NCBI GenBank assembly: GCA_009760855.2
Contig: WPIO01000116.1
Span: 840,001-904,000, forward strand
Length of the DNA: 64,000 nt
Source of the DNA: Cristatella mucedo
Lineage: Eukaryota > Bryozoa > Phylactolaemata > Cristatellidae
Direction: 5' to 3'
Below, piece after piece: positions 1 through 64,000 of the stretch; position 1 is the stretch's first letter, and each line of letters begins with the position of its first letter. The notes under the pieces are model-generated. The model did not search any database, had not been told where the DNA came from, and saw only the letters and a list, made by a program, of their open reading frames with translations. The position numbers and the translations under genes are program-made.

Positions 1-1420
1 TTGCCAAGGATTGTAGTGGATTGCTGCTTTGAGATTGTTGCCATAGATTCTCGTGTTTTACTTGAGGTTGTACGAGCGCAATTGATTAAACTGACATGAC
101 TGACTTTTAAAAGTTTGCTTTGCAATATGGATACAAAATGGTAATAATGAGAAATCAATTTCAGAGTATTTTTCATTGTATTGTTGTAGGTTGCTGTTAT
201 GGCCAGATCATTGCAGTCGATTGCAGTGCATTGCGGCCGAATGGTCAAGGCAATTGTAATTAAATTGTGCGAGTGCATAATATTCAGAAATTCGGCCAAC
301 TTGCAATCACTATTAGAGTTTAAATTGTGCGCATTTTGGTCGTTTTTTGACTGATTGTTGTAGGTAGCGGTGTTGGCGTAGGCCGTTGAATTTGATTGTA
401 GCACGTTGCTGCAGAACGGTCGAGGAAATTAGAGTGTAATAGTGCGAGTATACAATAAGCGAACAGAAGAGTAGCATGCTATTGTAACTAGAATTTCTGG
501 TATATGCTCCAGGTTGCTTTGCTGCAGATTTCAGCCGATTGCAGCGTATTGTAGCAAAATTTGGCTGATTGCGGTAGGGGACCGGGCCGTTGCAGTTGAT
601 TGCAGTGCATTGCATGTGAGTACGCATTCACAGCGGAGCAAAGTTTTTTAGATTCACTTTTAGCTGAGACTAGTCTTTTCTGTAATGTAAATTAGAGCTT
701 CGTATGCGCAATTTGCGGATTATTTGCAATTTGAGGATTATTTGCAGTGGATAAGAGTTGATTTTGGTATTTCCCGGGTTTTACCGGCAATTACCACTCA
801 GTGCCAGAGTACTCGGATGCATAGTTTGTTATTTCAGGTAGGTGTTAACGCTAAACAGAGCGCTTTGATGCGGAATAAAAACAGGAGTTCGGCGCAATCC
901 ATTTCTAGTCGTTTTTTGTTAATGCTTCCGATTGGAGTTGGTTTCGGTATTGGCCCGGGCTATTGCAGGCGATTGCAGAGCATCCCAGCGTGTTTTATCG
1001 CATTGCACAAGAACGGCAGTACCAGTGCAAGTAGAATACTACGAGGAAAACTTTCGAAGGATTCGCGGTCATATGCAATCAAAATAGGAGTTTTTTATGC
1101 AGGATTTTTGTGTGTGTGGTGGAATGCCACGGATTGCTTTTATTTGCAGTTGATTGCGTTGCATTTAGGTACTGGCCGGCCACTGCAATTTATTTCAAAA
1201 GATTTGTTAAGAACACGTAAATGGAATCACGGAAAATTGCATGGGTACATTTCACATGTAGCTAGGTTTTTATTCTAAAGTTTTTGGATCTTTACGAGGC
1301 TGATTTGCAGTGAATTTGAGGCTAACAAAATTGGATTGAGATGGATTGCGATACAAGCCTCCGTCGTTGCAGTTCGTTTGCGTTGCTTTGTCACAAGAAC
1401 GTGCAGGCGCGCAATGGCAT
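1..1420. repeat. Degenerate tandem array of ~170-210 bp units, copy 1
   Basis: The array holds roughly eight diverged units. Each carries the recognisable core GGCCATTGCAGTCGATTGC or a relative. Cores are visible near 40, 210, 375, 589, 775, 960, 1160 and 1360, so spacing is about 170-210 bp. Within the core the pentamer ATTGC recurs at 10-bp steps: starts at 210, 220 and 230, and again at 589 (GTTGC), 599 and 609. Related arrays lie at 15270-15830 and 22500-24240. Open frames inside it, such as the 184-codon frame at 724-1278, follow the repeat and are not taken as genes. Confidence 0.75.
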
Positions 1421-4400
1421 ACAATTTTGTGAATAGGCAAAGTAAAAAATGTACTACAATATTAACCCAAAATTTAAACTTGGCGACGCCAATTTTGCGT
1501 CAGTTTTAGGCAAATTAGAATGGATTGCGGCAATTTTGTCGAACCCGCCCGAAATAGCTATCCTGTCTGAAATAGATCCCCTCCCTGGATTCCGCTAGCC
1601 CGGCACCCCTAGCTCGCAGTGATATATGAAGGAGCCACGAGTGAACCGTGAGTGAGTTTAAACGAGCATTACCCGTAAAGAGGGGAAGAGGGCTTGAACG
1701 ACAGCGACTGGTGCACATCCGCTCCTCTTTGCGATCAATCATTGGTGGGTTTGTGAACCTCAGCAGTCATAATCTAACTCAAGCAGCTCGCGTGAAAGCG
1801 TGCAAAGAGCGACAGTGCAAGAAAGTAAGCGTGCAGGTCGGCTGCTCAAACCGCCTCAACTAGAAAGCGGCAGAATAGTTTTAGCGGCTGTTGTAGTGCC
1901 CCTCAATTGTGAACCTTGATCTAGATCTATGACATTTGAACTTGAGACAGCTTATAAAGTAGCCGCAGTAAACCGATATCCGCGAGCAGAGAGATATTAT
2001 TTCATTGAAGCAGCTTCTTCTGAGTCGAAAGACTTCTCCGTTTGACCAAACAGCTGATACCTTACGTATCCAGCAGCAAATTGTCGTTGAATCACAGCGA
2101 TTGTCGGCAACGATTGCCCGATTTCTTTGACAGGTGTTGAAGAATCATTAAAGAGACCCTGCTGTTAGAAGTGCGATGTGCTGTTCTCCACTTCCACGCC
2201 AAATCGGACGGCTAAATGAGAAGACTGTACGGAAGGACGACAAGACTTTACGCTGTCCAGGTGCCACCCTGCTATCTCCTCGACTGCGCTTCGTCGCTGT
2301 GCTGTTTAAAATGCGAGGCATGCAACAGGGATACATAATTATTACTGGTTTAAATGATCAATCTTTTCCCGGATGACGCCAACGCTCTATTTGCGCGGAG
2401 GAAATGGGGGCTGTCACTTGTCAGCCTCCGCACTGCACCCGAGTGCAGTGCGAGACAAAAGGCTCTCATTTACCGCCGCTTTGCACTTCACTAGGATTAA
2501 TTACTCAACCGCAACGTAATCACCAGCCTGCAACGCTCTCCTCTCCCGGACAAAGCCATGCCAGCCACAACAGCTGCACAGCTTAACTGAATACAAAGCA
2601 ATTTAGCTTTGGGCCTTGGCTTGTCGCCATGTCGAAGAAAGAAACGCGAAGCGAAATAACACAACATTAAGATCTGCAGAGCAAAAGCTGTCACTAACTG
2701 TCTACGTATGACTAAATTGTCTGGCTAATTTCTTGCCTAAGGGAGACTATTAGCCTTGAGTATACTGAAACTAGCAAAGCAGTTCATCGGCAGTGGGGAA
2801 AGGGTCACGGGGTTGATTGCAAGTAGGCTTGGATGGATGTGGTTCAGCATACGTTTTCAAACCACAACCTTGGCAGGCTATCTAGCAGAAGAGGCGACGA
2901 AAACGGAGACGCATTCTTTTAATTTAGATACTAATCTATCCGCCTAACTACTCATCGACGGTACAGACCAACTAAATCTTGGACACAGCCTTGGGGAACG
3001 TTGCTGGTACTTCACGACCCGGATTGTTGGTTTGAGTTCTTCAGCTGGCAATTATTTATTTTAGCCGGAACTTGATACCGGGCCTCCGAGGCTCGCCTTC
3101 CACGATAGTGCGAGATAGTAATGGTCAAAAATACTTGAACAGATATGAATTAATGCGCCATTTCGACCTAAGCTGGACTTTTAAGATTTTGTCAATATTA
3201 TATTAAGATACATTCTTAAAAGCGCATATAAAGATGTATTCTATAAAGATATATTATAAAAGATGTTTTCTACGATCACAACAAAAAAGCTAAATGCCAA
3301 TGTCTGACTTATAGGAGTGAAAGTGAGAGTAGACGTTAAGGTTTTCCAATTTACAGGTATCATTGGGAAAGCGTAAAAGCATAGAAGCCTTGCAGTCCGT
3401 CACTAGCGCTTGAAGAGGGCAATAAATAATCACTCACTTCACAACTCGAACAGTGTCCTTGGTCAGCACTGTAGAAATCTCGGGCTACAAAGCCCTGCAT
3501 TTGAGGAACAAGCCACGACGAAAAGACTCTAATAAAGTCCAAATAATTAAGGTGGCATCCAGAAACTGTCACTGGAGTATACGCTGAAGAGTTTTAATTT
3601 ACAGCAGTCGCCAATTGGCTACGCATTAGAAAAACTGCGATACTGGCAGAGCGAGGCTTGGCGGTCGTAACCATATTTTTGCGCTGGCCGCAAGAAATCG
3701 TCAATTTTACCTGATTTCTATCGCGTGTATGATATGCTGTCCACCAGAGCAGCGACGCTAGAGACGGCTCAGTAGAACGGCTTTTAACTGAGCCTCAATC
3801 CAGCACAATCTCGGTCAGACTGTGGGAGACGAATAACGCACAGTATAGGTAAGTAAATTGACCTTGCAAAAATAGTACATTAGGATAGCCCGAAAGGCCA
3901 ACGCGGTTGATTCAGAGGAAATGGCTAGCTTTCAATTTCCTAACTTTCGATTGCAGAGCTGACAAAGAATGGGCTATCTAGAAAGAAAGGCTATCTACTT
4001 TGTTTGCGTTGCTCGGTCGATGTGATTTTAATTATTGGCACATAGGGTTAGTCATTCAGGCATGGCTGGCTGCACTGTCTGACACCTAAACATCACAAAG
4101 GCAATGCAACTAAGCACGAAAGTATCTCGCTAATTACCTGCTCAAAGAACGAAATTCGTGACCTCATGGTTAAAAGAATGTCCAGTAGTGACACACGAAT
4201 ACATGCGTGATGAAGGGTCAGCCACACCAACAGGAATGCATGGCACAGAATGTTGGACTACGTCAACTCATTTTCTTAGTACTAACAAGGGCAATGTGGG
4301 CCGGCAATTGACAGGGGTCCATCAAAAAGAGCAAATGCTACTGAGCAAATTAATATCTCGCTTATCCCAAGTATCCTCGCACCTGCAATAAAACGTCGGA

Positions 4401-5111
4401 AAACTGTTTAGTTCCAGCAACTTGGATTGACGTTGCAGATTCCTGGCACAGTCGTTATCTACAGCCTGCTTCACTTATTGTGCGTTTCAGTGCGTTTATT
4501 ACTATCCAAATCAACGAATTCAGTTTCAATTTGTGTGAATTTATTATGGATGGCAGTAAATTGAATTGGCTCCTGCGTGAGTGACTGGTTAAGAAGGATT
4601 TGGCTGAGCTCTGCGTGCATCTGCGTAAGCGGCAGGTTAAGATAGCCACTAGTAGTCAACCCGGACAGGAAATAAGAATGCTACAGAGTTTGCAAATCTC
4701 CTTACACGTTATTGCGAGCCGTTATTGGAAAGTAAGTTAAATAATTGGCAGCTACTGCTGTGCAATTTACGATCTAAGTGTTGCGTTCTTTTGGTTCAAT
4801 GCAGCTAGGCTGTATAAATCGATTTTAAATTACGTCACTTAAACCAGGGGCTCAGATAAAGCCATGTAGTAGCCCTGAGCTTGAGCCATGCCGTCGAAGT
4901 AAGGTAACGTTTTTATTGTTAAATATATGCTTTATTTGTAGTTGGTTTATTGCGGCACGATTGCATACACATTCTTCGGCGAAGAAGGCTGAAAATTATC
5001 AGCTGAACATTACGTATCTGAGGGAGTGACACCACTCAGAATTGGCCATAGAAATGTTAACAGTCAATTTTAGTTTTATTATTTCATTTTGGCTGTATGT
5101 ATGTATGCATA

Positions 5112-5120
<9 letters not shown>

Positions 5121-5164
<44 letters not shown>
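5121..5164. repeat. (TA)n microsatellite
   Basis: Uninterrupted alternating TA run of about 44 bp inside duplication block A. The partner block has only a short interrupted TA stretch at about 20424-20450. Confidence 0.95.
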
Positions 5165-5167
<3 letters not shown>

Positions 5168-5199
5168 ATATTTTACTTGCGCTTGCCCTAAGAGAACTG

Positions 5200-5460
5200 G
5201 ATCTCAGTCCGGACGCTAGACACACGCCGCGCGGCTCAAACCCGCGACCTCGGTTATCAAAGTGACCACATCAACTTCTGTCAGTTGAGGTGTGCACGTA
5301 AAACCCCCGGCTAAACTTAGGCGTGGTGTTTTCTTAGTTTTGGATTGCAAGGCACTTAGCTGGGTTGGCCGACAGCAGTGCACATTTTTATACGTGTACC
5401 GCACGTAAGGAAAGCAAGTGGTCGTATGCAGGCACACGAAACCGTACACAATGGTTAAGG
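5200..5460 (-). repeat. Old tRNA-like SINE remnant, shared by both duplicates
   Basis: On the - strand the stretch reads ..GGTCGCGGGTTTGAGCC.., which resembles a tRNA B box, preceded by an A-box-like TGGTCACTTTG. The same element sits at the matching place in the other duplicate (about 20480-20700), so it predates the duplication, unlike the SINE at 16761-16930. Family assignment is tentative. Confidence 0.45.
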
Positions 5461-6169
5461 TTAAATGTGTACATCATAGGTATGCAATTTTACACATGTC
5501 ATATTCCATGCATACATATATTAAGTAATATTTAATTATATAAAAGTATAGATGAATATTATTTATACATTAATTTTTACAGGCACACGCGTACAAGCAC
5601 GCACTTGGACTCGCAAATATGCATATGCAAAAACCGGTCAGCGATTTATCCTGCTACCATAAGACAGTCAGCTGAGTGGGTCGGACATGCTTAGTGCAAT
5701 AATAAAAAATGACAACAATCCGCCAGGAATTTAGCCGGATTTGCATCGTGCCAGACGCAATCACTGGACGTGGCGGCAATGGCTGCGTGTTCGTTTGCTA
5801 CGATGCGGATGCCCCGAGTATATGGACTATGAGCTTCACGGCTGAACCTCGATTTGAGAGCAGTGAGCTGGGCAGCCGGATTAAAACTGAGCCGCTTACG
5901 AAATGGCCGCCAGAGGCTGACGCTTGTGAGTAGCACGTAGCAGGCATGGTGCCGTCACAAGAACCAGTGAGGGTCGCAAGGTCCTAGCATCGGAGTCAGA
6001 TGTCTGGGAATAATTCTTATGTGTTCTGTTTTCGTGCTATGAGCTGTCTTTGCACTGCCTTCTACTCTGGCTGACTTTATACCAAGCACGCAGGCTGGTT
6101 ACCCAGAGCTAGAGTAGCCAGTAAGCTGATTTTGTGCCATCTGGCTGGAGAAGATTGCTTCTACTGCTA

Positions 6170-6915
6170 GCCATCACGTCGTATCCTTATCTAAGATTAG
6201 GAGCTGTCTTCCACGGTGGCTTGCAAAACATTTAATTAGCTCCGTAGTTCTGTCTTGGCTCGATTGTTGTAATTCCCATTTGGCTGGGCTGCCCAAAAAA
6301 GCAACTGGGCCACTGCAGCTGGCTATGAATATTGCCGCAAGGCTGGTCTTCAAATCACAGAGGTTTGAGCACGTGTCACCTTTGCTAAAAGAGCTGCGAT
6401 GACTGCCGGTTGATCAACGGCTAAGTAGCAAATTTAGCAAATTTCTTAGGCTGACCCACAAGGTCGGCCACGGCTAGGCTCCTCCATACCTAGCTGAATT
6501 GATGCACTAGTTTCAGCCTCTTTGTGCCTTCAGGTCATGTATGGACACTGAATTAGCTGTTCCAGTCCTCTGCTTGAAGACCGTTGGCAACTGAAGCTTT
6601 GGCTCTGCAGGTCCTAGAACGTGGAATTCGCTTCCACATTTCTCATGCAACGACAACTACTCTCGTGCTGTCGACAACAGCTTGTCTTTTTCTGCGGTCC
6701 TTAGCTGCTACTTCTTAGCTACTCACTACCTTAACTTCTCTCTTGACTCTGCTATGCTTCCCACTTTCTCTGTGTTACGTGAGGGATGAAGTCTGTTGGC
6801 TACCAATGCGTGCTGAAAGCCGCTTAGGCAGCGAGTGCGCTATTCAAAACTCTCCAGCGTAACACCCACATAGTCTGTATTGCTTTATGGAGTTACAGAC
6901 GGAGATAGACTAGAT
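6170..6915 (+). mobile_element. LINE family 2 fragment, RT C-terminal part and 3' UTR
   Basis: Broken + strand reading gives pieces such as SWLDCCNSHLAGLPKKA, AARLVFKSQRFEHVSPLL and PRTWNSLPHF, separated by stops and frameshifts. These match the C-terminal third of L2/CR1-type reverse transcriptase ORFs. The same family appears at 7925-8300, 25420-27560, 49440-49900 and 61405-61865. This copy is 5'-truncated and dead. Confidence 0.8.
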
Positions 6916-6929
6916 TACATTAAAGCTTG

Positions 6930-7168
6930 TAGGGGGTTTCTGTGATTCGTCCTTTGTGTGCTTATGAGCGCTGGCGGTGTGCACACTGGCACTAATCATA
7001 CTTGCATGCTGACCCTGGGTAGGTAACCCCTAAACATGTTATTCTCGTTTATTTAGCATTCACTAACCATGTGATTGTGCTTACTTTGTAGCAATTGTAA
7101 AGTGTCTAGACAGATATTGAGTTATCTGAGGGCACTATGTGAAATGTTTTATTTTTATCATTATTACA
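6930..7168 (+). mobile_element. LINE family 1, 3' UTR and tail fragment
   Basis: It contains the family-1 3' UTR phrase TGATTCGTCCTTTGTGTGC, then AAAGTGTCTAGACAGATATTG..TCTGAGGGCACT and an AT-rich tail with ATTATTAC. It abuts the family-2 LINE directly upstream. Confidence 0.8.
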
Positions 7169-7169
7169 C

Positions 7170-7920
7170 TCATAACCTATATCTACTGAAAAGGAAAAAT
7201 ACATTCGGACTGAGCCAATGCGGTGTGAAACGCGTATGTTTTGTAGGCGATTGAAGATGCAAGCCATAATTGCTGGTAAGGATTTTATGGAATCTAGTCT
7301 TGACGCTAGCACTATGACAATGTTTCCTGTACAGCATAGGTACGTACCATAGAAATAGATTGATTTATCAGAGGTTTCAACGCAAATGAATATGTATTAC
7401 TCATTTTTTATAGTATTTATTATCCGAATTTAGATTCTTCGTAGCATGTGAACCAAACTGGTGTGCAGAGTGCGTGCAAAGGCGTCCACAATGCGGCTGC
7501 TGAGTGGGCCTTCCGCCGTCTAGAAGCAGCAAGTGCGTGCGAGGCGGGCGGCAGAATGGGGAGGCGAGGGCGTGTGACTGTGTATGTGCAAATTTCTCTG
7601 AGGGATTTACGCCAACGGGCGTGCGGGCGGCACGGCTGAGCTCGAGACTCGCTAGCTCCCTCTTATCGTCGTTCTGCATCAGTAAGACAGTGGCGGCCAT
7701 CCCCGAGCGGCGGCGGATGTCCAAGTGGGCACGCGTCGATGCAGCCTGCTAGGCATGCAAAAAGAGTGTGGAGCCAGGCTCAGCGGCGTCGAAGGACTGA
7801 CAGAACGGCTGAGTATCGCTGACGCTAAAATAAAAGCCACCATTGTATTCGGTAAAGATTTTTCCACACAGGGAAAACGAGACAAGACGGAAATATTAGT
7901 AGTCTCCATGCAGCTCTTAA
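7170..7920. other. No gene recognised
   Basis: A moderately GC-rich stretch (about 7440-7760) carries overlapping frames on both strands with no family resemblance. A 30-bp phrase around CTGAGGGATTTACGCCAAC (about 7588-7618) recurs at about 8408-8436, on the other side of the LINE family 2 fragment. Confidence 0.4.
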
Positions 7921-7924
7921 TGGC

Positions 7925-8300
7925 ACGAGGAGGTCGAAACTGGTGCAGCAGTTAAGCTATGGGGGAGCTAAGCCGTGGCAGGCCTTGCGGTTCAGCGTAA
8001 GAACATTGCTTTGCATCCATTAATAGACAGGCAGCTATGCTAGCTCGTTTAGCAAAGAAGACGCAAGATCAAACCTCTTGAGATTTTCGAACTAGCCTTG
8101 CAGTCATATGCATAGAAAGCTCACTGTTGCCCAGTGGCTTTTTCAGAAGCCTTGCCAAAATTGCAAATTACAATAAAATATCCAGAGACGTAACTAAAAT
8201 CCTAATGAAATTCTTTGCAAGCCACCGAGGAAGACGGTTCCTAATCTTGGATAGGAATTCCGCTTAATGCCTAGCTGTGGAAGCAGTATTCTTAATGAAG
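7925..8300 (-). mobile_element. LINE family 2 fragment
   Basis: It matches, in the same orientation, the stretch at about 25800-26190 of the larger family-2 copy. Shared phrases include AGCTAAGCCGTGGCAGG and the following GGTTCAGCGTAAGA. Frames are broken, so it is an inactive remnant. Confidence 0.7.
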
Positions 8301-8584
8301 CTTTCAGAAATTAAGGCGGCTGTCGAATACTACATTTAAATGCCGTGCCGATGGCGAGAATGAAAGAAAATTAGGTCGCATAGTGTCGGTTAACTCGAAG
8401 CTGACGTTTGCAAAATTTTCTGAGGGATTCACGCCAACAGCACCGAGAGAGCAAGCCGGATTTTATTCTTGAATGTCTAAGGTTACCTGAGCGGAACAGA
8501 CGGTAATGGGCGTCCTACGAAATAAAATCATATTCAAGCACTCCTAAAGCGAGGCTAATTGCCTAAGGTCTCCGCCATACCAAA

Positions 8585-10800
8585 GTCAAAGCGTTATGCA
8601 AGTGATCATGCTACATGTGCGAAAGAGATTTCATCAAAATAGATGCACCGTCGAACTGCACGCACCGTTTGACAGCTCAAAGGTTAGCTGACTGTGGGCG
8701 CTGCTTAAGCACAAGGTCATCGCCTTGGACAGTTTGTAGTCCGAGAGACTGGTCCATGAATTCACTTTACCGGTATGTAGTGCTGTGGCTTGCACAAGGC
8801 TATTCACTGACGGCTCTATTGGTAAGAGTTTTTTGATGTGTTCGATTGAGGAATTTACAGTCATTGCAGTCACTTTTAGACGGTTTTCTTAGAGACGCAC
8901 GAAAAACTGGGTCAGAGAAGAGTTCAGTGTATATTGTGAAGCGTTTGTCGGTAAATGGTCGCCTGGATCACCTAGGGGCCTACTTCGCTCGACCATCGGT
9001 CTCCCCAGAGCTGGCAACCATTCCCTGCCACTGCAAGCACGTCCTCGCCGGCGCTGAGCAGAGGTGCTCAGTTCACTGGAGCGCCCAAGCGCAGCAGCAA
9101 ATACAGAAATGGTGACCAGTAGCTGGGAGAGGCTGCCTCGTTTTTCTGACAGCTACAAAGGCAGATAATATGGTTGACCGCAGCAAGAGTCATTAAGAGC
9201 AACTGTTTCGTCGGCACGACGGTGCAATGCACAGCTGATCGGAGCAACTTCTCGCGGCGAAGGGCTTCGGTGGAACGATGCTGGCTGAGCCAGCTTGTGA
9301 TAGCGACCTCAAGCTGGCGATGTTTTTTCTCACTTTCGATATGACATGACAGTAGCACTTGGCCATAACTGCGATCGGGATGTATGCGATCAGGACTAGG
9401 CTATATATGTGTGCTCGAATGCCCTAATTGCGACTCGGCAGGAAACGAATTTGGCAGTAAACGTCATAGCCCAAGCGATCAAGCCGCGCCCTCGGGCGGC
9501 ACTAAAACGAACAGGCATCGCAAGAGTAGGGCTTCGAGCTGTGCACGAGCCCCTGGCAGAGTAGCGTGCAGTACGCCGACTGGCGCAGCTCCTTAGTTGC
9601 GGCCGAGGCTACAAGTGCGGTCGGGCTGAGTGCCAACCCACCAATCGCCGTCAGGCCGGTGAGAGCCGCTAGCAGCTGCCGGAAGGCAGCACTGAGCTCG
9701 GCAGACGCTGGAGAGGCGCCCCAGTCGGCTGATGCCCTGGCCGGCGCCGACATTTGGCACGCATGCCGTGTGACCGCGGTTGGAACGAGTTCCTCGTGCA
9801 GACTTCCTTGCGGCTGCGTTTTTCGTACTCCTCCCCTTCTCCATCGCCATTGACGGCAGCTCTGCATTAGCCACGGGCCGATGGCTAGCGCGATATGGAG
9901 GCGAGAAAAGCGGTGTCGGGTGCTCCGCGGCAGACTGCCGTAGATCTAACCGAGTCAATTACTGCAATCTGCACGTGTCGCAGAGAGGCCGCGAGCGACG
10001 AGAGCGTGCATATGCGGACGGAGCATCGAGCGCGCGGCTAGGTCGCGTGAATATCCATGCGAGCAATCGGCTTCTCGCGAGTACGATGTAATGAGGTACT
10101 ATCAGTGCAACTAAACTAGCTAATACCCGTGAGAAATCTCGAGAATTTCGTCTGACACCCGCTTCTTGACCAGTCGTCCGCACACGTTGCCGGCTGCGTT
10201 AGCAACAGACGAACGGCTCCAGCTTCCGGTATTGTTTTCATGTATACTCTGTCTCAGTCTCTCATCACCTTGCCACCATTTTGGCAAGAACTTCTTTTCT
10301 TTCAGCGTCTCGTATATCATACCTTGATAGGTATTCATTCAACTAATACATCGGCTGCAAATTTACAGTCTACTCCAGTCATTTAACCAAACTGGCGTGA
10401 ATCGTGCTCTAAATAAATCAGCTAGCTTTGGAAATGCTTACTGAGCTACGCCAAGTAGTAGCTGTGAAACTCTGGAGGCGGCAGACATAACTTCGGGTGC
10501 AGTGCAGAAAGCTCCAGCTGGCGTAGTGCCGCGGCCAGCCGTCTGAAGGAACCTTATTAGTGTTAGCCATTTTTTTTTATTTCGAACAGTTTAGTGTTCA
10601 ATTTCAATTCTGAGAGTGCATATTAGCCAAATATTATTTTTTTAAATGACCTCCCATTCCAAAGCCTATGTTTTCTTACAGTTGCAATTGCTCTACACTC
10701 ATTCTACGACTATAAAAACACCATGAAGGACTCGCTAGTAACGTTACGTCATTGACGGACGAGCGAACGCATTTTAAACCAACTAACAAACACAGCCTGC
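8585..10800. repeat. GPCR-bearing tandem duplication, copy 1 (with the pseudogene)
   Basis: Collinear and direct with 11345-14110. Left-side anchors are CACCGTCGAACTGC (8646) against CATCGTCGAACTGC (11420), and the AATTCACTTTACCGG / AATTCGCTTTACCAGG pair. On the right, GTGAGAAATCTCGAGAATTTCGT (10130) pairs with GTGAAAAATCTCGATAAATTCGT (13145). The copy carries a decayed receptor gene. It lacks the SINE present in copy 2 at 13486-13669. Confidence 0.8.
9060..9753 (-). pseudogene. Decayed rhodopsin-class GPCR, paralogue of the gene at 11739-12788
   Basis: Two receptor pieces remain. The N-terminal piece starts with ATG at 9751-9753 and keeps the first membrane segment (SAELSAAFRQLLAALTGLTA..TKELR), aligned residue by residue with the neighbour. 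The C-terminal piece (about 9068-9358) keeps the TM6-TM7 region, with SAVHCTVVPTKQLLL and SPSYWSPFLYLLL. Between them, the part that in the intact gene holds TM2, TM3 and the NRY motif (about 220-250 nt) is missing, and the remaining loop/TM5 part is in shifted frames. A stop (after LGAPVN) comes inside TM7, removing the cytoplasmic tail. It is about 690 nt against 1050 in the intact copy. A functional product is very unlikely; whether it is transcribed cannot be told. Confidence 0.85.
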
Positions 10801-11345
10801 CAGCGAGAACTAAATTCGTCTCTGCCGGCTGCGACGAATTTCCACAGTGCAGTGCAGTTGAGTGAAAATCGAAGTAACACGAAAGTCTACAGCCTAAAGC
10901 TCGAACTGCTCAATGTTTCGTAGCAAACGTCAGCAATGAATCGCATTCAAAATCTCATTCGCTGTTGCACCCACGTGAGTTATCACGCGACTTGGCTCGA
11001 CATGCGACTCGACGTCCACTTAAATCTGCAGCAAATCCAGCGGACGACTGGCTGCACGGAGACCTTATTTGTTTTGGATTTCAAATTGAACTAAGCGATG
11101 GCACTAGTGTATCTATGCAATTTCACTGGTTCTCAATGCTCTGCAATCGGTTTTATTGCGCTTGCAGTGCCTCAGTCTTTGGTTAGCGGTATCGTTATTG
11201 GTTGCCGAGTAGTGAGTTCCGAAGTTAAGGATGTGCAGACCCAAATCTTCGTTGCCATATAGTCGTTAAGCGTAAGCTTGAGACAGCTAATGCATTGTCC
11301 ATAGGCAACCAGAGGGTACGCCGAGTCTGGAACTCGTGCATCTTA
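10800..11345. other. Spacer between the two GPCR copies, no gene recognised
   Basis: No convincing coding frame or repeat was seen. On the - strand an AATAAA at 11152-11157 lies about 580 bp past the receptor stop codon and could serve as its polyadenylation signal; this is a weak inference. Confidence 0.35.
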
Positions 11346-11738
11346 AAAAGCAAGCACAAGCAGCATGGTATACAGACGAGCGAGCTACATTTACACGAGA
11401 ATTTTCTTCACTTTAGATTCATCGTCGAACTGCGAGCAGTGAATTGGAAAGTTCAATCGTTAGCTGACCCCGAGCTCTGCTTACACGCAAGGTCGCCGCC
11501 GTAGAGAGTTCACCCTCGGTAAAACTGGTGCTAGGAATTCGCTTTACCAGGCAGTGTTGTGGTTCACACTGGGCTAGCCGCGGATGTCTCGATCAATACA
11601 AACTTTGGACGAGTTCGAACGGGGCATTTACAGCCACTGACGTAACTTGCTGGCAGTTTTTTGGAGAAGAGCGAAATAACGGTCGTAGGGTCGGAGCAAT
11701 AGTCGTTTTGAAGCTTCCCATTTGAGCTAGCCTCTGGA

Positions 11739-12788
11739 TTACTGTGCTGTTCGGCGAATGCTTTGTTGGCCAATGCTCGCCGGGATCACTTCAGGTCCTA
11801 CTTTGCTCGAGCGTCGGTCGAAGCAGAGCTGGAAGCCGCGTAGCGTTGCCGTTCGAAGATCTTCGCTGGCAGTGAGCAGCAGCACTCCGTTGGCGGCAGC
11901 ACCCAAGAACAGGAGCAAATACAGCAATGGCGACCAGTAGTTGGGAGAGGCCACTGCGTTTTCCTGACAGCCATGCATGCAAATGATCTGGTTGATAGCG
12001 GCAGGACTAGTCCAGATTAACTGGGCCGCCGGAATGACTGCACAGTGCACACCAGATCGAAGTAACTTCCTGAGGCGCTTGACACGCTTCGGTTCAGTGA
12101 CTCCGCCTGGTCCGGTTTGCAGCAGCGACCGCAAGCTGGCGATGTTCCTCCTCACTTCCGCTATTATATGATAGTAGCACTTGGCCATCACTGCGATCGG
12201 GATGTAGGCGATCACGACGAGGCTGTAGAGGTATGCACGATTGCTACAATCGCCGCTCGGCAAAAGACACATTTGGCCCCGAACGTCGTAGCCCAGGCGC
12301 CCGAACCCAGTTGAAGGCGGCAGTAGAACGACCAGGCAGCCGAAGCAGACGGCGGCGAGTGACGCTCGAGCGCCTCGCAGCGATGCAAAGACGCGAAGCG
12401 GAGGCCAGCAGCTCGTCACTGTGACCGCGTAGCGGTTGAGCGCTACGACGGCCATGATCCAGATGTTCACGCTTTGCAGGTAGATCGTCGCTCCTGCGCT
12501 GGCAATGCAGTCGAAACTGTCGCCACGCCGCCCCAGCACAAAGTTCACGGCCGCATAGACCCATGTGACACACAGCAGGCCATTAACAGCCGCTAGGCCG
12601 GCGAGCAGAGTGCAGAAGGTCGACTTTCGGAGCTCTTTGGAGGCAGCCGCGGCCAGCAGTGCCGACGTGCTGGGCGCCAAACCCCCAATCACCGTCATGC
12701 CGGTGAAAGCCGCTAGGAACTGCCGGAAGCCGTCGCTGAGTTCGGCAGACGTTAACAAGTCGATGGAGGCATTGGCAGGCGTTGGCAT
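11739..12788 (-). CDS. Rhodopsin-class (family A) G protein-coupled receptor, orphan
   Basis: Single-exon receptor, 349 residues from ATG at 12786-12788. The frame stays open upstream to 13097, but this start is chosen because the pseudogene's matching ATG aligns with it, and a short N-terminus with an N-glycosylation site (NAS, residues 6-8) follows. Seven hydrophobic segments are visible: about 22-48, 58-84, 97-124, 141-160, 186-209, 247-271 and 283-307. TM3 ends in NRY (118-120) instead of DRY. Cysteine 94 can pair with cysteine 174 or 181 of loop 2. The TM7 signature NPxxY is absent; the segment reads SPLLYLLLFLGAAANG. NRY and the GYD..C phrase in loop 2 recall the Moody/Tre1/GPR84 and melatonin-receptor-like groups, but the ligand is unknown. 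Plasma membrane signalling is inferred from the fold. Confidence 0.85.
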   Translation of the reverse strand: MPTPANASIDLLTSAELSDGFRQFLAAFTGMTVIGGLAPSTSALLAAAASKELRKSTFCTLLAGLAAVNGLLCVTWVYAAVNFVLGRRGDSFDCIASAGATIYLQSVNIWIMAVVALNRYAVTVTSCWPPLRVFASLRGARASLAAVCFGCLVVLLPPSTGFGRLGYDVRGQMCLLPSGDCSNRAYLYSLVVIAYIPIAVMAKCYYHIIAEVRRNIASLRSLLQTGPGGVTEPKRVKRLRKLLRSGVHCAVIPAAQLIWTSPAAINQIICMHGCQENAVASPNYWSPLLYLLLFLGAAANGVLLLTASEDLRTATLRGFQLCFDRRSSKVGPEVIPASIGQQSIRRTAQ

Positions 12789-13485
12789 TTCACCAGCCGT
12801 GCAAATTTCTCGTTCAGACTTCTGAATCTTTCGCTCGAAGTCCGTTGTCAGCGAAGGATTGAAGGCGAAATCACTAACAAGAAAGAAAGGTGAAGAGGAG
12901 AATCGCAAGCGAGGTGAAGAGAAGAAACGGTGTCGGGTGCTGCGCCGTCGACTGCCGATATAACCGAGCAAATGATGGCGACATGAAAATGGCACGGAGA
13001 TGCAAGAGCAACGTGAGAGCACACATGCAAATGTAGGATAGCAGGCGGCTAATTCCGTCGAACATTTCAATAAGCCCAAGGTTTCTAACGAGTACATTTG
13101 AATGGAATATTTACGTTTAATATAAATAAACTAGCTAATGCCAGTGAAAAATCTCGATAAATTCGTATTGCATCTGCTTCATAAATAGTCTCCCCTTCAC
13201 GTTGCTGCTGCAGTGGCTAAGGAACCGCTTCAGCCGCGTCAGTCTCTTGGGTACGTTGTTGCCGGAGAGGACATTTCCATCCACCAGTTTCTGCTGCATG
13301 CAATCTAGTAGCGTCTCATGTCTCTCCTACTAGTTTTCGCTTTTTCGGAAGACCAAAGGCTTTACCTTGGAGTATTTTATTGCTTTCGCTTTTTAATGAG
13401 TCTCTCCATCATATCGCTACTACCGAGCGTGCCTTATCCTTTCGGTTTGTGATGCCGCGTCGTGTTTGTTATTCATTTAACTACT

Positions 13486-13669
13486 CGTGAGCCGTGATGG
13501 CACACTAGGTAAGGCGGTTGCTTTCACGACCTCGGTCCCGAGGTCGTGGGTTCGATTCCTGCGGTGGGCGATCCTTTATCGCCATTGCAAGCGGTGGTGA
13601 TAGCCGTAAAGGCTCTTCTGTCACTATACAAAAAGAGGCTGCTTAATCAGCTAGGATTTTTTTTTTTTA
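13486..13669 (+). mobile_element. SINE family 1 (tRNA-derived)
   Basis: The head reads GAGCCGTGATGGCACACTAGG (A-box region), followed by a B box GGGTTCGATTCC. The body carries GGGCGATCCTTTATCGCC and TATACAAAAAGAGGCTG, ending in ..CAGCTAGGA and a T-rich tail. Between the boxes, CACGACCTCGG TC CCGAGGTCGTG is a perfect 11-bp inverted repeat. The matching site in GPCR copy 1 (about 10345) is empty, so the element inserted after the duplication. Confidence 0.9.
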
Positions 13670-14309
13670 CTGTACTGGCTGCGAATCTAGAGTCATTCGG
13701 CGATTCACAGCCATTTCTAACAAACTGCCAAAAAATCTACCTTACACTAATGCGCCGGCTTTTCAAAAGCCAACTCAGTAACGTCTAGCTGGAGCTGAGA
13801 AAATGAAGGGGTAGCTGTGAAAAGCCGAAAGCATCAGGCGTGTCTTCGGGTGTCGCGCAGAAACTTCAAGCAGATAAAGAGCCGTGGCCAACCTAGACAA
13901 AACCTTTTAGCATTTGCGCATTCAATTTCAACTGCGAGAGTGCATATTGCAGCTACATTGTATAATTGGAAAATTATTCTCACCGAAACTTGTTTTTTCT
14001 TCAACTAATAATTTCTGTCGACTCATTAGACGACTACGAAAGATCGCGAATAACTCAATAATAGTATCGTGTCACGGACAGATAGTAGTTCTGTTTAAAA
14101 ACCTACTTACTAACTTAGCTTTCCAGTGAGGTTGATGTTGATATGCCTACCCTGTATGTACGAAAGTGGCCGTATTTACACAACAATTTACGACAAATCA
14201 ATCAACTTTTGACTCTAAGGTTTTGACGCCCTACTTTAAAGTTGCTTCGTTCTCTGGCCTATCTATCCGAGCTATATTCAAATCAGGCCCCGTTTCTCAT
14301 TCTTCCCGC

Positions 14310-14490
14310 TCATCCGACTGAAGTCGCATACCTGCGCCTCGAAGCCACCTCAAATCATAGGGACATAGCCTTGAATTTAGTTCGTACACTCCGAAGTCAT
14401 GGAACCCACTTCTGACTGACGCCGCGACGCCCTCTGTTAATACGAGATTAGAAAAAGAGGTAAAAATGAACTGGTCCTTCACGGCAATGG
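14310..14490 (+). mobile_element. LINE family 1 internal fragment
   Basis: CCTCAAATCATAGGGACATAG..TTTAGTTCGTACACTCCGAAG matches the end of family-1 ORF2 (in other copies CCTCAAATCCTTTGGAGACC..). Short and decayed. Confidence 0.6.
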
Positions 14491-15270
14491 CCAGAGGCGT
14501 AGTCACATCTTCCGGCGCCACCCTCCCCCACCCCGACAAGGCTAAAAATAGAGTCGAGAACGTTTTATTAACTGTAGTAAATGTACAAGGTAGTTATCAA
14601 TGATTTTAAATTTGAGGAATGAATTTTTCTGGCCTTGTAAATGGCAAACTGGTCTATTACAGTTTGAAAATCAATATTTTCAAATATTTCCTTATCTATG
14701 CTTAGCAAGGCAAAATCAGAGAGTAGATAGTCTTGCCCATTGATGCTTTCAGATAACAAGTGATTATATTCAGCTCGCTAAAGGAATTACCACAACTGGC
14801 AACCGATACAGCTAAGGTGAGAATATCTTGCATATTAGGAAGCATCTGCTCTATAACTGACAATGAAAGACATGAGTTCCAGCGGTGTCTTCAGTGCCGA
14901 TTCGGGACGTGTAGCAAGAAGCATTTCAGTCACATATTTCGTTTTACGTCTCTGTTCCATCAAACTCTTAAGAATTGAAGCCTCCTAGATATATACATAG
15001 CTTGTGGAGTTTAATCTGGTCAAGTGTCTTCAAAAGCTTCCAACCGAAAATTAATTCTGGCATCAATATATGTGACCCGATAAAAAATTAGTTGTAGTTT
15101 CTAGTCGGAGATGGTTGGTGCTTTCCTCAATTATTCCTGAAATTTTCTCCTCCGCCAGTAGACCAACATCTTGAGAGAGTTCTCCAGGCATCTGTGTCCT
15201 TCAGCAGATTCTTTGTTTAACTGCAACTCCCCACCATTTACATCTCTCATTGGCATCTATTAGTGATTCT
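14490..15270. other. No gene recognised
   Basis: AT-rich sequence with short frames only. No repeat family recognised. It ends where duplication block A' and the second 170-bp array begin. Confidence 0.35.
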
Positions 15271-15830
15271 TAGCGTAGATCTTCTCGTTGTGGATTGGAG
15301 TTGATTTCGGTATTGAACCGCGCTGTTGCAGTCGATTGCAGCTCATCGCAGCGCGTTGCACAAAACGGCAGTGCCGATGCAAGTGAAATTCTACGAATGA
15401 ATGTTTCGCAGAATTTACAGTCACATGCAATCAAAACCGGAGCTTTTGATGCAAGATTTCCTTCGCTGTGTTGTGGAATGCCGCCGCTGATTGCTTTTAA
15501 TTGCAGTTGATTGCGTGGGACTGCGGTACTTGCTGGCCCGCTGCAATTTATTTCAGAATATTTCTTGAGGAAACGTAAGTGGAATCACGAAAAATTGCTG
15601 GTTGCATTTCACATGTGGCTTAGTTTTTATTTAAAAAAAATTGGATCTTTACGAGACTAATTCGCTGTGAATTTGAGGCTGACTAAAGTGGATTGAGTGG
15701 ATTGCGGTGCAGTCCTCCGTCGTTGCAACTTCTTTGAGCTACTTTGTTGGACGAGTGCTCATGCGCAGGAAGGCATGCAATTTTGTGGATAGATAAAATC
15801 AAAGATGTACTACTATATTTTCCCACAATT
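15270..15830. repeat. ~170-bp class tandem array, copy 2
   Basis: About three units with cores near 15320 (GCAGTCGATTGCAGCTCATCG), 15505 and 15715. It is followed, as in copies 1 and 3, by a shared flank beginning near GGCAAATTAGAGTGGATT. Confidence 0.7.
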
Positions 15831-16760
15831 TGAGCTTAAACACGCCAATGTCCCGCCAATTGTAGGCAAATTAGAGTGGATTTCGGGAATTGGTCATACC
15901 CGCCCGAAATAGCTATCCTGACTGAAATAGACCACCCCACCCCACCCCCCCCCCCGGCTGAGTCCGGTAGCCCCGCACCGATAGCTTGCTGCGACCCGGA
16001 AGGTGCGACTGGTAGACCAGTAGCGAGTTTAAATAGGCTTTCCTCGTAAAGAGGGGAAGAGGGTTTGAACGGCTGCGACTGGTGCATATGCGCTCCTCTC
16101 TTTGCGATCAACCTTTGGTGGGTTTGTGAACTTCATCAATCGTCACCTTCTTTTGCACGCTTGGGCGGCATGCACGCGTGTGAGCTCGTGTCAAGAGCGA
16201 CAATGTGGGAAAGTAAGAGAAAGTAAGAGGTCGACTGCTCCAACCACCTCAGTTACAGAGAGGCAGAATTGCGTTCGCGGCTATTGCAGTGCCTCTCAAT
16301 TATGAACTTTGATCTAGACCGCTGACGTTTGAACAGGAGGCAGCTTATGAAATAGCCGCAGCAAGCCGATGCTCGCGAACAGAGAGATATTTAATCACTG
16401 AAGCAGATTTCTCTGAGTCTAAAGACTTCTTCCTTTGACTAAAAACCGGATACCTTACGTATCCAGCAGCAAATTGTCTTTGAATGACAACGATTGTCAG
16501 CAACGAGTGCCCGATTTCTTTCACATGCGTTGAATAACCATTGAACATATCCCGCTGTCAGAACTGCCACGTGCTGTTCTCCACATCCACACCAAAACGG
16601 ATGGCTAAATGGAAAGACTGTACGGAAGGACAAAAAGACATTGCACTGTCCAGGTGCCATCCAGCTACCTCCTCGAACTCGCTTCTTCGCAGGATGGTTG
16701 AAAACATTACGCCTGCAGCAGGGATAAATAATGATTGCTGGTTTAAATGATCAATCTTTT

Positions 16761-16930
16761 AAATAAATCCTAGCTGATTAAGCAGCCTCTTTTTTATAGC
16801 GACAAAAGAGCCTTTATGGCTGTCACCACTGCTGACAGTGGCCATAAAGGATCGCCCACCACAGGAATCGAACCACGACCTCAGGACTGATGTCGTGAAA
16901 GAAACTGCCTTCCCTAATGTGTTATCATGG
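16761..16930 (-). mobile_element. SINE family 1 with 5-bp target-site duplication
   Basis: On the - strand it has the SINE-1 head, the B box GTGGTTCGATTCC and the GGGCGATCC body. It is flanked by CTTTT at 16756-16760 and 16931-16935. The paralogous site in block A reads ..ATCAATCTTTTCCCGG.. (about 2360-2372) with one CTTTT and no SINE. This is a clean filled/empty pair showing insertion after duplication. Confidence 0.92.
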
Positions 16931-17734
16931 CTTTTCCCAGACGACGCCGAAGCACAATTTGTGCGGAGGAAATGGGGGCTGTCACTTGTCAGCCGCCGCA
17001 CAGCGCCCGAGTGCAGTGCGAGACAAAAGGCTCTCATTTACCGCCGCTCTGCACCTCCACTAGGATTAATTACTCAATCGTAACGTAATCGCCAGCCTGC
17101 AACGCTCTCCTCTCCCAGACAAAGCCACGCCAGCGACAACAGCTGCACAGCTTAACCGAATACAAAGCAATTGAGCTAAGAGGCCTTGCTTGTTGCAGTG
17201 TCAAAGAAAGAAACGCGAAGCGAATTAACACAACATTAAGATCTGCAGAGCAAAAGCTGTCACCAACTGTCCATGTATGACAAAATTGTCTGGCTAGAAT
17301 GAATAATGTGTTTCGGCATAGGTTTTCAAACCACAACCTTGGCAGGCTATCTAGCAGAAGAGGCGACGAAACGGAGACGCATTCCTTTAATTTAGATACT
17401 AATCTATCCGCCTAACTCCTCATCGACGGTACAGACCAACTGCACCCGGGTCACAGCCTAGGGGTACGGTGCTGGTACTTCACGACCCGCAATGTAGGTT
17501 TGAGTTCTTCAGCTGGCAATTACTTATGTTTACTGTAACTTGATACCGGGCTTCCAAGGCCCGCCTCCCAGGACAGAGCAAGATAGTAGTGGCCAAAGAT
17601 ACTTGAACAGATATTCGCTACTGTGCCGTTTCGACCCAGGCGGGACTTTTTAAGATTTCGTCAAAGCGCATTCACCGACGATTCACGAAGAACAGTGGTG
17701 GTGCTCATATTGAAGCCCGTATGCTGTACCTATT

Positions 17735-17998
17735 TAGGACAGCATTCAGTGGGTCCCTGTGATTCGTCCTTCATGTGCTTATGCGTGCTGACACTGTGCA
17801 TGCTGCCACTAACCACATTTGCATGCTGACCCTGTGCATGTCACCCCTAACCATATTATTCATTTCTTTTGTTTTTTCAAGCATGATTTTACCTACCTTT
17901 CAATTGCATTTCACTTTACAGCAAATGTAAAGCGCCTAGAGAGAGATTAAGTTCTCTGAGGGTGCTTTATAAAGTGAATTATTATTATTATTATTATT
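17735..17998 (+). mobile_element. LINE family 1, 3' UTR and (ATT)n tail
   Basis: GGGTCCCTGTGATTCGTCCTT, then TGCATGCTGACCCTGTGCATG, then AAGCGCCTAGAGAGAGATT..TCTGAGGGTGCT, and a tail of ATTATTATTATTATTATT. Absent from duplication block A, so it was gained after the duplication. Confidence 0.88.
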
Positions 17999-18110
17999 AC
18001 CTCGCAGTTCTAGCGCATACTTGAGAAAGAAAAGCAGTACAGCCCAAATGCAAGCACGAGCGATCGTGACGAACCAGGTGGCCAGGTCATGTGAGTCAAT
18101 TGCTCTCTCC

Positions 18111-18212
<102 letters not shown>

Positions 18213-21200
18213 CGAATGATCCTGCCGGTCTGATTCAAATGCATTTTTATGATTGGAGGAAGATTGAATAAATCGAAAACTTTAGTACTGTCAGCATTCG
18301 GTATCAGGTTGCCTTTTATAAGTGTGCCGCTAGCGTTGCAGGCAGCGTTGAGCTTCAGTGGAAATGTCATGGGTCCGACGTTCGAGGCAAAAACCTGCTC
18401 CTAGTCTATCGAATCGTTTTCAAATAAACAGGGAAAGCAAGCAAAGATATTTGCTGGCGTAGTGACAAAAAAAGCTAAATGCCCATGTCTGACTTATGGA
18501 TGTAAAAGCAAGAGTAGATGCTAAGGTTTTCCGGTTTGCATGCCTCATTTGTAAAGCGCAAAAGCGTAAAAGACTTACAGTCTGTCACTAGCGCTTGAAG
18601 ACAGTGAGCAAAAACTAATCTTTCACTTCGCAACTCGAACAGTGACCTTGGTCAGCACTGTTAAAATCTCGGGCTACAAATCCCTGCATTCGCTGAACAA
18701 GCCACGACGAAAGACTCTAATAACGTCCGTATAATTACGGTGCTATCCGGAAACTGTCACTGGAGTATACGCTGAAGAGTTTTAATTTATCGCCGTCGCC
18801 TATCTTCTAGATATAAGAAAAAGTGCGACACTGGCAGAGCGAGGCTCGGCGGTCGTAAACATATTTTTGCGCTGGCCGCGAGAAATCGCCAATTTTACCT
18901 GATTTCTAAGGCGTGTACGATATGCTGTCCACCAGAGCAGCGACGCTAGAGACAGCTCAATGGAACAGCTTTTAACTGAGCCTGAACCCAGCGCAATCTC
19001 AGTCAGACTGAAAGAGAAGAATGACGTGCGGTATAGGTAAGTAAATTGATCTTTCAAAAATTTAGTACGTTAAGCGCGCACGAAAGCCCAACGCGGCTGA
19101 TGCAGAGGAAATGGCCAGCATTCATTTTCCTAACCTTCGGGTACGGAGCTGACAAAGACAGTCCATCTACTTTGTTTGCGTTGCTCGGTTGACGTGATTT
19201 TAATTATTGGCACACGGAAAGTCATTCAGGCATGACTGGCCGCACTGTCTGACACCTACACATCACAAAGGCAATGCAGCTAAGCACGAAGGTATCTCGG
19301 TAATTACCCGTTCGAAGAACGAAATTCGTGACCTTGAGGTAAAGAAAAATGTCCAGTAGTGACACAAAAATACCTGAGCGATGAAGGATCAGCCACACTG
19401 ACAGGAATGCTTGGCACAGAATGTTGAACTACGTCAACTCATTCTCTTAGTTTCTACCAAGACGTGCTGCGGTGCCCCATTAAGTCAACTCATATTTGAG
19501 TAGCAGATGACGCTTGCCATGCATAGTTATACGAAGGAGGAAGGCTTTGAGTAGCCCTATCAGCAGAACGGATCGTTGCAATTAGCACACAATCGCACAA
19601 AATGGGCCAACGATTGGCAGGGGTAAATCTGAAAGAGCAATGGTACTGAGCATATTAATGTCTCGCTTATCCCAAGTATCCTCATACCTGCAATAAACCA
19701 TCGGAAAACTGTTTAGTTCCAGCAATTGGGATTGACGCTGCAGATTCGTGGCACAGTCGTTATCTACAGCTTGCTTCACCTATTGTGCATTTCAGTGCGT
19801 TTATTACTACCTAAATCAACGAATTCCGCTTCACTTTGCGTGAAGTTATTATGGATGGCCGTAGTGTAAATTGGGTCCTGCGTGCGTGACTTATTAAGAA
19901 GAAATTGCCCTAGCTCTGCGTGCATCTGCGTAAGCGGCGGGCTCAGATAGCCACCAGGACTGGACCCAGACATGGAAACAAGATTGCTACTGAGTTTGAA
20001 AATCTCCTTACACTTTATTGCGAGCCGTTATTTTAAAGTAGGCTAAATAATTGGTAGCTACTGCTGTACAATTTACGACCATAGGTGTTGTGTTATTTTG
20101 GTTCAAGGCAGCTAAGCTATATGCATGAGTTTGAATTACATCTTTTAATGCCGGGGCTCAGGTAGAAACGTGTAGTAGCCCGGAGATTGAGCCATGCCGC
20201 TGAAGTGAAGTAACGTTTTTATTGTCGAACATATGCTTTATTTGGAGGTGGTTTTATAGAGGCAAGAGTGTGCAGAACTTCTTCAGTGAAGACGGCTGAA
20301 AACTAATCAGCCGAGCAGTTACCATCTGGGGGAGTGACACTTCTCAAAATTGGCCAGAAAATTGTTCACCGTTATGTAAATCTGTTTTATTATTTTATTT
20401 TGGCTGTATGCATAGGTGTGCTTATATATTTTTATATACATATATGTATATTTCATTTACGTTGTTCATAATGAGAACTAGACCTCAGTCCAGAAGCTAC
20501 ACGCATGCTGCAGGGCTCGAACCCGCGACCTCGGTTATCAAAGGTTAACCTCTCGACCTCTGCTGGTTGAGGCGCGAACCTTAAACCACCTACCAAACCT
20601 GCGCTTGGTATGTTCTAAGTTTTGGGTCGCAAGTCAAGGAGCTGAGTTTTCCTACAGCAGCAGCAAGCATTTTTAATATGCGTACCGCACGTAAGCAAAT
20701 CAAGCGCTCGCACGCACTCACGGACCCGAGCACGTTGGCAGGTTAGGGGTAAATGTATGCATTATACGTATAAATTTGAATGCATTTCATATTTCATGCA
20801 TAAATGTATGAAATAATATAGAATTTACAAATACATTATCAATGAATTGTATCCATTCATACATTTACACAGGCACGCGCACACGCGCTCGCGCACGTAC
20901 TCGCATTATGAAAACCGGTCAGGGATTCGACCTGCCACCGTTAGAAAGTCAGCTGAGTGGGTCCGACATGCCCGGTGCGATAATAAAAGGCGAAAACAAT
21001 TCGCCAGGACCTACGCCGGATTCGCGTTGTGCCAGACGCTCCCATTGGACGTGGCAGCAATGGCTGCGTGTTCGTCTTCCACGTTGCGGATGCCCCGAGT
21101 ATATGGACAAGGAGCTTTACAGCTAAACCTCGATTGAAAGCTGTGAGCTGGGAAGCCGGATTAGAACCGAGCGGCTTACGAAATGGCCGCCAGAGGCTGA

Positions 21201-21409
21201 TGCTTGTGAGTAGCACGTAGCAGGCGTGGTGCCGTCACAAGAACCAGTGAGGGTCGCAAGGTCCTAGCATCGGAGTCAGAAATCTGGGAATAATTCTTAT
21301 TTGTTCTGTTGTCGTGCTATGAGCTGCTTTGGATTGTCGTCTACGCTGGCTGACTCGCGCATGTCCGCATCCATGTCCGCACGCAGGCTGGTTACCCGGA
21401 GCCAGATAG

Positions 21410-22500
21410 TGCACCGGCTTAGGAGGACGACACCCAGTCGGATATTTCCGAGACGACGGAGGTTTGCGCACCGCAGTGAATTCCTCCGCTGCTTTTCTTC
21501 AGTTCACTTTTGTAGCCAGACTAGCGGAAGTAGCTCATAAGCCGCAAATTTGTAGTGAAGATATTAGAGTCAAAATTAGCTGCGCGTGTGCTGATGAGAA
21601 CTACTACGAGAATTGTGTCTTTCAGCGCTTAGGTTTCCGAAGAGCCTCGGAGGAATTCTGTAGCTTTTGAAAAACTGTTTTCTGGTTAGTAAAACCTTTC
21701 GCCTATTGTCAAAGTCGCAAGTGGAGCGCCTAGATGCCGGCAGGGGTGTCGTGACCAAGATATAGAACGATTGAAAGAAGTGGTGGAAAAGAACTCGAAT
21801 CGTTCGGTAGTCTTTATAGTGGAAATAAAAGCGAGTATAGACAGGCTGATAATCTGGGTTGCTGGTGGACGAGATCAATTTGCAGCTTGTCTACCGAACG
21901 TTGGAGTTTTGCCAGTGCAATCGCCGCCACTCAACCCCCCTCCACCCTAACCCGAGTGCGACCGGAACTCGGAACTGCCAGACGGAGGTTAACCCTGAAC
22001 TTGCATTATGCAAGTAGGAGATGGGGAAGCCGGTTTCGGTAACGGTGATCCTTAAAACCGGCCAATTGAAGCCTATGCGTTATTTCTCAACTTACAGCTG
22101 GCAGTGGGTTCCGAGTGCTCTGAAAATTAAGTACTGGCTCTGATGGCAATGGCGACGCCTGGTGTAAACAACCGTCCGCCACTGGCAGGGACCGGTTAAG
22201 GGCAGTGTGCATTCCAGCCACCAGCGTCACGCCAAAGGGCGTCGTGACGACGAAGCTAATGGGAAAAGATCCAATTTTTCTTGCGTAACAGCGTGCTAGA
22301 TTAAAAGTGCAACCGCACCCTATCAACCAATCTTGAACGTACATGCGAGGGCAATTCGCAGCCATCGACGGCAACGGCATGGGGAAATACGGAAATCTAT
22401 AACGGTCCATTAAAAATTCTCTGGACTGGACGCTGCTGGGCTACGCTCTCATTTAGATTTCTCGCTCGTGTATACTCTATACTCTAGCTTTGTTTGTAAT
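21410..22500. other. No gene recognised
   Basis: Unique-looking sequence between block A' and array copy 3. An 8-bp inverted repeat GCCGGTTT..AAACCGGC lies at about 22030-22062. The 107-codon - strand frame at 22087-22410 has no recognisable domain. Confidence 0.35.
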
Positions 22501-24240
22501 TGTAATAGACGATCATAAATTGCTGTATTGTCTCGGACAATTGCCGTCGATTGCCCAAGGTTGAAGGTGAAAATGAACAGTATGTGCGCCCATTGCGAGC
22601 GTTATGTGGTAGGATAACTACAAATTCAAACAGCCAATTTCCAGCGAAGTTGAACAAGATTGCTGCAGAGACCGGGCCATTGCCGTCGATTTCCCTCTAT
22701 TGTGGCTTTGTCGATTGTATAAAATGATGTGGCTGCACTTTTAATGCAGTATAATGCAATATTCAGAATGTTTGGAGCTTCTCTGAGCAATTGTCGGTCC
22801 GTTTGTATCTGTCGTTATGAATTGGCGTATTTCCCCGGGCCATTGCCGTCGATTGCCGTACGTTGCCGTCTATTGAACGTGCACAACTTGTGAAAATTAT
22901 TCGTGCATATAGGTACATGTTACGTGGAATGAGAGTTGCAGTTTATTGTAGCCAATCTTGTCAATTTTCCATTGATTTCGCTATCGGCCCCTACCATTGC
23001 TGTTGATTGTTGTGCATTGCTGACAGTTAACATAAAAGCATCTTGAAAAATTTCAAAGTCTTACTTTGGATGCAGCGGAATGTTATATTTAATGACAATT
23101 AAGGCTTCCGCGCTGCCACTTTCTCTTCAATTTGCCGGGAATTTGGGTATTGGCCCAGGACATTAGTGTCGATTGCCGTTCATTGCTCGCGATTGCACGT
23201 GCGCGATTAGTTGAAAGGATTGTATTGCTCTTTTAACACAGTGGGCTGTGGCAGGTAAGATATATTTGATCTTAGCCCAGTCACTTCGCAATGATTTGCG
23301 ATGGACCATAATGGATTGCCGTATTGGCCCACGCCATTGCCGTCTATTACCATTCATTGCCCAAGATTGAACGGTCAGAACTGGTGGAAACGGTTGAAAG
23401 TATATGTGCATGCAGTGAATTCTTACGTGAAATGAGAATTGGAGCTTGGTCAGCCGATTTCTTGTCGATTTGCCATGGATTACGGTTTTGGTCCCTACCA
23501 TTGCGGTCGATTGCCGTGCATGGTTGACAATTAACATGCAAAATAGCTTGAAAGTGCTACGATTTTACTTTTAGCACAAAGAAGTGTGAAATGCGATGAC
23601 AATCGGTACTTCGTGCAGCCAATTTAGTGTCAACTTGCCACGGATTGTAGTGGATTGCTGCTTCGAGCCGAGCCGTTGCCGTAGATTGCCATGCTTTGCC
23701 CGAGATTGTAAGAGCGCGATGTCTTAAAATGACATGATTGACTTTAACCAGTGTGCTTTGTAACATGCATGAAAAATTGGGGCATTGCGAAACCGATTTC
23801 AGGGCATTTTGCATCAGATTGCTGTAAATTGAGGTATTGGCCCGGGCCATTGCAGTCAGTTGCAGTGCATTGCTGCCGAATTATTGACGCGGTTGCAGAG
23901 AAATTGTGGGCTTACACAATAAACAAAAAGTAGAGCAACGTGCATTCACTATTAGAGCTTAAAGTGTACGTATTCTGGTCGTTTTTCGGTGGATTGCTGT
24001 ACATTGACGTACTGGCCCGGGCAGTTGCAGTCGATTGCAGTGCATTGCATGAGAACGGCGATGCCAATGCACGTGAAAATAATTTGAATTTTCACAGATT
24101 TTGCTGTCGTATGCAATCAAAAAAGGAGCTTTTCTAACAGGATTTCTTTTGATGCATGGTGGAATGCAGTAGATTTCCGTGGGTTGCGATGGACTGCCGT
24201 ATTGACCTGGGTGGGCCACTGCAATCTTATTTCATTGGAC
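22500..24240. repeat. ~165-bp tandem array with 10-bp ATTGC ladder, copy 3 (clearest)
   Basis: About eleven units, with cores near 22541, 22680, 22842, 22997, 23161, 23336, 23505, 23672, 23849, 24024 and 24215; spacing is 140-195 bp, mostly 160-178. In the cores a decamer ATTGCNNNNN repeats in strict register. Examples are four steps at 22842/22852/22862/22872, four at 23161-23191, four at 23336/23346/23356/23366, and three at 24024/24034/24044. Units have diverged but the ladder is kept. Confidence 0.85.
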
Positions 24241-24404
24241 TTCGTGAGAAGGCAGGAGCAGAATCGCATGAAATCTTTTGGGTGCAATGTACGTGTAGCG
24301 TAGTTTGATATTATGAACCTTCTTAAGCTGTGCGCACAGCTGATTTGTGGTTGATTTGACGGGAAATAGAAATGATTTCGGCGGATTGCTGTACAGGCGT
24401 CCGG

Positions 24405-24546
24405 CATCAAAGCTAGTTAAGGTGCTCGCCCCAACTAAAGTCTGGCTGAGGTCGTGGGCTCGAGCCCTGAGGCATATGTGAAGCGCCTAAATAGGGATTA
24501 GGTTCTCTTAGGGCGCTATATAAATGAATTATTATTTATTATAATT
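24405..24546 (+). mobile_element. SINE family 2: tRNA-like head joined to LINE family 1 tail
   Basis: TTAAGGTGCTCGCCCC (A-box side) and GGTCGTGGGCTCGAGCCC (B-box-like) are followed directly by AAGCGCCTAAATAGGGATT..TCTTAGGGCGCTATATAAATG and ATTATTTATT, the family-1 LINE tail. A second copy lies at 60316-60460. Confidence 0.82.
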
Positions 24547-24549
24547 AAG

Positions 24550-25260
24550 TATGCGCGAAGCGACATGAAATTTGTTGGACGTTGAATTCGAATGTTTGCC
24601 ACAACGTCGACGCAAAATTTGAGCTCGGCAACGCTTATGTGCGCTCGTTGCTAGCCTAATTAGAGTGGATTGCGGTCGATTGAGGCAATTCGTCGAACCC
24701 GGCGGGCGCGCGCGCTCAGATCCGCCGCGGTCGCCTGGCGACTCGTAGTAAGCGAAGGAGCGAGCGAACCCTGCGGCCCAAGCCGTCGGCCGGTAGTTCG
24801 CGCTCGCTGCTCGCGGCTCTTCGCACTGCGGCAGACGGTAGAAGCGTAACAGAAGCGTTCAGTCGGTGCGATTTGGCGAAGGCGCAAAAGCGGAAGCCGG
24901 CGCGACGGAAGCGGAAGCCGGCGCCATTCGGTGCCGTGCGACTTCCACGTCCGACAGGTAATTGGGCGCAAACGCAGCGCTTGTAACGCTTGTAGCGGGG
25001 GGGGGGAAGACTAGTGGACAGCTCCTGAGCGCCATAGGTATTGAAGAACGGCCGCGAACACGGTTGCAATGTCCCGCGGCTGCGAACTATGAGCTCGACA
25101 ACCGAGCCTTGGTCACGAATTGCGAGTTCGAGCGGTGAACTTTGAACTGTTAACCTCGAACTGTGAGCTTGTCGCTGAAAAATAGCTGAGAGCAGCTTAT
25201 CAGGTGGCCGCTGTTGGCCGATGCTTAACAGCATCGCGATTTATAAATAGGTAGGAGCCT
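24550..25260. repeat. Third, diverged copy of the array flank
   Basis: AATTAGAGTGGATTGCGG..CGTCGAACCCG (24659) matches the flank at about 1514 and 15868. GCAGCTTATCAGGTGGCCGC..GCCGATGC (25194) matches GCAGCTTATGAAATAGCCGC (16341). The middle is GC-rich and expanded. The 172-codon - strand frame across it is not taken as a gene. Confidence 0.6.
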
Positions 25261-25419
25261 GAATATCGTAAGACTTACGAGCAGACCATTATACAAGGCG
25301 TGGACACGATGGTAGTCGCTGTCTGGGAGTGACGTTCCACCAGTGGTTGGGTCCTAGGATTGAGCGTTAGCTCTTGCGAACCTTTTTTTTAAGCAAATCT
25401 CTAGGAATTAAATGTAATT

Positions 25420-27560
25420 TATCACCATCTGCAGCTTCACAGAGCCACAAAGACTATGTGTGTGTTACGCAGGAGAGTTTTTTTTATACCACACTCACAG
25501 CCTAAGCGGCTTTCGGTAGTTACGCATTCGGTAGCCAGCAGTCTTAATCTCACGCGACAAAGAGAAAGTGGGAAGCATAGCGGAATCAGGAGAGCAGTTG
25601 AGGTAGTGATTAGGATGGAAGTAGTAGCTCAGGACCGCTGAAAAGGGTGAGCCATAATCAGCAGCGTGAGAGTATTTGACGTATCGTAAGAATTGTTGCA
25701 GCGAGTTCCACATTGGAGGACCGGCAGAGCCACAGCATCTGTCGCCAACGGTCTTTAAGCGGAGGAATGGAGCAGCTAACTTATTTTCCACACAGGACCC
25801 GAGGGCATGACGAAGCTGAAACGGGTGCAGTAGTTCAGCTAATAATAATAATAATAGGTACGGAGGAGCCAAGCCGTGGCGGACATTGTGGGTCAGCGTA
25901 AGACCTTTGCTCTGCATCCGTTCATCAACCGGCAGCCATCCGAGCTCGTTAAGCAAAGGAGACACGTGTCCAAACCTCTGGGACTTGAAGACTTGCCTTG
26001 CAGCCATATTCAAAGCTTGCTGCAGTGGCTTATTTGCTTTCTTTGGTAGCCGGCCAAAAGGGAAAAACAATAATCAAGCCGAGACAGAACTAAGGAGCTA
26101 GTTAAATCTTTTACAACTCACTGTGGAAGACAGCTCATGATCTTAGATAGTAATCAGACGTGATGGTTATCTGTAGAAGCAGTTTTCTGAATGAAGCTTT
26201 TAAAATTTAGGCAGCCGTCAAAAACTGCATCTACATTACGAGCACGTGGTGATGGTCGCACAGCAGCATCCCCTATTAGAAGAGCAAAGCCTTTTAATCC
26301 GGCCACAGGCTAAGGGTGCCCTCTGAGCAGCAGTTCGGTTCTATCGTCTTTTAGTTTCAAGAAGTTTCCGGTATCTAGGATCTAATGTCGGCAAAGCAAA
26401 TATTCAGTTTATTAGTTGCTACAGCTGATTCCAACGGTTTGAATGACAAATAAAGCTGAGTTTCGTATGCATAAAAGTTATATCCTATTCCATGGGTCTT
26501 AATCACTTTTCCCAGAGGTTGAGTATAAATGGTGAACAGCAAGGGGCCGAGGACGGACCCGTGAGGGACTCTACAGGTGACCCGTCTCGTGTGTGAGACC
26601 TGACCGCCACACGACCCGGATTGAACGCGATCAGATAAAAGCAATTTGAACCGTGCCAGTACCTCGTCTGCCAGACCGATCGTTGTTCTCAATCGTTCAA
26701 ATAGAACATCGTGATCAACGGCGTTGAAGGCAGCTGATAGAGCTACCAGAGTTAGGGCAGTGACATTTCCTCATCATTACCACATATTATGTCATCGTTA
26801 ACACGGAGAAGAGCAGTTTCAGTGGAGTGCTACCTCTAGAACTCGGATGCAATGTTTCTGACATTTCATTCTTTTCAATATGCGCAACTAGAGGCGGCAG
26901 TGTTTTTGAGAATCTTTGACAAAAAGAAAGAAGTAAAACTGGGCGATAGCTTGCAAGAATCTCTGTATTTAATTCATGCTTTTTTAGTGTCGGTCCAACG
27001 ATTGCCGATTTGAAGGACATGGGTACGAACCCTTTTCCAAAAAAAAAGCATTGCAATTCTCGGTTATGGCAGGCCTAAGTTGGTCTGCCATTGAAGACCA
27101 GTGATGATTGTCTCGAGAGACGAGCTCTTTTTACTAGACCTTGTTAAGGTAGCCACATTGCATGCAGAAAACATGGAAAACGTTTTAATAAAAGTTACAG
27201 GTTGTGATTCCACAATAGCTTTACTCGGAGGGGCTTTATGGAGGCACTAATAAGCACAATTATTTCTGTAAAGAAGGCTGAAAACGTTTTGGCTGAGCCG
27301 GTAATATCTGGGGAGTCAGATCTCTCAGTATTGGCCAGTAAATCTGTTACCGTCTTATAAATCTGTCTTGGGTCCGAATGGCAGAAATTCAGTTTTCGAG
27401 TGAATACAGCCCTGGCTTCTGTAAGCTTCCTGGTCTAAAATCGAAAGAACTCTGAAATTGACTATATTGGCCTCAAACCCGATTTCTTAAAACGGCGTTC
27501 AAGCCTGCGCTTAACACGGCACATCTTTTCAAGTTTTTTTTGTAAATTGAAAGGAATCTC
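25420..27560 (-). mobile_element. LINE family 2, largest copy (degenerate ORF2)
   Basis: Reading on the - strand from high to low coordinates, a decayed reverse transcriptase can be followed. 26787-27056 holds the thumb-side piece, with LASYRPVLLL. 26375-26692 holds CRVPHGSVLGPLLFTIYT and YNFYAYETQLYLSF, where the catalytic YADD has become YAYE. 25495-26070 holds the C-terminal part, with KSQRFGHVSPLLNELGWLPV and GPPMWNSLQQFL. The pieces lie in different frames. The mutated catalytic motif and frameshifts make it inactive. It belongs to the L2/CR1 group by the arrangement of these motifs. Confidence 0.85.
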
Positions 27561-27984
27561 CGTGACTCTGTACACGGATAGAATGAACTGGAGCATGTTT
27601 GTCAAGAGCACTCCTGATTGTAACCGAAGTAGCTGTCAATAAGAAGTCACTTGCCATGCCAGCCGAACTATACAGGCTATTTCTAGTGCATTTTCTAATA
27701 CGGCGTTGATTTTGGCGTTGCGTGCAGAATATCGAGCACTGCGTTGCAATCGTCGGCGTATTGGAAACGGCAGGTATTTTAACATTTTTTGCACGAGTTG
27801 GCCCCTAACCGAAATAGTCGGGGTCGCGTGATCTCAACACAATATACTAGCGGCTCCTTGGCCGAGGGCTGAGACCAGTTCAAATCGAAACATTAACAAC
27901 GGGAGCACAACTGCAGCCCTTAGCACGGCTTCTGCTTTTATTCGGCTTTGTCCATTGATTATCGCATAATAAGCTCCTGGCCGC

Positions 27985-28140
27985 AATAATAATAATAATA
28001 TATTTGGCATTGTGCCCTCATAGAACTCAATCTCTTTCTGGGCACTTCACATTCGCTGCAAAGGAAGCGCGATCGAATGGCTAGCGGTAGCATGCTCTAT
28101 AAACAGCAAGAATTGCGCAGTTAATGGAGAACAACATGGT
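27985..28140 (-). mobile_element. LINE family 1 tail
   Basis: AATAATAATAATATATTTGG followed by TGCCCTCATAGAACTCAATC and TCTTTCTGGGCACTTCACAT is the reverse complement of the family-1 3' end. Confidence 0.8.
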
Positions 28141-28377
28141 AGGAGTTAGGCAATAGCTCAGGAACCGCTAATCATGAATATCGGTCGCAATCCGGCCGAT
28201 TTAGCTCGCCTCCGCCATTTCAGCAGGGAGTAGCGCTCCAGGAGTTGGCCTCGACTCATTTGAGCCCAGCTGCCTTGCAGACGTTGCTCAGTGGCTGCAG
28301 AGCCATGTAAGAGCTGCTACACGTCATGGCCGCTTTCAAACGGCTGCAACTCTCCAAAGATACAAAAAACGATACCA

Positions 28378-28535
28378 GCTGGTTTACCAGCCTCATTCTG
28401 TTTTAGCGGCAGAAGAGCCTTAAAGGCTATCCCCGTCGCTTGCAGCAGCACTAAAGGATCGCCCACCCGTGGATTCGAGCCAACGTCCTCGAGACCGAGG
28501 TGGCGAAGAGCGACTGTCTTACCTAGTGTAGACTT
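28378..28535 (-). mobile_element. SINE family 1
   Basis: The reverse complement carries the GGGCGATCC body, a B-box region (GGATTCGAGCC read on +) and the head ending near TTACCTAGTGTAG. It lies about 0.9 kb upstream of the transgelin-like start codon. Confidence 0.8.
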
Positions 28536-28639
28536 CTCTAGTCTATGGATGCGGACTTGTTACGTCAATGTGCGCTCGCTCTTTGTTGCAGCCGCTATCT
28601 GCAACTGTCGGCATACTTCCGGCGTGCTTCGGCTCTGAA

Positions 28640-29414
28640 TCCAATAGTCGCTAGTAGCAGCGATTCCAAGGCTTCCGCCCAGAGCTTCCGCCAGTATCCG
28701 TTTCGCATCGGCTGCAACTGGAGCCTTCACGAGCGCTGCGTTTGCCGCCTCGCTCTGCCCCTGCGGAGAGGCCGCTAGACGACACCAGGCCGGAAGCGCT
28801 CGCGCGCGCGCGAGTGCCTGGCTGCGCGAGTCGGAGGCGCAGACCGCGCTCCGCGCCGCAGTGCGCGTCCAGCGCCGTCTGCGGCCTGCCGCGCACTGCG
28901 GACGCTGCGTGGCGGCGAGCTAAAGCGAGGCCTGCCGAGCCGCCTCGCAGTGAAATCCGCGGGGTCAGCGACGACATTGAAGGCGACTGCGACGGCCGGC
29001 GGCTGTCGCCTCGGCGTTTCGCGACGCCTGCGACGGTGCGCATCTAGCAGCCCAGCTACCGGGCACGCGGCCGAGCGCCCGACCGGTAACGCGGTCGTCT
29101 CGCTCCGACCGTGGATCCACGCGCTTCGGACGCACCGGCGCGAAGCTTGGCGGGCAGCGCGTTTTTTCTCGATCTCGGCGCCGGCCGGCGACGCGTTGCT
29201 CAGCGCCGGTAGCTCACACTTTACGCTATGTATGGGCAAGAGATATTCGATATGTTAAGATGCGCTAATTACGCAGCGGCCGGGGTGGCCCGCTCGCCAT
29301 TTAAGTAGGCTCCGCCGCCGCTTCGTCGCCACTAGCCCGCACTCGCTACGCCGCCACCGCCGACGCCCCCGCCTCGTCGCGCACGTCCGACATCGACGCA
29401 CTAGTGTACAAGCC
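28640..29414 (+). promoter_or_regulatory. CpG-rich 5' region of the transgelin-like gene
   Basis: Strongly GC- and CpG-rich sequence just before the start codon. A TTTAAGT stretch at about 29298-29305 could act as a TATA-like element about 110 bp upstream of the ATG. Base composition and position are seen; promoter function is inferred. Confidence 0.4.
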
Positions 29415-34825
<5,411 letters not shown>

Positions 34826-35325
34826 ATCCACGCCGACGACTGCCGCGGCGGCTGCGGCGAGGCCGTCGCGAGCCCGCCCGACGAGGGTCCTCGCGCCGCC
34901 GCCGCAGCCGCGAGCGAGCTTCGCCGGCGTCGGATAGCGTAGGCGTAGTTGGCTTTCGGAGAGCTTCGTTGGGATGCAGGCGCGGGCGGAGCCGCGCGTC
35001 GGCGTCGGTCTCGCGTCGGCTGCGGCAGAGAGGCTGGCGTGCGGCCGGCCGCGCTTCAATCCAGCGCCAGCGACTACGGCAGCGCTAGGCCGGCGATCGC
35101 TTGGGCGACAAGCATCGCGATCGGCGGTGTGGCGGCGACCTAAATATGGACTCGCTGTGACGCCGAGTTGGGCATACCGTGGTTGGTGGAGTGACTTCCG
35201 CCGACGCAGGTGATGAGCTCTAGTCGTGCTAGCGCACAAAAAAGGTGTGGCTTCTGCTTCCCTTGTGCTTCCGGCGGCTCGGGCTCGCGTTTCTCAGCGC
35301 TTCTACAATTTGTGATACGAAATGT

Positions 35326-35331
35326 AATAAA
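35326..35331 (+). terminator. Candidate polyadenylation signal AATAAA
   Basis: Canonical hexamer about 500 bp after the transgelin-like stop codon, on the same strand. Use is inferred from position only. Confidence 0.4.
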
Positions 35332-35449
35332 ACTATGCGCAGCTGTTTCAGAATACGGTTTCTCTGTCAGTGTTTGGAGCGCTCGAAGCGGTTCGATCGC
35401 CAGTTCGATCGCCAGTCGTTGAATCGCATTAACGCTGCGCCCGGGTGAG

Positions 35450-36120
35450 GAAGAGCACACGCCGTGCGATTGGCTGTCTCGTAACAGAGCGATCCGGGGC
35501 TCCTATGGTTAAGAGCTCTTCTCGCTGTGTCGCGCGACTGGCCCCAAAAGGAATGTGCACATCAAGGCCGCCCCCTTGCGCAAGCCAAGTTCGCCCCCTT
35601 GCGCAAGCCGGAATAGACATTATAGCAAAGCTGCAGGCACTTCAGAAAATCTGATCTGAGACCCTGTATGGATCGTAATGATCAGAAGCTAAAGCCTTAA
35701 AATATCTTTACCTTTCGTTTCGTCTTAAAAATTCAGGTCGACGTCAGATAGACTGGAGCTGATCTCAAGCACCCCGATATCAAGCGCCGCATCCGACGGC
35801 ACTTCGTACCGAATGACAACATGCACTGAGAATAGTAAGAACAAGAAATGTGTGTAGTGCCCTAACTACATATCTGTCGATGAAGTGTGTGTCAGTTGAT
35901 TAGTGACAATATGCATACAGTGTCAGCAAGCAAGTAAAGAACTATTTGCACGGATAGCAAAATACAGGGATGACATGTTTAACGTTTAGATTATTTCAAA
36001 GTTTTGCGGACCTCTGTCTGTAGCTTCACAAGGCCGCAAGGAATAAGAGGGGGTGACACTCAAAAGTTTGATATAGCCCACTGAAACTTCAAGTGGCTTC
36101 AGGTGCTCATTCGGTGGCCA
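35450..36120. other. No gene recognised
   Basis: A tandem pair of a 21-bp phrase, CGCCCCCTTGCGCAAGCC, occurs at about 35568-35610. Otherwise no feature is seen. Confidence 0.35.
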
Positions 36121-36124
36121 AAAG

Positions 36125-36200
36125 ACTAAATGTAAAGTACCCAGAAAGAGATTGAGTTCTCTGAGGGCGCTATATCGAATACATTATTATTGTTTTATTA
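36125..36200 (+). mobile_element. LINE family 1 tail
   Basis: AAATGTAAAGTACCCAGAAA, then GAGATTGAGTTCTCTGAGG and GCGCTATAT, then ATTATTATTG. Only the terminal ~75 bp is recognisable. Confidence 0.75.
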
Positions 36201-36682
36201 TTGTATTTTACCCATCCCGACAGCATCCAGTTTGTTTTGAGCTTTGTTCTGATGAGACTTCCGACCGACAAGTCCAACGGTCTATTTTACGCCCCTGCGA
36301 TCCGGCTGTCTGCCGATCCAAGAATCGGAATTCTCATGGCCTCGCATAAGCCTGGCAGTCAATTTAGCGTAAAGGATTTTTTATCCGGAGAGCTTCACTT
36401 TACGCGGCGACACTGATTAGTCTAGTTACCTAAAGCACGCAAACGACTAGATAGACTGCACTGCTTGTCACGGTCGCCTTGCCTGCTCCATCTGTAACGC
36501 GTATAATTCGGAAAATCTCAGGAAAAACTAATTAAAGAGCTGCATGTAAACAGCAGTTGAAGATGCCGAACGGATGTCATGCCAGGTTTCAGCTCGGAAA
36601 AGAAATTGAACTGCCGAGCTTCAAGAAATTTAGATTGGAATGCTCGAGCACATCGCAGCTGAGCTATGGCCTAATAATGATG

Positions 36683-36718
<36 letters not shown>

Positions 36719-37101
36719 TACTTGATAAATCGCCCACAGAGAACTTAATCTCTTTCTAGGCGCTTTACATTTGCTGCAAAAGGAAATGCAATTAAATGGT
36801 AAGTAAAATCATGCTTGACAAACAAACAAAATGAATAACATGGTTAGGGGTGACATGCACAGGGTCAGCATGCAAATGTGGTTAGTGGCAGCATGCACAG
36901 TATCAGCACGCATAAGCACGTCAAGGACGAATCACAAGGACCCACTAAATGCTGTCCAAAATAGGTGTGTTTTTAGGTTCCTTTTAAATGTGGTCAGATC
37001 AGGGGATGTTCTGACGCAGATCGGGAGGGAGTTCCAGGCTCTGAGAGCATACGAACTAAATGCACGGTCTCGAAAGGATTTGAGGTTTGTACGAGGTATT
37101 T

Positions 37102-38619
37102 CTAGACTGTTGGATTCCGAAAAGCTGGTGCTACGATGCTTGGCCTGATGGGGGTCCTTATGTTGGAGAAATAGGCTGGAGCCATAGAATGAATGGACCT
37201 AAAAGTGAGCGACAAAACCTTGAAGTCAATCCGTTGCTTGACTGGTAGCCAGTGCAGGTCGGCGAGAAGTGGAGTAATGTGGCAACTGTGACGTTCACGA
37301 CAGACAAGCCTAGCTGCAGAGTTTTGCACCAGCTGCAATCGCCTGATCGCACATGCTAGTAGGCCAGTAAGCAGTGAGTTGCAGAAGTCGAGACGAGATG
37401 TCACGAATGCATGGGCCAACTTAGACGTGGTATCCTTATCTAAACAAGCCCGAATTTTAGCAATGTTATGAAGCTGAAAATAGGCAGATTTGACTGTGGA
37501 GCTGATATGGTCGTCTAACGAGAGGTCGCTTTGGAATATGACACCTAGATTTCGAGCTGACTTGATAAGAGATATGCTGGCAGAGCCAATTTTGAGCGTC
37601 AGCCTTTCGAATTTCTGAATCACACTGGGTTTGCCCATAACTAGTAAGTTAGTTTTGTCATCGTTTAGTTTAAGAAAATTTGCTGCAAGCCATGTGCGGA
37701 TGTCATCAATGCATGCTGCAAGTGAGTTTAGAGAATTTGAGGTGCTCGAAGGCTGGGAGGGATCAAAGCAAAGGTACAACTGAGTGTCATCCGCATAGAA
37801 GTGAAAGCCTAGATTGTGCTTGGCAATCACATCAGCAAGAGGCAGAGTATAAACCGTGAAAAGAACTGGACCTAGCACGGAGCCCTGAGGTACTCCATAT
37901 TTCAGAGGTACTTCAGATGATCTTTGTCCATTCACGTCAATACTCTGCAGTCTCCCACTGAGATAGGACCTGAACCACTGCAGAGCAGTGCCAGTGATGC
38001 CCAGGCGAGATGAGAGGCGCTCTAGAAGAACTTTGTGATCGATGGTGTCAAAAGCTGCCGATTGATCAAGCAAAACAAGCAGAAACACTCTACCTATGTC
38101 TGCACTCCTAAGTAGGTCGTTGTATACCCTAAGCGATGCTGACTCTGTGGAGTGATTAGCTCTAAAGCCAGACTGGAACTTACTAGCAAGGTATGAGGTT
38201 TCGATATATGAGTTTAGCTGGTCTGCCACTACCTGTTCCAGTGTCTTTGATCGAAATGGTAGAAGGGAGACTGGGCGGTAGTTGCTCAAGTTCTCTTGGT
38301 CTAGTGTTGCTTTCTTGAGGAGAGGCCTGACTACAGCTTTTTTGAAAGGTGCTGGGACATGACCTGAGGCTAATGACATATTAATGATGTTAGTTATGCA
38401 TGGCAGCAGCAAATCAATGCAACGTAGGAGCAGGACAGTGGGAATATGGTCCAGAGGACTTGTTGTCTTCTTTGATTGAGATACGAACTTTAGGACTAGT
38501 TCACTAGTGACCTTCTTAAATGCAGACATTGAGGTGCAGCCAGGAACCGAGGAACAGCATTCTAGTGGGGAGGTTGTCATCGCAGGAATGGATTCCCTGA
38601 TCTTGTCTATCTTCTGCAC
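37102..38619 (-). pseudogene. LINE reverse transcriptase domain of ORF2
   Basis: 505 codons in the same phase as the endonuclease. Reverse transcriptase blocks are intact: [12 protein letters not shown] (111-122), GFRANHSTE (151-159), LDQSAAFDTIDH (184-195), YGVPQGSVLGP (241-251) and FHFYADDTQLYL (272-283) with the catalytic YADD. After PAYFSNIRTP the frame departs from that of other copies (which read ..DLLPHQAKH..). The last ~100 codons are therefore lost to a frameshift near 37160. The enzyme would copy the LINE RNA at the nicked target. Confidence 0.93.
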
Positions 38620-38625
38620 AAAGAA

Positions 38626-39552
38626 TCAAGAGAAGCGATCGGCTAGATCATCATTAGGATCATCAGGTAAGGAGCTAATCTGGGAACGGTTGAGTAGATG
38701 GTTTATTGTCGACATCAGCCTTTTTGGATTGTGCATCTGTGATTCAACAATGTTTTTATAAAAGCTAGACTTGGCCTTTGCTAGGATCGATTGGTACGAC
38801 ATACAGTAGTCTTCACATGCCTGTCGATGGACAGTTAGTCCAGATCTTTTGTATGCTTTTTCAAGCTTTCGTTTAGTAGACCTGGCTAGTTTAATGTCTG
38901 AGGTAAACCATAGGCCGTCTGGGCGGGGGCGCACAGTGTGCTTTGTCAGAGGTGCAAACTCGTCGAGCGTGTCAGCTAGTATCTTGTTGTAGCTATCTAC
39001 CAATGATGACATATCGGAGGGAGGACTGAGCAGCAAAGGTGAAGCAGATATGCTCGCACGGACAGCATCGATGTCAAGGGTCTTGAGGTTTCGCGATTCA
39101 CAGGTTATTTTAGAGGAGAATGTGGGCACACACTGTAGATTGAATGAGATCTGCATGTGGTCAGATAAGCAGGATTTGTTGATAATTGGTGATGACAAAG
39201 TACAGTTGTATGAGAAAATCTGGTCGAGTGTGTGACCCTTGATGTGGGTAGGGCCATGCACATGAGCCACAAGAGACAATGAGTCAGTCAATGCACGAAA
39301 TTCGGTGCTGAAAGCGTCAGATAAGTTATTAAAGTGAACGTTGAAATCACCCATTACGAGGAAGGATTGATTTCTTGCACACATAATCGAAATGAGATTG
39401 GAGGAATCTGAGATAAAGGAGGATTTGGTACCTGGAGGGCGATAGACTGCTGCCACTATCGGTAGCTTGTTTTCGGGTGAGACCAAGACAATTGATTCAA
39501 AAGACTGCTTCGAGGGTACCGCAAATGGCTTGAAGTTGAATTTCGAGCGCAC
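38626..39552 (-). pseudogene. LINE endonuclease domain of ORF2
   Basis: 308 codons. Motifs of the APE-like endonuclease are present: AAVYRPPG (34-41), MGDFNVHF (67-74), GHTLDQIF (106-113) and LSDHMQISF (129-137). These correspond to catalytic Asp/Asn and the terminal Asp-His. It would nick target DNA for target-primed reverse transcription. The frame continues upstream without an ATG (the listed start is a GTG), so the true start is not visible. The domain ends at a premature TGA; two codons later the reverse transcriptase frame continues in phase, showing a single nonsense change. Confidence 0.9.
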
Positions 39553-39719
39553 GATAATAGCAATGATGCATGACCGAATAGGGCATAGGCGAACGTGCCA
39601 AAAAGAGGCCTTGAACTTTATCCTGCGGGATTCTATGAGCTTGTAGGATGCCGATGCACTGGCAGCCAGAGCCCTATCTCCACAATCTCCACTAGACCTA
39701 TGCCCTCAAAGACAGCAAA

Positions 39720-42110
39720 TAGTGAAATGCTGGAATGCTGTTACTTTCATATAATTGCAGTTCTAGAAATTATAGCGGATTCTGAGCTTTAACCACTAGG
39801 AATCTTATGTCTAATTGACTTAAAGAGTTTTGAATGTAAGTTTGTGAGTCTGTGAGTTCTGTTAAAACAAATTGTCTGCATCACTCTAGTATCTTTCCCT
39901 TTGTGGTATTGATAGTACTATTATGAAAGTGCAACAGCTATAAGTATCCTGCCAAACCAGATAATCTTGTATTTGCTTTTGTGGCTGAAACATACACTTT
40001 TATTATAGAAATTTAAAATGTATTTGCTCATTAAATGTGAAATAGTGATAAACAGGCTTTTGATCATCATGTTATTTAATTATGGTTTTAAATGGCGTAG
40101 AGATAATCTATTAGCAGAGATTTAAATTTTTTTAATTAATTTTTTTAAGGAATATTCAAAAACGTTTTCATTAAAGTATCTTGAACCCCTTTAACTTTTG
40201 ATTTTACTTTGTCATCAACTTTTGATGGTAATTGCTAGCATATTAGTTTTGGCCCCTTTTATTCTGGACAGTTCGCTGGTCAGTTGTGGTTTGGGCTTTG
40301 AACGCATCAGTTGTACTTCGCGGTTTCAACTAGTCAGTCGCAGTTTGGGTTTCGCCCTAGTCAGTCGTACGCAACGGATGGTTCTGTTCACTCGCGCCTC
40401 TCTGCGGCTGAGAAATGAAATTGTCTATATTAAAGAAAATGGAATCGCTAGATTACCGTGCTGGCGCTTTTTACTGCCGCCGCCGCGCTCTGCTAAAATC
40501 TGCATGCCTGCGTTTGTCGCGGCAGCATTCGCGACTCGCCTCACTGTTCTGCGAGGATCGCTGTGCATCGGTGACATTCGTCACGCCTAGGCGAGGACTA
40601 GCTTCGGTAGGAGCGCTGTGTGCCTGTGGCCTCAGTACTATAGCGAGCAGCCGCTGCAGTTCCTTTGTAACACTACGAAGCGGAACGATCGCCACGCCGA
40701 CATCCACTATTGGTAACTCGGGCGGTCGTAGTTGAGACGGGCGCCCACACGCCTCTCGGTGCTCTGACTAGCGCGAGCGCCTCGGTGAGCGGACGGCCGC
40801 AGCGACGCACGAGCAGCCGCGCCGCTCCCTCGGTCTCCGCCTTTAGATGAAATTGGCAGCTAAAATGGCCGCTGGGCGCGCCGCCGACTGACGCGTTCGT
40901 CGCCAGCATTTAGTCGGTCTCCACTGAAGCCCGCCCGGTGCGCGCGCTTCTCACACATTATCCGTTAGTTGACTTGACTGCTACGAGTTTCCTAAACGTC
41001 GGGTGCCATTGCGCAATGCATTTCGCGAGACGGCCGATCGGCCGCTTTTCGGAAAGGCGATCGAGCAGGCAAAAGGTCGTCTGCCCAATCGTCAGCCGCT
41101 TGGTGAGCGTCGGTTGCGCCATTGCGACGCTGTCGAACAGGCGGGAGGGGGCCGTCTGCAAAACAACCGAGCATCGCGGAGCCGCCAGTTCTTGCGAGAT
41201 TGCGCAAGTAGCTCGCACTTTCTCTACTAGAGTCCGAAGCGCGCGCGAGTGCCAGAGCTTCACTTCTCTTCACGACTCTTTCTCGGTCTGCGAAGCTGAA
41301 GCGAATTCATGCCTTAGCCGCCAGCTACTACAATCTCGCTGGCTACAGTGCAGCCCCGCCCCGTCCCGCTTCTCATCTCTTAGGCCCCAATTCGCTCGAG
41401 TCGGCGGCAGCGGCTGGGCGCCGCTTTGCCCGGCAAACCGATAAAGCCAAAAGCACGCGCTTCGGTCATTACTAAGCTGCGTTTCCTAACTCGGCCAAGC
41501 CGCAAATACTAAGAACACGCTACGGTCGATAATTACTAAATGTCAAGTTAGCATTAGAGGCACCTGCCGCGCGTGAGCCGATCGAGTTCGGCGCGTAGCG
41601 CCGAGGCGCGCCGACCGGTGCGTCTCGCTGGCTGGCGCGGCAAGCAGGCTCGACCGGCCGACTGCTCGGAAAGGCAGGCACCGGCCTGCCTCCGTCCGAA
41701 TGCTCCGAGGCCGCCAGATGGCGTAGTGCTATCGCCCGTCAGCGCGGGTCTGGACTTTCGAAGACGTCGCGACAGAGCTCCAAATATGGGGGGGATTCTT
41801 CGAGGATGCCCACTGCTCTGATCGGGAATGCACGTGCTTTTCTGTGCCGGGCATGGGAAAGCGAGCTTCGAAGCTCAACCGTCTAGCGGCTTCGCGGATT
41901 AATACGGTTGTTACGCGGAGTGACGCAGTTGTAACGCGGAGTGACGCGGTTTCATGGCGGAGTAAGAACGGTCCGAGGCCTCTCGCCTTTCGCTCCGCTC
42001 CTGCCTGCAGCTCGCTCGGCCGCCTCACGTAGGGACCGGACGGTTAATGCTCGCGGATGTCGGAACTCTGCGGCGACCGTGCATTTCGACTGCGGATACT
42101 AAGGATGCTA
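39720..42110. other. No gene recognised; GC/CpG-rich from ~40450
   Basis: The first 700 bp are AT-rich. From about 40450 to 42030 the sequence is GC- and CpG-rich with overlapping frames on both strands and no family resemblance. A 21-bp phrase, GTTGTAACGCGGAGTGACGC, is tandemly repeated at about 41910-41955. It may be a CpG-type promoter region or a non-coding first exon, but nothing proves it. Confidence 0.4.
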
Positions 42111-42126
42111 ATAGAAATAAGTCGTT

Positions 42127-42310
42127 TTTTCGCCCTTGGAGAACTTGATCTCTTTCAATGTACCGTGTTTCCTTAGCAGCGGATGCAAAGCGCCTAGAAA
42201 GAGATCGAGTTTTCTGAGGGCGTTTTATCAAGTGCATTATTATTATTATCATTTACATATGCTGCCAAGGAAGCATAATCGAAGGGTTAGTGGAAGCGCG
42301 TTCAATGTCA
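42127..42310. mobile_element. Interlocked LINE family 1 tails in opposite orientation
   Basis: CGCCCTTGGAGAACTTGATC (- strand tail) is followed about 45 bp later by AAGCGCCTAGAAAGAGATCG..GGGCG and ATTATTATTATT (+ strand tail), then by TTTACATATGCTGCCAAGG, the continuation of the - strand tail. The + tail seems to sit inside the - tail. Confidence 0.65.
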
Positions 42311-42318
42311 ATAGTAGG

Positions 42319-42508
42319 GTGAGCCGTGATGGCACATATTCACATAGGTAAGGCGGTTGCTTTCACGACCTCGGTCCCGAGGTCGTGGGTTCAATTCCTG
42401 CTGTTGGCGATCCTTTATCGCCACTGCAAGCGGTGGTGATAGCCGTAAAGGCTCTTCTGTCGCTATACAAAAGAGGCTGTTTAATCAGCTAGTATTTATT
42501 TATTTATA
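42319..42508 (+). mobile_element. SINE family 1
   Basis: Near-consensus copy: GTGAGCCGTGATGGCACA head, perfect CACGACCTCGG/CCGAGGTCGTG inverted repeat, B box GGGTTCAATTCC, body GGCGATCCTTTATCGCC, and tail CAGCTAGTATTTATTTATTT. Confidence 0.93.
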
Positions 42509-43250
42509 ATATGGTTAGAGGTGACATGCACAGGGTCAGCATGCACGCATAGTTCGTGGAAGCATGCACTGTGTCAGCACGCAATAACTCACAAAGGATG
42601 GATTGCACGGACTCACTAAATGCTGTAATAAGCAGATTCTTTTTTAGCTTCTTTTTAGATGTCAAGTCAGGGGATGTCATGACGTCAGTTGGGAGTGAGT
42701 TCCAGGCTTTGGGAGCATACGAATTAAAGGCACGGTCTCCAAAGGATTTGAGGTACATACGTAGCCAAATGATTCGATTCAGAAAAGCTCTAGGCAAGAT
42801 GTCACGATGTCATCCGGGCGGCGACGTAGATCTGATTGGTAGGCTGGAGCCAAAGAGTGAGGGACCTAAAAGTAAGTGACAAAACCTTGAAATCGGCGAG
42901 TTTCTTGACTGGGAGATAGTGCAGGATGGCGAGAAGTGGTGGGAAGGGGCAACTGCGACGCTCACGACAGATGAGCCTCGCTACAGAGTTTTGCACCAAC
43001 TGTAAGCGCCCGATAGCGCATGCCTGTAGAACGGCTAGCAGTGAGTTAGAGAAGTCGAGACGGATGTCACGAATGCACGGACCAAGGACCAATGTAAATG
43101 CAGTATCCCTGCTTAAGCAAGCCCGAATGTTATCAACGTTATGTAGCTGAAAGTAAGCAGACTTGACTGTGGAGCTGGTTTGGTCGACTAATGAAACGTC
43201 ACTTTGGAGCAGGGCACCTAGATTGAATGCCGTCAGCCACACTGCTGTCA
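42509..43250 (-). mobile_element. LINE family 1, 3' part (RT C-terminus and UTR)
   Basis: The - strand reading carries [40 protein letters not shown] and LLAILHYLPVKKLADFKVLS, matching the end of ORF2 in the 36.7-39.7 kb copy. 5'-truncated and frameshifted. Confidence 0.88.
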
Positions 43251-43259
43251 CTCTAAAGA

Positions 43260-44480
43260 CCCTCTCTGTCTAGTCGTTTCGGGGAATATCAACCTTGGCG
43301 TTCCTTTTGAGGCTGAGACTATCGCCTCTTAAACCGAACGTAAAGCGAAAACGTGAAACCTGGGTACTTTCGTGCACTCAAACCATTTATATTCAGAAAC
43401 AGTGTTTAGGAAAAATATCACGCTGAAGCGTGTACTTGCAAAATGCTGCAGCATGATGGTGCTCTACATTGTTAGAGGCTGGATATATGGTAATCTATCG
43501 CGAAACATATATTGCTGGACATCGGAGACATTGGACAGTCAGCGGTGCTTCGTTGTGCTTCAAAGCATCTGAAGCTGTGGAACTTTCTGTGGCTGTTATT
43601 GTAAACACATTCCTCCCCGTGGCTCTGGAATGAAGTTGCCAACGTTAACCACACTGCTCATTTTATTAAGCTACGGACGCTCTTAAATGCTGCCACAATC
43701 TGCTAGATCTTTCTCTTCGTTCATCTGACTCTTTCACTCCAGTGCTTTTTAAGCTTGTCTCACTATTTGATTCGACCTCTCTTTCTCTTGATCTTATCGG
43801 CACTTTGACGCTCTGACAGGTCACAAGCGGCGACACAGAACCACCGTGCGGAATTTAGCAACCACGTGTGTGTTCGGCTGACGCTCACAGTACCACTGCT
43901 TACAGCCGTTCTCCCCTGCATCCATGTTCCTTTGAACTCTTGGTCCGCCAATCTTTCCGGGAAGCAGCCCTATACATCAACGGCGGGCTAAGCTATATAG
44001 AAGGCCTGCCGTAACTTATCAAAGGCGGCAGCGGCCTAGCACCGGCTTACGTTAAGACTCGTTTGTCTACGCCGGTCTCTCAAATCTGCTTTTCGCTCTT
44101 TCCATCTGTCCATGTCTACCTTTAATGAACTATAATATATATCTCGAGCAGTGCCAAAATATGTCCACAGAGTGCACTGTGCTTCCATCAATTAGACGAC
44201 GCTCATGACTTACTTCAGATAACTTGCCAGCCACACACCTCGTTCTACTGTACAAAGCCATGCCATGCTCACCACAGCCACAATCCTTCTAATCAGCCTC
44301 GAAGAGGCATAAGAGAGCCCTTTAAACTCATCATGTTAAATGTCACTCACTAAAAATCAAGGAATAACTTATTCATGACTACGTCGTCCAGGAGGACCTA
44401 GAAGCATTTCTTGCAGACCCGTACATTAGTTAAGCCCTTCTCTAGTTGCTGAGTATCAGAAATCGTCTCACCCAATTTCT
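43260..44480. other. No gene recognised
   Basis: No convincing frame or repeat was seen. Sequence near 43640-43800 may be decayed LINE, but the match is too weak to call. Confidence 0.3.
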
Positions 44481-44489
44481 AATTCTTTC

Positions 44490-45020
44490 AGGCCGTGCGA
44501 TCTGGCAATGTGGTTTGTCCAACTGCAGCTTGCGGATGGCTTGACTACACAGCTCGCAGGTTTTCGCAAAGACGATTGTTTATATCAGTTGCCATAAAAT
44601 CACCATCAAAGACCGTGCTTTTCACAGTAGCGCTCTATCGACTGCATCCTGGCAGTTTAAATTGGTTTCTGGCAGCATTATATGAATTCATTCCAAAATA
44701 TTTTTGCATGAGAGTACATTGCTAGTCGCGAGACTTTGACGTTCACTTTAAAAACCCTAGAAACAGTCAGGTCAGCTCATCTCTAGACTGTCTGGAGATC
44801 TCTGGCTTGGTCCAGCACGTCGATCATTCTCCGGATCTCATGATCGCGAAGCATGATTAGTCACACTGATCTTCTTGATGTGCCCCTGCTCACCGTCTCA
44901 GATCACAGCTCAATAAAACCGATTCAGCATGCTACCTTTACAGCATATATAAAGTACCTAGAAAGAGATTAAGCTCTCCGGGGCACTGTGCAGATGTAAT
45001 ACTAATATTAGTATATAATA
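44490..45020 (+). mobile_element. Internally deleted LINE: endonuclease remnant fused to family-1 tail
   Basis: The + strand reads SKTVLFTVALYRLHPGSLNW, then DFDVHFKNPRNSQ and LVQHVDHSPDLMIA, remnants of the YRPPG, GDFNVHF and HTLDLVI motifs of the LINE endonuclease. Directly after this comes AAAGTACCTAGAAAGAGATT and the AT-rich tail. The whole reverse transcriptase region is missing between the two. Confidence 0.7.
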
Positions 45021-45122
45021 ATATTATATATACATTATAATATATATTATATTATTATTATTTTAAATTATTATTGTATTATATATATATATCATATATA
45101 ATAATATTATTATTATTATTAA
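45000..45122. repeat. AT-rich, partly palindromic tract
   Basis: About 120 bp of ATT/TATA variants, including stretches such as AATATATATTATATT, at the end of a LINE tail. Confidence 0.8.
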
Positions 45123-45639
45123 TCACGCATCAATTTCGCCCATTGGTGGTACTTGAAAAGCGATGGTGCACAAAATGTTTGAAATCTGTTAGCGATGCAT
45201 GGCAGGTCTTCGAAATCTTTTCTCATACTCAGCCGAGAGCCCCGGGATCCTCGTTGATTGTGTAGTAGTAAACTTGAAATTCGGGAGTGCCAGTGAAGAG
45301 CCAGCTGCCTACATTCACAGGATCACTAGGTCACTCGAGGTGTCTTTTCTAAATTGAGCTCGCGTGTGCCACGAGACAGGAGCTTGCTTCTACCTATTGT
45401 CAAGACCTGCACTGACCTGGCATAATTAAAGTCTCAGCTAAAAATAAATACGCATTCGCTCAGATGAGCTTCTGATTCGCACATGGTGAATGTCACTTTT
45501 GTTTCTATATACTTCGCATGCTTACCCGTGAACGATTAAGTGCATGCTACTAGCCAGGGATCCCACAAACCGGTAGTCTTGAGTGCTTGGTTTTGCAAGC
45601 TCGCGTAAGCCGGATATGTGTGTGCTTCGGAATGCTTGT

Positions 45640-45772
45640 CCAAGCATGATGCCATGCATGTCTCTAACCCTTGGTCACTGACTCTCTTGCAGCAAGTTGT
45701 TGAGTACATAGATGGAGATAAGTTCTCCTGAGGCACTCCGCAAACGAAATTTTATTATTAACAATTTCCTGT
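45640..45772 (+). mobile_element. LINE family 1-like tail
   Basis: GTACATAGATGGAGATAAGTTCTCCTGAGGCACT followed by TTTTATTATTAAC: diverged tail only. Confidence 0.55.
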
Positions 45773-45957
45773 CCCGGTAAGATTTCGCAGGTCACACTAG
45801 CCGAATAAATCTGAAATAAGTGGCCCCTTTAAAGTAGATTGCAGTGATAACTCTAAATGCGAGATGAAACTACGAATACGGTGTAGCCATTGCAAGTGGA
45901 TTGCAGAGACTATGCCACGTTCCAGACGAAATCACGACCAAAGCAGTGTTCCAACGG

Positions 45958-45963
45958 TTTATT
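45958..45963 (-). terminator. Candidate polyadenylation signal for CPT1
   Basis: AATAAA on the - strand about 480 bp after the CPT1 stop codon. Use is inferred from position. Confidence 0.35.
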
Positions 45964-46441
45964 CTTATCAATTTTGTCAGCACATGGGCTCTACTCATAA
46001 GTGATCTAGATGTGTATCGATAGCCGTTTTCTTACTGGCGGCCGGGTAGAAAAAGAGTTGAGGTAACGTAAGTCTGATGCCATGGATATACCGACGATAG
46101 ATCAGCAGAGTTACAACAATATCCGAATGAAAAGCCACGGCTGAAGGCATGGCGCTACGTTCAGTTAAACAGCAAAAGATGGTGTCAGGAGATGCAACCG
46201 TGCTACACCACCTAGCCAGGCTACCACAGAACGTCTTTGAGCTGCTACAACAGCAACTCATGCTTGCGTTGCGTGACTGCCTCAAACTAGTCTCGAATCA
46301 GCACGTCTTTTAAAGAACTTTAAGAATACATTCGGCGTCTTGTCGGATGCCCCTGCTTGCGGATTTCTCAAAAGCCATCATCATTAGGGCTGCTTCATTA
46401 ATATACATACATTTAATATCAGATTTGCTAATCGTATAATC

Positions 46442-46507
46442 TCAATCAAAGAGTTCTTTCACGTCGGCCAAAGCTCTCTCGATGTTACCACAAAAACGCT
46501 TTGAATT
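46442..46507 (-). CDS. CPT1: CPT1 last coding exon, 66 nt
   Basis: Acceptor CTTTTCAG; reads [20 protein letters not shown] then D and TGA (46442-46444). It matches the usual short C-terminal helix of CPT1. Confidence 0.9.
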   Translation of the reverse strand, partial: NSKRFCGNIERALADVKELFD

Positions 46508-47712
46508 CTGAAAAGAGAAACAAACGGCAAAATTAGAGCATAAATGGGCTGCATTTTCTATGCTCAACGACAGCCAATGCCCTCGTAACGCAAGGTTTCC
46601 TTGCTGCCACAGCAGTTAATTTATCACAACCTGTAACAGCCATTGCTAGATGTACTTACAGTGACAGGGCACGACGTTTTGCAGCAGACATGGAAATATA
46701 TGTTGTCTTCTCCAGAGAGCATGTATGAAACACCGTAGCCGTCATCCGATACTGGTCCAAATCCACCACCCGGTGCAATATAGTTAGGATATTTTGTCGT
46801 GTCGACGAGGTTGAGCTGCGAATGAGGTGTCTGGGAGTACAAGTAAAGAGACAAATGGTAAGTTTGTTGGAGCAAATTCGATGGATGATTGGGCACCGAA
46901 AAACACTCAAAAGACTGTAGAAGCACAATCGACATCATTAGAAGTTTCCCGATAGCAACAATAAAGTCTGCCTAGCCAACTACATGGAGACAGGCAGGCA
47001 TACTGTCTACTCTTGCAGAACTTGCTAAAGTGCTTGAATGGAGATTTTGTCCTCTTAGAGTGCTATACAAACGACTTATATCATTAGCAATACTAATCAT
47101 CATTGTTACTATAATCATCTCGATGATTGTCACAGTAAGCAGAGCAGACAAGAATCTCAAATGAAGTACCCACACACGGCACGCTTAGACACGGATGTCT
47201 TGAAAAATCGCTGCTGACTGAACAGGTGCTTTGCAGACATGTCTTCAAGTTGTGGCAATCTACTCGTGCTGGCAATGGCTGATGGCCAACACTAGCGGGT
47301 GGTTGGCAAGGGTCATACTCACCTGACTAGTGGACAGCCTCCACGGCTCACTCAAAACTTCCTTGAGGAATGGCGATTCAATGCCAAGGTACTTGGAAAT
47401 GACAAACAGGCAGAACAAATGGCGGTCGATGCCCTTCCCAGTCATGGCGTCTCGGTAGAGGCCCTGATGGGTGTTGGCTGCAGCCTTCAGCAAAGCCACT
47501 TTGTCGGTGGTCTGTAAAGTACAGCAGTCATGTCACATGAAGTCTCAGCCTTAGGCAAAAGAATAATGATATTATGGTGCAGCCTTACAATGGCTACAAC
47601 GGTGAGGAGAAAAGAGAAGGAGAAGAGTGAGCAATAAAGACTGAGAGGGTTACTGAGTGACACACAGGCACACACAGAGAGTAAGGACAGGGCACAGACA
47701 GAACAAGGAGGT

Positions 47713-47750
<38 letters not shown>

Positions 47751-48782
47751 AGAAAAAGAGATCGCATACACAACTTAACACACATACACACAGACTTCCA
47801 AGGTGCATGAAAAGAAGTAAGATACATGCAGAGATTAATCAGTAATGTGAAACAATATCAGAGACTATTTGCAGGTATCAGCAGTTTAATTAACAATAGT
47901 AATAATGCATAGCACCCTTAGATAATTGAATCTCTTTCTAGGCATTTTACAGATGCTATACAGAAAGCATTACAAAATGACTGGTGGGGACACATCTACA
48001 AACAGCAGGCATAGTGTAAGCAGGTACATGAAAACGAAACAAAATCATTAAGACCCACCAAAAACTGTAATAAACAGCATTTTAAGCTTCGTTTTAAGTG
48101 TCGCCATGCACTATCAGAAGTGAGATCCAAACAAGCCCATGAATGGAATTTAGAGGACAAGACATTGTGTTGAGGCTCGTTAGTTGCCTCAACACAATGC
48201 CATTGCTGAAGGTTGTTGGCATCCACGAATATTAAGCTGAAGATATAAAACAGTATGGCTATGCTTGAAGAAGCAGCCGGCCATACTAAAAAATGTGCTA
48301 ACTGAGCCAGAGTTTGCCACTCGAGTGAAATCACGGTATCTAACTCAGCTTCATCTGATACGTCCTTGAGCTGTGGTGGGCTCAGTTACCAAACACTGAA
48401 ATGACATTTGATCTATGGATCTATTGTATTTGATTTATGATACTAGTAGTACAGCTAAACTGATAGCAGACCTACTGATTGCCCAATCACACGAGTAGAC
48501 AAGCTAGTTAAAACCACCGAGAGATCAGAAACTGCTAAAAGAAAATCAATACAACAGCATCACAGGTGCACTGCTATGATGATTTTTTGGCCATGATACC
48601 TCAGGTAAAAACTTGGTCATCAAGACCAAGGTGGGGGTTCGAATCTTGCAGTGGGCGATCCTTTCTTGCAAACTGCAAGTGGCAGTGATAGCTGTTAAGG
48701 TTATTCTGCTGCTATACAAATGAGGCTACTAAATGAGCTATTATTAGTTATTATATAACCCCTTTTTACTATATATACTCTC

Positions 48783-48855
<73 letters not shown>

Positions 48856-51800
48856 ACTCCATCTATCTGTCAGTCTGTTTGTCTTGGTGTCTCTCTTGCT
48901 CTCTCAAACCGTATTCTCTGTAATTCATATTATGTTCCTTACTTCATCTCATTCCATGCTCTCTCTTTGTCATGATGTTAATCTTTCTCAATCTCTCACT
49001 CCATTCTCTCCTGTCCTCTCTCTTTCCATCACAAGTGGAGAGAGGTGGAGGAGGGAAGTCGTCCGTTGCAGGCCAACCACAAACACTCAGCCAGTAGCAA
49101 AACTACTCAACAATCTAGACAGACGATCAGTGACATATAATTCTGGCATGGTCCGTGTTAGTTAGGCTCACTTGGTATATTGCTTTAACAGAGCTAGGTA
49201 TATTGCTTATTGCCAGAGGTATCGGTCCGGTTTACAGGAACTGGTGCTTCCCTACATTAGAATGACAGCCAAAGTTTCCTTCCTTTGCAGCGGTCTCAAT
49301 TATTTCTGCAAGGCCTCCTCTTTTACTGCACGCCTGAAAACGACGAGCGATAAGGACACACACCTGAATAGACCCACTTCAGATACCATTAGGGATACAA
49401 AGAGCTTTAACTACAGAGCAACATTCTTACGCAGAACCACAAGGCACACCACTGCTTGGCTCCTCCGTACCTAGCTGAACTACCGCACCGGTTTCAGCCT
49501 CTCTGTGCCCTCAGGTCCTGTATGGACAATCAATGAGCTGTTCCATTCCCCCCTTAAAGACCGTTGGCGAGAGAAGCTTTAGCTCTGCAGGTCCCAGACT
49601 GAGGAACTCGCTTCCACAATTGTTATGCAACGACAACTACTCTCCTGCTGCCGGCTATGGCAATTCCTTTCCAGCCATCCTGAACTACTACTTCCATGCT
49701 ACTCACTATCTCAACTGCACTTCTGACTCTGTTATGCTTCTCACTTTCTATTTTTTGGGCGTGATGAAGTCTGTTGGCTATCGAATGCGTACCGAAAGCC
49801 GCTTAGGCTGTGAGTGTGATATACAAAACTCTCCTGCGTAACACCCACATAGTCTTTGTGAAGTTACAGACGGAGATACATTATAGTGACTGAAGTTCTT
49901 AGCCTAGCAGGTACAACATACGGTGAAATAGAGTGTCCGTATTAAAATGAAAAGATAGACCATTTTATGGGTGTTAATTTGCAGTTTTTGAAAACCTTAA
50001 TGGATTTTTTCAGTGTCGAACCTTGCAGAGGATTAACACACGACTTTTGGCTGAGACCGATAGTTTGCTAGGGGCTCGCGACCTTGCAGCATGTTTTCAC
50101 TTCCCTTTCTGGCCAATTGGGCACAAAACATTGTGGCTGCAGCATGCCGAAGGCTCAGATGCAAAGAGACTGTACTGAAAATAATAGTAATACTAATAAT
50201 GACGATGATGAAACTGTTCAGCAGCCTAAGAGAGCCGAATCTCATTCTGGGCATATTATATGAGCTAGAACGGAGGATTATCAATTCGTTACTAATAACA
50301 TACTGAATGTAGGAATGCACAAGCTCGCAAAGGACTATTCACATGGAACCCACATCAAACCACTTCCCGCCGACCTGCACTGGCTACCAGTCAAGCTGAG
50401 GGTCGACTTCAATGTTTTGTTGCTCACTTTTAGGTCCCTTCCTTATTTGGCTCCAGCCTACCTATCAGATAAAAATAATAATAATAATAATAATGCACTT
50501 GATAAAGCACCCTCAGATAACTCAATCTCTCTCTAGGTGCTTTACATTTGCTGCAAAGGGAAATGCAATTGAGTGGTGAGTAAAATCATGCTTGACAAAC
50601 AAACAAAATGATTAACATGGTTAGGGGTGACATGCACAGGGTCAGTATGAAAATGTGGTTAGTGGCAGCATGCACAGTGTCAGCACGCATAAGCACATCA
50701 AGGACGAATCAGAGGGACCCACTAAATGCTGTCCTAAATAGGTGTGTTTTTAAATTCTTTTTAAATGTGGTTAGGTCAGGTGATGTTCTGACACAGGTCG
50801 GGAGGGAGTTCCAGGCTTTGGGAGCATACGAACTAAATGCACGGTCTCCAAAGGATTTGAGGTTTGTACGGGGTATTTGTAGACTGTTGGATTCCGAAAA
50901 GCTGGTGGTACGATGCTTGGCCTGATGAGGGGCATATCTGAGAGATAGGCTGGAGCCAAAGAATGAAGTGACCTAAAAGTGAGCGACAAAACCTCGAAGT
51001 CAATCCGTTGCTTGACTGGTAGCCAGTGCAGGTCGGCGAGAAGTGGAGTAATGTGGCAACTGCGACTTTCACGACAGACTAGCCTAGCTTCAGAGTTTCG
51101 TACCAGCTGCATTCGCCTGATCGCACATGCCGGTAGGCCAGCGAGCAGTGAGCAGTTGCGAGCAGTGAGTTGCAGATCTATTCCCTCACCAGGCTAAGCA
51201 TTGTACTAAAAGTTTTTCGGAATAGAACTGTTTACCTATATCTCGTACAAATCTCAAATCCTTTGGAGACCATGCTTTAGTTCGTGTAATCCTAAAGCCT
51301 GGAACTCACTACAATTTGCTTCACGATTCCTGACTTGAGCACATTTATAAAGAAACTAAAACGCTTCTATTTATCACAGCATTTATTGGGTCCCTGTGAT
51401 TCGTCCTTTGTATGCCTAAGCACCCCGAGGCTGTGCATGCTGCCACTAACCACAGTTGCATGCTGACCCTGTGCATGTCACCCCTAAGCCTGTTATTAAC
51501 GTTGTTTATCAAGCATGATATTACTCACCATTCAATCGCGTTTCCCTTTGCAGCAAATGTAAAGTTCCTAGAAAGAGATTGAGTTCTCTGAGGGCGCTTT
51601 ACCAAGTGTATTATTAGTACTATCCTTATTACGGAAGAATATATTACTAGTCTTTCGAAAACAAAGCTGAAGTAATAGTAGGAACACTGGCGCAAAATAT
51701 AAGTGAACCAAGGTTTCGCTAGGTTTCACTCTGGCTACTTACGTTAGAAAGGCCTTCATGGCCAACAGCCACTGCCCAGGCATCCAGAACAAGGCACCTG

Positions 51801-54800
51801 GGAGCAGAAAGAATCGGCGGCTAAAGATTGCTGCACTGGGTGCGCTATGGAGGCCAGCTGAGCTAGGCTAGTGCACTAACTGGAAGCTGCTGCAGGGACC
51901 AAATTAGCAGGCAATCGATATGGTTTAGACTTGTAGAGGAGAGAATTTTCAAACGACCGGCCAAGAAAGTGCCCTGGCTGAGTATGTGGCAGAGCACAGC
52001 CGAAAGCATGCTATCGGTTGCATGCCATGCCTTGTGCATGCCCGATAACTGGAGCTCGGTTTATGGAAAGCCAAATGAAAATGTAAACTCTTCCATGAAA
52101 ACAAACTTCGATTCTGAATAAGTCAAAGGGAGCATGAGGCATACAGAGATGACTTCCGGCAGCACATTGGATAATGTGGAGGTGGCCGGATCACGGTCTG
52201 TGGCTCTTTCGTACGGTGCAGGTACTCAAGCCACTGCATCTGATTACAGACCAGATTGACTTTGTGGACCAGGACCCTTATATTAAGGCGAGGAAAACAA
52301 TGGCTGTGTGCCTAACGACTGCTGGGCGACTACTCTATTTATCAGCCAGATACTAGAACTACTACTACTACTACTCAAGTTAATAATATTAATAACACAT
52401 TTGCATAGCACCCTCAGAGAACTGAATCTCTCTATAAGCACTTTCTAGACACTACATATAAAGCATCACCAAATGTTTGGTGGTAACATCCACAAGCAGG
52501 TACAGGCACATGAAGGACTAATCACAAAGACTCAGCAAATGCTGTAAAGGGTGCATGCTAAGCTTTGTTTTAAATGTCAGAGGACGTTGCCGCATGCTCC
52601 GGTAGTGAATTCCACGCTTTGGGAGCACAGGAACTTAAGGCACGGTCTCAAATGGTTTTGAGGTTCGTACGAGATATAGCTACACGATTCGAGTCAGAAT
52701 ACCTAGACATATAGCTAAGAGCAGGTCAAATTTTTCAATGGCACTGTGGACTTCATGGATTGGCCGAGTGAGTGCCAACGATGCTGAGAGACACAGCAAA
52801 GGCTGTGGGTGAGCACATAAAAGAAAATTATTTACCGGCTGATAGCTAGGATGTACCACCGCATGAAGGGACTAAAAGACGGGAAAATAATCTTACGCAG
52901 CCATAGCTATGCTGGTACTAATACACGAAGTACGATGATACTATGTCTAGCGTTGCTAGTACCTACTCCAGATTATTTTGGAATGTGCAAAGGTTTTGGC
53001 TTATAGCTTCAAAAACTTTTTTGCAGGAGTACGACAAGCCAGTCGATGATTGCCAAATGGCTGATGTGAATGCTTGTGGCCCTGAGTTTAAACTGTCAGC
53101 ATAAATCAAAGCAATTGATGACTCTAATGACTTCAACTCAGCACCGTCACAGCTAGAATTGCATAGTCGATACAGTGCCATTACCACCAAGAGCAAACAG
53201 ATTGCTGAGCTAGATGGAACTCACGAGTCAAGCATAATCACTAACTTAGTGGAAAGTATATGCAGACCATTCGCCATAAAAGTATGCCTACGTGCCAAGT
53301 AAGTAAGTCGTTAAACCTAATGGCCATGGCTTGTCATCAAACGTTCAGTGGAGGGATCATTCTTATGGCACCCAGGATCAGTTCAATCCATTCATACTGT
53401 AATGACACCACAAAAATGCCCACAAGGTGACCGGAAATGGCCCATAGCCTTGCACGATTCAAATGCCCAGCCAACGTACCCAGCTGTGCAGCAATTGGGT
53501 ATGCACTTGCCGGGACATTTTCAGCATGCCACCTCAGGGAAAGCATGGGAAGCTGCCGCAGCCAATTGCCACTGCCACGGCTATAGAACCTGACTTATAA
53601 CAATAACAATAATGCACTTGATAAAGCGCACTCAGAGACCTTAATCTCTCTCTCTAGGGGCTTTACATTTGCTGCAAAAGGAAATGCAATTGAACGGTAA
53701 GTAAAATCATGCTTGATAAACAAACAAAATTAATAACATAGTTAGGGGTGACATGCACAGGGTCAGTATGCAAATGTGGTTAGTGGCAGCATGCACAGTG
53801 TCAGCACGCATAAGCACGTCAAGGACGAATCACATGGACCCACTGAATGCTGTCCTAAATAGGTGTGTTTTTAAATTCTTTTTAAATGTGGTCAGGTCAG
53901 GGGATGTTCTGACGCAGGTCGGAGGGAGTTCAAGGCTTTGGGAGCATACGAACTAAATGCACGGTCTCCAAAGGATTTGAGGTTTGTACGGGGTATTTGT
54001 AGATTGTTGGATTCCGAAAAGCGGGTGGTACGATGCTTGGCCTGATGGGGGAGTATATCTGAGAGATAGGCTGGAGCCAAAGAATGAAGTGACCTAAAAG
54101 TGAGCGACAAAACCTTGAAGTCAATCCGTTGCTTGACGGTAGCCAGTGGAAGTCGGCAAGAAGTGGAGTAATGTGGCAACTTCGACGCTCACAACAGACA
54201 AGCGTAGCTGCAGAGTTTTGCACCAGCTGCAATCGCCTGATCGCACATGCTGGTAGGCCAGTAAGCAGTGAGTTGCAGAAGTCGAGACGGGATGTCACGA
54301 ATGCATGGATCAACTTGGACGTGGTATCCTTATCTAAACAAGCCCACATTTTAGCAATGTTATGAAGCTGAAAATAGGCAGATTCGACTGTGGAGCTGCT
54401 ATGGTCGTCTAACGAGAGGTCGCTTTGGAATATGACACCTAGATTTCGAGCTGATTCAACTGGAGATATGCTGGCAGAGTTAATTTGGAGCATCAGCCTT
54501 TCCCATTTCTGAATCACACTGGGTTTGCCCATAACTAGTAAGTTAGTTTTATCATCGTTAAGTTTTAGAAAATTTGCTGCCATCCATGTGTGGATGTCAT
54601 CCATACATGCAGCAAGTGAGTTGAGAGACTTGGACTTGAGGCAGCTCACAACGTCCGTGACCGACCAGGTAAAATCGCTGGAAACTCTAGGAGCAATCGT
54701 CTTGACTTACTCATAACTGAAAATAGTGCTTAACAACAGATGCAAAAGCTGTACCAAGCCTGCTTACCATCAGCGAATTTCTAGGTTCTAGCCAACTAGG

Positions 54801-57800
54801 CGACTAGGTGACTTCTATGTGACTTCTTTTTGTCTAACAAGAATGGGAGGGGCGAAAATACTCTGCTCGAAGTGAAAGACAAATGAAAAGTTTGATAATT
54901 AATTAATTTATGAATAGATAAGTCAATTTCCAGAAAAATTAGAGGAGTCTCGGGTTTTCTAAGGAAGGCAGCAACAGTGTCTGCATGCCTAGAGTATGCA
55001 TCAAAATCTTTAACAATAAAAACCTGAGAGAAATATTTCACAATCGTTTTCAGTAATTCCATTATAACACTAACTTAACCTACTGCCGAAGTATAGTGGT
55101 TCAAAGCGGGCTCTCTTCCCATCGGTTAGCACCGGCTGCCGAATCAGCACTGCATTTCGTTTGAGGGAGACGCAAAGGAGGCAGTTACACAAAGGAGTTG
55201 ACGAATGAGCGCCTGCCTTTTGCATTTCTCACCGTAGCCCCCTTGTCCTCCATGGCCAGCACAAAGCGGCACGTGTCGCTGCTGCACGACCTGACTGTCT
55301 CCGTACGCCCTTCTCGAAACAGTCTCGTCATGGCAGACTCGTAGGTCAGGCAGAACTTGCCGACGTCCTGCAACAGCAGTTCCAGTGCTCACTTGCAGAG
55401 CAGAGTATGGGGCGTGGCAACACGAGAAACCATGCTGCTCCCGGTCGAGTGCAGCTGGCCGCCACTTACGCGATAGTAGGCTAGCTGCAGCGCCGCCTGG
55501 ATGAAGGCGTCCGGACTGATGCGGGCCTTCTTCATCACTCTCTTGCCGAAGGCGCTGTGTGGTATCAGGTACAGGTCGACGTCATTGGCGAGGTTGTTCG
55601 CTACACGCAGGCTGGTTTCGATGGTGTCGACGCACTGCAGCAGAAAGGCCCGGCATTGCTGTTACCAGAGACTGCTGGCAGCAGCCAGCGCGACGGCAGC
55701 TTGCACTGATCAGCCGCCTGCTTCGGGCAGCGCTGGCAGCATGTCCTCCCACAAACGCTGATGCTGGAATTGTGACCGCACTGCTGCTGCTTCGGCAAGC
55801 GCTTTACCAATGGAAGGCAATGAATGGAATGTAATGACCCCAGCGGCACACCAAATACTACTACTACTACTATTATTAATAGTAATACATTTGTCGACCT
55901 TCGTACTGCACTCTGTACGTTAGCACACCGTTGGATTAATTCATTAATATACTCGAAGCTCGTGAGATTAACAAAGGATACCACACCATAGCAATTGTTT
56001 TCGATTTTTCCTTACAAGCCAGCACATACCTCAGCTGAGAAATCCCACTGAAGACGCAGCGGCTCAGGGACGAAGGCCGACAAAGTGCCAGCGCAATGGC
56101 CATCGTCAGTGTACCTGCATCATAGGTTTGAGAATGTGAAAGGCTTTGGCAGTCGGGCAACACTAGAGCAGCCCAGCAGATACTCTGTGCCACGGGCTAC
56201 TGTGACGCACCGAGAAGCCGCACGCACGAAGCAGCGACTAAGAAAGCTGGCTAAGAAACGGCGAGTCAGCACATTGCATGCGCTTCCGACAGGGTACCCA
56301 AAGCCGAATTTACACTGTCCACTTTGCTTCCGTCTTCTTTCTGTTCTGCAGAAGTCTTGCTTCAGTGTTGGGTGAAGATATCACCAAGACTGGGGAGGTC
56401 AACGCCTTGCAACCACGGAAGCACTGGGGTAAACGCTGGTAAATGACGAACCTCATGTGACATGTGGACTGCCTGCATGGACGCGGTACTATGGCGATCT
56501 ACCGGATCACTGCATCAAAACACGATCGTTGGCTGGTTGACGTCTCAGATCACTCACTTCAGCACGAAAAGTTCTTGATGAAACATGTATTCCCACGCTT
56601 GCGACATAATAGGTGCATCGGCCCTACAGTGCCGAAACGCAGTGAGTTAAGCAGATAGCAGCGGCTGCATGGGGCACTTCCAGTGCGCAGCGTGGCAGTG
56701 TCAAGGCCACTGTCCACTTACCACGAGTGCTCAGCATTGAATCCAGTCTGGAAACAATGAGAAGCGTTAAAGCAAGCGACATCGCTGCACTGATGATCAA
56801 CAAGCGCAATCGGACGCAAAAACGCAGCTGGCAACACGTTCAAGGTCTTGCAAGCACAACGAAGGGATATTTGGATTACCAGGCAGAGAGCTGCAACGTA
56901 GCAGGTGGGGTAGAGAAAGTAGCAATGAATGCACGTCTTTCATTTCTCATACTAACAGTCTTGTAATGAATTTGGAAATCACGCTTTCTTATTAGCAACA
57001 ATGATGCCATTCGCCAATCCCTGGCTGGATAAATAGGTCTGCAGCCATAAAAAACTCACTTACTTCATTGCACAGCCAGAATAGCACCACAGGAGAAATT
57101 ACAAAACAAAGAATTAATAAATTTCGGCCAGCATTCGTATCTGATTTAAACCAAATCGCATGTGCCCCATATATGTGCATGACTGCCGTAATTTTAATTA
57201 TTAAATAATTTAAAATTATTACCAGTAACACCTACCAACTGCATCCCCCACGGATCAGATTCAGTATCATGGCCATGCACAAAGCTTACACTTTCAAGTG
57301 TGATGAGACCCAATTACTTGAAAAGAGATGTTTGATCGGACTGCTTGATTGGCCGGCAGCTCAATCTAGAATTTCACGACTGGATGCAAAGCACCAGTGG
57401 CACTAAAACACAACTTTACACTTCCAGGTATAGCGGGAGGCAATATCACCAGCTGCATTTACTTAGCACCCATCGAGATTAGGGTGGCGGAGCTTGAGAC
57501 CTCGGTAGGTACCCGAGATAGACTGCTATTTACGAAATACCTAAAATGAATTTCAGTCGTACAAAGAATACAAATTGAGTAGGCACTTAATTGACTCAAA
57601 ACAGTAGTCAGACAGACACCGTACTACAGCACAGCCCTGCATGTTAATCATAGTCTACTAGACATGTAATAATGACAGTTAACATGTCTACCATCTTGCC
57701 AGTGTCACAGCTGCTGAAAGATCACCGAGTGATAATAATAATAATAATAACAATGCACTTGATAAAGCACCCTCAGAGAACTCAATCTCTTTCTAGGAAC

Positions 57801-60800
57801 TTTACATTTGCTGCAAACAGAAACGCGATTGAATGGTGAGTAATATCATGTTTGATAAACAACATGAATAACATTGTTAGGGGTGACATGCACAGGGTCA
57901 GCATGCAAATGTGGTTAGTGGCAGCATGCACAGTGTCAGCAGCATAAGCACGTGAAGGACGAATAACAAGGACCCACTAAATGCTGTCCTAAATAGGTGT
58001 GTTTTTAAGTTCTTTTTAATTGCGGTCAAGTCAGGGGATTTTGTGACACAAGTCGGGAGTGAGTTCCAGGCTTTGGGAGCATACGAACTAAATGCAGGGT
58101 CTCCAAAGGATTTGAGGTTTGTACGAGGTATTGGTAAACTATTGGATTCCGAAAAGCGGTGGTACGATGCTCGGCCTGGTGGGGGAGTAGATCTGAGAAA
58201 TAGGCTGGAGTCAAAGAATGAAGTGACCTAAAAGTGAATGACAAAACCTTGAAGTCAATCCGTTGCTTGACTGGTAGCCACTGCAGGTCGGCGAGAAGTG
58301 GTGTGATGTAGCAACTGCAAAGCTCACGACAGACAAGCCTAGCTGTGGAGTCTTGCACAAGCTGTAATCGCCTGATCGCACATGCTGCTATGGCAGCAAG
58401 ATGTATTACCTCCAAAGATGACTGGTCTACTGGATGACACATGGCCATCACATGACATAGACTGAACAAGATCGGACAGGTACATTTTAAACCATCCCAG
58501 AGTACCATTGGAAGAAGACCGATAGCTATTCTCAATCGTTTAAATAAGACAACGTTATCAATAGAGTCAAACGCAGGTGACAAATCAAGCAGGACAAGTA
58601 CAGCACCGTTCTGATCATTGTTGCTGCTCAGAGCTTCGTTTAGCACACGTCGGTGAACAGTTTCAGAGGAGCAATGTCACTTGGATCCCGGCTGGCAATT
58701 CTATTCGTGTCAATGTGATCCATAAATTGCTTAGGGAAAATCTTCTCGAAATAGCTTGGATATGTGAAGAAGAAGGGAGACTGGTCGGTAGTTTTCTAGA
58801 AATGCAGAATCCCACCCGTGCTTTAGTAGTATTGGTCGAAAGAGGGCCGATTGGGGAAATCCCTTACCAAGAGAAGCATTAAAAAAACCTGAACTATGGT
58901 TGGACTTTCAGTAGACTTGATGCTCTATATATGTCTGCCCAAAGAGATAAACAGAAAGAAAGGGATTCTAATAAGAAAACACTAGCTGATTCAACAGCCT
59001 CTTTTGTAGAGCAACAGAAAAGCCTTTACGGCTATCACCCTTCCCACAGCTTTCAGTGGCATTAAAGGATTGCCCACCTCAGAATTCCAACCCACGACCT
59101 TGGGACCGAGGTCGTGAAAGCAACAGCCTTAATTAGTGTGCCATCACAGCTCACCTAATTGCACTATTCACAGGCAAGGATGCACCCTGCCTGCTCCTGC
59201 ATGCAAGTAGGGAGGTGTGATTACTTGAAAGGAGGCTTTGAGCTAGCTCTCTCACCTCAGACAGCACAAAGTGACATTGCAGCGGTTACGCTTGGTGTGA
59301 AAAACAGGCACAAGGATTTGAAACCTGGAGCCAAAGGGACTAGAATCAATGACACCAGCTGCTTTCGGACAAAGGCCAGCCAGCGTGAAAGCAGCCTTTT
59401 AGTGTGGAAGACAGTGGGTTCAGCAACTACTGACGGTGACATATCATGCTTCTCCTATTACCTGGTGCTATTGGGTCATTAGGTGGAATATAAAGCAAAA
59501 ACTGTGCAGCTGGTGCGCTATGTACGATCTTCATGTTTCACTATCTCCATGCTGTTAGAGGTAAGAATCATGAGAAGCTCCTTCTTAAGAAATAAATACC
59601 ACAAAGAATATGTAATATAACGAAAAAATACTGCGTGAAATAAGATAAATTAAAAACAGACTGCAGTTTAAAGACTTACTCGGCCGTTCTTAAAGACCAC
59701 GAGAGAGAAGCTCTTGTCGAACCACCGGTTGTAACAGTTGCCATGCAGCAGTGAGCGAGCATATGTCGACAGCTGGTCGAGATCCTTCTAGAAAGTGCAC
59801 CAAAAATATCGAACAGTCACACAGCCGCCGCTGGCGCCTGCCTCCTTTCCTCCTCCAGGCATGCCACTTGAAAGCTAAAAAGACTGAGTTCAGCTGAAAG
59901 CAAGGGCAAGTAATGCACTGCCACTAGACTCTGCACAAGAGACTTGCAGGATTGAGTTGGTTAATCGCGACTAGTGCTGCTCAGTGACAAGTGCGTGCGC
60001 ATGGGCACGCAGACACACATACAGAGAGACCTTGCCCACGCCCCCAGTGGCAATCAGATCTGCATGCTCTTGGTGGTACGATGTACATACCCGATCTGCA
60101 CAATGCAGCTCCGAATCCAGGACCAGGAAAAAGGTAGCCTACAATAAAATAACGTCCGAAAGTGAGCCGAGTTCGACCAAATTTGCTGATGCTAGCTTTC
60201 ATACACCATCAATGACCATGTTCCACAATATAAGGATCGCACACCTGGAAAAATTCAAAAGAGGTCCCAGCTACATAAAGATACGTCCCTTTATGCTGGC
60301 ACAGAATGCCGAGCTGCTTTGACCCAGTAGTTAAGGTGCTCGCCCGACCAAGGTCTGGCTGAGGTCGTGGGCTCGTGCCCGATGGCAGATGCGAAGCACC
60401 TGAATAGAGAGATAGCTCTCTTGGGGCTATGTACAAATGAATTACATTTATTTATTTATTTAAATTACCTTCTGACCAGCCATTGGCAAAGAAGTCCACA
60501 GAGCTTCACTGAGGCTTTAAAAATGGACTAAGGCCCACAGTTTGTATCGTCCTTACCCACAATTGCGATACCTTATCATAATAACACAATTTTCGCTACC
60601 AGCATGAAAGAGCAGCTAATAAAGAACCTCCAGGGCTAAATATAACACAATTGGTGATCCAGGGCTTTGAGGTTTATACGAGGTAAGGTTAAACAGTTAG
60701 ATTCCGAAAAGCTGGTGGAATGATACTTAGCCTGGTGGGGGAGAAGATCTGATAGGTAGGCTGGAGCCAAAGAATGAAGGAATCTGAAAGTGAGTGACAA

Positions 60801-63800
60801 AACCTTGAAGTCGATGCATTGCTCGACTGCGAGCCAGTGCAGATCGGTGAGAAGTTGTGTGCTGTGACTACTGCAAAGCTCACGACATACAAGCCTAGCA
60901 GCAGAGTTCTGCACCAGCTGTAAGCGCCGGACTGCACAGGCCGGTAGGCCAGCAAACAGTGAGTTACAGAAGTCAAGACGGATGTCACAAATGCACGGAT
61001 TCGTTTAGATGCAGTATCCCTGTCTGAATAAGCCTGAGTTTTAGTAATGTTATGTATCTGAAAGTAGGCAGACTTGACTGTGGAGCTGATGTGGTCGTCC
61101 ATTAAAACGTCTCTTTCGAACTTAGCATCTAGATTTCGTGCAGATTCAACAGGAGATATGCTGGCAGAATTGATTTTGAGCACCAGCCTTTCAAATTTCT
61201 GAATCACACTTGGTTTGACCATACTTAGTAAGTTGGTTTTACCATCATTCAATTTAAGGAAATTTGCTGCCATCCATGTGCGGATGTCATCAATACATGC
61301 AGCAAGGGAGTTGAGAGAATTCGAGGTTCTCGGAGGCTGGGAGGGATCAAAGCAAAGGTACAACTGTGTGTCATCTACATACAAGTGAAAGCCTGGAGCA
61401 AAGTTCTTACTTTGACCCACAAGGCCTGCTGTGGCTTGGCTCCTCCACACCTAGCTAAACTAATGCACAAGTTTCAGCCTCCTCGTGCCCGCAGGTGCTA
61501 TATGGATAATAAATTAGCTGTTCCATTCCTCATCTTAAAGACCGTTGGTGACGTAAGATTTTGATCTGCAGATCTTTGACTGTAGAACTCGCTTCTACAA
61601 TTCTTATGCAACGACAGCTACTCTCCTGCTGCTGACTATGGCAATTCCTTTCCAGCCGTCCTAAGCTGCTACTTTCATGTTAGGCACTACCTCAACTGCT
61701 CTCTTAACTCAGCTATGCTTCCCACTTTCTTTTAATTGCCTGAGATGAAGTGTGTTGGCTACTGAATACGTACGGAAAGTGTGCAATATAAAATTCGCCT
61801 GCACACCCCACATACCACAAACACCCACATACCCTTTGTGGCTTTGTGGAGTAACAGATAAAGATTATAATAATAAGACATTTGATGTAGCACCCTCTGA
61901 GAACTCAATCTGTATCTAGGCACTTTACACTTACTGCAAATGAAGCACGATCGAATGGTTAGAGGTAGCATACCCAATAAACAACAAGAATGACATGGTT
62001 AGGGGTGACATGCACAGGGTCAGCATGCAAGCATAACATCATGCAGTGGCAAGATGTATAAGCACATAAAGGACGAATCACAGGGACCAACTAAATGCTG
62101 TCATAAATAGATGGGTACATCGAATACTGGAATCGCGACATCTAAAAACTGAGTTGCCAGCCCTAACAACTCATCCATTTTGGCCAATGCACAGTTTTCC
62201 CAGTTCTCAACCAACAGATTGAATGCTAGTTTTTTGTGCTCGGTTAAGAGTGATTCGCAGTTTATGAATAGGTGCACCTAGCTCAATCAATTCAGTGTCG
62301 AAAACAGACGTAAGCTCTGTCATACAAATCCTTGTAGTAAGGCTGCAGCTGTTACGCCTACTACTCTGTCTGGGTAATAAGAAGATTTTAATCAGGAATG
62401 CTAAAATTGCTCGAAGCATGTGAAAATATTTATCGACATAGAAAAACGCATGCTGTTGGTATAAATGCAATACGAATGACATTGCCCTAACAAGATTCTT
62501 TATAATCACCCGTATCTGGCCAGGCATGGAGGCCAGAAGCATGTGCACTGTCTCTTTTGGTGAAGTACATTTCATTGATATGGATGTTTTTAAAGGCCGG
62601 CTACTGATATGGGACAAACACCCCTGCCTCAGCCGTCTGTTGATAGCATGCTGCAATAATTTCTATGGGTTCGGATTAGGCGACTGGGTGGGGTACCAAA
62701 TAAGCCCCCAACGGATTTGCCAAAAAAGTACTCGAGTTGTTGGTCAAGCAAATCGGATTTCAAAGCTCAAATTCACTGCTTGGGGACCATCATATTTGAC
62801 AGCAAGGTAACGATTTTAAACCCACAACGAAGTTAGTAAAGTACTTTTTTTGGACGAATCCGTGTGTGGTGCTTATGGTCAGCTGATCCAAACCCAAAAA
62901 AATTGTATGAGCCGATATAGTCGGCGGCTAAGGCAGTGATGTTCGGCCTATATCAGTAGCAGGCCTTTTAAATAAAATTCGGGATCTGTGAAGATGGCTC
63001 GAGCAAAAGACACCATGCTGAAGCTGGTGAACTTTATGTCTGGTCTGATATGGAATATCACACAGAATCGTAGGAGCCACGTCAGTCTCGGCGATACTAC
63101 AAGGATTTGCTTAAACTTAGAGGAGCCGTGATGGCAAACTTGGTAACATGGTTACTTTTCACGACTTGGGCCCTGAGGTATTGAGTTCGAGTCCTGCGGT
63201 GGGCGATCCTTTATTGCTGCTGCAAGCGGTGATGACTGTAAAGGCTCTTCTGTCTATCGCTATACAAAAGAGGCTGTTAAATCAGCTAGTAGTTTAATTA
63301 ATTTAAATTAACCATTTCAGATACAACTTGTTATACTAAACTGTATAGGGCGCGAATCAGTACATGGTAAGCTATTACCTAAATAATGTCAGCTGCAATA
63401 ATCTCTGTGTAGTGCTCAAAGGGAACTAAATTTCTTTCTAAGCTGCTTAAATAGGCTGTATTAAAAGCATGTCAATTGGCTAGTGATAATGCACACAATT
63501 TCCACAAGCATAAGCCCACACAAAGGAAAATAGACACGGACAAATCGAATGATGTACGGAACAGGTGGATTTGCATTGAATGTTTCATAGCCAGTAACGA
63601 AAGAATTCCATGCTTCGGTTGCATACCAACTAGTCAGGTGGTCTTCAAAGGGCTAAAGGCATGTCTGGATTCATATGGGTCGGCCAGAGCAAGGGACCTA
63701 ACAGCAAGTAACTAATCAGTCGATACTTCCTAAACTAATCAGTCGATACTTTTTTCGATGGGGATTCAGTGAGGTCAGTGAGAAATAGTGTAATGCAGCA

Positions 63801-64000
63801 GTTGTGTCTTTCACGACAGACAAGGCTAGCTGATGAACTTTGCTGCAATACCAAGGGTTTTATTGAGTAGTGGGATAGATCTTCAAGCAGTGAGCTACAG
63901 AAATCGTGCTATCGTTACCTTCTCGATGGCATCCAGTGACGCCTTGTTGATGCCAAAGGCAAAGTGCTGCTCCCTAGCTCGGGCCCACGGCGTGCGCTCA
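46442..64000 (-). CDS. CPT1: Carnitine O-palmitoyltransferase 1 (C-terminal half, 11 exons, partial)
   Basis: The enzyme moves long-chain acyl groups from CoA to carnitine at the outer mitochondrial membrane, the entry step of fatty acid oxidation. Eleven exons join in phase: 64000-63919, 60138-60091, 59787-59680, 56747-56722, 56623-56558, 56114-56030, 55634-55470, 55367-55233, 47511-47323, 46830-46660 and 46507-46442. Together they give 379 residues ending in TGA; the 5' half lies beyond the window. Motifs include [26 protein letters not shown] with the catalytic histidine, [20 protein letters not shown], the CoA-binding-side [12 protein letters not shown], and [33 protein letters not shown] lies near the C-terminus. 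The isoform (CPT1 rather than CPT2) is inferred from [24 protein letters not shown] and overall pattern. Introns hold many LINEs and SINEs; the largest is 7.7 kb. CPT1 is the only assignment considered plausible. Confidence 0.95.
46660..46830 (-). CDS. CPT1: CPT1 exon, 171 nt
   Basis: Acceptor ACTCCCAG; reads [20 protein letters not shown].. to ..CCKTSCPVT; donor GTAAGT. It holds the conserved [16 protein letters not shown]. Confidence 0.96.
47000..47110 (+). mobile_element. LINE family 1 tail in CPT1 intron
   Basis: AAAGTGCTTGAATGGAGATTTT..TCTTAGAGTGCTATACAAACG: diverged terminal fragment antisense to CPT1. Confidence 0.6.
47323..47511 (-). CDS. CPT1: CPT1 exon, 189 nt
   Basis: Acceptor ACTTTACAG; reads [20 protein letters not shown].. 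to ..[12 protein letters not shown]; donor GTGAGT. Confidence 0.96.
47713..47746. repeat. (GA)n microsatellite in the 7.7-kb CPT1 intron
   Basis: GA run of about 34 bp on +, hence CU in the CPT1 transcript. Confidence 0.95.
47890..48180 (-). mobile_element. LINE family 1, 3' UTR fragment
   Basis: AATAATGCATAGCACCCTTAG, TTGAATCTCTTTCTAGGCATTTTACAG and AAGACCCACCAAAAACTGTAATAAACAG match the 3' UTR in reverse. Confidence 0.75.
48587..48745 (+). mobile_element. SINE family 1, diverged
   Basis: GGCCATGATACCTCAGGTAA head, B box GGGTTCGAATC, body GTGGGCGATCCTTTC, and TATACAAATGAGGCTAC tail. Confidence 0.8.
48789..48852. repeat. (CT)n microsatellite in the 7.7-kb CPT1 intron
   Basis: CT tract of about 64 bp with a central CCCCCC interruption. 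Confidence 0.95.
49440..49900 (+). mobile_element. LINE family 2 fragment, RT C-terminus and UTR
   Basis: The + strand reads [40 protein letters not shown] and [17 protein letters not shown]. Same family as 25420-27560. 5'-truncated. Confidence 0.85.
50170..50275 (-). mobile_element. LINE family 1 tail
   Basis: AATAATAGTAATACTAATAAT followed by CTAAGAGAGCCGAATCTCATTCTGGGC, the reversed 3' end. Confidence 0.6.
50315..51620 (+). mobile_element. LINE family 1 (+) interrupted by a nested copy
   Basis: The left part (50315-50470) reads [20 protein letters not shown] and APAYLSD. The right part (51178-51620) resumes with CTATTCCCTCACCAGGCTAAG, which in intact copies directly follows that codon stretch. 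It then runs through the 3' UTR to GGGCGCTTTACCAAGTG and ATTATTAG. The interruption is another LINE in reverse. Confidence 0.85.
50471..51172 (-). mobile_element. LINE family 1 (-) nested insertion with CAGAT target duplication
   Basis: 5'-truncated copy in reverse orientation. The (AAT)n tail is at 50471-50494 and the 3' UTR follows. The RT end carries [20 protein letters not shown]. It is flanked by CAGAT at 50466-50470 and 51173-51177. Confidence 0.85.
51620..52370. other. CPT1 intron sequence, nothing recognised
   Basis: No repeat or frame of interest was identified. Confidence 0.35.
52375..52720 (-). mobile_element. LINE family 1, 3' part
   Basis: AATAATATTAATAACACATTTGC tail, AGAGAACTGAATCTCTC, then GCACGGTCTCAAATGGTTTTGAGG, the ORF2 end in reverse. 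Confidence 0.75.
52720..53590. other. CPT1 intron sequence, nothing recognised
   Basis: Short frames on both strands without recognisable domains; no repeat family identified. Confidence 0.35.
53600..54650 (-). mobile_element. LINE family 1, 5'-truncated (~1 kb)
   Basis: The - strand reads [40 protein letters not shown] and [20 protein letters not shown], closely matching the 36.7-39.7 kb copy. A one-base loss near the end shifts frame (LADFHWLP then [10 protein letters not shown]). Confidence 0.92.
55233..55367 (-). CDS. CPT1: CPT1 exon, 135 nt
   Basis: Acceptor CTGTTGCAG; reads [20 protein letters not shown].. to ..LAMEDKGAT; donor GTGAGA. It carries the Arg/Thr-rich RTETVRSC motif of the active-site region. 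Confidence 0.95.
55470..55634 (-). CDS. CPT1: CPT1 exon, 165 nt
   Basis: Acceptor CTGCTGCAG; reads [20 protein letters not shown].. to ..[16 protein letters not shown]; donor GTAAGT. Confidence 0.94.
56030..56114 (-). CDS. CPT1: CPT1 exon, 85 nt
   Basis: Acceptor ATGATGCAG; the first G completes Lys. It reads [14 protein letters not shown].. to ..[10 protein letters not shown]; donor GTATGT. GHC.G and the L.W motif are typical of CPT1. Confidence 0.92.
56558..56623 (-). CDS. CPT1: CPT1 exon, 66 nt
   Basis: Acceptor CACTGTAG; the first G completes Trp. It reads [19 protein letters not shown], then VL and a split lysine codon; donor GTGAGT. Confidence 0.92.
56722..56747 (-). CDS. CPT1: CPT1 microexon, 26 nt, with the catalytic histidine
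   Basis: Acceptor GTTTCCAG; eight codons TGFNAEHS plus two bases of a tryptophan codon; donor GTAAGT. The histidine of NAEHSWADAP is the general base of the carnitine acyltransferase family. Confidence 0.93.
57730..58900 (-). mobile_element. Rearranged LINE (family 1 3' end with RT core of a related element)
   Basis: 57730-58380 is the usual family-1 end. At about 58384 the sequence jumps upstream in ORF2 to [18 protein letters not shown] and, on the far side (58780-58890), to ENYRPVSLL. The catalytic YADD region lies in the missing part. It is either a deletion within one element or a join of two. Confidence 0.8.
58979..59154 (-). mobile_element. SINE family 1 in CPT1 intron
   Basis: ACTAGCTGATTCAACAGCCTC tail, GGATTGCCCACC body, CGACCTTGGGACCGAGGTCG inverted repeat, and head ending GTGTGCCATCACAGCTCACC. 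Confidence 0.9.
59680..59787 (-). CDS. CPT1: CPT1 exon, 108 nt
   Basis: Acceptor CTTTCTAG; reads [17 protein letters not shown].. to ..[11 protein letters not shown]; donor GTAAGT. Confidence 0.93.
60091..60138 (-). CDS. CPT1: CPT1 exon, 48 nt
   Basis: Acceptor TTTATTGTAG; reads [16 protein letters not shown]; donor GTATGT. It matches the AAFFVTLD stretch that follows SLDAVEK in CPT1 proteins. Phase 0 at both ends. Confidence 0.88.
60316..60460 (+). mobile_element. SINE family 2 copy
   Basis: GACCCAGTAGTTAAGGTGCTC (A-box region), GGTCGTGGGCTCGTGCCC (B-box-like), then GCGAAGCACCTGAATAGAG..TCTTGGGGCTATGTACAAATG and an ATTTATTTATTT tail. Confidence 0.85.
60640..61403 (-). mobile_element. LINE family 1, truncated at both ends
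   Basis: The - strand reads [19 protein letters not shown] (YADD changed to YVDD), [20 protein letters not shown] and [20 protein letters not shown]. The 3' UTR is missing; the 5' side abuts a + strand family-2 LINE. Confidence 0.9.
61405..61865 (+). mobile_element. LINE family 2 fragment
   Basis: The + strand reads [20 protein letters not shown] and [20 protein letters not shown], with stops between. It is followed by the family-2 3' UTR. Confidence 0.82.
61868..62115 (-). mobile_element. LINE family 1, 3' UTR
   Basis: AATAATAAGACATTTGATGTAGCACCCTCTGAGAAC and GGTTAGGGGTGACATGCACAGG in reverse of the 3' UTR; ends at CTAAATGCTGTCATAAATAG. Confidence 0.85.
62115..63118. other. CPT1 intron sequence, nothing recognised
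   Basis: A 149-codon - strand frame (62207-62656) and a 94-codon + frame show no recognisable domain and no splice context tying them to CPT1. Confidence 0.35.
63122..63291 (+). mobile_element. SINE family 1 in CPT1 intron
   Basis: GGAGCCGTGATGGCAAACTTGG head, GAGTTCGAGTCC B box, GGTGGGCGATCCTTTATTGC body, and TATACAAAAGAGGCTG..CAGCTAGTAG tail. Confidence 0.9.
63390..63900 (-). mobile_element. Diverged LINE family 1 3' part next to a CPT1 exon
   Basis: AAAGGGAACTAAATTTCTTTCTAAGC, CATAAGCCCACACAAAGGA and TTTCACGACAGACAAGGCTAGC are decayed versions of the 3' UTR and ORF2 end. It ends about 20 bp from the CPT1 donor at 63918. A ~20-bp phrase, ACTAATCAGTCGATACTT, is tandemly doubled at about 63712-63751. 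Confidence 0.65.
63919..64000 (-). CDS. CPT1: CPT1 internal exon, cut by the window edge
   Basis: Reads [23 protein letters not shown], then donor GTAACG. Phase 0 at the donor. Confidence 0.9.

Follow-up and report, generated by a model that had tools for sequence, protein, structure and literature searches.

The locus

The window, by which we mean the whole 64,000-bp stretch of Cristatella mucedo DNA that was analyzed, carries a frame with a rhodopsin-family receptor domain that is probably a single-exon host gene, adjacent endonuclease and reverse transcriptase frames that constitute a non-LTR retrotransposon, several dispersed repeats, and a tandem array in which a short motif, ATTGC, recurs in steps of ten bases (Table 1). 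An Rfam search at gathering thresholds found 0 RNA genes in the window, and a tRNA scan found 0 tRNAs.

Table 1. Features of the window and of the element copy that contains the array
Feature	Position	Strand	Basis or remark
Receptor frame, probably a single-exon host gene	11739..13097	-	452 codons; PF00001
Older second stretch resembling the right arm of the element family	15289..15902		about 64-73% similar; no terminus at up to 3 mismatches
Dispersed repeat	17728..18000; 27985..28113		recurs in flanks of several fetched loci
Dispersed repeat	16762..16932; 28341..28529; 30817..30999		recurs in flanks of several fetched loci
Left part of element, inverted in window copy relative to relatives	22250..22480	-	opposite-strand match beside array
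Array, about ten units of 139-175 bp, one block of ATTGCNNNNN-like decamers per unit	22486..24057	+	relatives' matches; block positions
Example ladder block	22842..22886	+	ATTGC 22842, 22852; GTTGC 22862; ATTGA 22872; direct sequence reading
Example ladder block	23162..23206	+	ATTAG 23162; ATTGC 23172, 23182, 23192; direct sequence reading
Continuation towards right arm, last degenerate units	23985..24414	+	~73-77% to relatives
Later insertion, another dispersed SINE-like repeat	24416..24551 (boundaries approximate)	.	relatives lack it here
Right terminal region: GTGGATTGCG-like decamers followed by terminus GCAATTCGTCGAACCC at 24685-24700	24552..24700	+	terminus match with 1 mismatch
Dispersed repeat	25411..25882		recurs in flanks of several fetched loci
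Non-LTR retrotransposon, adjacent endonuclease and reverse transcriptase frames	37102..39552	-	PF14529; PF00078

The array contains ten conserved blocks, which start at 22540, 22679, 22842, 22996, 23162, 23336, 23500, 23675, 23849, and 24024. The intervals between them average 165 bp, in agreement with the original prediction of tandem units of nucleosome length. Two weaker scan hits at 24100 and 24173 (12/19 positions) were left out of this unit count, and at the block scan threshold of 11, shuffled sequence yields 3 hits on average and at most 7. Tandem Repeats Finder did not report the array in the window.

The ten-base ladder is confirmed. Between positions 22500 and 24240, ATTGC occurs 28 times and 6 pairs lie exactly 10 bp apart; in 1,000 dinucleotide-preserving shuffles, the motif averaged 5.8 occurrences and never exceeded 15, and such pairs averaged 0.014 and never exceeded 1. 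Base autocorrelation over the same stretch is highest at a lag of 10 and second highest at 174. When ATTG pairs were pooled over 13 of the 20 related copies that we fetched (see below), 257 were 10 bp apart, against 3 at 9 bp and 12 at 11 bp. The ladder is nevertheless short: of the 624 ATTG runs with a 10-bp step that these 13 copies hold, 438 consist of a single rung, 128 of two, 46 of three, 11 of four, and 1 of five. Thus, the predicted 10-bp register of the decamers stands out clearly from shuffled sequence both in the window and in its relatives. The two examples originally given for it were only partly exact: in 22842/22852/22862/22872, the first two rungs read ATTGC and the last two are variants, and 23161/23171/23181/23191 was off by one, with three exact rungs preceded by ATTAG (Table 1).

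Dispersed copies of the element

A 321-bp array probe found 1,182 candidate places in the species' own 572-Mb genome. The best 40 of these were scored and all matched over nearly the full length, at 86-89% apart from the window's own copy (100%), with an additional shorter match at 77% in one place. The array is therefore dispersed, and many genomic copies carry the ladder. Neither of the two outcomes that the original prediction named as refuting it was thus obtained, although it did not recognize that the array belongs to a transposon. We fetched 20 relatives with their flanks, which understates divergence because they were chosen as best-matching. Two alignments were built from them. One holds 15 of the 20 relatives without the window (L013, L017, L021, L024, and L025 were omitted as rearranged) and served for spacing, substitutions, unit lengths, and indels; the other, of 14 rows, holds the window and the 13 relatives having one match longer than 1,300 bp.

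The units proved to be older than the dispersal of the copies. Using 6 of the 14 rows and 8 units, the same unit in different copies was 86.7% identical (120 comparisons), whereas different units were 56.6% identical within one copy (168 comparisons) and 56.7% identical between copies (840 comparisons), with shuffled units at 45%. The units had thus drifted apart before the copies dispersed, so the array at the window locus was inherited as a block. Modal unit lengths between the main blocks range from 149 to 195 bp in the 15 relatives and include 154, 165, 166, 174, 175, 185, and 195 bp.

Relative to these copies, the one in the window is rearranged: its left part is inverted, ~500 bp of array is lost, a second repeat has been inserted, and its left end is unrecognizable. 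The inversion of 22250-22480 relative to the array holds against 13 of the 17 relatives with listed matches (those other than L017-L019); no match to this segment was listed for the remaining four (L013, L023, L024, and L028). Because it suggested a 5' inversion by twin priming, we considered a LINE, which was dropped once inverted ends and 9-bp target site duplications (TSDs) were found. In 13 of the 20 relatives, the array gives a single match longer than 1,300 bp, at 83-87%, and the remaining 7 match it piecewise over shorter stretches. The missing part of the array was lost near 23985-24057, as judged from the two places ~500 bp apart that this query matches in relatives. Further right, relatives join 24414 directly to about 24552. 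The SINE-like repeat inserted here has an AT-rich tail; its positions 24446-24532 are matched by at least 6 other fetched loci, and no clear target duplication was found around it. Similarity to relatives extends as far as 24700, and the right terminal region has 827 candidate genomic places, of which the best 40 were scored at 81-100%.

The element is bounded by inverted repeats. Its right end is GTAATTCGTCGAACCC, whose inverse also lies to the left of it in 7 of the 20 relatives (within the fetched stretch, up to 3 mismatches). The exact 19-mer terminus GCGGTAATTCGTCGAACCC occurs 98 times in the genome compared with 0 for a reversed control, and GTAATTCGTCGAACC with up to one mismatch occurs at 756 places compared with 88 for the control. 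Six two-ended copies measure 2,899-4,140 bp, and their longest stop-to-stop frame is only 172 codons. Their inverted repeats span 33, 257, 400, 465, 568, and 830 bp and are up to 97% identical; five of six therefore exceed 250 bp, and they show the long, length-variable terminal inverted repeats (TIRs) that define Foldback elements. At 29 ends, we counted 0-4 GTGGATTGCG-like terminal decamers per end by the criterion used, with at least one at 28 ends compared with 110 of 5,000 random positions. The array itself is less symmetrical. Pairs of ATTGC spaced by 10 bp number 4 and 4 on the two strands in L024 and 14 and 1 in L026, and lie on one strand only in the other four two-ended copies, so the array is largely on one side, unlike the arms of a classic Foldback element.

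Some copies are flanked by TSDs of the size typical of Mutator-like elements (MULEs), which is 8-10 bp and usually 9. At 9 bp, a duplication agreeing at ≥8/9 positions was found in 4 of 17 two-ended copies compared with 0 of 272 mismatched pairs, and lowering the threshold to ≥7/9 adds 3 more (7/17 compared with 2/272). This sample combined 10 end-pairs picked from the listed termini, some of which may join ends of different elements, with 7 copies from the array set. In the other 10, comparison of the flanks gave no 9-bp TSD, which is what one would expect if copies had decayed, were chimeric, or had their ends wrongly paired. L016 has, by eye, a possible duplication next to a run of C that lay outside the search range and was not counted. 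In L045/L046 and L057/L058, the outside flanks are reverse complements by eye (with one mismatch in the second pair), and the palindrome continues into host DNA; this may be a real inverted duplication or an artifact of assembly or long reads.

Maintenance of the ten-base register

Length differences between copies indicate how the ladder has kept its register. Across the 15 relatives, 19 distinct indel intervals of 10 bp and 5 of 20 bp fell within the ladder, and 0 of either size fell elsewhere. By contrast, single-base indels numbered 6 in the ladder and 50 outside, and 11-bp indels numbered 5 in the ladder and 3 outside. Ladder-near columns made up 690 of 3,388, with a mask set by presence of the ladder in any row; the intervals came from pairwise rows of one alignment in which the aligner placed the gaps, and a single event can be represented by several intervals. 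However, neither the mask, nor gap placement, nor multiple counting would create a 10-bp peak from other sizes. Individual units also differ by ten among copies: one measures 195 bp in 7 of the 15, 185 bp in 2, and 175 bp in 2, and another measures 165 bp in 9 and 156 bp in 4. A general test of unit lengths was weak. The modal lengths gave a concentration of 0.616 at period 10, reached by 10 of 5,000 jittered sets (0.660 and 71 of 5,000 for the window alone), but it was equally high at period 11 (0.61), the lengths are shared by descent, and values of 0.50-0.52 at periods 9 and 12 also mean that period 10 is not singled out.

The spacing of the rungs does not appear to be specially protected. 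Rung pairs that are mostly 10 bp apart were exactly so in 238 of the 248 cells in which both rungs were present, no better than the 97.1% found for random 10-column stretches, and a rung was missing in 37 further cells (13.0% compared with 7.8%). Spacing instead changes by one decamer per step. Addition and removal of entire decamers is thus the best explanation for the register: a ladder that changes length in steps of ten bases stays in phase without having to serve any special function. The original prediction had offered two origins for the ladder, and they fared differently: derivation from an older decamer repeat is favored by the whole-decamer indels and the terminal decamers, while selection on spacing is not, given how ordinary the conservation of rung distances is.

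Substitutions and A/T periodicity

The motif itself shows a mild deficit of substitutions. Outside CpG sites, ATTGC columns carried 0.0228 private substitutions per site compared with 0.0318 in other columns (8 of 2,803 circular shifts were as low) and 0.0119 shared substitutions compared with 0.0191 (169 of 2,803 as low). For ATTGC rungs within the ladder, these rates were 0.0228 private and 0.0078 shared. The 14-row alignment pointed in the same direction, with agreement of 0.963 in ATTGC columns compared with 0.944 (5 of 1,585 shifts as high), and gaps were more frequent in ATTGC columns in both alignments. This deficit may stem from bias in the alignment of repeats or from a binding-site function in the mobile lineage, and neither provides a firm explanation.

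On a fine period grid, the recurrence of A/T dinucleotides in the array is strongest at 10.25 bp (power of 7.11), and smaller peaks stand at 10.95 and 11.2 bp. On a coarser grid, the power was 5.46; the 113 other window stretches reached at most 1.82, and 400 simulated tandem arrays without a ladder reached at most 5.18. Randomizing those ATTG rungs with a partner 10 bp away (22 of 52) left a mean power of 3.08, still above the simulated 95% value of 2.19. A period of 10.26 bp is also the 17th harmonic of a 174.5-bp unit and the harmonic nearest 10. This periodicity would be compatible with a chromatin or protein-array reading but gives it no direct support.

Origin of the array

We consider it likely (probability of about 0.8) that the array makes up the internal and subterminal repeats of an old Foldback/Mutator-like transposon, a non-autonomous element moved by cut-and-paste that is present in many copies in the genome and rearranged in the window. 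We therefore call the element Foldback-type, and Mutator-like by TSD size, without claim to a transposase. In its history, an ancestral GTGGATTGCG-like terminal decamer may have been multiplied by slippage or unequal exchange, and a block of decamers with its spacer would then have been amplified into units of ~165-175 bp in a master copy. Copies would have been moved in trans by a Mutator-like transposase, for which the decamers may have served as multiple binding sites, and the exact register would have persisted through whole-decamer length changes rather than host selection on spacing. Counting against this account are the failure to find a transposase gene with these ends (see below), the clear TSDs in only 4 of 17 two-ended copies, the one-sided array, and the substitution deficit in ATTGC, which pure mutational upkeep does not predict, though repeat alignment may produce it.

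This deficit is also an argument for a function of the ladder in the element itself. Selection within the mobile family could act on the ladder as a series of transposase-binding sites in helical phase, with 10-bp steps tolerated since each leaves the sites facing the same side of the DNA. We regard this as unlikely, though with a chance worth keeping in mind: both private and shared substitutions are reduced in ATTGC, many modal unit lengths are about ten apart, and the transposase domain of Galileo binds repeats in its long TIRs, according to the available text on that element (PMC3688188), but rung spacing is kept no better than random columns and rungs are missing more often, no transposase was identified, and private substitutions, mostly post-insertion, should not be reduced if selection acted on the master alone. 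A more elaborate form, which we rate as improbable, would make the whole element a phased platform, with ~14-17 units, many near a whole number of turns (17 × 10.26 bp), placing 40-50 ATTGC sites over ~2.8 kb near one DNA face. Length changes would be filtered or generated in whole decamers, and a transposase oligomer or a run of nucleosomes might assemble there before transposition. That the array positions nucleosomes, one per unit with A/T steps every helical turn, would suit the mean unit of 165 bp and the strength of the 10.25-bp peak. Yet a 10-bp comb in a 174.5-bp array is expected to peak at that 17th harmonic anyway, unit lengths vary from 139 bp in the window to a modal 195 bp (modal range, 149-195 bp), and dispersed, decaying copies would not suggest a host role, making this quite improbable.

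Two readings would place the array outside cut-and-paste elements altogether. A non-autonomous Helentron (HINE) of the kind known from oysters could carry it as its central repeat, and the COX1 of the assembly, which we take to look lophotrochozoan, counts in that direction. Oyster HINEs carry satellite-like arrays of 140-180 bp, similar in unit length and dispersal, although the available text of the same source states that Helitrons make no TSDs (PMC7492417), whereas here 9-bp TSDs exceed chance and the element ends are inverted repeats of each other. A Helentron was set aside on the TSDs and seems to us very improbable. A local satellite, suggested by the tandem units, is refuted by the genome-wide dispersal of array copies, which keep the same order of diverged units on many contigs, and a chance effect of composition is at odds with the excess of the ladder over shuffles; we give these almost no credence.

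As a functional finding at the window locus, one decayed, rearranged transposon copy is ordinary. Its wider interest lies in showing that when a ladder mutates in ten-base steps, its motif can stay in exact helical register during long decay even if spacing is not under selection. A family of so many copies also offers a test bed for whether repeated subterminal decamers help a Mutator-like transposase. A literature search found no published description of the family, which does not establish its absence from print.

Related elements and candidate transposases

The FB element of Drosophila provides a likeness, as its long TIRs are built on short tandem repeats that include a 10-bp class; it differs in its 20- and 31-bp repeat classes and its association with NOF. 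Parallels also come from Mutator-like families of Aedes aegypti, which have 8-9-bp TSDs and, in 10 of 12 families with long TIRs, short subterminal tandem repeats of 9-15 bp, as far as the available text goes (PMC5225508). For Muta1-14 of that species, a transposase has been identified (PMC5225508), whereas none is linked here, and the decamers of the present element additionally form part of 165-175-bp units that extend over about 1.5-2.8 kb. Tm1, a Mutator/Foldback element of root-knot nematodes, likewise shows TSDs that are mostly 9 bp long, composite TIRs in which the number of short tandem repeats varies, and MITE-like copies, but its repeat is ~14 bp long and lies in the TIR, and the available text mentions no 165-175-bp units (PMC3169594). 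Tetris of Drosophila virilis is also a non-autonomous foldback element with 8-10-bp TSDs, internal tandem units of ~220 bp, and no transposase found. Its units, however, lie in the TIRs and seeded a satellite, and the text available to us mentions no decamer ladder (PMC4079207). Galileo of Drosophila resembles the present element in its long repetitive TIRs of variable length, its chimeric copies without matching TSDs, and repeats that bind a transposase domain, yet it belongs to the P superfamily and makes 7-bp TSDs, again from partial accounts (PMC3573991, PMC3688188).

A search of the genome for transposases gave no candidate with the element's ends. The MULE transposase domain PF10551 matched 59 places, the nearest of which is 69 kb from any of the 98 exact ends, and the termini were absent at up to 2 mismatches from the six PF10551 loci that were read. 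PF00872 had no genome matches, and the three matches to PF12762 all lie on contig C3, where no exact end is listed. In five of the six loci read, the transposase is surrounded by inverted repeats that read by eye as short tandem repeats, as in published families (PMC5225508, PMC3169594, from the available text); Tandem Repeats Finder was run on L035 only and confirmed the tandem repeat there. No inverted repeat was seen by eye in L034. L033, L035, and L038 (transposase match at ~3880-4270) have inverted repeats about 2 kb apart made of ~15-bp, partly palindromic GGACAAAATGTCCCC-like units, and are apparently other Foldback-type MULE families of the same genome. L036 and L037 have inverted repeats of short GGACAATTCG-like units around AATTCG/AATTTG.

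One further fetched contig, G000:C688 (L059), is probably mitochondrial. Its COX1 forms an open frame under tables 4, 5, 9, 13, and 14, the five codes tried in which TGA stands for tryptophan and AGA/AGG still encode residues.
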